Positions 1-64,000 of a stretch of DNA of 64,000 nucleotides are shown in pieces (the first letter of the stretch is position 1; every line of letters starts with the position of its first letter). A program made the position numbers and the translations under genes. Below the pieces are notes generated by a model. The model did not search any database. It had not been told where the DNA came from and was given only the letters and a program-made list of their open reading frames with translations. This stretch comes from Aminomonas paucivorans DSM 12260 (GTDB lineage: Bacteria; Synergistota; Synergistia; Synergistales; Synergistaceae): the NCBI RefSeq assembly GCF_000165795.1, contig NZ_CM001022.1:1240001-1304000 (forward strand), given 5' to 3'.

Positions 1-2
1 AG

Positions 3-980
3 GCCACGCCGGAGGGAGAGCGTTTCGTCTCCCTCCGGGAGGGATTTCGCTGTCTGGAGACCTTCGCGGCCTGGGGGGCTCCGGCGGTGCTCCTCTCCGG
101 GGGGGAGCCCCTGGAATCGCCCCATGGACGCGCCTTCCTGGAGAGGGGGGCGGAGTTGGGGCTGTCCCTGGCGGTTTCCACCAACGGTACCAGGGTGGAC
201 GACTCCTGGGCCGAAGCTCTGGCGAAGCGGGGCGCCTACGTGGGGGTCAGCCTGGACGGGCCGCAGGAGATCCACGACTCCTTCCGGGGGGTACCCGGGG
301 CCTGGAACGCCGCGGCGGCGGGGCTGGAACGGCTGAAACGCGCCGGGGCCCGGTGCGGGCTGCGGGTCACCCTCTGCCGGAGCACCCTGCCCGGGGTTCG
401 GGACCTGCTGGAGTGGGCTCGGGGACGGGTGGACCGGGTCTGTCTGTACCACTTCGTCCCTGCGGGGCGGGGGCAGGAGGGGGAGTGCCTCTCCTCGGAG
501 CAGACCCGGGAGGTGCTGGAGTGGCTGTTCTCCTGGGTGCGCCGGGAGGCGGGACCCCTGGAGGTCCTCACGGTGGACAACGCGACGGACGGGATCGCCC
601 TGCTGGGCTACGTGAAGCGGGAGCTGCCGGAGCGGTTTGGGGAAGTCCGGGAGCTGCTGGCCCGACAAGGGGGCAACCAGAGCGGTCTGCGGATCCTCTC
701 GGTACGCTGGGATGGGCTGGTGAGCCCCGATCCCTTCTCCTTCTCCCATCCCCTGGGGCGGCTGGATCGGGACACGGGAGTCTTGTGTCCGGAGGGAGAC
801 CTCCAGGAACGTCTGAAGGATCGGAAGCCCTATCTTCCCCCCCGTTGCGCCTCCTGTCCCGGCCTGCCCCTGTGCAACGGCAACCTTCGGGCCCGGGCGT
901 CGGGAACGGGAAGGGGCTTCTGGGGGGAGGACCCGGGGTGCTACCTCTCGGGCCGGGAGATCCGAGAGATCCTCTCATGA
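3..980 (+). CDS. ahbC: AhbC-like radical SAM/SPASM heme-biosynthesis enzyme (5' partial)
   Basis: The reading frame is open from the window edge, so the start and the radical SAM CxxxCxxC motif lie upstream. What remains begins just before the SAM-binding GGE motif (LLSGGEPL) and ends with a Cys-rich SPASM-like region (CASCPGLPLC, then CYL near the end). The segment VSPDPFSFSHPLG resembles the G-x-VHPDQF segment of AhbC/NirJ, where Asp rather than Cys is normal. AhbC removes acetate side chains from didecarboxysiroheme to make Fe-coproporphyrin III. The next gene, a fused siroheme decarboxylase overlapping by 4 bases, supports this role. AhbD or another NirJ relative remains possible without the N-terminus. 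Confidence 0.72.
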   Translation, partial: ATPEGERFVSLREGFRCLETFAAWGAPAVLLSGGEPLESPHGRAFLERGAELGLSLAVSTNGTRVDDSWAEALAKRGAYVGVSLDGPQEIHDSFRGVPGAWNAAAAGLERLKRAGARCGLRVTLCRSTLPGVRDLLEWARGRVDRVCLYHFVPAGRGQEGECLSSEQTREVLEWLFSWVRREAGPLEVLTVDNATDGIALLGYVKRELPERFGEVRELLARQGGNQSGLRILSVRWDGLVSPDPFSFSHPLGRLDRDTGVLCPEGDLQERLKDRKPYLPPRCASCPGLPLCNGNLRARASGTGRGFWGEDPGCYLSGREIREILS

Positions 981-1972
981 ATCCCCTGCCCCGATGGGCG
1001 GGTCTCCTGGAGGAGGGGCTTCCCCTGACCCGGCGCCCCTTCCGGGACCTGGGGGCGTCCCTGGGGACGGGAGAAACCGCCCTTTTGGAGGAGGTGCGGC
1101 GTTTTGCGGCGGAGGACCCGCGCTACCGGGGGTTTCGGGCGGTCTGGAGCGCCCGGGCCTTCGGCTTCGCCGGAGCGCTGTGCGCCTTTCTCGTGCCCCG
1201 GCCCCGGGTGGAGGGGATCCGCGGGACGTTGGCGGGGTTCCCCGGGGTGACCCACGGCTACCTTCGGGAGCACCGAATGAACCTCTGGCTCACCCTTCAG
1301 GCCCCGGACGAGAGGGTCCTGCGGGAAGACGCCCGGCGGCTGCGCTCTCTCCTGGGGGCGGAGGAGGGGGTGGTCCTTCCCGCACGGAGGGTGTTCAAGC
1401 TCCGGGCCCGGTTCGCCCCCTCGGGGTCTTCGGTCCTCTTTCGGGAAGAGGAGGAGGTTTCCCCCTGGGGAGAGGAACCGAGTCAGGAGAGACGTACGAT
1501 CCTGGTGACGCGCTCCGAAGAGGGTTTCCCCCTGGAGGCGGAGCCCTTCGACGCCCTGGGGGAGGCGGCGGGGCTGGAGGGTGAACGGGTCCTGGCCTTC
1601 TTTCGGAGGTCCCGGGACCGGAGGCGGCTGCTTCGGGTGGGGTTGACCCTGCGGCACCGGCTTCTGGGGTGGAGGGAGAACCTTCTGGTGGGCTGGCAGG
1701 TTCCCGAATCGAGGTTGGAGAGGGCGGGGCAGGCCGCCTCGGCCTGCCCCGGGGTGAGCCACTGCTACGCCCGAGGGGATGCTCCGGGATGGCCTTACAA
1801 CCTCTATGCCATGCTCCATGCCCGAACGGAAGGGGAACTTCGGGACCTTCTGGCTTGGCTGGAGGGGCGGGTGCTTCCCACGGACCGGGTGCTTCTCCCC
1901 ACCCGGGAGGAGCTTCGCAAGACCGGGGGCTGCGTGGGGAGCCTGCTGGTCCGAAGGGGAGAGGGGGATTAG
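977..1972 (+). CDS. Fused siroheme decarboxylase AhbA-AhbB
   Basis: 331 residues, ATG start in an ATGA overlap with the upstream radical SAM gene. The protein holds two Lrp/AsnC-like units in tandem. Each has an HTH-like start (RPFRDLGASLG in the first, EPFDALGEAAGL in the second) followed by a ligand-binding half. The family signature V-[ST]-H-x-Y ... NL[WY] occurs twice: GVTHGYLREHRMNLW and GVSHCYARGDAPGWPYNLY. AhbA and AhbB normally form a heterodimer of separate chains that decarboxylates siroheme to 12,18-didecarboxysiroheme; here both halves are one chain. Its stop overlaps the convergent ogt stop by 4 bases. Confidence 0.82.
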   Translation: MNPLPRWAGLLEEGLPLTRRPFRDLGASLGTGETALLEEVRRFAAEDPRYRGFRAVWSARAFGFAGALCAFLVPRPRVEGIRGTLAGFPGVTHGYLREHRMNLWLTLQAPDERVLREDARRLRSLLGAEEGVVLPARRVFKLRARFAPSGSSVLFREEEEVSPWGEEPSQERRTILVTRSEEGFPLEAEPFDALGEAAGLEGERVLAFFRRSRDRRRLLRVGLTLRHRLLGWRENLLVGWQVPESRLERAGQAASACPGVSHCYARGDAPGWPYNLYAMLHARTEGELRDLLAWLEGRVLPTDRVLLPTREELRKTGGCVGSLLVRRGEGD

Positions 1973-2472
1973 GGGCGGTTGTGACGTCCTTCGTGCTCCA
2001 GGAGCCAGGCTTTCTTGTCCAGGCCTCCGCCGAAGCCCGTGAGGGTCCCGTCCTTGCCCACCACCCGGTGGCAGGGCACCACGATGGCCACGGGGTTGGC
2101 GTGGTTCGCTCCCCCCACGGCCCGAAAGGCCCTGGGACGTTCCACCTGCCGGGCGATGTCTTCGTAGGACGCCGTGGCCCCATAGGGAATCTCCCGCAGG
2201 GCTTCCCAGACCCGGAGCTGGAAGGGCGTTCCCTCCAGGGCCAGGGGCAGGTCGAAGGTCCGGCGCAGCCCCAGGAAGTACTCCTCCAGTTGGTGGATCA
2301 GCCGGTCCAGGAGGGCTTCCGCTCCGGGTGCGGCAGGTTCTTCCTGGAGCGGCAAGGGTTCCTCCCCCAGGAAATGGATCTTGCGGACTCCCGCAGCGGT
2401 GCTCCGCAGCTCCAGAAGCCCCACGGGGGAAGACCAGACGCGCAGAGCCTCCGATTCCACCACGTTCCCCAT
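1969..2472 (-). CDS. ogt: Methylated-DNA--protein-cysteine methyltransferase
   Basis: 167 residues. The C-terminal half carries the active-site signature IVVPCHRVVG followed by GFGGG, and FQLRVWEALREIPYG is the usual DNA-binding segment. The Cys accepts alkyl groups from O6-alkylguanine in a suicide repair reaction. I chose the ATG at 2472 because an AAAGGAGA ribosome-binding site lies just upstream; the frame stays open further, but that extension is not family-like. The gene is single and convergent with the heme gene pair. The start-proximal half is weakly conserved, as usual for Ogt proteins. Confidence 0.93.
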   Translation of the reverse strand: MGNVVESEALRVWSSPVGLLELRSTAAGVRKIHFLGEEPLPLQEEPAAPGAEALLDRLIHQLEEYFLGLRRTFDLPLALEGTPFQLRVWEALREIPYGATASYEDIARQVERPRAFRAVGGANHANPVAIVVPCHRVVGKDGTLTGFGGGLDKKAWLLEHEGRHNRP

Positions 2473-2572
2473 CTTGGTCTCTCCTTTCGGTCTTCTTGCG
2501 CCGCCGTCCCCTTGTGGTATTCTTGCGTCCTGAACGGATTCCCGCAGGACGGGGAGGAAAGGGGACGGATCG

Positions 2573-3409
2573 TTGGAAGTCAAGCCCATCAAGAAGATCA
2601 AAAAACTGAAGAAGCTCAAGCTGTATGGTTTCAACAACCTCACGAAATCCCTCAGCTTCAACCTCTATGACGTATGCTATGCCAAGACCACGGAACACCG
2701 CAACGCCTACATCGACTACATCGACGAGGAATACAACGCCACGCGCCTCACGGGGATCCTGACGGAGGTGGCCCGGATCATCGGGGCCAACGTCCTCAAC
2801 GTGGCCCAGCAGGACTACGACCCCCAGGGTGCCAGCGTGGCGGTGCTGATCTCCGAGGAGAAGGTGGGGGAGGAGTGTCCTCCGGAGATCTGCGACAGCG
2901 AGACCCCGGGGCCCCTGCCGGAGACTCTCCTCGCCCATCTGGATAAAAGCCATATCACCGTGCACACCTACCCGGAAAGCCACCCGGACCGAGGGGTCTG
3001 CACCTTCCGGGCGGACATCGACGTGTCCACCTGCGGGCGCATCTCTCCCTTGAAGGCGCTGAACTACCTGCTGCACACCTTCTCTCCCGACATCGCCATC
3101 ATGGACTACCGGGTCCGGGGATTCACCCGGGACATCTCCGGGGAGAAATACTTCCTGGACCACAAGATCAACTCCATCCAGAACTTCATCTCCAAGGACA
3201 CCCGAGAGCTGTACCAGCTCATCGACGTGAACGTCTACCAGGAGAACATCTTCAACACCAAGATGACCCTGAAGGAATTCGATCTGGACAACTACCTATT
3301 CGGAACGGGGAAGAAATCCCTTTTGCCGAGGGAAAAGAAGCGGGTCAAACAGGAGATCAAGAGGGAGATGGCGGAGATCTTTGCGGGACGCAACCTGCCC
3401 AGCTTCTAG
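2573..3409 (+). CDS. speD: S-adenosylmethionine decarboxylase proenzyme
   Basis: 278 residues from a TTG start preceded by GGGGAGGAAAGGGG. The protein follows the E. coli-type SpeD closely through its length, with [21 protein letters not shown] near the N-terminus, a self-cleavage site [14 protein letters not shown] (the Ser at about residue 126 becomes the pyruvoyl group), [13 protein letters not shown], and [11 protein letters not shown]. It makes decarboxylated SAM for spermidine synthesis. It is a few residues longer at the N-terminus than E. coli SpeD because of a Lys-rich run. No speE is nearby. The upstream gap holds a possible weak promoter (TTGCGC, 16 bases, TATTCT, ending 2523). Confidence 0.95.
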
Positions 3410-3425
3410 GTCTTCGGGAAGGGCC

Positions 3426-3944
3426 GTGGGGTTTCCCGGAGAAGCGAGCCCTGGAAGGACAGGGCACGAAGAGGACGCCGTCTGGATGGGCGAGGCCCTC
3501 GCGGAGGCGCGCCTTGCCCTGGAGGAGGGGGAGATCCCCGTGGGAGCGGTGGCGGTGGACCACGGGCGGATCGTGGGGAGGGGACGGAACCGCCGGAAGC
3601 TCCAGGAAGCCCCCTTCGCCCACGCGGAGATGGAGGCCCTTCGAGATGCCTGTGCGTCCCTGGGGACCTGGCGACTCGATGGGGTCACCCTCTACGTGAC
3701 CCTGGAGCCTTGTCCCATGTGCGCCGGGGCGATCCTTCAGACTCGGGTGGGGCGTTTGGTCTTCGGGGCCCGGGACCCCCGGGCGGGGGCCTGTGGCTCC
3801 CTGGTGGACCTGCTTCGGGACCCGAGGCAGACCCATCGTTGCCGAGTCCGGGAAGGGGTGGGAAGGGAGGAGGCGGCCTGCCTGCTCGGGGACTTCTTTC
3901 TCCTCCGACGCCGCACTGGACAAAGGAAAAGGCTTCTCCTATAA
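3426..3944 (+). CDS. tadA: tRNA adenosine(34) deaminase TadA
   Basis: Zinc deaminase converting A34 to inosine in tRNA-Arg(ACG). The motifs are FAHAEMEAL (zinc His and catalytic Glu) and EPCPMCAGAI (two zinc Cys), with IPVGAV upstream, in the usual order and spacing. The start is uncertain. GTG at 3426 is used here, but ATG at 3486 (after GAAGAGGA) begins within the conserved WMGEAL helix, and an in-frame TTG at 3381 would overlap speD. The TAA stop sits inside a TATAAT promoter element for the next tRNA. The C-terminal basic tail (RTGQRKRLLL) is short and variable in the family. Confidence 0.9.
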   Translation: MGFPGEASPGRTGHEEDAVWMGEALAEARLALEEGEIPVGAVAVDHGRIVGRGRNRRKLQEAPFAHAEMEALRDACASLGTWRLDGVTLYVTLEPCPMCAGAILQTRVGRLVFGARDPRAGACGSLVDLLRDPRQTHRCRVREGVGREEAACLLGDFFLLRRRTGQRKRLLL

Positions 3945-3945
3945 T
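3917..3945 (+). promoter_or_regulatory. Sigma-70-type promoter for tRNA-Ser(CGA)
   Basis: TGGACA (3917-3922), a 17-base spacer, and a perfect TATAAT (3940-3945). It overlaps the end of tadA, whose stop codon TAA (3942-3944) lies inside the -10 box. The tRNA begins about 38 bases downstream. Confidence 0.75.
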
Positions 3946-3982
3946 CCCCACCGTTGACCGTTCCTGGTCCTGAAGACGATGC

Positions 3983-4075
3983 GGAGGGGTGGCCGAGTGG
4001 TCGAAGGCGGGCGACTCGAAATCGTCTAGGCGGTGCTGAGCCGTCTCGTGGGTTCAAATCCCACCCTCTCCGCCA
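3983..4075 (+). tRNA. tRNA-Ser(CGA)
   Basis: Class II tRNA with a long variable arm. The acceptor strand GGAGGGG pairs with CCTCTCC, with discriminator G and an encoded CCA at 4073-4075. The anticodon stem GGCGA/TCGTC encloses the loop CTCGAAA, giving anticodon CGA, which reads UCG. The T arm contains GGTTCAAATCC. A strong terminator follows. Confidence 0.97.
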
Positions 4076-4085
4076 GAATGGATTC

Positions 4086-4127
4086 GGCGGCTCCGGGAGA
4101 TCCTCCCGGAGCCGCCTTGTTGTTTTA
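4086..4127 (+). terminator. Rho-independent terminator after tRNA-Ser(CGA)
   Basis: Perfect 14-bp stem (GGCGGCTCCGGGAG at 4086-4099 with its complement at 4103-4116), a 3-base loop, then TTGTTGTTTT. Confidence 0.92.
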
Positions 4128-4278
4128 CCCCCCCCGCGACTCTTCGCCAGAAGAACTATCCTGCGTGGTTCGGTGCAAACATCGAAACGCCAGAAAAGTC
4201 TTGACTTTGGATGTCTGGAAGGCCGTTCCCTTGGATGGGGTTGCTGCCTGGGAATGGTCTTGTCCAGGCGGTCCTTGC

Positions 4279-4307
4279 TTGACAAGGGATAAAGGTCCCT
4301 CTATTCT
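4279..4307 (+). promoter_or_regulatory. Sigma-70-type promoter for the 93-residue basic protein
   Basis: Perfect TTGACA (4279-4284), 17-base spacer, TATTCT (4302-4307). Transcription would start about 25 bases before the ATG at 4339. Confidence 0.75.
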
Positions 4308-4338
4308 CCCCGTAATGATGCAGAAGGGGGAGTATTTG

Positions 4339-4620
4339 ATGGCAAGACCGGTGAAGGAAAAGGAGATGACCGAGAAAATGGAACCGAAGAAGACTCGTAG
4401 GCCCAGGAGAAGCCCCGAAGAGCTTCTTGCGGAACTGGACAAGAAACGCCAGAGGTTGGAGAAGCGCGTCCTCAAGAAGAACCAGGAGGCCGTGTTTGCC
4501 GTAGGTTCGGCGTTTCTGAAGCTTACGGAGATGGACCTGGCCACCATGGACCCGGAAGTCGTGGGCCGCCTGGCGGAGGACCCCAAGTTCGCCAAGGAGT
4601 TCGTCCAGGGGCTTCGGTAA
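4339..4620 (+). CDS. Small basic, coiled-coil-like protein of unknown function
   Basis: 93 residues, ATG preceded by AAGGGGGAG. The N-terminal third is extremely basic (KKTRRPRRS). It is followed by a heptad-like helix (EELLAELDKKRQRLEKRVLKK) and a more hydrophobic C-terminal part ending FVQGLR. No signal peptide or membrane segment is visible. The layout recalls small nucleic-acid-binding proteins, but I do not recognise a family. It sits alone between two tRNA-Ser genes with its own near-consensus promoter, which suggests steady, independent expression. Function not assigned. Confidence 0.75.
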   Translation: MARPVKEKEMTEKMEPKKTRRPRRSPEELLAELDKKRQRLEKRVLKKNQEAVFAVGSAFLKLTEMDLATMDPEVVGRLAEDPKFAKEFVQGLR

Positions 4621-4672
4621 GTCTCCTTCCCTTCCGGAGATGCGGGACCTCTCCCGGAGGCCGCGACGGGCC

Positions 4673-4701
4673 TTGCCTTCCGGGGGGGAATTGGGTATGA
4701 T
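4673..4701 (+). promoter_or_regulatory. Sigma-70-type promoter for tRNA-Ser(GGA)
   Basis: TTGCCT (4673-4678), 17-base spacer, TATGAT (4696-4701), 34 bases before the tRNA. Confidence 0.6.
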
Positions 4702-4735
4702 GCCCTCCGTGACGTCGTGAGGCGTCCCTTCAGGC

Positions 4736-4829
4736 GGAGAGGTGGCTGAGTGGTCGAAGGCGCTCGCCTGGAGAGCGAGTGGGCGGTATAAAAGCCGCCC
4801 CGGGGGTTCAAATCCCCCCCTCTCCGCCA
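4736..4829 (+). tRNA. tRNA-Ser(GGA)
   Basis: Class II tRNA with long variable arm. Acceptor GGAGAGG pairs with CCTCTCC, then G and an encoded CCA (4827-4829). The anticodon stem CTCGC/GCGAG encloses CTGGAGA, giving anticodon GGA, which reads UCC/UCU. Confidence 0.97.
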
Positions 4830-4837
4830 GGTCGTTC

Positions 4838-4866
4838 GGAGGTCCCGGGATTCCGGGACCTCCTTT
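4838..4866 (+). terminator. Probable terminator after tRNA-Ser(GGA)
   Basis: Stem GGAGGTCCCGG / CCGGGACCTCC with loop GATT, followed by only TTT, so the U tract is short. Confidence 0.65.
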
Positions 4867-4921
4867 GCGCACCCTGCGGATCTCCCCGAAGCCCGACTTC
4901 GAGGGAGTCCGTCACAAGGCC

Positions 4922-5067
4922 CCCGAAGGGCGGCCTTCTGCAGGGGATCCAGTCCCGTGCGGCGAAATCCCGTGAACCCCGCCAGGTCCGGAAGGAAGCA
5001 ACGGTAAGCGGATCGTTTCGGGCGCCACGGGGTCGCTGGGTCCCCTGCAGAGGGCCGCCCGACTTCG
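4922..5067 (+). ncRNA. ffs: Signal recognition particle RNA (4.5S-like)
   Basis: The core domain IV signature CCAGGTCCGGAAGGAAGCAA (about 4983-5002) is the Ffh-binding loop. The flanks fold into one long rod: GGGCGGCC..CTGCAGGGGA near 4928-4947 pairs with TCCCCTGCAGAGGGCCGCCC at 5041-5060. No separate Alu domain is apparent, so it looks like the small bacterial form. The ends are estimated from the helix. With the two tRNA-Ser genes it fills most of the protein-free stretch 4621-5126. Confidence 0.92.
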
Positions 5068-5126
5068 TGTTTCCCCGGGAGGTGTTCTGCCTGTCCCCCC
5101 TGCCCCCAAACCTTCTTCTTCTGCCT

Positions 5127-5615
5127 ATGGAGCTTCTGCCCCGTGACGAGGACCGCCTTTGGGCTCTCCCGGTCTACGGTGTGGTGGTGGAGTCCTTCGA
5201 ACGGGGTCTGTTCACCCGATCCCGGTATCGTCGGGAGCTGTTCTTGGTGGATGCCCTGGGCGGACGTGTGGAGACGCTGGAGGGACAGACCCGGGAGGAG
5301 ATGGAGCGCCGGGTCCGTCCCCCCGAGGAGAGGTGGTCTCCCTCCGTCCTGCCCCCCGTCCTGGGGGAGGCGCAGGCCCTTCGGCGAGCGGAGGCTTGGC
5401 GCGGGGAAGAAGACGCCTCGATCTGGGGACGCCTGCTTCGTCACACCCGAACCTTCGGGGTTCCCGATTCCGTCCGGCTGTGGCATCGCCTCTATCTGGA
5501 ACGGGGGAAGGACGAGGTGTGGGATTCCTTTTCCGGGCGCCGGGTCCCCTCCGGGGCGCTGTGGCTCCTGGCTCTGGGGCAGGGAGAGCCTAGCCCCGAG
5601 GAGCCCCGGGACTAG
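5127..5615 (+). CDS. Hypothetical protein
   Basis: 162 residues from ATG 5127. No Shine-Dalgarno sequence is evident, so the start is uncertain. The protein is soluble-looking and Arg/Glu-rich, with no signal peptide or membrane helix. Recognisable stretches such as WALPVYGVVVESFERGLFTRSRYRRELFLVD suggest a small beta-rich N-terminal part, but no known family. It follows the SRP RNA on the same strand, and its stop overlaps the convergent repressor stop by 4 bases. Function not assigned. Confidence 0.6.
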   Translation: MELLPRDEDRLWALPVYGVVVESFERGLFTRSRYRRELFLVDALGGRVETLEGQTREEMERRVRPPEERWSPSVLPPVLGEAQALRRAEAWRGEEDASIWGRLLRHTRTFGVPDSVRLWHRLYLERGKDEVWDSFSGRRVPSGALWLLALGQGEPSPEEPRD

Positions 5616-5923
5616 CCGTTGGGGCTGATGTCCAGCAGGGTGCGGATGAGTTTTTCCATGTCCTCCATCTTCTTGGGGGCTTCCTCCTTGCCTTCCTCCA
5701 CGAGACAGCGCCGGACGTAGTTTTTCAGGATCTCGATGCAGGCGTTGTGCATGGCTTTCCGCGCGGCGGTGAGCTGCACCAGGATTTCGGAACAGGGCTT
5801 GTCCTCGATGATCATCCGTTGGATGCCCCGAAGCTGTCCCTCCACCCTTTTGAGCCGGTTGAGCATGGCCTTTCGTTCCTGGGGCAGGGCCTCCAGTTCT
5901 TCGATGAGCGAGCCGTTCGTCAT
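5612..5923 (-). CDS. CsoR/RcnR/FrmR-family repressor, CstR-like
   Basis: 103 residues, ATG preceded by GAGGAGGT. It is an all-helical DUF156 repressor: LNRLKRVEGQLRGIQRMI is the family N-terminal helix, followed by PCSEILVQLTAARKAMHNA. CsoR copper sensors use Cys-His-Cys with the His 25 and the second Cys 29 residues after the first. Here those positions are Cys44, Tyr69 and Cys73, so the metal-ligating His is missing while the Cys pair is kept, as in persulfide-sensing CstR. A 15-bp palindrome lies just upstream (5949-5963). The only neighbour it obviously controls is itself; no transporter or sulfur gene is adjacent. Confidence 0.88.
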   Translation of the reverse strand: MTNGSLIEELEALPQERKAMLNRLKRVEGQLRGIQRMIIEDKPCSEILVQLTAARKAMHNACIEILKNYVRRCLVEEGKEEAPKKMEDMEKLIRTLLDISPNG

Positions 5924-5948
5924 GGGGTGACCTCCTCTGTTGGGCTGA

Positions 5949-5963
5949 ATATACCGGGTATAT
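5949..5963. promoter_or_regulatory. Palindromic operator for the CsoR/CstR-type repressor
   Basis: ATATACC-G-GGTATAT is a perfect inverted repeat in the repressor's own upstream region. It fits the TACC...GGTA half-sites typical of the CsoR family. A possible promoter on the minus strand (TTGACC at 5991-5986, 16 bases, GATAAC) would place the operator at the transcription start. Autoregulation is inferred. Confidence 0.7.
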
Positions 5964-5980
5964 GTTATCCCCTCCGTCCC

Positions 5981-6010
5981 TTGCTGGTCAATCTCTCCTC
6001 GTGATATACT
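5981..6010 (+). promoter_or_regulatory. Promoter for rpsB-tsf
   Basis: TTGCTG (5981-5986), 18-base spacer, TATACT (6005-6010), about 105 bases before the rpsB ATG. The -35 box is 17 bases from the repressor palindrome, so the two control regions are back to back. Confidence 0.6.
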
Positions 6011-6030
6011 GACCGATGGTCCAAACCACA

Positions 6031-6088
6031 CACGGATCGACGTCCGGGGTGTTGCCCCACGGGGTTCCCCGGAGGGAGGACGTCCGTG
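6031..6088 (+). promoter_or_regulatory. Structured rpsB 5' leader hairpin
   Basis: In the roughly 100-base leader, GACGTCC (6039-6045) pairs with GGACGTC (6078-6084), and CACG (6031-6034) with CGTG (6085-6088) across a GATC bulge. The interior can form further G/C pairings (CCGGGG with CCCCGG). It resembles the kind of leader used for S2 autoregulation, but I cannot assign it to a described motif. Confidence 0.4.
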
Positions 6089-6114
6089 GAGGGAAAAACG
6101 GAGGAGGGAACGAC

Positions 6115-6969
6115 ATGGCAGTGGTCAGCATGAAACAGCTTCTGGAGTGCGGGGTCCATTTCGGGCACCAGACCCGTCGGTGGAACCCGAAGATGAAGCC
6201 CTTCATCTTCACGGAGCGCAACGGCATCTACATCATCGACCTGCAGAAGACCGTCAAGGGATTGGAGAAGGCCTACGATTTCGTCCGGGAGATCTCCAAG
6301 AGCGGGGGCAGCATCCTGTTCGTGGGCACGAAGCGCCAGGCCCAGGAGCCCATCCGGAACGAGGCCCTCAAGTCCGGGCAGTTCTACATCAACCAGCGTT
6401 GGCTGGGGGGGCTGCTTACCAACTTCGCCACCATCCGTCGCCGGGTGAACCGCATGGTGGAGCTGGAGCAGATGGAAAACGACGGCTCCATCAACCGCTA
6501 CCCCAAGAAGGAAATCATCCAGCTTCGCAAGGAGCGGGAGAAACTGGAGAAGTACCTCTCCGGCATCAAGGACATGCGGGAGACCCCCGATGCCCTCTTC
6601 ATCATCGATCCTCGCAGGGAGACCATCGCGGTGCAGGAGGCTCGCAAGCTCCACATCCCCGTGGTGGCCATCGTGGACACCAACTGCGACCCCGAGGTGA
6701 TCGATTTCCCCATCCCGGGGAACGACGACGCCATCCGGGCCATCGAACTCATCACCGGTCTCATGTCCAGCGCCTTTGTGGAGGGCCGCCAGGGCGTGGA
6801 CGGGGCGGTGCAGCCCGAGGAGGCCGTCGAGGAACCCGCAGAGGTGGTGGAGACCGTCGAAACGGAAACCATCGTGGTTCGCGAGAAACTTCACGACGCT
6901 TACTCCGAAGTGGGGGAGAAGGTCGTGAATCAGGAACTGGAAGACCGTAAGGGTTGGAAGGAGGCTTAG
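6115..6969 (+). CDS. rpsB: 30S ribosomal protein S2
   Basis: 284 residues, ATG preceded by GGAGGAGGG. It begins with the S2 signature [22 protein letters not shown] and contains [11 protein letters not shown] and the [12 protein letters not shown] / [10 protein letters not shown] core. It assembles in the 30S head and is needed for S1 binding. After the conserved core the protein carries an acidic, Val/Glu-rich tail (from about residue 225) ending in a charged helix, longer than in E. coli. Co-transcribed with tsf 4 bases downstream. Confidence 0.98.
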
Positions 6970-6973
6970 GGGC

Positions 6974-7567
6974 ATGGCCTTGGACATGGAATCGGTGAAG
7001 GAGCTGCGTGCCCGCACGGGCGCCGGAGTGCTGGACTGCAAGAAGGCCCTGGCGGAATGCGGGGACGATGTGGAAAAGGCGGTGGATTACCTTCGGGAGA
7101 AGGGACTCGCCAAGGCGGCCAAGAAGGTGGGTCGCACCGCCGCTCAGGGATTGGTCTTCAGCTACATCCACACCAACGGGAAGATCGGTGTCCTGGTGGA
7201 GCTGAACTGCGAGACGGACTTCGTGGCCCGCACCGACGAGTTCCAGCAGCTGGGACACGAGATCGCCATGCAGATCGCCGCCGCCAACCCCCAGTACGTC
7301 TCCCCTGAGGAGGTCCCCTCGGACGACCTGGAGCGAGAGAAGGAGATCTACCGCAACCAGGCTCTGGAAGAGGGCAAGCCCGCCCACATCGTGGACAAAA
7401 TCGCCGAGGGTCGGGTGAACAAGTTCTACGAGGAGACCTGCCTCCTGGAGCAGAACTACATCCGAGACCCGGATCGCAAGATCAAGGACATGGTGATCGA
7501 CAACATCGCCAAGATGGGGGAGAACATCGTGGTCCGACGCTTCGCCCGCTACTCCATCGGCGAATAG
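6974..7567 (+). CDS. tsf: Elongation factor Ts (short form)
   Basis: 197 residues, about the length of the short Thermus-type EF-Ts rather than the roughly 280 residues of E. coli. It has the N-terminal UBA-like domain ([19 protein letters not shown]) and the [10 protein letters not shown] motif that engages the EF-Tu G domain. It recycles EF-Tu-GDP. It directly follows rpsB, and a terminator closes the unit. Confidence 0.98.
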
Positions 7568-7586
7568 ACGCAACGGGGCAGCGAAG

Positions 7587-7615
7587 GGCGAGGGATTTCG
7601 ATCCCTCGCCTTTTT
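7587..7615 (+). terminator. Rho-independent terminator between tsf and pyrH
   Basis: Stem GGCGAGGGA / TCCCTCGCC (7587-7610), loop TTTCGA, then TTTTT. It separates rpsB-tsf from pyrH-frr, which are often one unit in other bacteria. Confidence 0.9.
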
Positions 7616-7659
7616 CATGGGGTTCGACGGACGACGAAAACCCGGAGGAGGCATGGACG

Positions 7660-8373
7660 ATGAAACGACCCTACGAGCGGGTGCTGCTGAAGCTGTCCGG
7701 GGAGATCCTGGCGGGGCATCAGGGTTTCGGCCTGGATCTGGAGGCCGTGGCGGGGATCTGCGAGGAGATCGCGGAGGTGGCCCGTTCCGGCGTGAGCGTG
7801 GCCATGGTGGTGGGAGGGGGCAACATTCTCCGGGGGCAGCAGGCGGTGCAGAAGGGCATGGAACGGGCGCAGGCGGACACCATGGGGATGCTGGCCACGG
7901 TGATCAACGCCCTGGCCCTGCAGGACGCCCTGGAGCGGCTGGGGGTCTCCACCCGGGTGCAGACCGCGGTGGAGATGCGCCAGGTGGCGGAACCTTTCAT
8001 CCGGCGTCGGGCCATCCGGCACCTGGAAAAGGGGCGGGTGGTGATCTTCGCCGCCGGCACCGGATCCCCGTATTTTTCCACCGACACCGCCGCGGCCCTT
8101 CGGGCGTCGGAGATCGGGGTGGAGTGCTTGTTGAAGGCCACGAAGGTGGATGGTATATATGACCGAGACCCGGCGCTGTACCCCGATGCCCGGCGTCTGC
8201 CCCGGGTCACCTACCAGGAGGCCCTGCAGATGCAGCTGAAGATCATGGATGCGGCGGCGTTTGCCCTGTGCCAGGAAAACCGCATCCCCATCGTGGTGTT
8301 CGACGTGCTGAAACAGGGGAACCTGCGAAAGCTACTCCTGGAGGGAGAGCAGGTCGGTTCCCTGGTCGAGTGA
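7660..8373 (+). CDS. pyrH: Uridylate kinase (UMP kinase)
   Basis: 237 residues of the amino-acid-kinase fold. VLLKLSGEIL is the phosphate-binding start, VVGGGNILRG the glycine loop, and FAAGTGSPYFSTDTAA the UMP/ATP-binding segment; KVDGIYDRDP is the usual catalytic region. It phosphorylates UMP to UDP and is a hexameric enzyme typically controlled by GTP and UTP. The gap after the tsf terminator contains no obvious promoter. frr follows 47 bases later. Confidence 0.98.
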   Translation: MKRPYERVLLKLSGEILAGHQGFGLDLEAVAGICEEIAEVARSGVSVAMVVGGGNILRGQQAVQKGMERAQADTMGMLATVINALALQDALERLGVSTRVQTAVEMRQVAEPFIRRRAIRHLEKGRVVIFAAGTGSPYFSTDTAAALRASEIGVECLLKATKVDGIYDRDPALYPDARRLPRVTYQEALQMQLKIMDAAAFALCQENRIPIVVFDVLKQGNLRKLLLEGEQVGSLVE

Positions 8374-8420
8374 GTCGGGATTCGGAGCCCGGCCAATCTT
8401 CAGGCGAAGGAGTGAGCGGC

Positions 8421-8978
8421 ATGCCGCAGAGCCAGATCAAGGACATGAAGCATCGCACCGAGAAGTCCATCGAGCACCTGAAGACCACCCTCCAGGGGAT
8501 CCGCACCGGGCGGGCCCACCCCGCCCTGGTGGAGGAGATCAAGGTGGATTACTTCGGCACCCTGACGCCCCTCAAGCAGATGGCCATGGTGAACATCCCC
8601 GAGTCCCGGCAGATCGTCATCGCCCCCTGGGACAAGACGGCCCTCAAGGCCATCGAGAAGGCCATCCAGGCTTCCTCCCTGGGGGTGAACCCCCGCATCG
8701 ACGGGGAGAGCATCCGCCTCACCCTCCCGGAGCTGACCCGGGAACGGCGGGTGGAACTCTCGAAGCTGGTGAACAAGTATTCCGAGGAGGCCAAGGTGGC
8801 CATCCGGAACATCCGTCGGGAGGTCCTGGAAGCCCTCAAGAAGATGGAGAAGGACGGGACCATCAGCGAGGACGAGCTGAAGAAGCTCCAGAAGGAAGTC
8901 CAGGAGCACACCGACGAGGCCACCCGCAAGGTGGAGCAGGCCACGGCGGAGAAGGACAAGGAGATCCTGAACGACTGA
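8421..8978 (+). CDS. frr: Ribosome recycling factor
   Basis: 185 residues, the family's usual length; ATG preceded by GAAGGAGTG. Conserved segments include LQGIRTGRAHPALVE, the domain II insert PLKQMAMVNIPE, and the C-terminal KKMEKDGTISEDELKKLQKEVQ helix. It splits post-termination ribosomes with EF-G. The unit ends in a strong hairpin shared with the convergent aminotransferase gene. Confidence 0.98.
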   Translation: MPQSQIKDMKHRTEKSIEHLKTTLQGIRTGRAHPALVEEIKVDYFGTLTPLKQMAMVNIPESRQIVIAPWDKTALKAIEKAIQASSLGVNPRIDGESIRLTLPELTRERRVELSKLVNKYSEEAKVAIRNIRREVLEALKKMEKDGTISEDELKKLQKEVQEHTDEATRKVEQATAEKDKEILND

Positions 8979-9009
8979 CCTTCAAGGGAACGCAAGGGAA
9001 GAAAAGAGA

Positions 9010-9045
9010 GGAGCGGCCCCCTTGGGGGGCCGCTCCCTTGTTTTT
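9010..9045. terminator. Terminator between frr and the convergent aminotransferase gene
   Basis: Stem GGAGCGGCCCC / GGGGCCGCTCC (9010-9020 with 9026-9036), loop CTTGG, then CTTGTTTTT on the plus strand. It may also serve the minus strand, where the downstream tract is A/T-poorer. Confidence 0.88.
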
Positions 9046-9049
9046 GGGG

Positions 9050-10213
9050 TTAGAGGCTGTTCAGGAACCGGTGGAGCCGTTCCATCCCCTGGGCGATGTC
9101 ATCGGGGGAGCAGGCGTAGGAGAAACGCAGGAATCCCGGGGCGAAGAAGGCCGTTCCCGGCACCGCAGCCACCAGCTGTTCCTCCAGGAGCCGGGCGGAG
9201 AACTCCCTGTCATCGGGCAGGGGGGAACGGGAAACGTCCAGGAAGACGTAGAAGGCTCCCTGGGGGACCCGGAAGCGCACGTAGGGCATCTTCTCCAGCT
9301 CCGCCACCATCAGGTTCCGACGTTTTTCGAAGGTCCCCCTCATGGACTCCACGTCCGCCTCCGCCCCCTGAAGGGCACCCAGGGCAGCCCACTGGGCGAT
9401 GGAGCTGGCGTTGGAGGTCAGGTGCCCCTGGAGGGCGTTGATGTCGTCGATCCAGGACTTGGGTCCCAGGGCGTAGCCGATGCGCCACCCCGTCATGGCG
9501 TAGGACTTGCTTGCCCCGTTGAGCAGCAGGGTCTGGTCCTCCAGGTCCGGGGCGACCTGGAGGAAGTTCACGTGCCGGGCCTCCCCGTAGACCAGCCGCT
9601 CGTACATCTCGTCGAAGATCACCCAAAGGTCCTTCTCCCGAGCCACCTCCGCCAGCATCCCCAGGACCGATGCGTCCCAGACCGCACCCGTGGGGTTGCA
9701 GGGGGTGTTGACGATCATGCCGCGCGTCGCGGGGGTCAGCGCCGCCTCTACCGTCTCCCGAGTGGGGACCAGGTCGGTACCCAGGGTGTCCACCAGGACC
9801 TCCCGGCCCTCCGCCATGTGGAGCTGCTCCACGTAGCTCACCCACGCGGGGGTGAAGAGGAGCACCTCGTCTCCCGGATCCACTGCCGCCTGGAGGGCTT
9901 CATAGATCAGGGGCTTGCCCCCGCAGCCGATGAGGATGCGGGAGGAGGGGATGTCCAGGCCGAAACGCCGGGCGTAGTCCCCCCGCACGGCGTCCCGCAG
10001 CTCCGGGATGCCCCCTACGGGGGTATAGTGGGTCTCCTGTCGACGGATGGCCTCGACGGCGGCGGAGTAGGCCGCCTGGGGACTGCCGAAGTCCGGCTCC
10101 CCCGCGGCGAAGGAGATGACGGGTTTTCCCTCGTGTCGCAGGGCCTTGGCGCGGTTGGTCAGGCCCAAGGTGGCGGAGGGGTGGAGACGTTGGACGCGGG
10201 CGGATCGTTTCAC
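9050..10213 (-). CDS. Class I pyridoxal-phosphate aminotransferase (aspartate type)
   Basis: 387 residues, GTG start with an upstream GGGAGTG. Fold type I motifs are in order: ISFAAGEPDFGSP at the N-terminus, NTPCNPTG (cofactor and substrate binding), FDEMYERL (Asp to the pyridine nitrogen), SKSYAMTGWRIGY (the Lys forms the Schiff base) and FLRFSYA (substrate carboxylate Arg). It most resembles AspB-type aspartate aminotransferases (2-oxoglutarate acceptor), but substrate cannot be fixed from sequence. It is a single gene convergent with frr. Confidence 0.93.
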   Translation of the reverse strand: MKRSARVQRLHPSATLGLTNRAKALRHEGKPVISFAAGEPDFGSPQAAYSAAVEAIRRQETHYTPVGGIPELRDAVRGDYARRFGLDIPSSRILIGCGGKPLIYEALQAAVDPGDEVLLFTPAWVSYVEQLHMAEGREVLVDTLGTDLVPTRETVEAALTPATRGMIVNTPCNPTGAVWDASVLGMLAEVAREKDLWVIFDEMYERLVYGEARHVNFLQVAPDLEDQTLLLNGASKSYAMTGWRIGYALGPKSWIDDINALQGHLTSNASSIAQWAALGALQGAEADVESMRGTFEKRRNLMVAELEKMPYVRFRVPQGAFYVFLDVSRSPLPDDREFSARLLEEQLVAAVPGTAFFAPGFLRFSYACSPDDIAQGMERLHRFLNSL

Positions 10214-10318
10214 ATGGCATCACTCCCAGCGAGGAAATTCTTTGCATTATAACGGAGGAAGGGGTTTTTGTGAGGATCGACCATATGCCGCAGTGATGAC
10301 GCGTTGTCAGGGCGGCTG

Positions 10319-10327
10319 TGATACAAT
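10319..10327 (+). promoter_or_regulatory. Extended -10 promoter for hpf
   Basis: TGATACAAT: a TG dinucleotide one base before a TACAAT hexamer. No good -35 box at the usual distance. Transcription would start about 25 bases before the hpf ATG. Confidence 0.5.
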
Positions 10328-10358
10328 GGCGTTACCAAGCAAGATGGGAGGGATGGCG

Positions 10359-10913
10359 ATGGAAGTACGCTTTGTCACCCGAAACGTGGAACTGGTGGAT
10401 TCCATCAAGGAGCACATGGAGAAGAAACTGGGGAAGCTGGACCGCTTCTTCGACCGCATCCTGGATACCCAGGTGGCGGTGGACTTCAAGCGCGGCATGT
10501 TCGTGGTGGAGATCACCTCCAACGTGAACGGCCTCGTCATGAGGGGGGAGGACTACGCGCCGGACCTGCGGAAGGCCTTCGACAAATCCCTGAAGAACAT
10601 CGAGCGGCAGGTGAAGCGGCACAAGGACGTCCTTACGGATCGGCTGCAGCTCAAGACCCGGGACATCTCCTTTGATCTGGAGCCGGAGCCCTTCCCCGCG
10701 GAGGCGGACAAGGTCGCCGAAGAATCGGGGAAGGTCCAGATCGTCAAGACGAAGCGGTTCCCCGTCCGCGTCATGACCTCCCAGGAGGCGGCGCTTCAGA
10801 TGGACCTGTTGGGGCACAGCTTCTTCGTGTTCCGCAACGACCAGTCCGGGGACTTCAGCGTGGTCTATCGGCGCCGCGAGGGAGGCTACGGGGTTCTGGA
10901 ACCCCAGGAGTAA
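10359..10913 (+). CDS. hpf: Ribosome hibernation promoting factor, long form
   Basis: 184 residues from the ATG at 10359, which has GGGAGGG at a proper distance; an in-frame ATG two codons upstream lies too close to it. The N-terminal S30AE domain (VRFVTRNVELVDSIKEHMEKKLGKL) binds the decoding region. After a linker, the C-terminal dimerisation domain (KRFPVRVMTSQEAALQMDLLGHSFFVFRN) makes this the long HPF that pairs ribosomes into 100S particles. Monocistronic. Confidence 0.96.
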   Translation: MEVRFVTRNVELVDSIKEHMEKKLGKLDRFFDRILDTQVAVDFKRGMFVVEITSNVNGLVMRGEDYAPDLRKAFDKSLKNIERQVKRHKDVLTDRLQLKTRDISFDLEPEPFPAEADKVAEESGKVQIVKTKRFPVRVMTSQEAALQMDLLGHSFFVFRNDQSGDFSVVYRRREGGYGVLEPQE

Positions 10914-10946
10914 TCCCTTCGGGGTGGATCCGGACGGCAGCCAGTC

Positions 10947-10985
10947 GGCGGGGGGGGGCCTTGGGCCTCCCCCCGCCTTGACCTT
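10947..10985 (+). terminator. Probable terminator after hpf
   Basis: GC-rich stem (GGCGGGGG...GGCC with GGCC...CCCCCGCC) and loop near 10961, followed by TTGACCTTG rather than a clean T tract. Confidence 0.5.
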
Positions 10986-11057
10986 GCCCCCCCGGGGCGA
11001 TAGCTTCTTGAGGATGCCGCCTCGGCAGGGTGTGGCCAGGAACGGGAGATGAGGGCG

Positions 11058-11426
11058 CTGCACGAGATGTCCTTGGTGGAATCCCTCCTCGAATCCCTGG
11101 AGATGGTGGTTCGGGAGCAGGGGGTCACGGGGGTTCGGGAGGTGGGGCTCCGCGTGGGGGCCCTGCGGCAGGTGGAGCCGGAGGTGATGGCCTTCTGCTT
11201 CTCCGTGGCCACCCGGGGGACCTTCCTGGAGGGGGCGGAGCTTCGGGTGATCCTCCAGCCTCTCCGGCGGCGTTGCCTGACCTGTGGGCACCGCTGGGAG
11301 GGGGCTTTGCAGGAGGCGGCCTGTCCCCGCTGCGGGAGTGTTTCGGAAAGGACCGGCGGGTTCGAGCTGGATCTGGAGTACATCGAGGTGAAGGAAGATG
11401 AATCGACGCATTACCCTGAACCGTAG
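11058..11426 (+). CDS. hypA: Hydrogenase/urease nickel incorporation protein HypA
   Basis: HypA delivers nickel to [NiFe]-hydrogenase maturation. In the family the chain starts Met-His-Glu, and the N-terminal amine, His2 and nearby residues bind nickel. Here the MHEMSLVESL start appears only if CTG at 11058 initiates; it is 9 bases after GGGAG. The nearest ATG (11049) would add Met-Arg-Ala in front and bury the nickel site. The C-terminal zinc domain is intact (CLTCGH ... CPRCGS). 122 residues from CTG. The gene overlaps hypB by 29 bases. No hydrogenase subunit or other hyp gene is in the window. Confidence 0.9.
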   Translation: MHEMSLVESLLESLEMVVREQGVTGVREVGLRVGALRQVEPEVMAFCFSVATRGTFLEGAELRVILQPLRRRCLTCGHRWEGALQEAACPRCGSVSERTGGFELDLEYIEVKEDESTHYPEP

Positions 11427-12047
11427 GGTCGCCCTGGCCGACGAGGTCTACGCGCGGCAGGTGCGGGAACGCTGCGCCCAGGGGGGGATCCTCCTGGTCA
11501 ACCTGATCGGGTCCCCGGGGGCGGGGAAGACCACCCTGCTGGAGCGGGTGTTGCCCCAGATGCCCTGCCGCTGCGGGGTGGTGGAGGGGGACGTGGCCAC
11601 CTCCCGGGACGCGCAGCGCATCGCCGCCTGCGGCGTCCCGGTGGTGCAGATCAACACGGGCGGCGGCTGCCACCTGGAGGCTCACCTGGTGCTCCGGGGT
11701 CTGGAGGACCTGCCCCTGGACGACCTGGACCTGGTGTTCGTGGAGAACGTGGGCAACCTGGTCTGCCCCGCGGAGTTCGATCTGGGGGAGGATTTCAAGG
11801 TGGCGGTGTCCAGCGTGCCCGAGGGGGCGGACAAGCCCCTCAAATATCCCTCCCTGTTCTCCCAGGCCGCCTGCGTGGTGCTCACCAAGACGGACCTGCT
11901 TCCCTACCTGCCCTTCGACGAGGAGCTGTTCTGGAAAGACGTGGAATCCCTCAACCCTCGGGGACGGCGTTTTCGGGTGGACGGCCTCCGGGGGGACGGG
12001 GCGGAGGAGTGGGTCCGTTTTCTGGCCGAGACCCTGGAGACCAAGCG

Positions 12048-12060
<13 letters not shown>
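11398..12060 (+). CDS. hypB: Hydrogenase nickel incorporation GTPase HypB
   Basis: 220 residues. SIMIBI-class GTPase with P-loop GSPGAGKTTLLE, VEGDVATSRDA, INTGGGCHLEA (Cys-His metal site at the dimer interface), ENVGNLVCP (second metal-binding Cys) and TKTDLL (guanine specificity). It works with HypA to load nickel. There is no His-rich nickel-storage N-terminus. Coupled to hypA by a 29-base overlap, and its end overlaps the helicase start by 13 bases. Confidence 0.96.
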
Positions 12061-14027
<1,967 letters not shown>

Positions 14028-14873
14028 ATCCACCCTGACCCGCCTTTGGGCGGATCTGGGGGCGGAGGTCACCGGGGCCGACGAGGTGGCCAAGTCCCTC
14101 TGGGGGCGACCGGAGATCCGCGCCGCCGCCGCCTCCCGGTGGGGGGACGAACTCTTCGATCCCCAAGGGACCCCCCGACCGGGGGAGTTTCTGCGTACCG
14201 CCTTCGCCTCCCGGGAGGACCACCGTTTTCTGGGGGAGCTGCTTCACCCCCTGGTGTGGGATCTCCTGAAGGAGCGCTCCGGGAGGGGGAGCTGGCGGGT
14301 CCTGGAGGTGCCCCTGCTCTTCGAAACGGGGGTCCCCGAATGGGTGGACGCCACGGTCTACGTGACCGCCCAGGCTTCCGTGCGAGAGGAGCGGGTGGCC
14401 CGTTCCCGGGGCTGGGCGACGGAAGACCTGGCCCTGCGGGAGCGGTGGCTTCTCCCGGGGGAGGAGAAGGCCCGGCGGGCCCGCTGGACCCTGGCCAACG
14501 ACGGAGATCGGGACGTCTTCCTTCGGGAGGGAAGGAACCTGGGGCTGCTCTTCCGTCGCCTCGCTTCGGTGGTGGAAGGGGACACGGCCTGCGGCAGCCC
14601 CGACGAGGCGGCCCGCATCGCCCGGGCCCTGGTGGAGGGGCGCCTGGTCGCCTGTGTCCAGACAACCCCGACCCGGAGCCTCTTCCGCTGGAAAGGGAGG
14701 GTGGAGGAACACCCCGAATGGGTCCTCTCCTTCCGGACGCTGGAGGAGTACCAGGGGCCGGTGGAACGGCGCATTCGGGAACTCCACCGGTATGAACTGC
14801 CGGTAGTCTCCTTCCGCGTCCCCAGCCGACTCGGACTGGATGCTCGCCTCTGGGTCACGGAGTCCTGCGGCCC

Positions 14874-17489
14874 ATGAAGCTCATCACCACCCACGTGGGG
14901 GCAGACTTCGACTCCCTCGCCAGCATGGTGGCGGTGCGCAAACTCTACCGGGAGGGGACCCTCTGCTTCTCCGGCGCCGCCTCGCGGAACGTGAGGGATT
15001 TTCTCAAACGCCACGCCGGAAGGCTCCGGGTCACCACTCCGAGGAAGGTCTCCCTGGAGGAGGTGGACACCCTCATTGTGGTGGACGCCCGATCCCTGGG
15101 GCGCATCGGTCCCTTCGCCGCCCTGGCCCGGGACCCCCGGGTGAAGGTGCACCTCTTCGACCACCATCCCCCGGTGTCCGACGAGATTCCCTCGGACTAC
15201 GCCCTGGTGGAGACCGCGGGTTCCACCACCACCCTTCTGGTGGAGCTGCTCCTGGAGCGCCACGTCCCCATCTCCCCCTTCGAGGCCACCCTCTTTACCC
15301 TGGGGATCTACGAGGACACGGGGGCCCTCACCTTCGGGGCCACGGGGGAACGGGAGTACGCCGCCGCTGCGGCCCTGCGTCGCCTGGGGGCGGACCTCTC
15401 CGTGATCCCCACGTGGATCGAACTGGCCTTCACCCTGCTGGAACGGGAGCTGCTGGACCGGATGATGGAGGCGGCCTACGAGCGCTTCCTCTCCGGTTCC
15501 CGGGTGGTGTTCTGTGCCCTGGAGTTCCCCCAGTACGTGGAGGGCATCTCCCTCTTCGCCCACCGCCTACGGGACGCCTTCGACGCCGACGTGGTGGTGG
15601 CGGTGGTGTCCATGGACCGGCGGACCTACATCACCGTCCGCAGCCGGGAGGGGGCGGTGGATGCGGTACGCCTCCTGGCCCGGTTCCAGGGGGGGGGGAC
15701 ACCCCCAGGCGCGGCGGTGGCCCTGCCCCGGACCGATCCGACGGAGCTGCTCCAGGCCCTGGAGAAGGACCTGGAGGGGGCTCTGACCCCGGTGGTGGAG
15801 GTGGGGCGGATCATGTCCAGCCCCGTCATGGCGGTGGCCCCGGACCAGACGGTGGAGGAGGCCTACCGCCTCATGATCCGCTACGGACATGCCGCCCTGC
15901 CGGTGGTGCAGGAGGAGCGACTGGTGGGGCTCATCACCCGCAAGGATCTGGACAAGGCGCAGCTCCACGGTCTGGGGGCCGTCCCGGTGGTGGAGTTCAT
16001 GACGGAGAGTGTCCTCACCGTGTCCTCCCGCGCCCCCGTGGGGGAGGCTCATCGGATCATGGTGTCCGCCAACATCGGGAGGCTTCCGGTGGTGGACCAA
16101 GAGACCCTGGTGGGCATCGTGACCCGCACGGACCTGCTCCGGGCCCTCTACCCCGTCTCCCTGCCCCCGGGGGAGCGGGCCCTCTCCCCGGGGCTTCCGT
16201 GGATGGAGAACCGGGCGGACCTGTTGGAGAAGGGTCTGGACCCCGGTCTGAGGGACCGTCTCCGTGCCCTGGGGCGGGTGGCCCAGGGACAGGGAGCCCG
16301 GCTCTTCGGGATCGGAGGCTTCGTGCGGGATCTCCTGCTGGGAAGGCCCAACCAGGACGTGGACCTGGTGGTGGAGGGGGACGCGGTGGCGTTTCTGGAG
16401 TCCTTCAAGGGGTCGGACGTGCGGGTCTCGGTGCACCGGCGCTACCGCACGGGCACCCTGGTCTTTCCGGAGGGGCAGAAGATCGACGTGGCCACGGCGC
16501 GGCGGGAGTTCTACGAGTACCCCGTGGCCCCGCCCACCGTGTCCAGCGACTCCCTCAAGCACGATCTCTACCGCCGGGATTTCTCCGTCAACGCCATGGC
16601 CCTCTCCCTGAACCCCGCCACCTGGGGGGAGCTGGTGGACTACTTCGGCGGGCGGGTGGACCTGGAGCGGCGGCTGCTTCGGGTGCTGCACAACCTGAGC
16701 TTCGTGGAGGACCCCACCCGGGTGCTCCGGGGGGTGCGTCTGGAGCGTCGGTTGCGCTTCCACATGGGGGACGACACGGAAAAGCTGGCGCGCAACTGCG
16801 TCCGGGGGGGGCTGCTCTCCCTGCTCTCGGGCCCGAGGCTTCGCAGCGAGCTGGAGCTGATCCTCCTGGAGCCGGAGGCCGCCTCCATGGCGGTTCGTCT
16901 TCGGGATCTGGGCGTCCTGGAGGGGGTCTTCCCGGGGCTTCGCCCGGGGGACCGCACCCAGAGGACCCTCCGCCGTCTTGCGGCCTTCCGCAAGCGGATG
17001 GGGCGGGACCTGCCCGATTCGGGGTCGGACCGCTGGCTGGCTGCGCTGGGGGCGCTTTTGGGGGAGGGGTCCGGCTGGGTCCAGAGGAACGCCCTGGATC
17101 GCCTGAGCCTCTCCGCCCGGGAGCGGTGCTGGGTGGAACGGGGGCTGGAAGGACTGGGCGCGGCGGAGAGCTTCCTGGGTACCCGGGCGGACCCGCCCCT
17201 TTCGTCGATCTACGGGTTCCTGCGGGACGCCCCGGTCCCGGCGGCCCTGCTCTGGGCGGCCGCCACGGAACAGTGGCGGGTGCGGCGGCGGATCCTGCTG
17301 TACCTCACCCGGCTCTTTCGGGTGGAACCCATGCTCACCGGCCGGGACCTCCTGGAAATGGGATGCCCCAAGGGGCCTTGGGTGGGGCGCCTCCTGGGGG
17401 ACCTGCGGGGAGCCCGGCTGGACGGAGAGGTGGAGACCCTGGAGGACGAACGGGCCTGGGCGATCCGCAGGCTCGGGGAGGGAGGCTGA
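14874..17489 (+). CDS. DHH-CBS-tRNA nucleotidyltransferase (CCA- or A-adding enzyme)
   Basis: 871 residues with three parts. First, a DHH phosphoesterase domain (HVGADFDSLASM, IVVDAR, LFDHHPP) and its DHHA1-like partner to about residue 305. Second, two CBS domains (VGRIMSSPVMAVAPDQTVEEA and VVEFMTESVLTVSSRAPVGEA), about 310-425. Third, a class II nucleotidyltransferase head (FGIGGFVRDLLLGRPNQDVDLVVEGD) and RNA-binding neck/body, about 470-871. This architecture is known from split A-adding enzymes of deep-branching bacteria, where a separate CC-adding enzyme exists elsewhere. Which nucleotides it adds cannot be read from the sequence. Confidence 0.88.
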   Translation: MKLITTHVGADFDSLASMVAVRKLYREGTLCFSGAASRNVRDFLKRHAGRLRVTTPRKVSLEEVDTLIVVDARSLGRIGPFAALARDPRVKVHLFDHHPPVSDEIPSDYALVETAGSTTTLLVELLLERHVPISPFEATLFTLGIYEDTGALTFGATGEREYAAAAALRRLGADLSVIPTWIELAFTLLERELLDRMMEAAYERFLSGSRVVFCALEFPQYVEGISLFAHRLRDAFDADVVVAVVSMDRRTYITVRSREGAVDAVRLLARFQGGGTPPGAAVALPRTDPTELLQALEKDLEGALTPVVEVGRIMSSPVMAVAPDQTVEEAYRLMIRYGHAALPVVQEERLVGLITRKDLDKAQLHGLGAVPVVEFMTESVLTVSSRAPVGEAHRIMVSANIGRLPVVDQETLVGIVTRTDLLRALYPVSLPPGERALSPGLPWMENRADLLEKGLDPGLRDRLRALGRVAQGQGARLFGIGGFVRDLLLGRPNQDVDLVVEGDAVAFLESFKGSDVRVSVHRRYRTGTLVFPEGQKIDVATARREFYEYPVAPPTVSSDSLKHDLYRRDFSVNAMALSLNPATWGELVDYFGGRVDLERRLLRVLHNLSFVEDPTRVLRGVRLERRLRFHMGDDTEKLARNCVRGGLLSLLSGPRLRSELELILLEPEAASMAVRLRDLGVLEGVFPGLRPGDRTQRTLRRLAAFRKRMGRDLPDSGSDRWLAALGALLGEGSGWVQRNALDRLSLSARERCWVERGLEGLGAAESFLGTRADPPLSSIYGFLRDAPVPAALLWAAATEQWRVRRRILLYLTRLFRVEPMLTGRDLLEMGCPKGPWVGRLLGDLRGARLDGEVETLEDERAWAIRRLGEGG

Positions 17490-17547
17490 GGCGCTTCCGC
17501 CGCGGCTCCCATCGGGTACAATGGGGGCCACGAAAGGATGTGGAAGG

Positions 17548-18168
17548 ATGTTCGAGGCAACGGGTGACTGGGCCCCTCGGCTGGCCAACCTGCTCTTAAG
17601 CGTTCCGGCGGTGTTGTGGGCCATCACGTTTCACGAGTTCTGCCACGGCTACGTGGCCTATCGTCTGGGAGACCCCACGGCAAAGCTGGCGGGGCGGCTT
17701 TCCCTCAACCCCCTGCACCACCTGGACCCCCTGGGAGCCCTCATGCTCCTCTTCTTCCGGTTCGGGTGGGCGAAGCCCGTGCCCATCGACGCGCGGTACT
17801 TCAAGAACCCCAAACGGGACCTGGTGCTGGTCTCCCTGGCGGGGGCGGCGGGGAACCTGCTTTCCGCAGCGGCCTGCGGCGTGCTGATCCGCCTGGCCCC
17901 GAACCTCTTCCTGGGCAACTTCGCCCTGCGGCAGTTCATGCTCCTCATGGTGGTCATGAACGTGGGCCTGGCGGTGTTCAACCTCATCCCCATCCCCCCC
18001 CTGGACGGCTCCAAGCTCCTGTACCTCTTCCTGCCCAACCGCTACCTCCAGGGTTTCTTCTGGCTGGAGCGGTACGGCATGATCGTCCTCATGGTTCTGG
18101 TGCTGCTGGACGTCATCCCTCGGCTCATGTCCCCGGTGGTGCTCCTCTTCGTCAACCTGATCCTGTAG
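17548..18168 (+). CDS. Site-2-protease-like M50 zinc metalloprotease
   Basis: 206 residues, integral membrane. ITFHEFCHGYVAYRLGD holds the zinc HExxH motif (HEFCH), and NLIPIPPLDGSKLL carries the distal Asp zinc ligand. About five hydrophobic segments. No PDZ domain, so it belongs to the short YwhC-like group rather than RseP. The ATG at 17548 is chosen for its AAGGA site; an in-frame ATG at 17521 lies within a TACAAT promoter-like box. surE follows 19 bases later. Substrate unknown. Confidence 0.88.
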   Translation: MFEATGDWAPRLANLLLSVPAVLWAITFHEFCHGYVAYRLGDPTAKLAGRLSLNPLHHLDPLGALMLLFFRFGWAKPVPIDARYFKNPKRDLVLVSLAGAAGNLLSAAACGVLIRLAPNLFLGNFALRQFMLLMVVMNVGLAVFNLIPIPPLDGSKLLYLFLPNRYLQGFFWLERYGMIVLMVLVLLDVIPRLMSPVVLLFVNLIL

Positions 18169-18187
18169 AAGGAGAAAATCGAAGACC

Positions 18188-18985
18188 ATGAAAATCCTGC
18201 TTTCCAACGACGACGGGGTCCTGGCGCCGGGCATCCAGATCATGACCAAGGTCCTGGCGGACCGGGGGGTCCCTGCGTTAGTCGTGGCTCCGGACCGGGA
18301 GCGCAGCAGCATCGGCCACGCTCTGACCCTGAACCGTCCCCTGCGCCTCTGGTCCCTGGAGCCGGGGGTTTTCCCCCATGCTGTCCCCGCCTACGCCTGC
18401 GACGGGACGCCCTCGGACTGCGTGGTCCTGGGGGTGGGGGAACTTTCCCAGGACGTCACCCTGGTGCTCTCGGGGATCAACCGGGGACCCAATCTGGGGG
18501 ACGACCTTACCTATTCCGGGACGGTCTCCGCCGCCATGGAGGGGCTCATCCTGGGTTACGGGGCCCTGGCAGTGTCCCTGGACTGCCGGAACTCCGACCC
18601 CACGGCCCACTACAGCACCGCCGCCACGGTGGTGCTGGGGTTTCTGGAGTGGATGGAGGCTCACCCTACGGAGGAGAAGATCCTCTATAACATCAACGTG
18701 CCCAACGTGCCCCTGCGGGACCTCCAGGGGGTGCTGCCCACCCGCAAGGGGATCCGGCAGTATCGGGACAAGATCACCCGCCTGCGGGACCCCCACGGCA
18801 AGGACTGCTACTGGATCGGGGGCTTCCCGGAGGACGAGCTGGAGGAGGGGACGGACGTCTGGGCGGTGTCCCGGGGGTTTGCCTCCGTGACCCCGGTGCA
18901 CATGGACATGACCCACTTCGACAGCCTCCGGGAGATGCACCGGGACGGGTTCTCCGGGCTGCTTCACCCCCGGACGGCAGGCTGA
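18188..18985 (+). CDS. surE: 5'/3'-nucleotidase SurE
   Basis: 265 residues. The metal-binding start ILLSNDDGVLAPGI, VAPDRERSSIGHALTL, CDGTPSDCVVLG and LVLSGINRGPNLGDDLTYSGTVSAAMEG are all present. It dephosphorylates nucleoside monophosphates using a divalent cation. The C-terminal half is the usual domain-swap region, ending near a DMTHFDSL segment. It follows the M50 protease gene on the same strand. Confidence 0.97.
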   Translation: MKILLSNDDGVLAPGIQIMTKVLADRGVPALVVAPDRERSSIGHALTLNRPLRLWSLEPGVFPHAVPAYACDGTPSDCVVLGVGELSQDVTLVLSGINRGPNLGDDLTYSGTVSAAMEGLILGYGALAVSLDCRNSDPTAHYSTAATVVLGFLEWMEAHPTEEKILYNINVPNVPLRDLQGVLPTRKGIRQYRDKITRLRDPHGKDCYWIGGFPEDELEEGTDVWAVSRGFASVTPVHMDMTHFDSLREMHRDGFSGLLHPRTAG

Positions 18986-19094
18986 GCCCGGGGGGAGACT
19001 TCCGTCCCTCCCGCGCCGAGATAGCCCGGGAATCCGGCGTGGGCCTCCCTTCCCCAACCCGGGGCTTGGGCTTTCAAGAAAGAGGGTGAGGGAA

Positions 19095-21710
19095 GTGCGT
19101 CGGTTTTCATGCTGCGTCCGAGGGGTTTTGGGGGCGCTCCTGGCGCTTCTGTGCTGCGGGAGCCCCGGAGCGGCGGAGGAGTCCTTCCTGGTGGTGCGGC
19201 ACATCGCCCCGGTGATGAAGGCCCCCGCCCCCTACAAGGCCGTGGAGAAGGGACGAGGCATCCTGGACCGCCCGGGCATCGAGGCCTGCGTGTACTACGG
19301 CAGCCGGGTGACCGTGGCCCCCGCCCCGGGGAAGCACGGGGCTCAGTGGGTTCTCCTGCGATTCCGGGGCAAGACCCTGGGGTACCTGGAGAAGAACGCC
19401 CTGATCCCCTTCCCGGCGTACCGGGAGACGGAACCTCAGGCCTTCTGCGTCCGCCCGGAGAAGCTGCCCCTCTACCTTCTCCCGGGGAAGCGCTCCCTGA
19501 GCGGTTTCAGCGACTTCACCCTTCCCCGGGGGGTGACGGTGACCGGGGTGGGACGGGCCTCCGCGGCAGGGGAGGAATGGATCCTCCTGCGCTTCGCCAG
19601 CGCCACCTACGACGACCGCCCCGCAGACCTGCTGACCCGCTATGCCTGGGCCCGGAAAGGCGATCTGATCCGCCTGGGGGCCTCTTACCGTCCCGACACG
19701 ACCCGGGTGAGGCCGGACCAGATTCCTTCGGTGGTGCTTACCCGGCAGGACGACTCCTCCCAGAGCCGTTTCACCCTGGGGGAGGGGGAGAAGCGGCGCC
19801 TTCAGGAACGGGGGTTCGTGGTGCAGACTCAGCCCGTGATCCTCCCGGAGCTGGAGGTGGACGACCTGGTGGAGGCCTATCCTCGGGTCCGGGACCACGT
19901 GACGCCCCTCTTCCTCACTGCGGACCTGGGACTCCACTGTTTCCACCTGATCTTCGACCGGATGCTCCAGAAGACGGAGGAGCGCTTCTTCCTCCCCGCC
20001 GTGACGGACCTGCTTGGGCGGATGCAAAGGGGACTGGAGGCCCAGAAGGCTCCCCTGTGCGCCTCACCCCGAGGCAGGGAGATCTACGAGACCGTTCGGG
20101 ACTATCTGGGGGTGGCCCGCAGGCTCCTGACGGGCAGCGGCGACCTCTCCCCCCTGGGGAAGGGGGAGGTGGAGCGCATCCTGGCGGCCCGGGGACGGCG
20201 GAAATCTCCCTTCTCCGGCAAGGAGGAGGACTACACCCTCTACAAGCCCCGGGGGCACTACACCCTCACGCCGGAGCTTCAGCGGTACTTTCGCGCCCTC
20301 TCCTTCCTGGGAGGCGTCACCTTCACCCTGAAGGGGCCCGATCCCGCGGTGGGGCAGCGCAACGCCGGGGTGGTGGGGGTGCTCTGTTCCCTCCTGGAGG
20401 AACCGGGAACCCAGGGGGCGTGGAAGAAGGTCTTCGATCCCTTCACCTATCTGGTGGGGGCTTCCAACGACAACTCCTGGTACGACTACGCCCCCACGGT
20501 GCGTCGGTCCTTCTCCCCCTCCGTCCCGGGGGACGCGGCCAAGCTGGAGGCGTTTCGCGCCGCCCTGGTGGCGGTCAGCCGGCCTCCCCTCATCCTGAGC
20601 GCTCCGGCTCCCCGGGTGGGGGCCAGCCAGGGAGAGAGGGAGGACGAGGCCCTGGGCTTCCGGTTCATCGGACGTCGCTTCACCTTCGACGCCCTGGTCT
20701 TCGGGGTCCTCACCTCCCCCCGGACGGGCTCCGACGAGGTGCCCCGAAACCTCCCCGATCCCCTGGACGTCATGGCCGTGCTGGGTTCCACCGCGGCCCG
20801 GGTGGAAGCGAAGGCCTTCGAGGCGGTCCCCCGCTACCGGGAGAACCAGGAGAAACTCCGTGCCCTCTGGCGGGGTTTCGACAAGGACCCCCTCTCCCGA
20901 AACGTCTACACGGGGATGCTTCGGATCTACTCGGACTACTTCCGCCCCACCGAGGGGGGGCAGTTCTTCGCCCGTTCCCCCTGGTGGGAGGTCAAGAAGC
21001 TCCTCACCGCTTCGGCCTCCTGGGCGGAGCTGAAGCATGACACCATCCTCTACGGGGAGCAGTCGGGGGCGGAGATGGGGGACGGGGGAGACGTGTGGTA
21101 TGCCCCGGCCTTCCTGACCCCGGAGCCCCGGGGGTACGTGGAGCCGGAACCTCGCCTCTTCGCGGGGTTGGCGGAGGCGTCCCGCAGGACCCGGGAGTTT
21201 CTGACCCGCAGCGGCTTTCGGGACCAGGAATATCCCAAAAAGCTCCAGGCCTTCGCCGCTCTGATGACCCGCCTGGAGGGGATCGCCGCCAAGGAGGTGC
21301 AGGGCGGGGAGATCCACCGGGAGGACTACCGGTTCATCCGGGAGTTCCCCGCGGAGCTGAGCCGGGAGCTGCTGCTGCCCGAAACGATGCTCCAGCTCTA
21401 CCCCCCGGTGACGGAGGAGGTCCGGGATCGTCTGCGCATGGCCCTGGTGGCGGACGTGGCCACGGACCACCTGGCTGGCCAGGCCCTCCATGTGGCCACC
21501 GGCGCTCCGAGGCACCTGCTGGTGTTCGTGGACGATCCATGGGGAGGGCCTCGGGTGACCCGGGGAGCAGTCTATTCCTTCTACTCCTTCCCCCGTCCCC
21601 TCGCGGAGGGGCGATTGGACGACCAGGCCTGGAAGAAGCGGGTCTACGGCGGGAAACAGGGGGAGTTGGACGCCCTGCGCCCCGGGTGGGTCCGCAGGCT
21701 GGAGGACTGA
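19095..21710 (+). CDS. Secreted DUF3160-family protein
   Basis: 871 residues from GTG 19095 (a GTG three codons upstream is also possible; AGAGGG fits 19095 better). The N-terminus is a signal peptide with a hydrophobic core (VLGALLALLCCGSPGAAEES). A small beta-rich region follows, then the large DUF3160 region: DHVTPLFLTADLGLHCFHLIFDRMLQ is its typical start, and RHLLVFVDDPWGGPRVTRGAVYSFY lies near the end. These large envelope proteins have no assigned function. The next gene, a Memo-family protein with its own signal peptide, starts immediately after the stop. Confidence 0.82.
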   Translation: MRRFSCCVRGVLGALLALLCCGSPGAAEESFLVVRHIAPVMKAPAPYKAVEKGRGILDRPGIEACVYYGSRVTVAPAPGKHGAQWVLLRFRGKTLGYLEKNALIPFPAYRETEPQAFCVRPEKLPLYLLPGKRSLSGFSDFTLPRGVTVTGVGRASAAGEEWILLRFASATYDDRPADLLTRYAWARKGDLIRLGASYRPDTTRVRPDQIPSVVLTRQDDSSQSRFTLGEGEKRRLQERGFVVQTQPVILPELEVDDLVEAYPRVRDHVTPLFLTADLGLHCFHLIFDRMLQKTEERFFLPAVTDLLGRMQRGLEAQKAPLCASPRGREIYETVRDYLGVARRLLTGSGDLSPLGKGEVERILAARGRRKSPFSGKEEDYTLYKPRGHYTLTPELQRYFRALSFLGGVTFTLKGPDPAVGQRNAGVVGVLCSLLEEPGTQGAWKKVFDPFTYLVGASNDNSWYDYAPTVRRSFSPSVPGDAAKLEAFRAALVAVSRPPLILSAPAPRVGASQGEREDEALGFRFIGRRFTFDALVFGVLTSPRTGSDEVPRNLPDPLDVMAVLGSTAARVEAKAFEAVPRYRENQEKLRALWRGFDKDPLSRNVYTGMLRIYSDYFRPTEGGQFFARSPWWEVKKLLTASASWAELKHDTILYGEQSGAEMGDGGDVWYAPAFLTPEPRGYVEPEPRLFAGLAEASRRTREFLTRSGFRDQEYPKKLQAFAALMTRLEGIAAKEVQGGEIHREDYRFIREFPAELSRELLLPETMLQLYPPVTEEVRDRLRMALVADVATDHLAGQALHVATGAPRHLLVFVDDPWGGPRVTRGAVYSFYSFPRPLAEGRLDDQAWKKRVYGGKQGELDALRPGWVRRLED

Positions 21711-22619
21711 GTGTTTCGAGCCCTTCTGGCGGCGGTGCTCCTGGGGCTGTGGCTGCCTGGGAGCGCCGCCGCCCTTTCCTGTCCTCCCCTCCCCGAGGGG
21801 GTGCGCTCGGCCCTGGCGGTCCCTGCAACCCCGGTCTCACCCCTCCCTGAAGTTCCGGTCCTGCCGATCGCGGCGGGGGGGATCGCCCCGCACCACGACC
21901 TGGCGGGGCCCCTGATCCTCCGGTTCTACGAGGCCCTGGCGGCAGGGGATCCTCATCCCCGCCGGGTGATCCTCCTGTCTCCGGACCATTTCCGCCAGGG
22001 GCGGGCTTCCGTCTCCTTCTGCGGGGCGGACTGGGAGACCTCCTTCGGCTCCCTACGGGCGGATCGGGAGGGCGTCGACGTCCTGGCGCAGTCTGGCCTG
22101 GCCTCCCGCCAGGACGATCTCTTCCCCCGGGAGCACGGCGTCACGGTCCACCTGCCCCTGATCCGACGGGCCTTTCCCGAGGCGACGGTGCTTCCCCTGA
22201 CGGTTCGAGCGGGGGCCTCGGACCTCCAGCTTCTGGGGCTGCGCAGGCTCCTCCTTCCCCTCCTGGTGGAGGGGGGGCTGCTGGTCCTGAGCATGGACCT
22301 CTCCCACCACAAGCGACCCCCGGAGGCCCTGAGGGAGGACGAGCGGACCCTGCCGGTCCTTCTTGCGATGCGGGTCGGGAGGGTGCGGGGGCTGGACCTA
22401 GACTGCCCCCGGGGGGCGGTCCTTTTCCTGGGGCTCCTGGCGGACCGGGGGATCCGGGAGGGGGTCCTGCTGGAACACGCCCACTCCGGCACCTTCACGG
22501 GGGACGAGACGGCCCCCTGCACCACCTACGCCACGGTACTGTACCCCCGAAGCGAAACGGGGGGGTCTTCGGGAATTCTTCCGAAACCGATGTTGACAAA
22601 GCCTCAGGGGGCGCTATAA
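21711..22619 (+). CDS. amrB: AmmeMemoRadiSam system protein B (Memo family), with signal peptide
   Basis: 302 residues, GTG directly after the DUF3160 stop. Memo-fold residues are visible: GGIAPHHDLAG (two metal His), SPDHF, EHGVTVHLPLIRRAFP, LSMDLSHH and EHAHSGTFTGDETAPC. Memo proteins bind a metal through two His and a Cys; a few act as copper or redox proteins. Unusually, the protein starts with a hydrophobic signal-like segment (LLAAVLLGLWLPGSAAA), which suggests export. The AMMECR1 and radical SAM partners that usually form this cluster are not beside it. Its TAA stop is inside the -10 box of the argG promoter. Confidence 0.88.
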   Translation: MFRALLAAVLLGLWLPGSAAALSCPPLPEGVRSALAVPATPVSPLPEVPVLPIAAGGIAPHHDLAGPLILRFYEALAAGDPHPRRVILLSPDHFRQGRASVSFCGADWETSFGSLRADREGVDVLAQSGLASRQDDLFPREHGVTVHLPLIRRAFPEATVLPLTVRAGASDLQLLGLRRLLLPLLVEGGLLVLSMDLSHHKRPPEALREDERTLPVLLAMRVGRVRGLDLDCPRGAVLFLGLLADRGIREGVLLEHAHSGTFTGDETAPCTTYATVLYPRSETGGSSGILPKPMLTKPQGAL

Positions 22620-22620
22620 T
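22593..22620 (+). promoter_or_regulatory. Consensus sigma-70 promoter for argG
   Basis: Perfect TTGACA (22593-22598), 16-base spacer, perfect TATAAT (22615-22620). It lies in the last codons of the Memo-family gene, whose stop TAA (22617-22619) is part of the -10 box. Confidence 0.85.
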
Positions 22621-22626
22621 CTCCCC

Positions 22627-22987
22627 CAACATCCTCTGACGGAAGGGCAGGAGCGCGCGATGACTTGGTTGTTCCTCAATGATCGACGTAGACGACGAAG
22701 CCTGGACCCCGCCGTACATCCCCATAAGGGCGATGACGGGGCACGGTTTCTGTGGTCTCGACGACAGAGAGGAAACGCCTAGGCTGAAAGCGTTTCTCGT
22801 CGCAAGAGCAGGAACCTCGCACCCCCGAGCCTCCTCCCGAAGAAAGGCCCGCATCCGGGCCAAGTAGGGAGGCGGGAGGTTCCCGTCACAGGACGCAAGG
22901 AAGCGGCCGGAGCTTCGGCACCGGCAAAGAGGGTGGCACCGCGGGCTACAGAGCCCGTCCCTTAACAGGGACGGGCTCTGTTTTTTT
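22627..22987 (+). promoter_or_regulatory. T-box leader (tRNA-sensing riboswitch) upstream of argG
   Basis: The T-box sequence AGGGTGGCACCGCGGG is at 22930-22945 and is followed by a terminator (22949-22987). Stem III-like pairing GCCGG / CCGGC (22906-22925) precedes it, as in known T-boxes. Further helices include GGCCCG/CGGGCC (22846-22861), GAAACGC/GCGTTTC (22772-22796) and a Stem I candidate around 22695-22770 with CCCCG/CGGGG. Uncharged tRNA would stabilise the antiterminator and turn on argG. I could not place the specifier codon with confidence; arginine is the obvious expectation. This leader fills the 408-base gap 22620-23027. Confidence 0.85.
22949..22987 (+). terminator. T-box leader terminator before argG
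   Basis: 13-bp stem (CAGAGCCCGTCCC at 22949-22961 with its complement at 22968-22980), loop TTAACA, then seven T. Its 5' arm overlaps the region needed for the antiterminator. Confidence 0.93.
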
Positions 22988-23027
22988 GTGGGTTTTCGGA
23001 GGAAAAAACGAAGGAGGCGTGGAAGAG

Positions 23028-24287
23028 ATGGAATACAAGGGCAAGGTCGTATTGGCGTACAGCGGCGGGTTGGACACTTCCGTGGCGATCCAGTGGCTGA
23101 AGGATCAGGGGTACGACGTGGTCACCATGACGGCGGACGTGGGGCAGCAGGTGGACCTGGAGGCCTGCAAGGACAAGGCCCTCCGGACCGGGGCGGTGAA
23201 CGCCTACGTCATGGATCTGCGGGAAGAGTTCGTGCAGCAGTACGCCTGGAAGGCCCTGAAGGCCAATGCGCAGTACCAGGGCACCTACCCCCTGAACTCC
23301 GCCCTGTCCCGGCCCCTCATCGCTCGGCAGCTGGTGCAGGTGGCGGAGATGGAAGGCGCGGTGGCGGTGGCCCACGGCTGCACCGGCAAGGGGCAGGACC
23401 AGGTGCGCATCGAGGTGTGCACCAACGCCCTCAACCCGGAGCTGAAGGTGGAGGCCCCGGTGCGGGACTGGCACTTCAGCCGGGAGGACGAGATCGAATA
23501 CGCCCAGGAGCACGGCATCCCCGTGCCCACCACCAAGGAGAGCCCCTACAGCATCGACGAGAACATGTGGGGCCGGGCCATCGAGTGCGGCGTCCTGGAG
23601 AACCCCTGGAACGAGGTTCCCGCCGGGGCCTTCAAGCTCACCGCGGATCCCCTGGATGCCCCGGACGAGCCCCTCTCCGTGGAGATCGGCTTCGAGGCGG
23701 GGATCCCCGTCTCCCTGAACGGCACCGCCCTCTCCGGGGTGGCCATGGTGGAGATGCTCAACGACCTGGCGGGCAAGGCCGGGGTGGGGCGGGTGGACAT
23801 GATCGAGGACCGGCTGGTGGGCTTCAAGAGCCGGGAGGTGTACGAGTGCCCCGCCGCGGTGACCCTCCTGACGGCCCACCGGGCACTGGAGACCCTCACC
23901 CTGAGCAAGGAGGTCCTGAAGGTCAAGAGGGAGCTGGAGACCAAGTACGCCGAGCTGACCTACGAAGGCTACTGGTTCTCCCCCCTGAAGGAGGCCCTGG
24001 ACGCCTTCATGGACAGCACCCAGAAGACCGTCTCCGGGGTGGTTCGGGTGCGGTTCTACAAGGGGCAGGTCACGGTGACGGGCATGAAGTCCCCCCAGTC
24101 CATCTACCGGGAGGACCTGGCCACCTACTCCGAGGGGGACACTTTCGACCACCAGTCTGCGGTGGGCTTCATCAAGGTCTGGGGGCTCCCCATCAAGACC
24201 TGGCGGCAGGTTCACGGGGAGACGGTGGACGCGGAGGGGTGCGCGGAGGTGCCGACGCTGAAGAAGGCCAGCGGCCTGGACGGCTGA
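23028..24287 (+). CDS. argG: Argininosuccinate synthase
   Basis: 419 residues, ATG downstream of AAGGAGG. The N-terminal PP-loop VVLAYSGGLDTSVAI binds ATP; TYPLNSALSRPLIARQLV and AHGCTGKGQDQVR are family-specific; KTVSGVVRVRFYKGQ is in the C-terminal domain. It condenses citrulline and aspartate to argininosuccinate. No other arg gene is adjacent, so the T-box leader and consensus promoter control this gene alone. A bidirectional-looking terminator follows. Confidence 0.98.
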   Translation: MEYKGKVVLAYSGGLDTSVAIQWLKDQGYDVVTMTADVGQQVDLEACKDKALRTGAVNAYVMDLREEFVQQYAWKALKANAQYQGTYPLNSALSRPLIARQLVQVAEMEGAVAVAHGCTGKGQDQVRIEVCTNALNPELKVEAPVRDWHFSREDEIEYAQEHGIPVPTTKESPYSIDENMWGRAIECGVLENPWNEVPAGAFKLTADPLDAPDEPLSVEIGFEAGIPVSLNGTALSGVAMVEMLNDLAGKAGVGRVDMIEDRLVGFKSREVYECPAAVTLLTAHRALETLTLSKEVLKVKRELETKYAELTYEGYWFSPLKEALDAFMDSTQKTVSGVVRVRFYKGQVTVTGMKSPQSIYREDLATYSEGDTFDHQSAVGFIKVWGLPIKTWRQVHGETVDAEGCAEVPTLKKASGLDG

Positions 24288-24315
24288 AGCGTCGCGGCGA
24301 AACGGGGACACACCG

Positions 24316-24346
24316 GGGGAGCGGACCGAAGGGGCCGCTCCCCTTT
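24316..24346. terminator. Terminator between argG and the convergent radical SAM gene
   Basis: Stem GGGGAGCGG / CCGCTCCCC (24316-24324 with 24335-24343), then TTTACG on the plus strand. The T tract is short. Confidence 0.65.
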
Positions 24347-25280
24347 ACGGCTGCGGGGGCAGCCGGCAGCCCTGACGCAGCCCCTGGGTCTCCAGAGCCT
24401 CCTGGAGGCGGCGAAGGGTGCCTGCCTTGTCCCCCATCCAGGCCGGGGCGATCAGCCGGTCCGGGGGAGCGTCGGCGGTGAGGCGCTGGAGGATGGTCGT
24501 CTCCGGCAGGGTCGCCAGAGCCCGAACCACCTGGTCTCGGTAGACTTCCTCCGGGACGGGGGTGAAGAGCCCTCGGCGGTACAGGTCCTCCAGTGCGGCC
24601 CCCCGGAGCACGTGGAGGGGGTGGAGCTTCAGGGCGTGGAAGCCCCAGCGAGCCAGGGTGGAGGCGTCCCGGGCAAGCCGTTCCGGGTCGTCCCCGGGAA
24701 TGCCCCCGATGAGGTGGGCGCAGAGAAAAAGTCCCCGGCCACGAAGGATTCGGGCCGCGTCCTCCGCCGCCCCGGCCCCGTGTCCCCGGCGCAGCCAGAC
24801 AAGCTGGTCTTCCTCCAGGGTCTGGACCCCCACCTCGATCCACACCTCCAGCCCTTCGTCCCCCCATCGGGTCGCCGTCTCCAGGAAGGGGGCGGGGATC
24901 TGGTCCGGCCGAACCCCGAAGGCCAGCCCCAGGACCGATAGTCCCTCTTCCCGGGCGGTCTCCCGGGCCTGGCGCACCTTGGCCTCCAGGATCTCCGGGG
25001 GATCCTGGGTGCAGGAGTAGCTCTGGAAGTACAGGAAGACCCGGGGGGAGGGGAAGCGGCGTTTCAGGGGTCGGGCTTTCTGCCGCACCTGCTCGGGGAG
25101 GGAAAGGCCCAGGAGGGCGGCTCCGTCGCCGCCCCCCCGTTCATCGCAGTACAGACAGCCCCCCGAGGCCAGGTCGTTTCGGTGGGGACACCCCGCCCCG
25201 GTGTCCAGGGCCAGCTTGCGCACCGGACCGCCGTGGCGTTCCCGGAGCACCGCCGACCAGGCCCGCCAAGGAAGGGTCAA
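24345..25280 (-). CDS. YhcC-like radical SAM protein
   Basis: 311 residues from TTG 25280 in a TTGA overlap with purE. Three Cys spaced as in this family, not the canonical CxxxCxxC, lie at the N-terminus (AGCPHRNDLASGGCLYCDER), followed by FLYFQSYSCT, EVGVQTLEEDQL and CAHLIGGIPGDDPE, typical of the TIGR01212 group. The Elp3-like architecture lacks an acetyltransferase domain. The substrate of this family is not established to my knowledge. It is the last gene of the minus-strand purine run but is not a purine gene; it may be only co-transcribed. Confidence 0.85.
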   Translation of the reverse strand: MTLPWRAWSAVLRERHGGPVRKLALDTGAGCPHRNDLASGGCLYCDERGGGDGAALLGLSLPEQVRQKARPLKRRFPSPRVFLYFQSYSCTQDPPEILEAKVRQARETAREEGLSVLGLAFGVRPDQIPAPFLETATRWGDEGLEVWIEVGVQTLEEDQLVWLRRGHGAGAAEDAARILRGRGLFLCAHLIGGIPGDDPERLARDASTLARWGFHALKLHPLHVLRGAALEDLYRRGLFTPVPEEVYRDQVVRALATLPETTILQRLTADAPPDRLIAPAWMGDKAGTLRRLQEALETQGLRQGCRLPPQP

Positions 25281-25795
25281 GCCCCGTAAGCTTCCCCGGG
25301 GATGGGGGGAAGCCCCTCCACCTTGGACCGGCTGGAGACCACCGAATCAGCGGCCCGACGTGCCCAGGCTCGGTAACGCTCCGTCAGGTCCGGTTCTTCC
25401 AGAGCCAGGATGCGCACCGCCAGGAGGGCGGCGTTCCGTGCCCCGTCGATGCCCGTGCAGGCCACGGGGACCCCCGGGGGCATCTGGGCGATGGAGAGCA
25501 GGGCGTCCAGCCCTCCCAGGGTGCCCCCCGCCACGGGGATGCCGATTACCGGCAGGGTGGTGTGGGCCGCCACCACCCCGGGAAGGGCTGCGGAAAGGCC
25601 CGCCGCCGCCAGGATGACCCGGACGCCCCGGGCGGCGGCTCCCTCCGCCAGGGTGCGCACGTCCTCGGGGGTGCGGTGGGCCGAGGCGATCCCCACTTCG
25701 TGGGGGACGGAGAATTCCTCCAGAATCTCCGCGGCCTTCCGGGCCACGGGCAGGTCCGATGCGGAGCCCAGCAGGATGGTGACCTTCGGGTTCAT
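25277..25795 (-). CDS. purE: N5-carboxyaminoimidazole ribonucleotide mutase (PurE)
   Basis: 172 residues. LLGSASDLPVARKAAEIL, SAHRTPEDV and LLSIAQMPPGVPVA follow the family. The usual GGAAHL segment reads GLSAAL here, and the segment before the C-terminal helix is CTGIDGARNAALLA. It rearranges N5-CAIR to CAIR (class I), or carboxylates AIR directly if class II. No purK is in the cluster, so which reaction is used is open. ATG preceded by AGGAGGTCATCCC. A CGCCCCC/GGGGGCG hairpin lies between purD and purE. Confidence 0.95.
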   Translation of the reverse strand: MNPKVTILLGSASDLPVARKAAEILEEFSVPHEVGIASAHRTPEDVRTLAEGAAARGVRVILAAAGLSAALPGVVAAHTTLPVIGIPVAGGTLGGLDALLSIAQMPPGVPVACTGIDGARNAALLAVRILALEEPDLTERYRAWARRAADSVVSSRSKVEGLPPIPGEAYGA

Positions 25796-25840
25796 GGGAT
25801 GACCTCCTTCATGTGGCTTGCGCCCCCCTAGGGGGCGGGA

Positions 25841-27118
25841 CTACAGGTTCCGATGGGCGCCGTGACCGATGTCGGAACGGAAGAAGGATCCCCCCAGGCG
25901 GATTCCCTCCAGACGGCGGTAGGCCCGCTCCCGGGCCTGCTCCAGGGTTTCCCCGAGGCCCACCACCGTGAGCACCCGGCCCCCCCGGCTCACCAGGTTC
26001 CCCGCCTCGTCCCGACCCGTGCCCGCGTGGAACACCAGGGACGTGCCGTCGTCGAAGGGCTCCGTCCCCTGGAGACGTTCCCCCGTGCGAGGGGCGTCGG
26101 GATAGCCTCCGGAGGCCAGGACCACCCCAAGGGCGTGTCCCCGAGGCTCCGGCCAGGGGATGGCGGCCAGTTCTCCCCGCACGCAGCGCTGGACCACCTC
26201 CAGCCAGTCGCCGCCGAACACGGGCAGCACCTCCTGTGCCTCCGGATCTCCCAGGCGCACGTTGTACTCCAGCACCGAGAGGCTGCCGTCCGGGGCCAGC
26301 ATGAGCCCCGCGTAGAGCACCCCGCAGTAGGGGATGCCCTCCTCCTGGAGGCCTTCCAGGGTGGGCTCCAGAACCTCCCGGAGGATGCGCTCCCGCAGGG
26401 CGTCGGTGCCCCAAGGCACGGGGGCATAGGCCCCCATCCCCCCCGTGTTGGGTCCCTGGTCCCCGTCGAAGGCTCGTTTGTGGTCCTGGCTCAGAGGAAG
26501 CAGGCGGATCGTCCTCCCGTCCGTCACGGCCAGGGCGGTGATCTCAAAGCCCTCCACGAAATCCTCCACCACCACCGTGGCCCCCGCCGCCCCCAGGGCG
26601 TGTTCCTCCAGGAGGGAGCGGCAGGTGTCCAGCGCCTCCTCCAGGGTGGGGATCACGAAGGCTCCCTTCCCCGCCGCCAGGCCGTCGGCCTTCACCACGT
26701 AGGGAGGGGTGCGGCGGCGCAGGGCCTCCGCGCAGGCGGGAAGGCTGGTGCACCGCTCGAAGGAGGAGGTGGGGATCCCGTGGCGCTCCATGAACTCCTT
26801 GGAGAAGACCTTGCTTCCCTCCAGTCGCGCCCCGGAGGCTCCGGGGCCGAAGACGGGGATCCCCGCCTCCCGCAGCCGGTCCGCCACCCCCGCCACCAGG
26901 GGAGCTTCGGGGCCCACCGCCACCAGGTCGATGCGGTGTTCCCGGGCGGCGGCCAGCACCGCCTCGGGGTCGCAGGGGTTCAGGTCCAGCCGGGTCGCCA
27001 GGGGTTCCATCCCCGGGTTGCCCGGGGCTGCGAAGAGCCGGGGAGCCTGGGGGGAGCGGGCCAGGGCCCAGAGGATGGCGTGCTCCCGTCCGCCGCCTCC
27101 CAGAACCAGGACGTTCAT
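25841..27118 (-). CDS. purD: Phosphoribosylamine--glycine ligase
   Basis: 425 residues, ATP-grasp enzyme of step 2 of purine synthesis. Start VLVLGGGGREHAILWAL; then VVKADGLAAGKGAF, LPLSQDHKRAFDGDQGPNTGGMGAYAP and EYNVRLGDPEAQ (metal/ATP site). It forms GAR from phosphoribosylamine, glycine and ATP. It lies 10 bases downstream of purH in the same direction. Confidence 0.98.
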   Translation of the reverse strand: MNVLVLGGGGREHAILWALARSPQAPRLFAAPGNPGMEPLATRLDLNPCDPEAVLAAAREHRIDLVAVGPEAPLVAGVADRLREAGIPVFGPGASGARLEGSKVFSKEFMERHGIPTSSFERCTSLPACAEALRRRTPPYVVKADGLAAGKGAFVIPTLEEALDTCRSLLEEHALGAAGATVVVEDFVEGFEITALAVTDGRTIRLLPLSQDHKRAFDGDQGPNTGGMGAYAPVPWGTDALRERILREVLEPTLEGLQEEGIPYCGVLYAGLMLAPDGSLSVLEYNVRLGDPEAQEVLPVFGGDWLEVVQRCVRGELAAIPWPEPRGHALGVVLASGGYPDAPRTGERLQGTEPFDDGTSLVFHAGTGRDEAGNLVSRGGRVLTVVGLGETLEQARERAYRRLEGIRLGGSFFRSDIGHGAHRNL

Positions 27119-27128
27119 GTCCCGTCTC

Positions 27129-28660
<1,532 letters not shown>

Positions 28661-28664
<4 letters not shown>

Positions 28665-29254
28665 CGGGAATCCCTTCCTTTGCGGGAGAAGTCCCCCTCC
28701 AGGAGCCATCGGGCGATGGTCCGGGGGTAGATTCGGTGTTCCGTTTCGTGGATGCGGTCCTCCAGGGACTCCAGGGTGTCCCCGGGCAGCACCGGGACCG
28801 CCTCCTGGGCCAGGATGGGGCCGTGGTCCACCTTCTCGTCCACCAGGTGCACCGTCACCCCCGTCACCGTCACGCCTCCCTCCCAGGCGTCCCGGATGCC
28901 GTGGGCCCCGGGGAAGGAGGGAAGCAGGGCGGGGTGCAGGTTGAGGATCTCCCCCTCGTGGCGTCGCACGAAGGAGGGGGAGAGGACCCTCATGAAGCCC
29001 GCCAGCACCAGGTGGCGGATTCCATGTTGGGACAGGAGGGCCTCCAGAGCCGCTTCGCCCCGGTCCCGCCCCTCGTCGTAAGGCAACACCGCCGTGGCGA
29101 GGCCCCGTTCCCGGGCCCGTTCCAGCCCCGGGGCGTCGGCCCGGTCCGAGGCCACCAGGACGATGCGCCCCGGCACCTCCCCCCGTTCGATGGCCTCCGC
29201 CAGGGCGAGGAAGTTGGTGCCCCGCCCCGACAGGAGCACCCCCAGGGGGGTCAC
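28661..29254 (-). CDS. purN: Phosphoribosylglycinamide formyltransferase
   Basis: 197 residues from GTG 29254 in a GTGA overlap with purM. LGVLLSGRGTNFLAL (phosphate loop), VLAGFMRVLSPSFV, the catalytic NLHPALLPSFPGAHG and the HLVDEKVDHGPILAQ motif are present. It transfers formyl from 10-formyl-THF to GAR. Its stop overlaps the purH start by 4 bases. Confidence 0.97.
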
Positions 29255-30249
29255 GCGGGCACCACCCGGCCGATGCGCCGGGGTTCCTCCCCGAAGCCCT
29301 TCAGGGCGGCGCACACCGCCGCCTCTCCGTCCTCCGGGACCACCAGGACGAACCCGATCCCCAGGTTGAACACCCGGCGCATCTCCTCTTCCTCCACCCC
29401 CCGTCGGGAGAGGAGGCGGAAGATTTCCGGGCGCTCCCAGGCGTCGTAGCGAAGCTCCGGCTTCAGACCTTCCGGGATCACCCGCACCAGGTTGCCCTCC
29501 AGGCCCCCGCCGGTGATGTGGGCCATGGCGCGCACCTTCCCCGTAGCCGCCGCCGCCAGGGCGGGGCGCACGTAGAGCTTCGTGGGGCGAAGCAGGGTCT
29601 CCCCCAGGGGGGCGTCCAGCCCTTCCGGCGTCTCCTCCAGGGTGAGGCGCTCCGATCCGGAGAGGAGGGCGGAGCGCACCAGGCTGTACCCGTTGCTGTG
29701 CACCCCGGAGCTGGACAGGCCCAGCAGCAGGTCCCCCGGGCGCACCCGATCCGGGGTCAGCAGGTCCGCCTCCCGGACCATCCCCACGGAGAAGCCCGCC
29801 AGGTCCAGCCCCGTGGGGGCGTACACCCCGGGCATCTCCGCCGTCTCGCCTCCCAGAAGGACGCAGTCCGAGGCGGCGCAGGCGTCCACCACCCCCGCCA
29901 CCACCTGGGAGAGCACGGGCACCTCCAGGCGACCGCAGGCCAGATAGTCCAGGAAGAAGAGGGGGCGGGCCCCGCAGGTCACCAGGTCGTTCACGTTCAT
30001 GGCCACCAGGTCCTGCCCCAGGCCCCGGTAGTCTCCCGCCTCCCGGGCCACCTCCACCTTGGTGCCCACCCCGTCGCAGCATCCCGCCAGAAGCAGGTCC
30101 CCCTGAAGGCGGAAGAGGCCGGAGAAGCCCCCGATGCCCCCCACCACCCGAGGGTCCCGGGGGACCCGTCCCACCAGACCCTTGATGGCGTCCACCCAGG
30201 AGTCCGCCGCCGCCAGGTTCACCCCGGCCTTCTCATAGCTCCAGGTCAT
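29251..30249 (-). CDS. purM: Phosphoribosylformylglycinamidine cyclo-ligase (AIR synthetase)
   Basis: 332 residues. IGGFSGLF, CDGVGTKVEVA, DLVAMNVNDLVTCGARPLFFLDYLA, LLGGETAEMPGVY and the C-terminal AHITGGGLEGNLVRV mark a complete PurM. It closes the imidazole ring to give AIR. Start overlaps purF by 17 bases. Confidence 0.98.
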   Translation of the reverse strand: MTWSYEKAGVNLAAADSWVDAIKGLVGRVPRDPRVVGGIGGFSGLFRLQGDLLLAGCCDGVGTKVEVAREAGDYRGLGQDLVAMNVNDLVTCGARPLFFLDYLACGRLEVPVLSQVVAGVVDACAASDCVLLGGETAEMPGVYAPTGLDLAGFSVGMVREADLLTPDRVRPGDLLLGLSSSGVHSNGYSLVRSALLSGSERLTLEETPEGLDAPLGETLLRPTKLYVRPALAAAATGKVRAMAHITGGGLEGNLVRVIPEGLKPELRYDAWERPEIFRLLSRRGVEEEEMRRVFNLGIGFVLVVPEDGEAAVCAALKGFGEEPRRIGRVVPA

Positions 30250-31603
30250 GGCAGGTGCCTCCTTCCAGATAGCGCCCGCTGAAGCAGGCGGTGCAGAGCT
30301 TCTCCTCCGGCAGGCCGATGGACTCCACCAGGTCCGTCTCGTCCAGGTAGGCCAGGGAGTCCGCTCCCACCTCCCGGCGCAGGGCCTCCAGGTCCATCCG
30401 GGCCGCCGCCAGTTCCTCCGAGCAGGGGGTGTCGATGCCGTAGTAGCAGGGGAAGCGCACGGGAGGGGAGGCGATGCGCAGGTGCACCGACCGGGCCCCC
30501 GCGTCCCGGATGAGGCTCACCACCCGGGACGCGGTGGTGCCCCGGACGATGGAATCGTCCACCACCACCGCGTCCCGGTCCCGGAAGATCTCCCCGTTGG
30601 GATTCAGCTTGATGCGCACCCCGATCTCCCGAACCCGCTGGGTGGGCTGGATGAAGGTTCGCCCCACGTAGCGGTTCCGCACCACCGCGATCTCGAAGGG
30701 ACAGGCGGAGGCCTCGGCGTAGCCCAGGGCCGCCAGGGTGCCGCTGTCGGGCATCCCCGCCACCAGCTCCGCCTCGCTGCAGGGGCAGCGAAGGGCCAGG
30801 CGGCGTCCCAGCTCCTTGCGGGCCTGGTACACCGAACGGCCGTCCAGGACGCTGTCGGGCCGGGCGAAGTAGACGTATTCGAAGGAGCAGTGGAAGCCCT
30901 TCCGAGGGGTCATGGGGATCCGCAGGCTCAGGGTTCCCTTGGCATCGATCACCACCACCTCCCCGGGTTCCACGTCCCGGAGGAGCTTGGCCCCCACGAT
31001 GTCCAGAGCGCAGGACTCCGAGGCCACGTAGGTCACGTCGTCCCGGACCCCCAGGACCAGGGGCCGGAAGCCCCAGGGGTCCCGGGCGGCCACCAGGCGG
31101 TCCTCCAGAAGCACCGCCAGGCTGTAGGCTCCCTCCAGGCGGCGCAGGGCGTCCATCAGGGCGTCCAGGGGGTTCTTGTGGGCCTGGTGGGCCATGAGGT
31201 GCAGGATGGTCTCGGTGTCGCAGGTGGACTGGAAGATGGCTCCCCGGTTCTCCAGGTAGTGCATGAGCCCGTCGGCGTTGGTGAGGTTGCCGTTGTGGGC
31301 GATGGCCACGGGGCCTCGGGCGTAGTTGGCCGCCAAGGGCTGGGCGTTCTGGAACAGGGAGCCCCCGAAGGTGGAGTAGCGCACGTGCCCGATGGCAGAG
31401 GAGGCGGGGATGGAGGAGAGGGTGCCCTGATCCAGGGCGTTATGCACCAGCCCCATCCCCTTCAGGGAGTGCACGTTCCCGTGGTCGATCCAGGAGACCC
31501 CCGCGGATTCCTGCCCCCGGTGCTGGAGGGCGTACAGACCCAGGTACACGTCCTCCAGCACCGGACGACCGGAGGCGGAGAAGGCTCCGAAGACGCCGCA
31601 CAT
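30233..31603 (-). CDS. purF: Amidophosphoribosyltransferase
   Basis: 456 residues. The chain begins Met-Cys-Gly-Val-Phe-Gly, so Cys2 is the glutamine-amidotransferase nucleophile with no propeptide beyond Met. RGQESAGVSW, GHVRYSTFGG and AHNGNLTNA follow. The phosphoribosyltransferase half has VVVDDSIVRGTTASRVV (PRPP loop). Four Cys that could ligate an Fe-S cluster, as in B. subtilis PurF, are plausible (CSFEYVYF, CPCSEAE, CSEEL, CTACF), but I did not verify each. It commits PRPP to purine synthesis. It lies 1 base after purL. Confidence 0.97.
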   Translation of the reverse strand: MCGVFGAFSASGRPVLEDVYLGLYALQHRGQESAGVSWIDHGNVHSLKGMGLVHNALDQGTLSSIPASSAIGHVRYSTFGGSLFQNAQPLAANYARGPVAIAHNGNLTNADGLMHYLENRGAIFQSTCDTETILHLMAHQAHKNPLDALMDALRRLEGAYSLAVLLEDRLVAARDPWGFRPLVLGVRDDVTYVASESCALDIVGAKLLRDVEPGEVVVIDAKGTLSLRIPMTPRKGFHCSFEYVYFARPDSVLDGRSVYQARKELGRRLALRCPCSEAELVAGMPDSGTLAALGYAEASACPFEIAVVRNRYVGRTFIQPTQRVREIGVRIKLNPNGEIFRDRDAVVVDDSIVRGTTASRVVSLIRDAGARSVHLRIASPPVRFPCYYGIDTPCSEELAAARMDLEALRREVGADSLAYLDETDLVESIGLPEEKLCTACFSGRYLEGGTCHDLEL

Positions 31604-31604
31604 C

Positions 31605-33758
31605 CTAGGGTCTCCCCGGGCGGAGCGCCGCCAGACGATCCAGGGGAAGGGGTGCCTCGTCGGGGAGGGTCAGGGTCCGCTCCTCCTTGAGTCCCCCCAG
31701 CACCTCTGCGGGATAGCCCCGCCACAGGGCGAGGAAAGGCACCAGAGACTTCTGGGGCACCGTGTAGAGGGCCCGGGGTCCCCCCTCCCCGAAGAAGAAC
31801 AGGTCCTTGCGGTCCGGGGAACGGAAGTCCACCTCCGCCCCCAGACCCGAGGTCAGGAGGATCTTGACCAGGGTGCCCCCCAGGCCTCCCGCCGCCAGGG
31901 TGCGTCCCGAAGAGGCCAGGCCGCTTCGGGCGGCTTCGAGGCTGCGGGTTCGGAAGTCCAGCTCCAGGTCGGGCTGGAAGAGGAAGGGCTTGCCCTTCAG
32001 GCCGAAGGTCCGCCTTCCGTAAAGACTTCCCCCCAGGGAGCAGGAGGGGCCCACCAGGACGATCCGGTCGCCGGGCCTGCCTCCCCCTGGGGAGAGCAGG
32101 TGCGCTCCGTCCTCCACCAGCCCCGCCGCCACCAGCAGGGGGGTGGGGAGGATCTTCCCCGAGGCGCTCTCGTTGTAGAGGCTCACGTTGCCGGACACCA
32201 CCGGGCAGTCCAGCTCCTCGCAGGCCCAGGCCATGCCTCGGATCGCCTCTCCCAGCTCCCAGTACTGCTCCGGCACCTCCGGAGAGGGGAAGTTCAGGCA
32301 GTTGGTGAGACCCAAGGGGCGGGCTCCCGCCACCCAGAGGGCCCGGAGGCAGGCGGCGGTGGCTTCCGCGGTGCCGCCCCGAGGGTCCAGGTGGCTGCAC
32401 CAGGGGTTCGTCTCCATGGAGAGGACCACCCGCCGGGAGGAGTTCTTGAGGCGCAGCGCCGCCACGGGGCTTCCCGGCCCCAGGACGGTGTTGAGCTGCA
32501 CCATGGAGTCGTACTGCTCGTGGATCCAGGTGAAGTCCCCCAGGTTGGGATCCCGGAAGAGGTCCTCCAGGGCCGAGCCCACTGAGGCCAGGTCCGGGTG
32601 TTCCTCCAGGCGCAGCGTCTGGCGGCACCCCAGGTCCGCGGGGATTCGAGCCTCCCAGTCCGCCAGGGGGGCATCTCCCCCCAAAAGGGAGGTGGGCAGG
32701 TCCGCCACCAGTTCGCCCCGGTGGAAGACCCGATAGCGGTTCCCCGCCTCGGTCTGTCCCACGGCGGCGCAGTCCAGGCCGTAGCGCCTTGCCAGGGCCT
32801 CCACCTCCTGCACCCTCCCGGGCTCCACCACCAGGAGCATCCGTTCCTGGGACTCGGAGAGGAAGATCTCCCAAGGGGCCATGTCCGCTTCCCGCAGGGG
32901 CACCCGGTCGCAGTGGATGGTCATGCCCACGCCGCTCTTGAAGGCCACCTCGCTGGAGGAGGAGAGGATCCCCGCCGCCCCCATGTCCTGCATTCCCACG
33001 ATGAGTCGTTTGTCCAGCAGCTCCAGGCAGGCCTCGATGAGGAGTTTCTCCTCGAAGGGGTCTCCGATCTGGATCTGGGGGCGGCTGGCCGCCCCGTCCT
33101 CCTCCAGCTCCCGGGAGGCGAAGGCCGCCCCGGCGATGCCGTCCCGCCCCGTCTTGGAGCCCAGAAGCAGCACCGCAAGACCCGGGACGGCGGTCTGGCT
33201 GCTGGCCAGGTTCTCCAGCCGCACCAGGCCGGCGCAGAAGGCGTTCACCAGGGGGTTGTCATCGTAGCAGGGGTCGTGCAGGGTCAGGCCTCCCACCGTG
33301 GGAACCCCCACGGCGTTGCCGTAGCCCCCGATGCCTTCCACGATCCCCGGGGCCAGGTGGGCCGTCCGGGGGGTCGAGGGGTCCCCGAAGCAGAGGCCGT
33401 CCAGGGAGGCCACCGGACGGGCTCCCATGGCCAGGATGTCCCGGATGATGCCCCCCACCCCGGTGGCGGCTCCCTGATAGGGCGCCACGGCGGAGGGGTG
33501 GTTGTGGCTTTCCACCTTGAAGGCCAACCCCCAGCCTTCCCCCAGGTCCACCACCCCGGCGTTCTCCCCCGGGCCGTGGACCACCGCCTCCCCCTTCTGG
33601 GGAAGCTCCTTCAGGAAGTTCCGGGTGGACTTGTAGCTGCAGTGCTCCGACCACATGACCCCCACCATCTGGAGTTCCAGGTCGTTGGGCTCCCGCCCCA
33701 GCCTCTGGAGGAGCAGCTCCCACTCCCGTTCCTTCAGCCCCACCTCACGCCCCTTCAT
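31605..33758 (-). CDS. purL: FGAM synthase subunit PurL (small form)
   Basis: 717 residues, the form that works with separate PurS and PurQ. VGVMWSEHCSYKST, GVGGIIRDILAMGARPVAS, GSKTGRDGIAGAAFAS, MQDMGAAGILSSSSE and the second-half SMETNPWCSHLDPRGGT and AGARPLGLTNCLNF are as expected. It amidates FGAR to FGAM with ATP. Its start overlaps purQ by 14 bases. Confidence 0.98.
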   Translation of the reverse strand: MKGREVGLKEREWELLLQRLGREPNDLELQMVGVMWSEHCSYKSTRNFLKELPQKGEAVVHGPGENAGVVDLGEGWGLAFKVESHNHPSAVAPYQGAATGVGGIIRDILAMGARPVASLDGLCFGDPSTPRTAHLAPGIVEGIGGYGNAVGVPTVGGLTLHDPCYDDNPLVNAFCAGLVRLENLASSQTAVPGLAVLLLGSKTGRDGIAGAAFASRELEEDGAASRPQIQIGDPFEEKLLIEACLELLDKRLIVGMQDMGAAGILSSSSEVAFKSGVGMTIHCDRVPLREADMAPWEIFLSESQERMLLVVEPGRVQEVEALARRYGLDCAAVGQTEAGNRYRVFHRGELVADLPTSLLGGDAPLADWEARIPADLGCRQTLRLEEHPDLASVGSALEDLFRDPNLGDFTWIHEQYDSMVQLNTVLGPGSPVAALRLKNSSRRVVLSMETNPWCSHLDPRGGTAEATAACLRALWVAGARPLGLTNCLNFPSPEVPEQYWELGEAIRGMAWACEELDCPVVSGNVSLYNESASGKILPTPLLVAAGLVEDGAHLLSPGGGRPGDRIVLVGPSCSLGGSLYGRRTFGLKGKPFLFQPDLELDFRTRSLEAARSGLASSGRTLAAGGLGGTLVKILLTSGLGAEVDFRSPDRKDLFFFGEGGPRALYTVPQKSLVPFLALWRGYPAEVLGGLKEERTLTLPDEAPLPLDRLAALRPGRP

Positions 33759-34473
33759 GGCCGAACCTCCCGTTCCCCTGGGTCCGCACCCAGTCGCTTA
33801 CCGAATGCCACATTTCCCGGCCGTCCGCTCCTCCAAGAAGGGCCTCGGAGGCCCGCTCGGGGTGGGGCATCAGTCCCAGCACGTTCCCCCGACCGTTGAC
33901 GATCCCCGCGATGGCCCGCAGGGAGCCGTTGGGGCTGGCCTCGGGGCCCACGACCCCCTCGGGGGTGGCGTACCGGAACACCACCTGGCCGCGTCTTTCC
34001 AGCTCGTCCAGCTCCGCCTCGGGGAGGAAGAAGAGTCCCTCGTGGTGGGCGATGGGGAACTGTACCACCTGTCCGGGAGCGTAGCGTCCCGTGAAGGGGG
34101 TGTCGACGCGCTCCACCCGAAGGTGGCAGGGGCGGCAGAGGAAGGTCTGGCAGGTGTTGGGCAGCAGGGCTCCGGGAAGCAGACGCGCCTCCGTGAGGAC
34201 CTGGAAGCCGTTGCAGATGCCCAGGAGCAGCCCCCCCGCCTCGGCGTGGGCCTTCACCGCCCCCATGAGGGGGCTTCGCGCCGCCATGGCGCCGGAACGC
34301 AGGTAGTCTCCGTAGGAGAAGCCCCCGGGGAGCACCACCAGATCCGGGGGGGTAGGGAAGGAGGTCTCGTCGTGCCACACCGGGTCCACGGGGATGTGCA
34401 GGGTGTCTTCCAGGGCCCAGATCACGTCGCGGTCGCAGTTGCTTCCGGGAAAGATGACGACGGCGGCTCGCAT
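33745..34473 (-). CDS. purQ: FGAM synthase glutaminase subunit PurQ
   Basis: 242 residues. Class I glutamine amidotransferase: IFPGSNCDRDV, LPGGFSYGDYLRSGA, catalytic LLGICNGFQVL, and LMPHPER for the His. It supplies ammonia to PurL. purS lies 1 base upstream. Confidence 0.98.
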   Translation of the reverse strand: MRAAVVIFPGSNCDRDVIWALEDTLHIPVDPVWHDETSFPTPPDLVVLPGGFSYGDYLRSGAMAARSPLMGAVKAHAEAGGLLLGICNGFQVLTEARLLPGALLPNTCQTFLCRPCHLRVERVDTPFTGRYAPGQVVQFPIAHHEGLFFLPEAELDELERRGQVVFRYATPEGVVGPEASPNGSLRAIAGIVNGRGNVLGLMPHPERASEALLGGADGREMWHSVSDWVRTQGNGRFGHEGA

Positions 34474-34474
34474 G

Positions 34475-34726
34475 TCAGGCCGGTTCCACCTGGAGGGAGT
34501 ATTCCTCGATCAGGTCGTTCACCAGGAGTTCCCGGCACATCCGGTCTCCTTCCTCCCGGGCCGCCGCCTCCGAGGGGGCCTCCAGGAGGAGCTGCAGGTA
34601 CCGCCCCACCCGGACCTCCTCCAGGGTCCCGTGGCCCAGGCGGATCAGGGTGGCCTGCACCGCCTTGCCCTGGGTGTCCAGGACACCCCTCTTGGGGTAG
34701 ACCAGCACGGAGGCTCGGTAGTTCAT
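34475..34726 (-). CDS. purS: FGAM synthase subunit PurS
   Basis: 83 residues. VLVYPKRGVLDTQGKAVQATL and VRVGRYLQLLLEA are typical. PurS dimers bridge PurL and PurQ. It overlaps purC by 4 bases. Confidence 0.96.
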   Translation of the reverse strand: MNYRASVLVYPKRGVLDTQGKAVQATLIRLGHGTLEEVRVGRYLQLLLEAPSEAAAREEGDRMCRELLVNDLIEEYSLQVEPA

Positions 34727-35442
34727 CGTCCCGCCCCTCCGGAAAGGCGCCGCCAGATCTCCTCGTAGGCCCCCAGCACGTCTCCCAGATCCTTGCGGAA
34801 ACGGTCCTTGTCCAACCGGTCCCCGGTGCTGCGATCCCAGAAGCGGCAGGTGTCCGGGGAGATCTCGTCCGCCAGCAGCAGGTTCCCCTCCATGTCCCGG
34901 CCGAACTCCAGCTTGAAGTCCACCAGGATGATCCCCAGGCCGGAGAAGATCTCCCGCAGCTCGTCGTTCACCCGAAGGGCCAGGGCCTTGATGGTGTCCA
35001 GCTCCTCCCGGGTGGCCCAGCCGAAAAGCAGGGCGTGGTCCTCCAGGATCAGGGGGTCGTCCAGGGCATCTTCCTTATAGTAGAACTCCACCAGGGGGCG
35101 GGGCAGCTCCATACCCTCCCGGATGCCCAGGCGTTTGCACAGAGACCCGGTGGTGATGTTCCGCACCACCACCTCCAGGGGGAAGATCACTACCTTCTTC
35201 ACCAGTTGGTGCACGTCGTCGAGGATCCGTTCAAAATGAACCGGAATGCCCCGATCCCGCAGCTTTTCGAAGAGATGGGCGCTGATGAGGTTGTTGAGGC
35301 GCCCCTTGCCCCCCATGGTGGCCTTCTTCTGCGCGTTGAAGGCGGTGAGGTGGTCCTTGTATTCCACCACCACCTGCGTCGGGTCGTCGGTGCCGTAGAG
35401 TTTCTTCGCCTTGCCCTCGTAGAGGAACTCGCGCTTTTCCAT
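34723..35442 (-). CDS. purC: SAICAR synthetase
   Basis: 239 residues. LYEGKAKKLYGTDDPTQVVVEYKDHLTAFN, VVVRNITTGSLCKRLGI, FYYKEDALDDP, LVDFKLEFG and LADEISPDTCRFWD are the family motifs. It condenses CAIR with aspartate. It is the first gene of the ten-gene minus-strand run purC-S-Q-L-F-M-N-H-D-E. Its start is about 30 bases from the promoter; the leader is too short for a riboswitch. Confidence 0.98.
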   Translation of the reverse strand: MEKREFLYEGKAKKLYGTDDPTQVVVEYKDHLTAFNAQKKATMGGKGRLNNLISAHLFEKLRDRGIPVHFERILDDVHQLVKKVVIFPLEVVVRNITTGSLCKRLGIREGMELPRPLVEFYYKEDALDDPLILEDHALLFGWATREELDTIKALALRVNDELREIFSGLGIILVDFKLEFGRDMEGNLLLADEISPDTCRFWDRSTGDRLDKDRFRKDLGDVLGAYEEIWRRLSGGAGR

Positions 35443-35472
35443 GGATGATCCCCTCCAGGAATGGAATGCTTA

Positions 35473-35502
35473 CATATATATCCAGAAAAACTAGAATGTC
35501 AA
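35473..35502 (-). promoter_or_regulatory. Promoter for the purine operon
   Basis: On the minus strand, a perfect TTGACA (35502-35497) is followed 16-18 bases later by an alternating TATATATATG run that offers several -10 registers. It is about 30 bases from the purC start. Confidence 0.7.
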
Positions 35503-35521
35503 GGACAACTCCTCGTAAGCG

Positions 35522-35550
35522 TTGACATTTTGAACACAAGTGCTGAATAT
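35522..35550 (+). promoter_or_regulatory. Promoter for livK (weak -10)
   Basis: A perfect TTGACA (35522-35527), 17 bases, then GAATAT (35545-35550), a poor -10. It faces away from the pur promoter; the two -35 boxes form an inverted repeat 19 bases apart. Confidence 0.5.
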
Positions 35551-35700
35551 GGTGTGGAAATCTTCGCGCTTGGTGCACAGGTCCACAAGACAGATCCTTC
35601 AGCGGAAGGAGGGGACGGTCGAGGGCGCTCAAGGGATCCGCGTTGCACGAGGAGGAAGAGGAAGAAGCGTCTGGATCGAGAGAAGAGGGAGGATTCGATC

Positions 35701-36966
35701 ATGTCCATGAGGAAGCGTACGTCCGTTGTCCTGGCGGTGGCCTGCCTGGCCCTTTGCGTCCTGGGAAGCGCGGCCTTTGCGGCGGACAAGGTCATCAAGA
35801 TCGGCACCCTGTTCCCCCTGACGGGACCCTGTGCGGTGGCGGGGCAGCGCTGCGTCGCCGCCGTGGAGACCGCCGCGGAGGTCATCAACAACAAGCATCC
35901 GGAGCTGAAGGTCCCCCTGGCGGCCCAGGAAGGCATCAACGGGGGCACCAAGATCGTCCTCGTGAAGGCGGATACCCAGGGCAAGCCAGACGTGGCCAAG
36001 TCCGAAGCCGAACGCCTCTATAACCAGGAGGGGGTCTACGCCATCATCGGCTGCTACAACAGCTCCTCCACCAAGCCCGCCAGCGCCGTGGCGGAGCGCA
36101 TGAAGAAGATCTTCATGTGCGGCTGTTCCAGCTCCGCCGCCCTGACGGATCGGAACTTCAAGTACTTCTTCCGCCTCGCCCCCACGGACAAGACCGAGTC
36201 GGCGGAGTTCACGGAGTACTTCCAGGAGATCAACAAGAGCCAGAAGGCGGGCATCAAGACCGTGGGCTTCATCTACGAGAACACGGAGTTCGGCAAGCAC
36301 GCCGCCGACGAGGGCAAGGCGGCCGCCAAGGCTGCGGGCTTCCAGATCGTGGCGGACGTGGCCTTCACCCCCGGAGCCACCAACCTGAACAGCGAGGTGC
36401 AGACCCTGAAGGCCGCCAACCCCGACGCGGTGTACGGCGCCTGCCTGGGCGGGGACTACACCCTGTGGGTCCGCAGCATGAAGCAGATGAACTGGCTGCC
36501 CAAGGCGGCCATCAACTACTGCACGGGCTACCAGGATCCCATCATCGCCAAGCAGCTGGGACCCGACGGGGACCTCTTCATGGGCGGCACGGGCTACTCC
36601 CCGGAGATCGGGGCGAAGTACATGAAGGCCGTGGCGGCGGTGGAGAAGCTCTACACCAAGAAGACCACCGTGCCCTTCGACTCCGACTCCATCCAGGAGG
36701 CCGTGGCTCTGTTCATCCTGGCCCAGGCGATCGACAAGGCCAAGACCCTGGATGTGGAGAAGGTGGCGGAGACCCTGCGCACCACCACATGGGATTCTCC
36801 CCTCTCCCTGGGGGGCAAGGTCGCTTTCGGTGCGGGAGGCCAGAACATGAAGGCCACCAGCGTCATCACCCAGCTCCACGGGCTGAAGTACGTCCCCGTG
36901 TTCCCCAAGGAGTATGCGGAGGCCAAGGCCACCGTCCCCATGACCCCTTGGGACAAGCGCAAGTAG
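35701..36966 (+). CDS. livK: Branched-chain amino-acid-type ABC transporter substrate-binding protein
   Basis: 421 residues, ATG preceded by GGGAGGA. A Sec signal peptide (MRKRTSVVLAVACLALCVLGSAAFAAD) is not followed by a lipobox Cys right after cleavage. The mature part is a type I periplasmic-binding fold: IKIGTLFPLTGPCAV, GVYAIIGCYNSSSTKPA (ligand site near Ser/Thr) and VGFIYENTEFGKHAAD. It likely captures an amino acid, possibly branched-chain, and passes it to LivHMGF. The long leader (35551-35700) shows no obvious riboswitch. A terminator-like hairpin separates it from livH. Confidence 0.93.
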   Translation: MSMRKRTSVVLAVACLALCVLGSAAFAADKVIKIGTLFPLTGPCAVAGQRCVAAVETAAEVINNKHPELKVPLAAQEGINGGTKIVLVKADTQGKPDVAKSEAERLYNQEGVYAIIGCYNSSSTKPASAVAERMKKIFMCGCSSSAALTDRNFKYFFRLAPTDKTESAEFTEYFQEINKSQKAGIKTVGFIYENTEFGKHAADEGKAAAKAAGFQIVADVAFTPGATNLNSEVQTLKAANPDAVYGACLGGDYTLWVRSMKQMNWLPKAAINYCTGYQDPIIAKQLGPDGDLFMGGTGYSPEIGAKYMKAVAAVEKLYTKKTTVPFDSDSIQEAVALFILAQAIDKAKTLDVEKVAETLRTTTWDSPLSLGGKVAFGAGGQNMKATSVITQLHGLKYVPVFPKEYAEAKATVPMTPWDKRK

Positions 36967-36980
36967 GCACCGAAGGTCCG

Positions 36981-37015
36981 AGGGCGGGGGAGGGTCTCTT
37001 TCCCCGCCCTTTTTC
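36981..37015 (+). terminator. Terminator-like hairpin between livK and livH
   Basis: AGGGCGGGG / CCCCGCCCT (36981-36989 with 37002-37010), then TTTTC. It probably attenuates the downstream genes so the binding protein is made in excess. Confidence 0.82.
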
Positions 37016-37070
37016 TCCGGACCGAAGATCATGATGCACTCAAGAACGGTCTTCTAAGGAGGTCCCTGCC

Positions 37071-37931
37071 ATGGTTCATCTGTTCCAGGTGATCCTCGAC
37101 GGGGCGATGAGCGGTCTGCTCTACGCCCTGGTCGCCGCGGGCCTGAGCCTGATCTGGGGAGTCATGGACGTCATCAACTTCGCCCACGGCGAGTTTCTGA
37201 TGGTGGCCATGTACCTGAGCTACTGGATCGGCTTTCTGGCCCACGTGGACCCCATCGTCTCCTGGATCGCCTCGGCGGCCTTCCTCTTTCTCCTGGGGGC
37301 GGTCACCTACAAGCTCATCGTGTCCCGGTGCCTGGGCAAGGCGGCCATGGCCCCCCTGCTGGCCACCTTCGGCCTGTCCATGGTGCTGAAGAACTTCTGT
37401 CTCAATCGGTTCTCCCCCAACTTCCGCCTCCTCTCCGGAACCCTTCTGGAGGGGAAGAAGATCCTCCTGGGGGAGCTGGTGATCCCCCTGCCCCAGCTGG
37501 TCACCAGCCTCTTTGCCCTGGGAGTGCTGGCCCTTCTCTACGTGATGCTGAAGAAGAGCCGCCTGGGCTGGGCCATCCAGGCTACCGCCATGGATCGGGA
37601 GGCGGCGGAACTCATGGGCATCGACACGGAGAAGATCTTCCTCCTGGTCTTCGGCCTCGGCGGGGCTTGCGTGGGCATCGCCGGGGGGCTGCTGCCCTCC
37701 TACCTGGCGGTGCACCCGGAGGTGGGTGGACTCTTCGGCCTCATCGCCTTCATGGTGGTGGCCATGGGAGGGTTCGGGAGCATCCCCGGAGCCCTCATCG
37801 CGGCCCTCATGATCGGCCTGGTGGAGTCCTTCACGGGGTTCTACGTGGCTCCGGTGTTCAAGTACGTGGCGGTTTTCGGCATCTATCTGGTGGTCATCAT
37901 GATCCGGCCCAAGGGCCTTTTCGGGTGGTGA
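37071..37931 (+). CDS. livH: ABC transporter permease LivH
   Basis: 286 residues, ATG preceded by AAGGAGG. About eight membrane segments. Family segments are GAMSGLLYALVAAGLSLIWGVMDVINFAHGEF at the N-terminus and a cytoplasmic EAA-like loop (RLGWAIQATAMDREAAELMGI) that contacts the ATPase. It pairs with LivM, 4 bases downstream. Confidence 0.96.
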   Translation: MVHLFQVILDGAMSGLLYALVAAGLSLIWGVMDVINFAHGEFLMVAMYLSYWIGFLAHVDPIVSWIASAAFLFLLGAVTYKLIVSRCLGKAAMAPLLATFGLSMVLKNFCLNRFSPNFRLLSGTLLEGKKILLGELVIPLPQLVTSLFALGVLALLYVMLKKSRLGWAIQATAMDREAAELMGIDTEKIFLLVFGLGGACVGIAGGLLPSYLAVHPEVGGLFGLIAFMVVAMGGFGSIPGALIAALMIGLVESFTGFYVAPVFKYVAVFGIYLVVIMIRPKGLFGW

Positions 37932-37935
37932 CGGG

Positions 37936-38943
37936 ATGATCCGGCAGACTCGACGCAGCGATCTCCTCTGGTACGGCTTCGTCGCCCTCCTGGCCGCCCT
38001 TCCCCTGGTTCCGGGGCTCATCGGCAACAGCTTCCGGGCCCACGTGTTCATCCTGGTGCTCCTGTACGCCTCCATGTCCCAAGCCTGGAATATCCTGGGA
38101 GGCTACTGCGGTCAGGTCTCCTTCGGCCACTCCGTGTTCTTCGGCATCGGAGCCTACGGGGCGGGACTGGCGGTGGTCACCTACGGAGGCACCCCCTGGC
38201 TGGGGGCCCTTCTGGGAGCCCTGGCCGCTTCCGCAGTCTCCGTCCTGGTGAGCTACCCCTGCTTCAAGCTCAAGGGGCATTACTTCGCCATCGCCACCTT
38301 CGCCATCGTGGAGATCTTCAACCGGCTCTTCATGGTGTGGGACTGGGTGGGAGGTGCCCTGGGGCTGGACTACCCCATCCTGCCGGATGGGTGGAAGGAC
38401 TTCGTCTGGACCAACACCAAGGAGGGGTACTACTACGGCGCCCTGGGCCTGTTCGTCCTGGTCTTCGGCGTGGTGCGCTGGATCGAACGGCACCGTCTGG
38501 GGGCCTACCTGCGGGCGGTTCGGGAGGGGCAGGAGACCGCCGAGTCCCTGGGGGTGAACAGCACCGTCGTCAAGCTCGCCGCCATGGCCTCCTCCGCCTT
38601 CCTGGCGGGCCTGTGCGGGGCCTTCTTCGTGCAGTACAACTTCCGAGTGGATCCCCCCATGGTCATGTCCCTGGATATGTCCATGAAGTTCGTGCTGGTC
38701 ACCATTCTGGGAGGCGTGGGAACCTTCCTGGGGCCCCTGCTGGGGGCGGCGGTGCTCATCCCCCTGCAGGAGTACACCCGGGCCTACCTGGGCAGCCTGG
38801 GGAGCGGAATGGATCTGATCATCTTCGGCGCCCTCATCATCCTCATGATGGTGAAGCAGCCCCGGGGGATCATGGGCATCCTGGCGGACCTGGGCGTCCT
38901 GGGAGGACGCCGGTCCCGCGAGAAGAAGGAGGACGAGGCCTGA
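37936..38943 (+). CDS. livM: ABC transporter permease LivM
   Basis: 335 residues, polytopic. YASMSQAWNILGGYCGQVSFGHSVFFGIGAYGAG is the LivM signature, and RLGAYLRAVREGQETAESLGVN is the coupling loop. The C-terminus ends in a basic tail (RRSREKKEDEA). The livG ATG overlaps its TGA by one base. Confidence 0.96.
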   Translation: MIRQTRRSDLLWYGFVALLAALPLVPGLIGNSFRAHVFILVLLYASMSQAWNILGGYCGQVSFGHSVFFGIGAYGAGLAVVTYGGTPWLGALLGALAASAVSVLVSYPCFKLKGHYFAIATFAIVEIFNRLFMVWDWVGGALGLDYPILPDGWKDFVWTNTKEGYYYGALGLFVLVFGVVRWIERHRLGAYLRAVREGQETAESLGVNSTVVKLAAMASSAFLAGLCGAFFVQYNFRVDPPMVMSLDMSMKFVLVTILGGVGTFLGPLLGAAVLIPLQEYTRAYLGSLGSGMDLIIFGALIILMMVKQPRGIMGILADLGVLGGRRSREKKEDEA

Positions 38944-39701
38944 TGTCCCTCCTGGAGGTTCGCAACCTGACCATGAAGTTCGGTTCCCTGGTGGCCAACA
39001 GCGACGTTTCCTTTGACGTAGACCAGGGAACCATCGTGGGGCTCATCGGCCCCAACGGGGCGGGCAAGACCACCCTGTTCAACTGTGTGGCGGGGCTCTA
39101 CCGGCCCAGCGGCGGCACCATCGCCTTCGACGGACAGGACATCACCAAGCTGCCCTCCTATAAGGTGGCCCGCCTTGGGGTGGCCCGCACCTTCCAGGTG
39201 GTGCGTCCCCTCAAGGAGATGACGGTGCTGGAGAACATCCTGGTGGGGGCCTACCTGCGTCACCCCCAGCCGGAGAAGGCCCTGGAGACGGCTCAGCGCT
39301 GCCTGGAGATCTGCTTCCTCCAGGAGTTGCGGGATCGCCTGGCCGGGGACATGACCATCGGGAACAAGAAACGCCTTGAGGTGGCCCGGGCCCTGGCCAC
39401 CGGTCCCAAGCTGCTTCTGCTGGACGAGGCGGTGGCGGGGCTCACCTCCACGGAGGTGAAGGAGATGGTGGAGGTGATCCTGCGCCTGAAGGCGGAGGGG
39501 ATCACCATCCTCATGGTGGAGCACATCATGGAGGCCATCATGCCCATCTCCGACAAGATCGTGGTGCTCCGCAGCGGCGTGAAGATCGCCGAGGACACCC
39601 CCCGGGCGGTGGTGCAGGACCCGGAGGTCATCAAGGCCTACCTGGGGGAGAAGTTCAGCCGACGCCTGGCGGAGAAGAGGGAGGCGGGGGGCCATGAGTG
39701 A
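38943..39701 (+). CDS. livG: ABC transporter ATP-binding protein LivG
   Basis: 252 residues. Walker A GPNGAGKTTLFN, Q-loop region RTFQVVRPLKEMTVLEN, Walker B LLLLDEAVAGLTS and switch His (MVEHIMEA) are present. The ABC signature, usually LSGGQ or LPYGQQRRLE, reads GDMTIGNKKRLEVARAL here, so the canonical Ser-Gly-Gly is missing. It energises the LivHM permeases together with LivF. Overlaps livF by 8 bases. Confidence 0.95.
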   Translation: MSLLEVRNLTMKFGSLVANSDVSFDVDQGTIVGLIGPNGAGKTTLFNCVAGLYRPSGGTIAFDGQDITKLPSYKVARLGVARTFQVVRPLKEMTVLENILVGAYLRHPQPEKALETAQRCLEICFLQELRDRLAGDMTIGNKKRLEVARALATGPKLLLLDEAVAGLTSTEVKEMVEVILRLKAEGITILMVEHIMEAIMPISDKIVVLRSGVKIAEDTPRAVVQDPEVIKAYLGEKFSRRLAEKREAGGHE

Positions 39702-40410
39702 GCCCATGCTGCAGGTCCAGGACCTGCGTTGCGCCTACGACGGCGTTCCGGTGATCTTCGGCGTCTCCCTGGAGGTGAACCGGGGGGAGATCGTGGCCAT
39801 CGTGGGGGCCAACGGAGCGGGCAAGTCCACCACCATGAGGACCATCGCGGGGCTCATGCACCCCGTGGGAGGGAGCGTCCGCTTCCTGGGGGAGGACGTG
39901 AGCCGGGTCCCGGCGAACCAGATGATCCGCCGGGGCATCAGCTACGTTCCCGAGGGGCGGCGGCTGTTCGCCAAGCTCTCCGTGCGGGAGAACCTGGAGC
40001 TGGGCGCCTTCGCGGAGAAGGACCGGGCCTCCGTGGCGGAGCGGCTGGAGGAGGTCTTCTCTCTTTTCCCCGTCCTCAAGGCCCGATCCGCCCAGATCGC
40101 CGAAACCATGAGCGGGGGAGAGCAGCAGATGTGCGCCATCGCCCGAGGGCTCATGAGCCGGCCGCAGCTTCTCATGCTGGACGAGCTGTCCCTGGGCCTC
40201 ATGCCCAGTCTGGTGGAGAAGGTGCTGGAGGCGGTGGCGGAGATCAACCGCCGGGGGGTGACGGTGCTCCTGGTGGAACAGATGGTACAGGAAGCCCTGG
40301 AGATCGCCCATCGGGGCTACGTGATCCAGACGGGCCGCATGGTCCAGTCCGGCTCCGCCAAGGATCTGCTGGACTCCGAGGAGGTCCGCAAGGCCTACAT
40401 GGGAATGTAG
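39694..40410 (+). CDS. livF: ABC transporter ATP-binding protein LivF
   Basis: 238 residues. Walker A GANGAGKSTTMRT, signature MSGGEQQMCAIARGLM and Walker B LLMLDELSLGL are complete. It is the partner ATPase of LivG, with the better signature motif. It is the last gene of livKHMGF; a hairpin with a poor T tract follows. Confidence 0.96.
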   Translation: MSEPMLQVQDLRCAYDGVPVIFGVSLEVNRGEIVAIVGANGAGKSTTMRTIAGLMHPVGGSVRFLGEDVSRVPANQMIRRGISYVPEGRRLFAKLSVRENLELGAFAEKDRASVAERLEEVFSLFPVLKARSAQIAETMSGGEQQMCAIARGLMSRPQLLMLDELSLGLMPSLVEKVLEAVAEINRRGVTVLLVEQMVQEALEIAHRGYVIQTGRMVQSGSAKDLLDSEEVRKAYMGM

Positions 40411-40437
40411 GGGGTCGGATCGAGGTGCAACGAGCGA

Positions 40438-40460
40438 GAGGAGGCCCCTCTGGCCTCCTC
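40438..40460. terminator. Possible bidirectional hairpin between livF and the aminotransferase gene
   Basis: GAGGAGGCC / GGCCTCCTC around loop CCTCT. No T tract on either side, so termination is doubtful. Confidence 0.35.
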
Positions 40461-40471
40461 CCGCGTCTTGA

Positions 40472-41734
40472 TCAGCCCCGGGGAGAAGGCGTCTCCGGAG
40501 AACGTCCTTCCTCGCCCTCTTCCTCCAATGCCTGTCGCAGCGCCGAGGAGAACCCTCGCACTTCCTCGTCGGTCAGGGTGAGGGGAGCGTAGGCTCGGAG
40601 TAGCTGAAACCGCTTGGAGAGCCCCAGGAAATACCCCCGGCGAAGGAGGGCGGTGAACAGGCGGGAGGGGGAAGCCTCCGGGGGCACCTGGAAGACGTTC
40701 ATCATCCCTCGGCCCCGAACCTCCGAGATGCCCCGCAGGCCCCCCCGGGCCTCCTCCACCTGGGCCCGCAGGGACGCCCCGACCCGGTCTCCCCGAGCCA
40801 CCAGGCCGTCCCGCCCCAGGATCTCCACGACCTTCCGGGCCACGGCACACCCCAGGGGATCGTCGATGTGGGACTGGACGTAGATCAGGTTTTCCTCCCG
40901 GGCCTGTCGAGCAAGGGAGGAGCGGAGGAGCACGCCGCTGACGGGGTATCCGTTCCCCAGTCCCTTCCCCAGGGCAATCAGGTCCGGCAGGTCCGAGGCC
41001 CCGACCAGGGAGGGGTAGTGCTGGAAGCCGAACCAACGCCCGGTCCGTCCGAAGCCCGTGGTCACCTCGTTGCAGACCACCAGCCCCCCTGTCTCCCGGA
41101 TCCGGGCGCTCAGATGGGAGACCAGTTTCGGGGGGGGGCACAGGACCCGCCCTCCGGAGTTCCCCGGTTCGAAGACGAAGCAGGCGTGGTCCCGGAAATC
41201 GATTCCGTCGAGTTTCTCGCAGAGGTCGCATCGGGAGGATGCCCCGCAGTCCAGACATCCCCGGATGTCCAGGTCGGTCCAGGCGTCGGGGTTCCGGGGC
41301 ATGCGCAGATCCGGGGTGGCCCCCAGATAGGAAAGATTCGTACAGAGCTTGCGGGTCCGCTTTGTCAGGTTCTCTGCAAGCCACACCGCCGCGGAGACTG
41401 CCTCGGTGCCGGAGGTCAGGTAGGTCCCGCAGTAGTCTCCGCCCGACAGGCCCGATGCGTCGCAGAGCTCCTCGGTCAGGTCGGAGGCGTGTCGAAGGAC
41501 GAACTTCTCGTGGAGGTGCAGGGCCCGAGGGGCCTGTTCGATCAGCGTTTCGAGGATCTCCGGGTGGGCGTGCCCCAACGGGGCCGCCCAGCATCCCGAT
41601 TCCATGTCCACCAGCTCGCCGTATTCGTCGGTCCAGATTCGGTTTCCCGAAGCCTTTCGGGCGGTCAGGGAAACCGGAAGAGATTCGAACAGGCGCAATC
41701 TCCGGTCGGGTCGAACCTCCGGGGCCGTCATCAT
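40472..41734 (-). CDS. Divergent class III pyridoxal-phosphate aminotransferase-fold protein with a Cys4 knuckle
   Basis: 420 residues from ATG 41734 (GAGGAGGAG upstream; an in-frame GTG at 41767 would be less favourable). Class III features: LTSGTEAVSAA (phosphate loop), GLGNGYPVSGVLL after the Schiff-base Lys at about 257, and GFGRTGRWFGF. Unusual points: the cofactor Asp of D-E-V-x-[ST]-G-F-G-R is Asn (VVCNEVTTGFGR), the usual F-H-G segment reads SYLG, and residues about 160-172 form C-x2-C-x5-C-x2-C. It may act on an amino acid imported by the adjacent liv system, but substrate and activity are open. A perfect CTCCACGG/CCGTGGAG hairpin lies upstream (41762-41780). Confidence 0.85.
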   Translation of the reverse strand: MMTAPEVRPDRRLRLFESLPVSLTARKASGNRIWTDEYGELVDMESGCWAAPLGHAHPEILETLIEQAPRALHLHEKFVLRHASDLTEELCDASGLSGGDYCGTYLTSGTEAVSAAVWLAENLTKRTRKLCTNLSYLGATPDLRMPRNPDAWTDLDIRGCLDCGASSRCDLCEKLDGIDFRDHACFVFEPGNSGGRVLCPPPKLVSHLSARIRETGGLVVCNEVTTGFGRTGRWFGFQHYPSLVGASDLPDLIALGKGLGNGYPVSGVLLRSSLARQAREENLIYVQSHIDDPLGCAVARKVVEILGRDGLVARGDRVGASLRAQVEEARGGLRGISEVRGRGMMNVFQVPPEASPSRLFTALLRRGYFLGLSKRFQLLRAYAPLTLTDEEVRGFSSALRQALEEEGEEGRSPETPSPRG

Positions 41735-41842
41735 GCTTCGCTCCTCCTCGCGGGATGGGGTCTCCACGGCGACCGTGGAGGCACGGGGATCCCGGGAGGG
41801 CGTCCCTTTCTCTCCGCGAGAATGGGAGGCGGGGATCCGTCC

Positions 41843-42949
41843 TTACCGTACCTTATAGATTCTCCCGTCCAGGCTGCCGAAGAAGGCCGCCCCGTCCCCC
41901 AGAGCGGGCGCACCCGTCACGTTGCCCCCCACCTTGGCCTTCCAGAGCAGATTGCCCGTGGCCGCGTCCAGGCAGAAGAGGGCGTCGTCGTTGCTTCCAA
42001 AGTAGACCTTCCCCGCCGCCACGGCGGGGGAGGAGGGGATGCCCATGTGGGTCTTGAAGACCCAGAGGGGGTTGCCCGTGGCGGCGTCCAGGCAATGGAG
42101 CTGTCCCGCCATGTCCCCCACGTACAGCTTTCCTCCGGAGACCACGGGGGAGGACTCCACGGAAGCCCCGGCGGCGTAGCGCCACACCACTGCCCGGTGC
42201 TTGACCCGGGCGGCGTAAACCTTCCCGTCCCAGCTTCCGAAGTAGAGCATCCCGTCGGCCACGGCGGGGGAGCCGCTGATGGGACCGCCTACCACCGCCC
42301 GCCAGAGGAGGGTGCCCTTCTGGGCATCCAGGGCGTAGAGCTTGCCGTCGTGGTTGCCCACGTACACCACCCCGTCCGCCACCGCCGGGGAGGAATAGAC
42401 CTCCCGCCCTGCCTTGAATTTCCACTTCTGCCAGCCCTTCTTCAGGTCCACCCCGTACACATATCCGTCCACGCCTCCGAAGAAGACCAGGCCGTCCGCT
42501 ACGGCGGGGGAGCTGTGGACGTTCTTGTGGGTGGTGAAGCGCCAGGCCAGTTTGCCCGTGGCGGCGTCCAGGGCGTAGACCCGGCTGTCGTAGCTGCCGA
42601 AGATCACCAGGCCCCCGGAAACGCAGGGGGAAGAGGCCACCCAGTTCTCCGTGGGGAAGGTCCAGCGTACCCGACCGGACTCGGCGTCCAGGGCGTAGAG
42701 GCTGCCGTCGTTGCTTCCCACGAAGAGGGTGTTGCCCCAGAGGGCGGGGGAGGAGGACACGGCGCCGCCGGTCTGGAGGCGCCAGACCAGTTCTCCCTTG
42801 ACGGCGGAGGGAGCCGTGGAGGGGGCGGAGGCGAGCCCCGTGCGGCGCTCGTTGCCTCGGAAGACGGGCCAGGATTCTCCCCAGGCCAGGGATGTCCCCA
42901 GGGTGAGGACAAGGGCTGCGGCGGCGAGGATGCGAAGGTTTCTGTTCAA
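41843..42949 (-). CDS. Secreted PQQ-like beta-propeller repeat protein
   Basis: 368 residues from TTG 42949, set by GAGGAGGT seven bases upstream. Signal peptide LRILAAAALVLTLGTSLAWG. The rest is about eight repeats of roughly 40 residues, each with a variant of SSPAVADG-x-[VL]-[YF]-[FV]-G-[ST]-x-D-G-x-[LV]-YALDA-x-[TS]-G, the blade pattern of BamB/PQQ-dehydrogenase propellers. It has no catalytic or haem motif, and no lipobox is evident. It is probably a structural or scaffolding protein of the envelope, but I cannot name a partner. Confidence 0.9.
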   Translation of the reverse strand: MNRNLRILAAAALVLTLGTSLAWGESWPVFRGNERRTGLASAPSTAPSAVKGELVWRLQTGGAVSSSPALWGNTLFVGSNDGSLYALDAESGRVRWTFPTENWVASSPCVSGGLVIFGSYDSRVYALDAATGKLAWRFTTHKNVHSSPAVADGLVFFGGVDGYVYGVDLKKGWQKWKFKAGREVYSSPAVADGVVYVGNHDGKLYALDAQKGTLLWRAVVGGPISGSPAVADGMLYFGSWDGKVYAARVKHRAVVWRYAAGASVESSPVVSGGKLYVGDMAGQLHCLDAATGNPLWVFKTHMGIPSSPAVAAGKVYFGSNDDALFCLDAATGNLLWKAKVGGNVTGAPALGDGAAFFGSLDGRIYKVR

Positions 42950-43039
42950 GGGTGGGACCTCCTCTCGCGGGGGCAAGCCCCGCAACGATGGGATTTTTCG
43001 GTACAATCGTCGGGTCATTTCAGGACGAGGTGAAGGAAG

Positions 43040-44850
<1,811 letters not shown>

Positions 44851-44851
<1 letters not shown>

Positions 44852-45981
44852 TGACCCCCTTCGACGGACGGGGTCCCCTGGCCCTCTACGTCCACGTACC
44901 CTTCTGCACCGCCAAGTGTCCCTACTGTGCCTTCCCCAGCGCCCCTCCCGGGGAGGGGGACGAGGACCGCTATCTGGAGGGGATCGGTCGGGAGGTCCGT
45001 TTCTGGGCGTCCCGCCTGAAACGCCGGGGGCTTTCCTCCCTCTACGTGGGAGGGGGGACCCCCACCCGTCTCTCCCCCTCGGGCTGGGAACGCCTCATCC
45101 GCTTCCTGGAGGAGGCGTTCTCCTTCCGTTCGTCCACGGAGATCACCGTGGAGGCCAACCCGGAAAGCCTCTCCCCGGAACATCTGGAAATCTGGGGGCG
45201 GTGGCGTCCCCTGCGGGTCAGCCTGGGAGTGCAGAGCTTCCGGGACGAGGAGCTGGTCGCCCTGGGGCGGCTTCACGACGGGGCCCGGGCGCGGGAGGCG
45301 GCGATGCGGATCCGTCGCCAGGGGATCCCCCTGGGCCTGGACCTGATGTTCGGGATTCCCCGCCAGACCCTGCGCACCTTCGCGGAAAGCCTGAGGGAGG
45401 CCCTGTCCCTGGACCCGGAACACCTGTCCCTCTATCAGCTCATGCTGGAGGAGGGGACCCCCTTCGGAGAGAGCCCCCCCGAGGGGAGGGCGGAGGAGGG
45501 ATACCCCTTCTACCGATACGCCCAGTGGCGGCTTCCCCGGGCGGGATACGGGCAGTACGAGGTGGCCAGCTTCGCTCTTTCGGGCCGATGGCGGCGTCAC
45601 AACCTGCGCTACTGGCTGGGAGGGGACTTCCTGGGCCTGGGACCCGGAGCCTGGGGGTGCCTGGGGGGGTGGCGGTACCGCAACGATCCCACCCTGACGG
45701 GCTGGAGGGCTCGAACGGACCGGGGGCGATCCGCCGCCCTCTGGGGGGAGCGTCTTTCGGGGGAGCGCAAGGCCCGGGAGGAGGCGATCCTGGCTCTGCG
45801 GACCCGCTGGGGGTGGAGCCCCGGGGAAACCTCCCGGAGGTTCGGCTTTCCGGTGGCCGAAGCGGTGGAGGCGGACCTTCTCCCCTTCGTGGGTGCCTTT
45901 GTCCGGCGTCAGGGGGTACGATGGGTCCTGACCCCCCGAGGGTTCCAGGTGGCCAACCGGATCTGGGAGGCCTTGGTCTGA
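44851..45981 (+). CDS. hemW: HemW-like radical SAM protein
   Basis: 376 residues from GTG 44851, overlapping the lepA TAG by one base, with AAGGAGG upstream. Radical SAM Cys motif VPFCTAKCPYCAFPS (CxxxCxxC), then VGGGTPTRL, TVEANPESLS and RVSLGVQSFRDEELVALGR. It has the HemW C-terminal region and lacks the coproporphyrinogen oxidase (HemN) specific residues as far as I can see. HemW inserts haem into partner proteins rather than oxidising coproporphyrinogen. A function in haem trafficking fits the Ahb-type haem genes at the start of the window. Confidence 0.9.
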
Positions 45982-46020
45982 GATACCCCTGCGGGGGGGA
46001 AGGAAGAGGGGAGCGTTCGC

Positions 46021-46584
46021 GTGGACTATCTGCTGTTGCCGCTGCGGGAAGGACGCACCGAGGAGGACCTTCACGACCTGCTTCTGAAGGTGGCGGAGGA
46101 CGGGCAGGACCAACCGCCTATGGCGGGGTACCCCGTGGAGGTGGCCCCGAACCTGCGGGACACCCTGGCCTTCCTGGAGGGGTTCCCCCTGGAAGCCCCC
46201 GACTCCCCTTCCCTCTGGGTGCGCCTCTATGCGGCATTTTCTGACGAGGGCGACCAGGCGCTCCTGGTGGGGGAGGGGCTTGCCCGCCGTCGGGCCGACC
46301 TGCCTCCGGGCAAGTGGGGGGAGAGTGTCCCCGCCCCTCGAGGCCGTGCTTCCTGGGGGCTTATCGGCATGGCGGTGCCCGGATGGGTGCTGCTGTTCGA
46401 CGAGAGCCTGGAGTACCCCGTGCAGGAGCCTCTCAACGAGCGGGTCCGCACCGCCTTCCTGCCCCTGGACGCCCAGGACGGAGCCCTTTTCGGCCCCTCC
46501 CAGGATACCCGAATCGTTCAGGGAACGCTCCTCCGGGCTCTCTTCGAGGCTCTGCCGGATCGGGAGGACGACGAATCCCTGTAG
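46021..46584 (+). CDS. Hypothetical protein between hemW and selA
   Basis: 187 residues from GTG 46021, 8 bases after GGGGAG. Soluble, acidic (frequent Asp/Glu), with a mixed alpha/beta look: MDYLLLPLREGRTEEDLHDLLLKVAED at the start and LIGMAVPGWVLLFDESLEYP in the middle. No signal peptide or known motif. Its close position before selA (38 bases) makes joint expression with selA-selB likely. Function not assigned. Confidence 0.65.
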   Translation: MDYLLLPLREGRTEEDLHDLLLKVAEDGQDQPPMAGYPVEVAPNLRDTLAFLEGFPLEAPDSPSLWVRLYAAFSDEGDQALLVGEGLARRRADLPPGKWGESVPAPRGRASWGLIGMAVPGWVLLFDESLEYPVQEPLNERVRTAFLPLDAQDGALFGPSQDTRIVQGTLLRALFEALPDREDDESL

Positions 46585-46621
46585 GGGCGGCCCACGGCTG
46601 CCGGTACGAGAGGAGGACGAC

Positions 46622-48037
46622 ATGAACGACGCGATCCGCAACCTGCTGCGCCAGCTCCCCTCCATGGACGAGCTCCTGGCTCTTCCTTGGGTTCCGGAAA
46701 TGGAGGAACGCCTGGGGCGCGATGCCGTCAAGGGGACCTTCTCCGAGGTGGTGGGAGAGTGGCGTCAGGCATTCCGAGAGGGAACCCGCGAAGCCTTGGA
46801 CCGGGAGTCCCTGACGGAGGAGGCCCGCGCCCGACTGGAGACCCGCTCGCGTCGCAGCCTGCGCCGGGTCCTCAACGGGACGGGGGTGGTGGTGCACACC
46901 AACCTGGGGCGCTCCCTGCTCCCTCCGCAGGCGGTGGAGGCGGTCCGGGAAGTGGCCTTGGGGTACAGCACCCTGGAGTATTCCCTGGAGGAGGGGAAGC
47001 GGGGTCACCGGAACGACCACGTGGAGTGGCTCCTGTGCCAGGCCACGGGGGCGGAGAAGGCCCTGGTGGTGAACAACAACGCCGCGGCGGTGCTGCTGGG
47101 CCTGGCGGGGCTAGCCGCAGGGCGGGAGGTCATCGTGTCCCGGGGGGAGCTGGTGGAGATCGGGGGCTCCTTCCGCATCCCCGAGATCCTTTCCTTCGCC
47201 GGGGCCAAGATGGTGGAAGTGGGCACCACCAACCGAACCCGCGTGGAGGACTATGCCGGGGCGGTGACGGACCAGACGGCCCTGCTCCTGAAGGTGCACC
47301 CTTCCAACTACCGCATCGAGGGGTTCCACCAGGTCCCGGCCCGGGAGGAACTGGCCGCCCTGGCCCGGGAACGGGAACTGACCTTCATGGAGGACCTGGG
47401 CAGCGGGCTTCTGGCCCCACCCAATCACCCGGGGTTGGAAGGGGAACCCACGGTGCGCCAGTGCCTCCACGCGGGGGTGGACCTGGTGACCTTTTCGGGG
47501 GACAAGCTCCTGGGGGGGCCTCAGATCGGCGCTCTGGTGGGGCGGCACGCCCTGGTGGACCGGCTGAAGCGCCATCCCCTCATGAGGGCCTTCCGGGTGG
47601 ACAAGATGACCCTTGCTGCCTTCGAGGCGATCCTGCGCATGGAGCTTCGAGGAGAAGGGGGACAGATCCCCACCTCCCGCATGCTGCATCTGGAGGAGGG
47701 GGAGCTGAAGGCCCGGGCTAACCGGTTGGCCGCCCGCTGTCGCCGCGTCCTGAAGGCCCGGAACGAGGAAAGCTGGGTCGGGGTGGTGCCGGTGGAGGAC
47801 GCCGTGGGAGGTGGAGCCTTTCCCGCCACGCCCCTCCCGGGGTACGCCGTGGCCCTGCGCCTGCCCCGCATCGGCAGCGCCGGGAGAATCCAGGAGCGGT
47901 TCCGTCTGGGGGATCCGCCGGTGGTGTTGGGGGCGGAGGACGACTTGGCCTGTCTGCACCTGCGGACCCTCCAGAGGGAGGAGGAATCCCTGTTCCTGAA
48001 GGCCCTGGAGAGGGTGCTGGAGGGGCGAGGGCGATGA
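46622..48037 (+). CDS. selA: L-seryl-tRNA(Sec) selenium transferase
   Basis: 471 residues, ATG preceded by GAGAGGAGGACGAC. N-terminal helical domain binds tRNA-Sec; NGTGVVVHTNLGRSLL, YSTLEYSLEEGKRGHRNDHVE, VVNNNAAAVLLGLAGLA and the PLP lysine in TFSGDKLLGGPQIG identify SelA. It converts Ser-tRNA(Sec) to Sec-tRNA(Sec) using selenophosphate. ATGA overlap with selB. selD and selC are not in the window. Confidence 0.98.
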   Translation: MNDAIRNLLRQLPSMDELLALPWVPEMEERLGRDAVKGTFSEVVGEWRQAFREGTREALDRESLTEEARARLETRSRRSLRRVLNGTGVVVHTNLGRSLLPPQAVEAVREVALGYSTLEYSLEEGKRGHRNDHVEWLLCQATGAEKALVVNNNAAAVLLGLAGLAAGREVIVSRGELVEIGGSFRIPEILSFAGAKMVEVGTTNRTRVEDYAGAVTDQTALLLKVHPSNYRIEGFHQVPAREELAALARERELTFMEDLGSGLLAPPNHPGLEGEPTVRQCLHAGVDLVTFSGDKLLGGPQIGALVGRHALVDRLKRHPLMRAFRVDKMTLAAFEAILRMELRGEGGQIPTSRMLHLEEGELKARANRLAARCRRVLKARNEESWVGVVPVEDAVGGGAFPATPLPGYAVALRLPRIGSAGRIQERFRLGDPPVVLGAEDDLACLHLRTLQREEESLFLKALERVLEGRGR

Positions 48038-49968
48038 ACGCCCCGGGGGAGTTTCCCTTCGTCATCGGTACGGCGGGGCACATCGATCATGGCAAGACCG
48101 CCCTGGTGAAGGCCCTCACCGGGGTGGACTGTGACCGCCTCCGGGAGGAGAAGAAGCGGGGCATCACCATCGAACTGGGCTTCGCTCCCCTCATCCTGCC
48201 GGACGGCCGGGTGGTGAGCCTGGTGGACGTGCCGGGGCACGAACGGTTCATCCGCCAGATGGTGGCGGGAGCGGCGGGAATCGACGCGGCCCTCCTGGTG
48301 GTGGCCTCCGACGAGGGGATCATGCCCCAGTCCCGGGAGCACCTGGACATCCTGGGGCTTCTGGGGGTCCAGGACGGGTTGGTGGTGCTGACCAAGCGCG
48401 ACCTGGTGGAGGAGGACTTTCTCGCCATGGTGGAGGAAGACGTGGAGGCCTGCGTTCGGGGGACCTTCCTGGAGGGGCGGCCGGTCGTGCCAGTCTCCGC
48501 CTTCACCGGGGAGGGGTTGGAGGTGCTTCGGGAGGAGGTGGCCCGCCTGGTGGAACGGGGTGCTCCCCGGTCCCGCAAGGGGGCGTTCTTCCTGCCCATT
48601 GACCGGGCCTTCCCCATCTCCGGCTTCGGCACCGTGGTGACCGGGACGGCTTATCGAGGGTCTCTGAAGGAAGGGGAGGACGTGGAGATCCTGCCTCGGG
48701 GCGGGCGCTCCAAGGTCCGCAGTCTCCAGGTGCACGGGGACCGGGTGCCCGAGGCCACGGCGGGACAGAGGGTGGCGGTGAACATCCCCTCCGTATCCGT
48801 GGACTCCCTCGAGAGGGGGGATGTGTTGGCCGTCTCGGGGCGTTACCGGGAGACCTCCTGCCTGGAGGTGCGGCTGCGTCTCCTTCCCGGGGCCCCGGAG
48901 CCGGTACGCCACTGGCAACGCCTTCGGGTACACCTGGGAACCTCGGACGTGGTGGCTCGCGTGGGTTTTCTGGACCGCCTCCGCCTGAATCCCGGGGAGG
49001 AGGTCTGCGCCCAGCTGGTGGCGGAGGAGCCCGTGGCGGCGGTGCGGGGAGAGCACTTTGTGATCCGCTTCTACAGCCCTCTTCAGACCATCGGAGGAGG
49101 AGAGGTGCTCTTCGCCTACGGGGAAAAACCGCGAGGGGCACGTTCCCGAGAGGAACGACGCCGCTTTCTCGCTTCCCTGTGCGAGGCGAAAAACGACGGG
49201 GACCGGGTGGAGGCCTACCTGGACCTGGCGGGGTGCCTTCCCTTTACTCGCCTGGAGCAGGACCTCCAGTGCCTCTCCGGGGACCTCATGTCCCTGTTGC
49301 GGGAGCAGCAGGCAACTCGGGGATGGGTGGTCCTCTCCGGGGCAGACCCCCTGGTGCTCTCTCAGAGGAGGCACCGTGCCGCCAAGGAGGAACTGATCCG
49401 GCGACTGGAGGTCTTTCACGAGGAACACCCGGAACGGAAGGGGTTGCCCGTGGAGGAGGGTGTGGGAGCCCTCCTTCGGGGGGAACAGAAGGCCTACCGC
49501 GCCTGGGTCGAATCCCTCCACGCCCAGGGAGCCCTCGTCCTGGAGGAGGGGCGGATGCGCCTGCCCGGTTTCAACCCCGCCCGGGAAGGGGTGCAGGAAA
49601 CGGTGTCCCGGCTCCTGGAGTATGCCCAGTCCCGAGGCTTCCAGCTTCCGGAGCTGGCGGAGGCCCAAGAAGCCTTGGCTTTGGATGCGTCCCAGTTTCG
49701 GCGGGTCCTCCAGGTGGCCAAGGAGTCCGGAGAGGGACACATCCTCGCGGGAACCTTCTTCCTTTCCCGGGAGGTGGAGCGGCGTTTCTGGAGCCTTCTC
49801 GGGGGCATCGACGGGGAGATCACCGTGGCCACGGTGCGGGACGCCTCCGGAACGAGCCGGAAGTATTCCCTGCCCCTGCTGGAGCATTTCGATTCCCTGG
49901 GGGTCACCCGGCGGGTGCAGGACCGGAGGGTGCTGCTGAAACGCCCGCCAACACAAGACAATCCATGA
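48034..49968 (+). CDS. selB: Selenocysteine-specific elongation factor
   Basis: 644 residues. EF-Tu-like G domain: GTAGHIDHGKTALVKALTG, ERFIRQM after DVPGHE, and TKRDLV. It continues with the SelB domains II-III (IDRAFPISGFGTVVTGTAYRG) and four winged-helix units at the C-terminus (from about residue 385) that bind the SECIS hairpin. It delivers Sec-tRNA(Sec) to UGA. I saw no gene in this window whose reading requires an in-frame UGA. Confidence 0.98.
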   Translation: MNAPGEFPFVIGTAGHIDHGKTALVKALTGVDCDRLREEKKRGITIELGFAPLILPDGRVVSLVDVPGHERFIRQMVAGAAGIDAALLVVASDEGIMPQSREHLDILGLLGVQDGLVVLTKRDLVEEDFLAMVEEDVEACVRGTFLEGRPVVPVSAFTGEGLEVLREEVARLVERGAPRSRKGAFFLPIDRAFPISGFGTVVTGTAYRGSLKEGEDVEILPRGGRSKVRSLQVHGDRVPEATAGQRVAVNIPSVSVDSLERGDVLAVSGRYRETSCLEVRLRLLPGAPEPVRHWQRLRVHLGTSDVVARVGFLDRLRLNPGEEVCAQLVAEEPVAAVRGEHFVIRFYSPLQTIGGGEVLFAYGEKPRGARSREERRRFLASLCEAKNDGDRVEAYLDLAGCLPFTRLEQDLQCLSGDLMSLLREQQATRGWVVLSGADPLVLSQRRHRAAKEELIRRLEVFHEEHPERKGLPVEEGVGALLRGEQKAYRAWVESLHAQGALVLEEGRMRLPGFNPAREGVQETVSRLLEYAQSRGFQLPELAEAQEALALDASQFRRVLQVAKESGEGHILAGTFFLSREVERRFWSLLGGIDGEITVATVRDASGTSRKYSLPLLEHFDSLGVTRRVQDRRVLLKRPPTQDNP

Positions 49969-50007
49969 CAATTCGGTAAAGGTTTGCCGGGAATTGGGTG
50001 GAAACCC

Positions 50008-50036
50008 TTGCAAAGTTTCGACAAAGGGCGTAATAT
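50008..50036 (+). promoter_or_regulatory. Promoter for veg
   Basis: TTGCAA (50008-50013), 17 bases, TAATAT (50031-50036), about 31 bases from the veg ATG. Confidence 0.75.
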
Positions 50037-50067
50037 TCAGCCAATCTTTGCATCGGGAGTGACGCCC

Positions 50068-50313
50068 ATGGCACAATCTCTGAACACGATCCGGGAACTG
50101 GTCCTGCAGCATCGGGGATCGAAGGTCTCCTACCGATCAATGAACGGTCGTCGGAAGGTGGAGGAGCGTCAGGGGGTCATCGTCGAAGCTTACCCGTCTC
50201 TCTTTACGATGTACGTCGAGTCGCAGCATAGCACCGTGTCCTTCAGCTATGTGGACATCCTGACGAAGGAAGTGGTCTTGGAGCTGCTGCCGGGGCACGA
50301 AAAGCTACTTTAG
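50068..50313 (+). CDS. veg: Veg protein
   Basis: 81 residues from ATG 50068 (GGGAG nearby). The GRRKVEERQGVIVEAYPSLFTMYV core and SFSYVDILTKEVVLEL are the Veg pattern. In B. subtilis veg is a highly transcribed gene linked to biofilm control, just before ispE and purR; the same order is kept here. It starts its own strong transcript and is followed by a hairpin. Confidence 0.93.
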   Translation: MAQSLNTIRELVLQHRGSKVSYRSMNGRRKVEERQGVIVEAYPSLFTMYVESQHSTVSFSYVDILTKEVVLELLPGHEKLL

Positions 50314-50331
50314 CGGGATCCGGCAATCCTG

Positions 50332-50367
50332 GGGCGCCCTGGCTTCTCGCCAGGGCGCCCTTGCTGT
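50332..50367 (+). terminator. Hairpin after veg
   Basis: 12-bp stem GGGCGCCCTGGC / GCCAGGGCGCCC with loop TTCTC, followed by TTGCTGT. A strong hairpin with a weak U tract; it may only reduce read-through into ispE. Confidence 0.6.
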
Positions 50368-50384
50368 ATGGAGGAGGTTGGAAC

Positions 50385-51245
50385 GTGGAGTGGATCGAGC
50401 CGTGTCCTTTGAAGGTGAATCTCTGCCTGGGGGTCGGACACCTCCAGGCAGACGGTTACCATGAGGTGGAGACCCTTTTCTGGCGCCTTCCTTCCCCGGA
50501 AATATTGACGATACGCGAAATAAATGTAAATAATGTGAGGGACCGGATCTTCCGCTCCGGGGATCCCTTCGCGGGAGAACACCTGGTTCGTCGGGCACTG
50601 GATCTCCTTCGACGTCACGGGGCGGTCCTGCCCCCCCTGGAGATCGGCTGTTCCAAGGTGGTGCCCGCCGGGGGCGGTGTAGGCGGGGGAAGCGGCAACG
50701 CCGCGGCCCTGATCCGCTGGGCCCGACGGTATGGCTTTGCCTCCCTGCTCCCTGAGGAGACGGGGGAGTTGGGCAGCGACGTTCCCTTCCTGGCGGACGG
50801 GGCCCCGCTGGCCTGGGGAGGGGGGCGAGGCGAGCGGCTCCTGCCCCTGTCCCCGGGGGTACAGGCCAAGGGATTCCTCGTCTTTCCCCGGTGGGTGTCC
50901 TGCACCGCCGAGGCCTACGGGCGTCTGGACGCCCTGAGGGAGGCCTGCGGTTTGTCGCAGGAGTTGCCTGATCGAGAGGAGGGAGAACGCATCCTCTCGG
51001 ATCTGAGGGAACGACGGGTCGTGGGGTTGCTGCCCAACGACTTCGTCTCGGTGTCGGAGTCCCTCCACGGGGAGTACCGGGAAGCCTGGGCCCTGGCGGA
51101 GTGGGCGGGAGCCCTCGCCTGGGGGCTTTGCGGAAGCGGGAGCGGGTGGTTCGTGGTGTTGGATCCCCGGGCGGACGCGACCTCTCTGGGGCAAGTCCTG
51201 GGGAGGCTGTCCTGGGTGCGAAGGCTGGTGGCTTGGGAGGGTTGA
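50385..51245 (+). CDS. ispE: 4-(cytidine 5'-diphospho)-2-C-methyl-D-erythritol kinase
   Basis: 286 residues, GTG about 9 bases after GGAGGAGG. GHMP kinase: PLKVNLCLGVGHLQADGYHEVETLF at the N-terminus, ATP loop VPAGGGVGGGSGNAAALI, and CGSGSGWFVV in the C-terminal part. It is a step in MEP-pathway isoprenoid synthesis. It is the only isoprenoid gene in the window; its place before purR follows B. subtilis. Confidence 0.94.
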   Translation: MEWIEPCPLKVNLCLGVGHLQADGYHEVETLFWRLPSPEILTIREINVNNVRDRIFRSGDPFAGEHLVRRALDLLRRHGAVLPPLEIGCSKVVPAGGGVGGGSGNAAALIRWARRYGFASLLPEETGELGSDVPFLADGAPLAWGGGRGERLLPLSPGVQAKGFLVFPRWVSCTAEAYGRLDALREACGLSQELPDREEGERILSDLRERRVVGLLPNDFVSVSESLHGEYREAWALAEWAGALAWGLCGSGSGWFVVLDPRADATSLGQVLGRLSWVRRLVAWEG

Positions 51246-51247
51246 GG

Positions 51248-52048
51248 ATGAGAGGGCAACGGACGGAGCGCCTGGTCCGCATGGCTTCGAGGTTTCTCTT
51301 GGGACCGTCTCGCCAAGTGTCCCTGACGGAGCTGGCGGGGGATTTCGAGGTCTCCAAGACCGTGGTGAGCGACGATGTGGAGATCATCGACGGGGCCTTC
51401 GCGGAGGAGGGCCTCGGGCGGATCCTGGTGGATCGGGGACGCTGCGGGGGGGCACATTTTGTCCCCCAGGTTCGGGAGGAGGTCCGGTCCCGCTGGCTGG
51501 AGAACCTGGCGGGCATTCTGTCCGATCCCGAGCGGCTCCTGGCAGGGGGGTTGGTATACTACAGCGATCTCATCTTTGACCCCCGTTTCGCCTCCTCCCT
51601 GGGGTTCATCATGGCGTCCCGTTTTTCCGACGTGAAGCCCGACGTGGTGATGACCTCGGAGGTGAAGGGCATCCCCGTGGCTCTCTTCGCCGCCCACGCC
51701 CTGGGGGTGCCCCTGGCGGTGTGCCGTTTCCGCAATCGCCCCAGCGACGGGCCCGCCGTGGCGGTGCACTTTCCCACGGGGGCGGGGGACGTGCGGACCA
51801 TGTACATGGGGACCCGGCAGCTGAGCCGGGGGAAGAAGGTCCTGGTGGTGGACGACTACATGCGCGGGGGCAGCACCGCCGCGGGGATGCTCCTGGTGGC
51901 TCGGGAGTTCGGGGCGGAGGTGGCGGGCGTAGGGGTCTTCATCGCCGCTGCGGAGCCCCGCCAGAAGGCCGTCCCCCAATACCGCTCCCTGCTCACCCTT
52001 TCCCAGGGGCAGGGGCGCATGAACGTGGAGGTAACACCCGCCAACTGA
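51248..52048 (+). CDS. purR: Gram-positive-type purine operon repressor
   Basis: 266 residues. N-terminal winged helix (ELAGDFEVSKTVVSDDVEIID), then a phosphoribosyltransferase-like domain with the PRPP loop VLVVDDYMRGGSTAAGM. In B. subtilis PurR binds PurBox pairs and is released by PRPP. The likely target, the pur operon, is about 16 kb away on the other strand; I found no clear PurBox beside purC. ATG is 3 bases after the ispE stop. Confidence 0.93.
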   Translation: MRGQRTERLVRMASRFLLGPSRQVSLTELAGDFEVSKTVVSDDVEIIDGAFAEEGLGRILVDRGRCGGAHFVPQVREEVRSRWLENLAGILSDPERLLAGGLVYYSDLIFDPRFASSLGFIMASRFSDVKPDVVMTSEVKGIPVALFAAHALGVPLAVCRFRNRPSDGPAVAVHFPTGAGDVRTMYMGTRQLSRGKKVLVVDDYMRGGSTAAGMLLVAREFGAEVAGVGVFIAAAEPRQKAVPQYRSLLTLSQGQGRMNVEVTPAN

Positions 52049-52073
52049 GGAAGACATGATGTATGCATCCCGT

Positions 52074-52102
52074 TTGACCGATGGAGTCCCTTGAATTAGA
52101 AT
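52074..52102 (+). promoter_or_regulatory. Promoter for the ferredoxin gene
   Basis: TTGACC (52074-52079), 17 bases, TAGAAT (52097-52102), about 30 bases from the ATG. Confidence 0.72.
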
Positions 52103-52122
52103 CGGGCCTTGGGAGGAGGTGA

Positions 52123-52314
<192 letters not shown>

Positions 52315-52372
52315 CCCGGCCGTCCCGACGGTGCGGGGACGGGTGGGGACCATGTCCGAGGAAGTCGCGTCC

Positions 52373-52449
52373 GGGCCCATAGCTCAATTGGTTAGAGCCA
52401 CCGGCTCATAACCGGAAGGTCCCTGGTTCGATCCCAGGTGGGCCCACCA
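52373..52449 (+). tRNA. tRNA-Met(CAT)
   Basis: 77 bases with encoded CCA. Acceptor GGGCCCA pairs with TGGGCCC; the anticodon loop CTCATAA gives CAT. The T arm is CCTGGTTCGATCCCAGG. Elongator Met is most likely; a lysidine-modified Ile2 tRNA cannot be excluded from sequence alone. The outermost anticodon-stem pair (A-A) is mismatched. Confidence 0.93.
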
Positions 52450-52462
52450 GACCGGAAGATAG

Positions 52463-52497
52463 GGGAAAGCCACCTTCGGGTGGCTTTCCCGTTTTTT
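52463..52497 (+). terminator. Rho-independent terminator after tRNA-Met
   Basis: Stem GGGAAAGCCACC / GGTGGCTTTCCC with a TTCG tetraloop, then GTTTTTT. Confidence 0.95.
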
Positions 52498-52509
52498 GAG
52501 GAAGGGGGG

Positions 52510-53328
52510 ATGAATGTGAGGATCGACGAATGGGTGCGGCGTGTCGAGGCGTCCCTGCCCCCCAGTTGGTGCGCCTCCTGGGACAATGCGGGGCTCCTGG
52601 TGGCGAGGCGTGGGGGCGAACTGGCCCGAGTGGCGGTGGCCCTGGAGGCCACCCCGGAGACGGTGGAAGCAGCCCATCTGCGGGGATGCGGCCTCCTGGC
52701 GGTGCACCACCCGATCCTTTTCCGCCCCCTTCGTCGGATCCTGTACCCTTCCCCGCAGGCGGATCCGCTGCTTGCGGCGGTGGCGGGAGACGTGGCGATC
52801 TACGCTGCCCACACCAACTGGGACGTCTCTCCCGAGGGTACCAACGTCTGTCTGGCCCGAAAACTGGGTCTGGAGAACCTGGTCCCCCTGGAGCTTCAGC
52901 CAGGGGCCTGGGGCCTGGGAGCCTTGGGATCCCTTCCCGCTCCCGTCTCGGGGATGGAGGTCCTCCGCTCCCTGTCCCGTCTCTGGGGGGTCACGTGGGT
53001 GCGGGGACTGGGGGGCCTGGATCGTCCCGTCTCCCGGGTTGCCCTGTGCGGGGGGTCCGGGGGAGATCTGTGGGAAGAGGCGAGGGCCCAGGGGGCGGAG
53101 CTTTTTCTAACCGCCGACATGGGGTACCATCTGCAATTGGACGCGGTTCGGTCGGGGCTGGCTCTGGGGGTCCTGGACCACGGCGAGATGGAACGGGCCA
53201 GCATGGAGGGTTTTGCCCGTTTCCTGGAAAACCGAGGGGGGCTTCCCGTGTCCCTACTGGTCGAACCGCAGGATCCCGCCCGATTCGTGTTTGCGGATCG
53301 GGTCATCAGCCGAGGTGAGGTCGAGTGA
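52510..53328 (+). CDS. Nif3-like protein (GTP cyclohydrolase 1 type 2 homolog)
   Basis: 272 residues. The Nif3 pattern is WDNAGLLV, LAVHHPILFRP, IYAAHTNWDVSPEGTN, FLTADMGYHLQLDA and VLDHGEMER (metal-binding His and Glu). It is a short Nif3 without the central PII-like insert of YqfO. Biological role is not settled. Its GTGA overlap with trpS links the two. Confidence 0.9.
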   Translation: MNVRIDEWVRRVEASLPPSWCASWDNAGLLVARRGGELARVAVALEATPETVEAAHLRGCGLLAVHHPILFRPLRRILYPSPQADPLLAAVAGDVAIYAAHTNWDVSPEGTNVCLARKLGLENLVPLELQPGAWGLGALGSLPAPVSGMEVLRSLSRLWGVTWVRGLGGLDRPVSRVALCGGSGGDLWEEARAQGAELFLTADMGYHLQLDAVRSGLALGVLDHGEMERASMEGFARFLENRGGLPVSLLVEPQDPARFVFADRVISRGEVE

Positions 53329-54314
53329 ATCAGCGTGTGTTCAGCGGAATGAGGCCGACGGGGAAGCTGCATCTGGGGCATATGGCCGGAGCCCTGATCA
53401 ACTGGGTCAAGCTCCAGGACGATCACGAGTGCTACTACAGCATTGTGGACTGGCACGCCCTCATGTCGGACTATGCGGACAGCAGCAGACTTCGGGACAA
53501 CTGCCGGGAGATCCTCCTGGACTGGCTGGCGGTGGGGTTGGACCCGGAGAAGTGCACCATCTTCGTGCAGTCCCACGTGCTCCAGCACGCGGAGTTGAGC
53601 CTGGCCCTTTCCATGGTCACCCCCCTGGGCTGGCTGGAGCGCTGTCCCACCTACAAGGAGCAGATCCTGAACCTGCAGAACAAGGATCTCTCCACCTACG
53701 CTTTTCTCGGGTACCCGGTGCTCATGGCTGCGGACATCCTGCTCTACAAGGCGGGGCAGGTCCCGGTGGGGGTGGATCAGTCCGCCCATCTGGAGTTGAG
53801 TCGGGAACTGGCCCGGCGGTTCAACCAGTTCTTCGGGGAGGTCTTCCCGGAACCTCAGGCCCTGCTCACCCCCAACCCCAAGATGCCCGGAACCGACGGC
53901 CGGAAGATGAGCAAATCCTACGGAAACTCCCTGAACATCGCCGACGAGCCCAAGGAACTGTGGGAGAAGCTGCGTCCCATGGTGACGGACCCCGCCCGGT
54001 ATCGCCGCTCCGACCCCGGAGATCCGGACAAGTGTCCCGTGTGGGACCTGCACCGGTTCTTCAATCAGGACCTGGAGGAACGAAAGGAACTGGAGCAGGG
54101 GTGTCGCAACGCGGGCATCGGCTGCGTGGACTGCAAGAAGAAGCTCTTCGTCCACGTGGAGAAGATGATGGTGCCCATCCAGGAGAGGCGACGCGCCTTT
54201 GCGGCCCGGGAGGAGACCCTGACGGACATCCTGCGGCACGGGGCGGACCGGGCACGGGGGACGGCGGCAGCCACCATGGAGGAAGTGTACCGGGCCATTG
54301 GCTTCTACCGCTGA
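53325..54314 (+). CDS. trpS: Tryptophanyl-tRNA synthetase with an Fe-S-type Cys motif
   Basis: 329 residues, GTG start. Class Ic synthetase: GMRPTGKLHLGHM holds the HIGH-equivalent HLGH, and KMSKSYGN the KMSKS loop. Cys237, 260, 267 and 270 follow C-x22-C-x6-C-x2-C, the spacing and almost the numbering of the [4Fe-4S] site of Thermotoga maritima TrpRS, near the anticodon-binding region. It charges tRNA-Trp. Overlaps nif3 and scpA. Confidence 0.97.
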   Translation: MNQRVFSGMRPTGKLHLGHMAGALINWVKLQDDHECYYSIVDWHALMSDYADSSRLRDNCREILLDWLAVGLDPEKCTIFVQSHVLQHAELSLALSMVTPLGWLERCPTYKEQILNLQNKDLSTYAFLGYPVLMAADILLYKAGQVPVGVDQSAHLELSRELARRFNQFFGEVFPEPQALLTPNPKMPGTDGRKMSKSYGNSLNIADEPKELWEKLRPMVTDPARYRRSDPGDPDKCPVWDLHRFFNQDLEERKELEQGCRNAGIGCVDCKKKLFVHVEKMMVPIQERRRAFAAREETLTDILRHGADRARGTAAATMEEVYRAIGFYR

Positions 54315-55059
54315 GGCCCCTCCGGAGGTCCGGGGCCCGGAATCCTTCGAGGTTCGCCTCGACGCTTTCTCCGGCCCCCTGGACCTTCTCTGCCACCTGG
54401 CGGAGAGCCGACAACTCGACGCGGCGAAGCTCCCCCTTTCCGCGCTGTTGGAGCAGTACCTCCAGTTTCTCCTGCGCACCGAACGGGTTTCCTTGATGGA
54501 GATGGCGGAGTTCTTCTCCCTGGCCAGCCGTCTCCTCCTCTCGAAGCTGCGGGCCCTCTTCCCCTCCCTGGGAGAAGAGACGGAGGAAGGGGGAGAGGAT
54601 GAACCCTTCGAGGAAATCTCCTTGGAGGAGTCCCTGGTGCGATACCGTCCCCTGCGCAACGCCGCAGCCTGGCTTGCGGATCGGCAGCGGGAGCGGGAGC
54701 GCTGTTTCGTGCGCCACGGGGAGGAAGGCCCCCCTTGGTTCGACCTGGGGGACCTGTATGCCCTGGCCCAGGTGTGGTGGCGTCTGGTGGAGGAGCGTTC
54801 CCGGGACTCCGCCGGGGGGGAGGAATGGTCGGAGGAGCTGGTGGACGGGGCCCCGGAGGAGCAGTGGGTGGAGGAGCGCATGGAGGAACTGCAGCGTCTC
54901 CTGGCCCTGGGCCCCACGTCCCTGCGGGCGCTGCTTCCCGGAGGGGCGAGGGGGGCGCTGGTGGTCACGCTTCTGGCTCTTCTGGAACTGTCCCGCCTGG
55001 GTCTGGTGACCCTCAGGCAGGAGGAACCCTTTGCGGATCTCGCCCTCTGCCTCCGCTGA
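54298..55059 (+). CDS. scpA: Segregation and condensation protein A
   Basis: 253 residues from TTG 54298, inside the end of trpS. Kleisin N-terminal signature FEVRLDAFSGPLDLLCHLAE, then VSLMEMAEFFSLASRLLLSKL, and a C-terminal winged helix (ARGALVVTLLALLELSRLGLVTLRQ) that binds the SMC head. It forms SMC-ScpAB. Overlaps scpB by 29 bases. Confidence 0.95.
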   Translation: MASTAEAPPEVRGPESFEVRLDAFSGPLDLLCHLAESRQLDAAKLPLSALLEQYLQFLLRTERVSLMEMAEFFSLASRLLLSKLRALFPSLGEETEEGGEDEPFEEISLEESLVRYRPLRNAAAWLADRQRERERCFVRHGEEGPPWFDLGDLYALAQVWWRLVEERSRDSAGGEEWSEELVDGAPEEQWVEERMEELQRLLALGPTSLRALLPGGARGALVVTLLALLELSRLGLVTLRQEEPFADLALCLR

Positions 55060-55633
55060 GCCCCTGGGGCTGGTGGATAGGCAGGTGGAGGCGCTCCTCT
55101 TCGTCTCCTCCACTCCCCTGGAGGTGGGGGAGCTGGCGGGCTTCCTGGGTCTTTCGGCCTCGGCGATCCGCCAGAGCCTGGAGCGGTTGAAGGATCACTA
55201 CGCCACGGGGCACGGGCTGGTGCTTCTGGGCCTGGCGGGGGGGTGGCAGCTGGCCACCGCGCCGGATCTGGGGGACCTGGTGGCGAACTTTCGGGACACC
55301 GCCCAGAGCCAGAGGGTGCGTTTGAGCCGCGCGGCGGTGGAGACCCTGGCAGCGGTGGCCTACCACCAGCCCGTGACCCGGGCGGAGGTGGAGGAGCTTC
55401 GGGGGGTTCGGTGCGACCGGGTGCTGGAGACCCTCCTGCGCCACGGCCTGGTGCGGGTGGCGGGGCGACGCAAGAGCACCGGGACCCCCCTGCTCTACCG
55501 CACCACGTCCCGATTCCTGGAGCTTTTCGGCCTGGGGGGGCTGGGAGAACTGCCTTCCCTGGAGGACCTGCAGGACGTGCTGCCTCCCGAGGCAGGCGGG
55601 GAGACGGACCCTTCGGAGGAGGAAAGCCCATGA
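55031..55633 (+). CDS. scpB: Segregation and condensation protein B
   Basis: 200 residues from TTG 55031, six bases after AGGAGG. Two winged-helix domains: VEALLFVSSTPLEVGELAGFLG, and AAVETLAAVAYHQPVTRAEVEELRGV, typical of ScpB. It dimerises on ScpA. The ATGA overlap with rluB is the common order. Confidence 0.95.
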   Translation: MRISPSASAEPLGLVDRQVEALLFVSSTPLEVGELAGFLGLSASAIRQSLERLKDHYATGHGLVLLGLAGGWQLATAPDLGDLVANFRDTAQSQRVRLSRAAVETLAAVAYHQPVTRAEVEELRGVRCDRVLETLLRHGLVRVAGRRKSTGTPLLYRTTSRFLELFGLGGLGELPSLEDLQDVLPPEAGGETDPSEEESP

Positions 55634-56358
55634 GCGAGGATTCCCAGCGCCTGAACCAGTACCTGGCACGCTGCGGCGTGGCCTCCCGACGGAAGGCGGA
55701 GGCTCTGATCCTGGGAGGGCGGGTTCGGCTCAACGGGTGCGTCGTCCTGGACCTGGCGGTCCGGGTGCAGGGAGAGGATCGGGTGGAGGTGGACGGGGAG
55801 CCTGTCCTGCCCCGGGTTGCCCTGTATCTGGTCCTCCACAAGCCCCGGGGGGTCCTCTCGGCGGTGGAGGATCGCAGGGAGCAGACGGTGGTGGACCTGC
55901 TGCCCTCCCGATTCCGCCCGGAGCGTCCCTTTCCCGTGGGGCGGCTGGACAAGGACAGCGAAGGTCTTCTTCTCCTCACCAACGACGGGGATTTTGCCCA
56001 ACGGTTGCTGCACCCTAGCGCGGGGATCGTGAAGAGCTACGAAGTCCAGCTGGACCGCCCCCTGGCTCCGGAGCATCGGGAGAGGATGCTGGAGGGACTC
56101 TGGTCCGAGGGGGAGTTCCTGCGTCCCCTGTCCATCCGGTCCCTGGGGGTTCCGGATCGTCGCTGGACGGTCTTCGATCTGGTGGAGGGAAAGAAGCGGG
56201 AAATCCGCCGTCTGGCGGCCCTGTTCGAGTATGGGGTCCTCCGGCTGATCCGCAGGAGGGTGGGAAAGCTGGAACTGCGTCGCCTGGAAACCGGGGTGGC
56301 CCAGGAGCTTTCCGGGGAGGCACTCTGGCGTCAGATTCTATCGGGTGGTATCGTATAG
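55630..56358 (+). CDS. rluB: RluB/RsuA-family pseudouridine synthase
   Basis: 242 residues. S4 domain (RLNQYLARCGVASRRKAEALILGGRVRLNG), then the catalytic Asp in VGRLDKDSEGLLLLTNDGDFA and the GKKREIRRL motif. It likely modifies 23S rRNA helix 93 (RluB, next to scpB in many genomes), but RsuA-type specificity cannot be excluded. Confidence 0.93.
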   Translation: MSEDSQRLNQYLARCGVASRRKAEALILGGRVRLNGCVVLDLAVRVQGEDRVEVDGEPVLPRVALYLVLHKPRGVLSAVEDRREQTVVDLLPSRFRPERPFPVGRLDKDSEGLLLLTNDGDFAQRLLHPSAGIVKSYEVQLDRPLAPEHRERMLEGLWSEGEFLRPLSIRSLGVPDRRWTVFDLVEGKKREIRRLAALFEYGVLRLIRRRVGKLELRRLETGVAQELSGEALWRQILSGGIV

Positions 56359-56397
56359 CCTAGATTGCCGGGCGGGGAGGACCGCAGGAGGGATGTC

Positions 56398-57288
56398 ATG
56401 CAAGGTCTGGATGAAAGAACCCGCGACTTGATCCAAAGGCGCGTCCTCAAGCGCGTCAACGACATACCTTCTTTGCCGCAGTTCGTCATCGATACCCTCA
56501 AGAAGCTCGACGATCCCAAGAGCAGCGCCCAGGACGTGGCGGACAAGCTCTCCCGGGACGAAGGCCTGGTGTTGCGCATCCTTCGTCTGGCCAACTCGGC
56601 CTACTACGGCCTTCCCCGGAGGATCACCGGCGTCTCCGAGGCCATCTCCCTCCTGGGGTTCAAGACCGTCAAGAGCATCGTGCTGGCCGCCTCGGTCTAC
56701 AAGTTCATGGACGGTTCCTTCACGGGCTACGCCCTGGATCGGGGAGAGCTTTGGAAGCACTCCTTGAGCGTGGCCTTCGCCTCTCGCTACCTGGCCAAGA
56801 AGATCAAGGGGCTGGACGACGAGGAGGCCTACGTGGCGGGGATGGTCCACGACATCGGCAAAATCGTCCTGAACGACTACGTCCGCTTCGGCTACGGCAT
56901 CATTGCCAAGCTGGTGGAGGATGACCAGGTTCCCTTCATGGACGCGGAGCGTCAGGTTCTGGGGTTCGACCACGCCCAGGTGGGGGGGCTCATCATGGAG
57001 CAGTGGAATCTCCCGGAGACCTACATGCTTGCTGCCCGGTACCACCACTCCCCCTGGGAGCTTCCGGAGGAGTCCAAGGCCCACCAGGTCTTCGTGGACG
57101 TGATCCACGTGGCCAACATCCTCTGTCTCATGCTCGGGGTGGGGTTGGGAGCGGACGGTCTGCAGTACAAGATCCACCCGGAGAGCCTGGAGCGGCTGGG
57201 CATTGCCGACGTGGAGGTCCTCATGTCCGACCTGGTGGATCTGATGGCCAAGGTGGACGAAGAGATGGTCCTGGAGGATGCGGGATGA
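56398..57288 (+). CDS. HDOD domain protein
   Basis: 296 residues, ATG after AGGAGGG. HDOD region: LPQFVIDTLKKLDDPKSSAQDVADKLSRDEGLVLRILRLANSAYYG, followed by SEAISLLGFKTVKSIVLAASV; MVHDIGKIVLND retains the HD pair, so metal-dependent activity is possible. No receiver or GGDEF domain. HDOD proteins often act in signalling and motility control. It is cotranscribed with cmk (ATGA overlap), an unexpected partner. Confidence 0.9.
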   Translation: MQGLDERTRDLIQRRVLKRVNDIPSLPQFVIDTLKKLDDPKSSAQDVADKLSRDEGLVLRILRLANSAYYGLPRRITGVSEAISLLGFKTVKSIVLAASVYKFMDGSFTGYALDRGELWKHSLSVAFASRYLAKKIKGLDDEEAYVAGMVHDIGKIVLNDYVRFGYGIIAKLVEDDQVPFMDAERQVLGFDHAQVGGLIMEQWNLPETYMLAARYHHSPWELPEESKAHQVFVDVIHVANILCLMLGVGLGADGLQYKIHPESLERLGIADVEVLMSDLVDLMAKVDEEMVLEDAG

Positions 57289-57956
57289 TCCGTCGCCCCA
57301 TCGTGGTGCTCGATGGTCCCGCGGGAGCGGGCAAGAGCACCGTCGCTAGGATGCTGGCCCGGGAGCTGGAGCTTCCCTTTCTGGACACGGGAGCCCTCTA
57401 CCGTGCCGTGGCCTACTGGCTGCAGCGCCAGAAGGTCCCCCCGGAGGAGACGCCGGACCTGGAGTCTCGCGTCCTCTCCCTGGGGGTGCGCCTGGAGGGA
57501 GAACGGGTCCTGGTGGGACAAGAAGACGTGACGGCGGCGATCCGGACCGAAGCGGTGGACCGGATCGTTTCCTTGTATGCCGCCCTTCCCTCCGTGCGCA
57601 GGGGGCTGCTGGAACTGCAGCGAAGCCAGGCAGAACAGGGCTTGGTGGCGGAGGGTCGGGACATGGCTTCGGTGGTATTTCCCCGGGCGGACGTGAAGGT
57701 CTACCTGACCGCCTCTCCCCAGGTTCGAGCCCGGCGGCGCCACGAGGAGCGCCTTGCCGCGGGGCAGACCTCGGATTACGAGGCGATCCTTCGGCAGGTG
57801 GAGGAACGGGATCGCATCGACTCCAGCCGGGAGTGCGCCCCTCTTCGGGTGGACGAAGGCGCTTTGGTGGTGGACACCAGCGACCTTTCCCTTCCGGAGG
57901 TGGTGGATCGGCTCCGCCGCGCCGTGGAGGGTAGGGTTGCCCCCCATGGGAACTAG
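57285..57956 (+). CDS. cmk: Cytidylate kinase
   Basis: 223 residues. P-loop LDGPAGAGKSTVARML, FLDTGALYRAVAY, and the NMP-binding/lid RRRHEERLAAG and RDRIDSSRECAPLR. Converts CMP/dCMP to diphosphates. plsC overlaps by 11 bases, a common order. Confidence 0.98.
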   Translation: MIRRPIVVLDGPAGAGKSTVARMLARELELPFLDTGALYRAVAYWLQRQKVPPEETPDLESRVLSLGVRLEGERVLVGQEDVTAAIRTEAVDRIVSLYAALPSVRRGLLELQRSQAEQGLVAEGRDMASVVFPRADVKVYLTASPQVRARRRHEERLAAGQTSDYEAILRQVEERDRIDSSRECAPLRVDEGALVVDTSDLSLPEVVDRLRRAVEGRVAPHGN

Positions 57957-58593
57957 CCAGAATCCCTTTCTCTACACCCTGGTCCGCGGATCCTGCCGCC
58001 TGGGGTTTCAGACCCTCTTTCGGCTGCGGATCCATGGGCTGGACCAGATCCCTCAGGACGATCCCGTCCTGGTGGCCTCGAACCACATGAGTCACCTGGA
58101 CCCTCCCCTGATCGGCTCCGCCTTTCCTCGCCCCCTTCACTACCTGGCCAAGGAGGAGCTGTTCTGCAAGCCCGTCTTGGGGCGACTCATCGCCGCCCTG
58201 GGGGCGCGCCCGGTGAGCCGGGAGGACAGCCAGAAGGCAGGGACGGTGCTCAAATTGCTTCTGCGGTTCCTGGAGGAGGGAAAGAGCCTGCTCCTCTTCC
58301 CCGAGGGAACGCGCTCCCCCGACGGCACCCTGCAACCCCTGGAGGGGGGCATCTCCTTTTTGAGCGTCAAGGCTCGGGTTCCCGTGGTGCCCGCGTGGAT
58401 CACCGGCACCTACGAGGCGTTTCCCCGCGGGGCGTCCTTCCCCCGCTTCGTCCCCCTTGAGGTGCGCTTCGGGGCACCCCTGCGCCCGGAGGCATTTCTG
58501 GAGGCGGGCCTTTCGGAGCGGGAAGCCCGAGCGGCGCTGCTTCAGGAGCTGGCATCCTCCCTTCGCACCCTGGCGTCCCTCCCTCGCCCATGA
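57946..58593 (+). CDS. plsC: 1-acyl-sn-glycerol-3-phosphate acyltransferase
   Basis: 215 residues. Motif I NHMSHLDPP (HX4D), motif II region GARPVSREDSQ, motif III FPEGTRSPDG and VVPAWITG. It adds the second acyl chain to make phosphatidic acid. Amphipathic N-terminus for membrane contact; no long transmembrane helix. ATGA overlap with hflX. Confidence 0.95.
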   Translation: MGTSQNPFLYTLVRGSCRLGFQTLFRLRIHGLDQIPQDDPVLVASNHMSHLDPPLIGSAFPRPLHYLAKEELFCKPVLGRLIAALGARPVSREDSQKAGTVLKLLLRFLEEGKSLLLFPEGTRSPDGTLQPLEGGISFLSVKARVPVVPAWITGTYEAFPRGASFPRFVPLEVRFGAPLRPEAFLEAGLSEREARAALLQELASSLRTLASLPRP

Positions 58594-59732
58594 CCACCCC
58601 CCGCAGAGCCGTGTTGGCTTCCCTGGTCCCCGAAGGGGATCCGGCTCTTCTGGAGCTGGAGGCCCTTCTTGGCAACCTGGGGTACGAGGTGGCGGGGACG
58701 GTGTTCCAGAAGCGCGCCGCCCCGGATCCGTCCGGGTTTCTCGGGCAGGGCAAGGCCGAGGAAATCCGCCTCTTCGCCCAGGCCCAGGGGGCGCGGATCC
58801 TGGTGGTGGAGGGGGAGCTCTCCCCTACCCAGCGGCGCATCCTGGGAGAGAGGACGAAGCTGGAGGTCTGGGACCGCCCCTACTTGATCATGAAGATCTT
58901 CGAGGCTCGGGCGGTGACGGCGGAAGCGAAGTGGCAGGTGCAGTTGGCCGCGTATCGCTACGAGATTCCCTTCCTCAAGGGGCTGGGACGGCAGATGTCC
59001 CGCCCCGGCGGGGGCATCGGTACCCGCGGTCCGGGGGAAACGGAGTTCGAACGACACCGGCGGAAGATTGAGCGGCGCATCGGAGCCATCGAGGAGAAGC
59101 TTCGGGAGGTGCGCCGCCGGCGCAAGGAGCGAAGGGAGCGCCGCCGTAAGGAAGGGCGGCGTTTGGTGGCCCTGGTGGGGTACACCAACAGCGGGAAGAC
59201 CACCCTGCTGCGGCGCCTTTCGGGAGATCCGAAGGTCCAGGGGGCGGATCGGCTCTTCGCCACCCTGGACACCACCTCCCGAAGCGTGCTTCTCCCTTCG
59301 GGGCAAAGGGTCCTCTTCACCGACACCGTCGGATTCATCCGGCGCCTGCCCCCTCAGCTGGTGGCGGCCTTTCGGGCCACCCTGGAGGAGACCCGGGATG
59401 CGGACCTGATCCTGGTGGTTCTGGACGGAGCGGACCCGCAGGTGGAGGCTCACTACGAGGTGGTGCTGGAAACCCTGGAGGCCCTGGAGGCGGCGCAGGT
59501 GCCCCGAGTGGTCCTCCTCAATAAGGCGGACCTCTCGGCGGCGGAGGCCTCGGAGGACTGTCTTTCCCTCCTGCGAGCCCGGGGAGAACGGATCGTTTCC
59601 GGGAGCGCCTCCACCGGTGAAGGCCTGGAGGCTCTTTTGGAGGCGGTGGAGAATCGCCTGGACGAGCCCCGAGGGGGACCCCCCGAACCGGGGGGGGAGG
59701 AAGGAGGGATTCCGGCATGTTCACCAGCATGA
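58590..59732 (+). CDS. hflX: Ribosome-associated GTPase HflX
   Basis: 380 residues. N-terminal HflX domain (FLGQGKAEEIRLFAQAQGA, RPGGGIGTRGPGETEFERHRRKIERRI), then G domain with GYTNSGKTTLLRRL, DTTSRSV, DTVGFIRRLP and LNKADL. It rescues or splits stalled ribosomes after stress. The end overlaps yicC by 16 bases. Confidence 0.97.
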   Translation: MTTPRRAVLASLVPEGDPALLELEALLGNLGYEVAGTVFQKRAAPDPSGFLGQGKAEEIRLFAQAQGARILVVEGELSPTQRRILGERTKLEVWDRPYLIMKIFEARAVTAEAKWQVQLAAYRYEIPFLKGLGRQMSRPGGGIGTRGPGETEFERHRRKIERRIGAIEEKLREVRRRRKERRERRRKEGRRLVALVGYTNSGKTTLLRRLSGDPKVQGADRLFATLDTTSRSVLLPSGQRVLFTDTVGFIRRLPPQLVAAFRATLEETRDADLILVVLDGADPQVEAHYEVVLETLEALEAAQVPRVVLLNKADLSAAEASEDCLSLLRARGERIVSGSASTGEGLEALLEAVENRLDEPRGGPPEPGGEEGGIPACSPA

Positions 59733-60604
59733 CCGGCTATGGGAGGGCGCAGGTGGAGAGGGATTGGGGATCCCTGAGCCTGGAACTGTGGAGCGTCAAC
59801 CACCGCTACCAGGAGGTCACGGTGCGGCTTCCTCGGGAGCTTGCCTCGTGGGAGCCCTGGTTTCACCAGAGATTGCGGAAGGGCTTCCGGAGGGGAAAGG
59901 TGCAGGGGAAGCTGGAGATCCTCTGGGCCGCCTCCCGCAAAGCGGGCCGGGTGAACCGGGAGGCCTTCCTCCATTTCTTCCGGGAACTGGACGCCCTGCG
60001 CCGGGAGACCGGAGAGGGCGGGGACATCGCCCTGGACCGTCTCCTGGGGATGCCCGGGGTGCTGGAAGTCCCCCTGCTGGAGGGGCAGACCTCCCAGGAG
60101 GACCTGGAAACCCTGCTGGAGGGACTCCTGCAGGAAGCCTTGGGCGCCTGGAACGCCATGCGTCGAACCGAGGGGGCAGCCCTCTGGGGAGAGGTCCTGG
60201 GGCACCTGGAGAGCTACGAGGGATGGATCCGGAGGATCGACGAGACCTGGGCCTCCTCCCGAGACCAGGCCTACGAAGCCACCAAGGGGCGCATCCGCGA
60301 GCTTTTGGACGCCGCCGGGGTGGCCCCGGACGAACACCGGTGGATGCAGGAACTGGCCTACCTGGCGGATCGGTGGGACGTCTCGGAGGAGTTGGCTCGG
60401 ATCCGCAGCCACCTGTCCCAGTTCCGCAAGCTGGGTCAGGAGGCGGAAGGTTCCGGCCGGAAACTGGATTTCCTCGTCCAGGAGCTGAACCGGGAGACCA
60501 ACACCCTGGACTCGAAGGTCGCCGACGCGGCCATCCGCGCCCTGGCCGTGGAGGCCAAGGCCGCCCTGGAGCGGGTGCGCGAGCAGATCCAGAACCTGGA
60601 GTGA
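59717..60604 (+). CDS. YicC family endoribonuclease-like protein
   Basis: 295 residues. Start MTGYGRAQVERDWGSLSLELWSVNHRYQEVTVRLP, and C-terminal AYLADRWDVSEELARIRSHLSQF ... GRKLDFLVQELNRETNTL, the two conserved blocks of YicC. Members have been linked to RNA decay. The YicC-RemA-Gmk-RpoZ order is conserved in many bacteria. Confidence 0.95.
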   Translation: MFTSMTGYGRAQVERDWGSLSLELWSVNHRYQEVTVRLPRELASWEPWFHQRLRKGFRRGKVQGKLEILWAASRKAGRVNREAFLHFFRELDALRRETGEGGDIALDRLLGMPGVLEVPLLEGQTSQEDLETLLEGLLQEALGAWNAMRRTEGAALWGEVLGHLESYEGWIRRIDETWASSRDQAYEATKGRIRELLDAAGVAPDEHRWMQELAYLADRWDVSEELARIRSHLSQFRKLGQEAEGSGRKLDFLVQELNRETNTLDSKVADAAIRALAVEAKAALERVREQIQNLE

Positions 60605-60614
60605 GGACGTCGCC

Positions 60615-60875
60615 ATGGTGAAGCTCGTGCACGTCGGCTTCGGGAACCTGGTGGTGGGGGAGCGCATCGTGGCTCTCATCGGACCGGCTTCCGCCCCCAT
60701 CAAGAGGCTCAAGGAAGAGGCGGCCAAGGAGGGGCGGCTGGTGGATGCCACCCAGGGACGCAAGACCCGGGCTATTCTGGTGATGGACAGCGGGCATGTG
60801 ATCCTCTCCGCCCTGCATCCGGAGACCTTGGCGCACCGTTTCGAGGGGGAGGGGGAGGAGGAAAGGGATGAGTAG
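60615..60875 (+). CDS. remA: RemA family regulator (DUF370)
   Basis: 86 residues. VHVGFGNLVVGERIVALIGPASAPIKRLKEEA and the GRKTRAILVMDSGHVILSAL core are typical. In B. subtilis RemA binds DNA and activates matrix genes. It overlaps gmk by 8 bases and ends in an acidic tail. Confidence 0.95.
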   Translation: MVKLVHVGFGNLVVGERIVALIGPASAPIKRLKEEAAKEGRLVDATQGRKTRAILVMDSGHVILSALHPETLAHRFEGEGEEERDE

Positions 60876-61452
60876 GGGGATTCTCTTCGTCCTTTCCGGC
60901 CCCAGCGGCGCCGGGAAGGGCACCCTGCGGAGGCTGCTCTTCCAGAGGCTCCCCGGGCTGGCCTATTCCGTCTCCTGCACCACCCGTCAGCCCCGTCCCG
61001 GGGAGACCGAAGGGGTGGAGTACCACTTCGTCTCCGAGGAGGCCTTCCGGGAGATGATCGCGCAGGGACGGTTCCTGGAGTGGGCCAAAGTGCACGACCA
61101 CTTCTACGGGACCCGGGCCTCGGACGTGCGGGAGGTCTTGGAGCGGGGGTTGGACGTGGTGCTGGAGATCGACGTTCAGGGGGCCCTTCAGGTCAAGAAG
61201 GCGATCCCCGAGGCGGTGACCCTGTTCATCGACCCACCGTCGGTGGAGGAGCTGGAGCGGCGCCTGTCCTGTCGGGGCACCGAGGCCCCCGAAGAACGGC
61301 GGCTTCGGCTCATGAACGCGAAGGCGGAAATGGAACAGGCCCGATCCTACGACCATCGGGTGGTGAACGACCACCTGGAGGAGGCCCTGGAGGATCTGGC
61401 CCATCTCGTGGAGTTCTACCGCGGGAAACGAATGAAGGAGGGTACCCCATGA
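60868..61452 (+). CDS. gmk: Guanylate kinase
   Basis: 194 residues. P-loop LSGPSGAGKGTLRRLLF, SVSCTTRQPRPGETEGVEYHFVS and LEIDVQGALQVKK are the markers. Phosphorylates GMP to GDP. ATGA overlap with rpoZ. Confidence 0.98.
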   Translation: MSRGILFVLSGPSGAGKGTLRRLLFQRLPGLAYSVSCTTRQPRPGETEGVEYHFVSEEAFREMIAQGRFLEWAKVHDHFYGTRASDVREVLERGLDVVLEIDVQGALQVKKAIPEAVTLFIDPPSVEELERRLSCRGTEAPEERRLRLMNAKAEMEQARSYDHRVVNDHLEEALEDLAHLVEFYRGKRMKEGTP

Positions 61453-61697
61453 TTTTTTGCGACCTGGAGAAGATCTACCGGGAAAGGAACATCTCCAACA
61501 AGTACATCCTGACGCTCATGGTCTCCGCCCGAGCCCGGCAGCTGAGCGAACAGAAGGGGCGTCTGGTGGCGGAGGACACGGGAGAGAAGTTCATCACCCG
61601 AGCCCTGCGGGACGTCCAGGAGGGGCGCGTGGAGTTCCGTTTCCTGGAGCCTCCGGCGAAGACCCCCGGCAGCGGGCATGTTGTCGTGGAAGACTGA
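61449..61697 (+). CDS. rpoZ: RNA polymerase omega subunit
   Basis: 82 residues, ATG after GAAGGAGGG. NISNKYILTLMVSARARQLSE and EKFITRALRDVQEGRVEF match the omega fold that clamps the beta' subunit. It lies between gmk and coaBC, as usual, and overlaps coaBC by 20 bases. Confidence 0.95.
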   Translation: MIFCDLEKIYRERNISNKYILTLMVSARARQLSEQKGRLVAEDTGEKFITRALRDVQEGRVEFRFLEPPAKTPGSGHVVVED

Positions 61698-62889
61698 CCG
61701 AAGGATCCTCCTGGGGGTTTCCGGGGGGATCTCGGCGTACAAGGTGACGGACCTGGTACGCCATTGGCGGCACGCGGGCTGCGACGTGGAGATCCTATTC
61801 ACCGAGGCGGCGGAGCGGTTCGTAAGCCCCCTGGTGCTCTCCACCTTCACGGGCCGACGGGTCTGGAGGGAGGAGGACTACCTGGACCCCGAAAAGGGCT
61901 TCTCCATCCCCCACATCTCCCTGGCGGACTGGGCGGAGGCGATGGTGGTGGCCCCCTGCACCGCCCACGTCCTGGGTCTGGCCGCCCGGGGGGATTCGGG
62001 AACCCTTCTGGGGGCGGCCCTCCTGGCCACCCGTGTCCCCGTCACCCTTTTCCCCGCCATGAACGTCCACATGTGGGAGCACCCTGCCACCCAGGAGGCG
62101 GGAGAAGCCTGTCGCCGATGGGGCTACGGGGTGGTGGACCCGGAAGAGGGGGACCTGGCCTGCGGCTACGAGGGCAAGGGGCGACTCCCCCGGACGGAGG
62201 TCCTGGCGGAGTGGACCTGGCGTTCCCTGTCCCCCAAGCGGGACCTGCAGGGGAAGCGGGTCCTGGTCACCGCGGGTCCCACTCGAGAGTATCTGGACCC
62301 GGTCCGCTTTCTCAGCAACCCCAGCACCGGTCGCATGGGGGTGGAGATTGCCCGCACCGCCTGGTACCGGGGGGCGGAGGTGACGGTGGTCTGCGGTCCT
62401 GGGGTGGATCGGTCCCTTCCCGGTGTGACCTGGGTGCCCGTGGAAAGCGCCCAGGACATGCACGCCGCCTGCATGGACCTGGCGGATCGGGACGTCATCG
62501 TCAAGGCCGCTGCGGTGGGGGACTACCGGGCAGAGACCCCCAACCCCCAAAAGGTCAAGCGCCGGGGGCGCACAGGCTGGACCCTGGAGCTGGTGGCCAA
62601 TCGGGACATCGCCGCGGACCTGGGGGCGCGCAAACGTCCCGGGCAGATGTTGGTGGGCTTTGCGGCGGAGACCCAGGATCTGGCCGCCCATGCCCGGGAG
62701 AAGCTGGCCGCCAAGGGGTTGGACCTCATCGCCGCCAACGACGTTTCCGCTCCCGGGGTGGGGTTCGGCTCGGAGGAGAATGAGGTCCGGCTCTTCGCCC
62801 CGGAGGGGGAGCTGGGAGTCCTTGCGGGAAGCAAGGAAGAGGTGGCGGACCGTCTCTGGGATCACATCGCGCTGCGAGTCGACCGCTGA
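61678..62889 (+). CDS. coaBC: Bifunctional phosphopantothenoylcysteine decarboxylase/synthetase
   Basis: 403 residues. N-terminal decarboxylase: ILLGVSGGISAYKVTDLVR (flavin), FPAMNVHMWEHPATQ (active-site Asn) and ACGYEGKGRL (substrate clamp). C-terminal synthetase: LVTAGPTREYLDPVRFLSNPSTGRMG and KAAAVGDYR. It links CoA synthesis to CoaE about 48 kb upstream. The priA-like gene follows 9 bases after its stop. Confidence 0.97.
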   Translation: MLSWKTDRRILLGVSGGISAYKVTDLVRHWRHAGCDVEILFTEAAERFVSPLVLSTFTGRRVWREEDYLDPEKGFSIPHISLADWAEAMVVAPCTAHVLGLAARGDSGTLLGAALLATRVPVTLFPAMNVHMWEHPATQEAGEACRRWGYGVVDPEEGDLACGYEGKGRLPRTEVLAEWTWRSLSPKRDLQGKRVLVTAGPTREYLDPVRFLSNPSTGRMGVEIARTAWYRGAEVTVVCGPGVDRSLPGVTWVPVESAQDMHAACMDLADRDVIVKAAAVGDYRAETPNPQKVKRRGRTGWTLELVANRDIAADLGARKRPGQMLVGFAAETQDLAAHAREKLAAKGLDLIAANDVSAPGVGFGSEENEVRLFAPEGELGVLAGSKEEVADRLWDHIALRVDR

Positions 62890-62898
62890 GGGCAGGGC

Positions 62899-64000
62899 GT
62901 GTCCTGTTTCGTTCCGGTTCTCTTCCCGGGGCCCTGGTGGAGGCCCCTTTCCTACCTCTCCCCGGAACCTCTGGAGGAAGGGGTTCGGGTACGGGCTCCT
63001 CTGGGACATGGGAAGGCGGAACGTCCCAAGGTGGGCTTCGTCTGCTCCCCCGAGGAGGGAGCCTCGATTCCCCCGGGGCGCTGCAAGCCCCTGCTGGAGG
63101 TGGTGGACCCTCGCCCCACGATCCCGCCGGATCTCTGGCACCTCGTGGCCTGGGGGGGGCGACAGTTCGGCGTCCCCGGAGGCAACCTCCTGGAGCTGCT
63201 CTTTCCCCGGTGGGTTCTGGAGGGAGAAGCCCTCTGCCCTTGGGGGGCGGAAACCCTGGAACCTCCGGGTTCCCTGGAGCCTCGCTGCGTCCTCCGGTGT
63301 CCCGACCGTTCCCGGTGGGAGGAGTATCGCCGAATCCTGGAGGAAGAGGTATCCCCGACCCTGCTCCTTTTTCCCGAGAGGATTCAGGGAGAGTGTTTCG
63401 CCGCCTCCCTGGAAGGAGAGGAACGGCAGTTTCGTTGGGTCCTGTGGCCTTCCCGCGCCCGAGACCAGCGGCTTCTCTGGCAGGAGGCCCGGGAGGGGCG
63501 GTGGGATCTCGTGATCGGATCCCAAGGGGCGGCGACTCTCCCCCTGAGGGGACTAAGGCGGGTGATCCTGGACGACGAGAGCAGCGAAGCCTGGCGGCCC
63601 CTGCGTCATCCCCGCATTTCCCTCCGCAGTCTGGTGGGGGAGCGATGCCGTGTCCGAAGAGGGGCGTTCTTCCTGGGCGCTCGGGTCCCTTCCTCCAAAG
63701 TCTTCCTCCGTGCCTCCAAGGATCCGGAAGGACGGACCACCCCGGGGAAACGGCTGGTCTTCGTGGATCTGCACAGCCTCAAGACGGTGCCGGAGGAAGC
63801 GGGCGTTCCCCGGTCTCCCGTGAGCCCCACCCTGCGTCGCCGGACGGAGGAGGTGTTACGGCAAGGGGGCAACGCCCTCTGGGTCCTGGACCGCAAGGGC
63901 TTCGCCGGGGCTCTTCTCTGCGGGGAGTGCGGCCACTCCTGGGCCTGCCCCGCCTGTGGGGTCCCCGTGGTCTGGTACAGACGGGAGGATCGGCTGCGGT
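62899..64000 (+). CDS. priA: PriA-like primosomal protein with degenerate helicase motifs (3' partial)
   Basis: Open from GTG 62899 to the window end (at least 367 codons). The N-terminal DNA-binding domain (VLFPGPWWRPLSYLSPEPLEEGVRVRAPLG, then HLVAWGGRQFGVPGGNLLELLFP) fits PriA. In the helicase half the Walker A GVTGSGKT is replaced by CPDRSRWEEYRRIL, the DEEH box reads ILDDESSEAW, and GSATPS reads GARVPSS, although LLLFPER and WDLVIGSQGAATLPL still align. A zinc ribbon (LLCGECGHSWACPACG) follows near the end. This suggests a replication-restart protein without ATPase/helicase activity. A separate active PriA elsewhere is possible. Confidence 0.85.
   Translation, partial: MSCFVPVLFPGPWWRPLSYLSPEPLEEGVRVRAPLGHGKAERPKVGFVCSPEEGASIPPGRCKPLLEVVDPRPTIPPDLWHLVAWGGRQFGVPGGNLLELLFPRWVLEGEALCPWGAETLEPPGSLEPRCVLRCPDRSRWEEYRRILEEEVSPTLLLFPERIQGECFAASLEGEERQFRWVLWPSRARDQRLLWQEAREGRWDLVIGSQGAATLPLRGLRRVILDDESSEAWRPLRHPRISLRSLVGERCRVRRGAFFLGARVPSSKVFLRASKDPEGRTTPGKRLVFVDLHSLKTVPEEAGVPRSPVSPTLRRRTEEVLRQGGNALWVLDRKGFAGALLCGECGHSWACPACGVPVVWYRREDRLR

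Follow-up and report, generated by a model that had tools for sequence, protein, structure and literature searches.

Among proteins of known structure, the one most similar to the gene product described here is DGD (1dka/1z3z), which was the best PDB sequence match (E 7e-31, about 24% identity) and ranked first in Foldseek, with a TM score of 0.84 to our model. ArgD (TIGR00707) has the same fold and lysine and gives the top NCBIfam scores of the subfamily to which the gene belongs (e.g., 225 bits for L008), which are far below its cut-off of 410 bits; ArgD itself has the Asp and lacks the Cys loop. A class III broad-specificity racemase (9wrf) has Glu aligned at the position that pairs with the N1 atom of PLP, likewise departing from Asp. 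Pig GABA aminotransferase and the deoxysugar dehydrase E1, a PMP/[2Fe-2S] enzyme, are fold type I proteins with Cys-bound Fe-S clusters, and E1-type enzymes lose the Schiff-base Lys. These two proteins are a precedent for Cys-bound clusters, but their Cys positions differ from those discussed below.

The role of the N1 Asp in aminotransferases, protonation versus geometric strain, is debated, and the tests so far have used engineered or disease mutants. In human AGT, D183N causes a 2.3x10^4-fold loss of catalytic efficiency with PLP affinity unchanged, the Asn amide forming a hydrogen bond to a deprotonated N1 and the strain of the aldimine being relaxed (PMC5601474). The loss caused by the D-to-N change in E. 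coli AAT is similar (PMC5601474). In alanine racemase, which has another fold, an unprotonated N1 is natural and the quinonoid is disfavoured (PMC6411801).

The gene lies in the window, by which we mean the whole 64,000-nt stretch of DNA that was analysed, within a 2.63-Mb genome assembled as one contig. The features considered are as follows, with the evidence for each in brackets.

40472..41734, minus strand: class III PLP-dependent enzyme, Asn-type, 420 aa (translation, PF00202, AlphaFold2 model, Foldseek)
41588..41590, minus strand: W49, a subfamily signature residue present in 38 of 38 rows (alignment)
41219..41257, minus strand: Cys4 loop, C160-x2-C163-x5-C169-x2-C172 (translation, alignment, pLDDT)
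41045..41071, minus strand: N222-E-V-T-T-G-F-G-R230, with N222 (AAC, 41069-41071) at the site of the N1-pairing Asp (translation, alignment)
40964..40966, minus strand: K257, the Schiff-base lysine, invariant in all rows (alignment)
40871..40873, minus strand: S288 of Q287-S288-H289, where other class III enzymes have a phosphate-binding Thr (aligned with DGD T303)
40595..40597, minus strand: R380, corresponding to R406 of DGD, the Arg for the substrate carboxylate (alignment)
41846..43018, minus strand: PQQ/ACSF4-type beta-propeller with an N-terminal signal-like segment, upstream of the enzyme gene and co-directional with it (Beta-prop_ACSF4, PQQ_2)

The window protein matched PF00202 with E=6e-47 (160.6 bits against a cut-off of 30.5), and an AlphaFold2 model built from 38 sequences had a mean pLDDT of 90.5 and a pTM of 0.90. 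The best Foldseek matches of this model were DGD, GABA-AT and ArgD, with class III racemases also near. None of the named NCBIfam equivalogs (ArgD, GabT, BioA, racemases) was reached, the best score being 135 bits against a cut-off of 457, and the relatives were likewise under the curated NCBIfam cut-offs. The protein is a PF00202, fold type I member by fold and homology, yet it is not canonical; on sequence grounds, it is a member of a so far unnamed class III PLP subfamily.

Scanning 84,980 species genomes with the single protein yielded just two true relatives, one in a Bacteroidales MAG and one in Desulfospira joergensenii, which were 34–35% identical to the window protein and both had the Asn and the Cys4 loop. 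Profile searches of about 1,600 genomes in three phyla (the window's phylum, the Desulfospira phylum and order, and the MAG order and phylum) brought about 35 further relatives, and no relative was found on a plasmid. The Asn rows come from Synergistota, Desulfobacterales, and Bacteroidales; because three phyla and a pattern scan were sampled, the apparent limitation to groups of anaerobes may be a sampling effect. W49, T225-T226, and Q287-S288-H289 were present in all 38 subfamily rows, and this combination was absent from the other class III rows; the window protein has the whole set together with Asn222. In a tree built with the trait columns omitted, the Asn and Asp members formed one clade of 36 rows (support 100/99), to which a Glu-type Synergistota branch was adjacent. 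The window protein and its sister L014 formed a separate long branch, the Asn-type L031 and L032 were nested among Asp members, and L071, which lies inside an Asn clade, has Asp and appears to have reverted. The Asp/Asn state changed four times on this tree with the signature residues kept. Monophyly of the Asn rows was rejected by an AU test (p 2e-5), which points to repeated gain of Asn or to its loss and subsequent regain; the test did not reject a tree that joins the branch of the window protein plus L014 to the main Asn clade (p 0.17). Under either history, Asn persists across deep inter-phylum divergence. In the Synergistota sister branch (L016-L019; L042-L044), the N1 site is occupied by Glu (EEITTG), the Cys loop has the spacing 2-5-6, and a MocR regulator is adjacent. 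In one Asn-type relative, located at a contig end (L073, 1-933), the reading frame contains a stop and the Cys set is incomplete.

The first-pass annotation of the window had read N-E-V-T-T-G-F-G-R in place of D-E-V-x-[ST]-G-F-G-R, and the translation matched this exactly: the residue facing PLP N1 is Asn222 and neither Asp nor Glu. Across the subfamily alignment, the N1 site was Asn in 28 of 38 rows, Asp in 8, and Glu in 2, whereas the other class III sequences aligned had Asp in 30 of 32 and Glu in the remaining two. The occurrence of Asn in 28/38 subfamily members, against an acidic residue in 32/32 of the others, is beyond chance. The sister gene L014, the closest relative (its protein is about 57–58% identical), also has AAC at this codon, which excludes the sequencing error that the annotation had raised, and its differences from the window gene are mostly synonymous-looking and in third positions. 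The other caveat raised there, an isolated variant, is ruled out by the presence of Asn in 28 separate genes across the family. Glu, as found in 9wrf and in L016-L019, a branch which also resembles the window protein in having a Cys4 loop and is next to a MocR gene, is charged and able to protonate N1, whereas the Asn of the window protein is unable to do so. When the subfamily alignment was searched for a residue compensating for Asn, no column besides 222 fully split the Asn from the Asp rows.

The rest of the active site was largely conserved. K257 was found in every class III row aligned, including all 38 of the subfamily; E111, E223, G227, R230, and S288 were also invariant, and R380 occurred in 27/28 Asn rows. 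In the alignment to DGD, K257 corresponds to Lys272, R380 to Arg406, S288 to Thr303, and D292 to Asp307, an alkali-metal ligand in DGD; the position of DGD Ser215 is Ser in most members. DGD differs in having Asp243 where the window protein has Asn222 and Gln246 where it has Thr225, in lacking the Cys4 loop, and in its decarboxylation-specific Gln52, in place of which the window protein has Cys48 and most subfamily members have Val or Ile. The residue after the E-P motif, acidic in other class III transaminases and racemases, is Ser in 22/28 Asn rows and Gly in the window protein; D210 of the AACL racemase, a residue taken from PDB titles, is probably the equivalent acidic residue. Catalytic competence thus appears to be preserved, with the known racemase and transaminase signatures both incomplete.

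The segment C-x2-C-x5-C-x2-C that had been noted near residues 160–172 is exactly present, in a region where the AlphaFold2 blocks over residues 151–180 had pLDDT values of 86–93. It had been described as foreign to the fold, which the alignment with ordinary class III enzymes rules out: about a quarter of those examined (L098, L102, L103, L106, L110, L112, L115, and L002) have the pattern CYRCPFG..SC...C, C-x2-C-x8-C-x3-C, at the same alignment position, and one of them, the BioA-like paralogue L002, is encoded by the window's own genome. These ordinary enzymes (e.g., L110, L112, and L002) share the loop position with the window protein and differ from it in the spacing of the cysteines and in having Asp at the N1 site. 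Within the subfamily, four cysteines occur in the loop in 25/28 Asn rows, with the spacings 2-5-2, 2-5-3, 1-6-3, 2-4-3, and 2-3-2, of which 2-5-3 (C-x2-C-x5-C-x3-C) is the commonest (15/28). The co-occurrence of Asn and Cys4, which the first-pass annotation had suggested checking, is frequent, but the two are not strictly coupled and do not form one device: L015, L031, and L032 have Asn without the Cys loop, and L034 and L071, like the ordinary class III enzymes, have Asp with Cys4. A phylogeny-aware test of the Asn-Cys pair, in which there were only four independent pairs, was not significant. Judging from its distribution, the Cys4 loop is ancient within class III and optional. Its conservation makes metal binding likely, and it is probably a structural metal knuckle, of which varied spacing would be expected. 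No paper describing Zn bound by a Cys4 loop in a class III enzyme was found in our literature search. Further cysteines, absent from the window protein, are conserved in the main Asn clade at 50, 77, 103, and 107 (window numbering), the last of them adjoining the phosphate cup.

According to the mechanical gene calls, a branched-chain amino acid ABC transporter (Peripla_BP_6, two BPD_transp_2, and two ABC ATPases) occupies about 35.7–40.4 kb on the opposite strand and converges on the enzyme gene, with stops about 60 bp apart. The adjacency pointed out earlier is thus real, but the convergent orientation rules out a shared operon and deprives it of value as functional context. The probably secreted propeller at 41846-43018 (minus strand; Beta-prop_ACSF4, 272 bits, plus a PQQ_2 match) is the only PQQ_2 (PF13360) protein of the window genome. 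The enzyme and a propeller are also paired in G721 (Bacteroidales), where the propeller is likewise the sole PQQ_2 protein, and in G886 and G949, and a propeller lies near the Asp-type gene of G680 (loci L051, L052, L053, and L090). By a post hoc hand tally, the pairing occurs in five genomes of three lineages against about 0.09 expected, if each genome is taken to have 3,500 genes; it is missing from G084, the closest relative. No single conserved operon partner was found, the contexts differing between the genomes compared.

The proposal that Asn changes or disables the chemistry survives in its first half. Because AGT D183N loses efficiency yet binds PLP, altered chemistry is a sound inference, whereas disabled chemistry is unlikely, since the protein retains its Schiff-base Lys, carboxylate Arg, and phosphate-cup residues. 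A natural Asn clade with its other groups intact suggests that the chemistry has adapted to a ring that is a weak electron sink. The reading that we favor, though with somewhat less than even confidence, is that the subfamily performs altered alpha-carbon chemistry as catalytically intact PLP enzymes with a neutral pyridine ring. The window enzyme would hold PLP as usual, and its pyridine nitrogen would be neutral and accept a hydrogen bond from the Asn222 amide, leaving the ring a weak electron sink, so that fast ping-pong transamination is probably not performed. The reaction would most likely be a slower or more specific one at C-alpha of an alpha-amino acid, without a fully developed quinonoid, and candidates are proton exchange or epimerisation, elimination, and a narrow half-transamination. 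The Cys4 loop would derive from the CxxC...C...C loop of class III and form a compact metal knuckle, with structural Zn likelier than a redox cluster, and would not be essential to the Asn chemistry. The Ser or Gly after the E-P motif argues against the known racemase mechanism for the subfamily. Furthermore, the reaction may be common to the Asn and Asp versions, because close Asp relatives exist (8/38) and L071 has seemingly reverted, and transamination might be restored through compensation by neighbouring residues. A fuller version, in which a natural fold-type I lineage works on unprotonated PLP, performs a reaction new to class III that became fixed, or was regained, in at least two branches, and has a secreted PQQ-type propeller partner in several lineages, is possible but rather doubtful.

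It is also possible, although on balance we doubt it, that the protein is an ordinary aminotransferase, slow or narrow in range, whose local network has adapted to Asn and which performs normal transfer on an alpha-amino acid. The retention of all other catalytic residues, the four Asp/Asn switches with the signature kept (e.g., L071), and the MocR regulators adjoining the gene in L042-L044, L058, and L085 are consistent with this, since transaminase genes often adjoin MocR regulators (PMC5320631); the cost of D-to-N in AGT (2.3x10^4-fold) and E. coli AAT (PMC5601474) and the lack of an evident compensating residue, column 222 alone dividing the Asn and Asp rows completely, argue against it. 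The occurrence in groups of anaerobes, the commonest Cys spacing, the extra cysteines of the main Asn clade, and the NiFe hydrogenase and Fe-S protein neighbours in some genomes would fit a redox enzyme in which a Cys4 Fe-S cluster swaps electrons with neutral PLP/PMP, as in E1. We consider this improbable, given that three Asn members lack the loop, ordinary Asp-type enzymes also have it, the window protein has no extra Cys, the neighbours vary among genomes, and the Schiff-base Lys is retained. A non-catalytic PLP-binding protein (a PLP store, sensor, or assembly factor) would explain a residue that retains PLP affinity and lowers turnover (PMC5601474), the position of the G977 gene between a MocR regulator and pdxS, and a propeller pairing of no obvious catalytic logic. 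This seems more improbable still: the substrate Arg and the catalytic Lys are (nearly) invariant at about 30% identity, and pdxS was seen as a neighbour a single time and is absent from 4/6 host genomes tested. A decaying gene or a sequencing or assembly artefact can be practically dismissed, as it is already refuted by the AAC codon and the divergence pattern of L014; nothing at the window gene points to it, the only hint being the in-frame stop of L073, and the open frame, the mostly synonymous-looking divergence, and the 28 separate Asn genes contradict it.

The subfamily is a scattered bacterial PLP group in which a near-universal cofactor-activating acid has become Asn and which probably does altered chemistry. 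Natural Asp, Asn, and Glu versions of one enzyme within a clade would allow the role of the N1 residue to be tested in evolved, working proteins, and close Asp/Asn pairs are available for comparison (L071 versus L065/L068; L031/L032 versus L035-L038). For annotation, it is a reason against naming Asn-type proteins acetylornithine or aspartate aminotransferase.

Several individual gene contexts were also observed. In G977 (L085, 6694-10378), a MocR regulator, the Asn-type enzyme, and PdxS (PLP synthase) form an apparent operon, in which the last two genes touch. The Desulfospira gene (L009, 4663-9083) follows NiFe hydrogenase genes and starts a few bases past the gene for the HycI maturation protease. 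PEMT/ICMT methyltransferases are found in the context of the gene in G1033, G1139, and G981, and MttB methyltransferases in G1051 and G1084. In two Desulfobacterales (L080 and L083), MttB-type methyltransferases and a sensor-like regulator flank the Asn-type enzyme.
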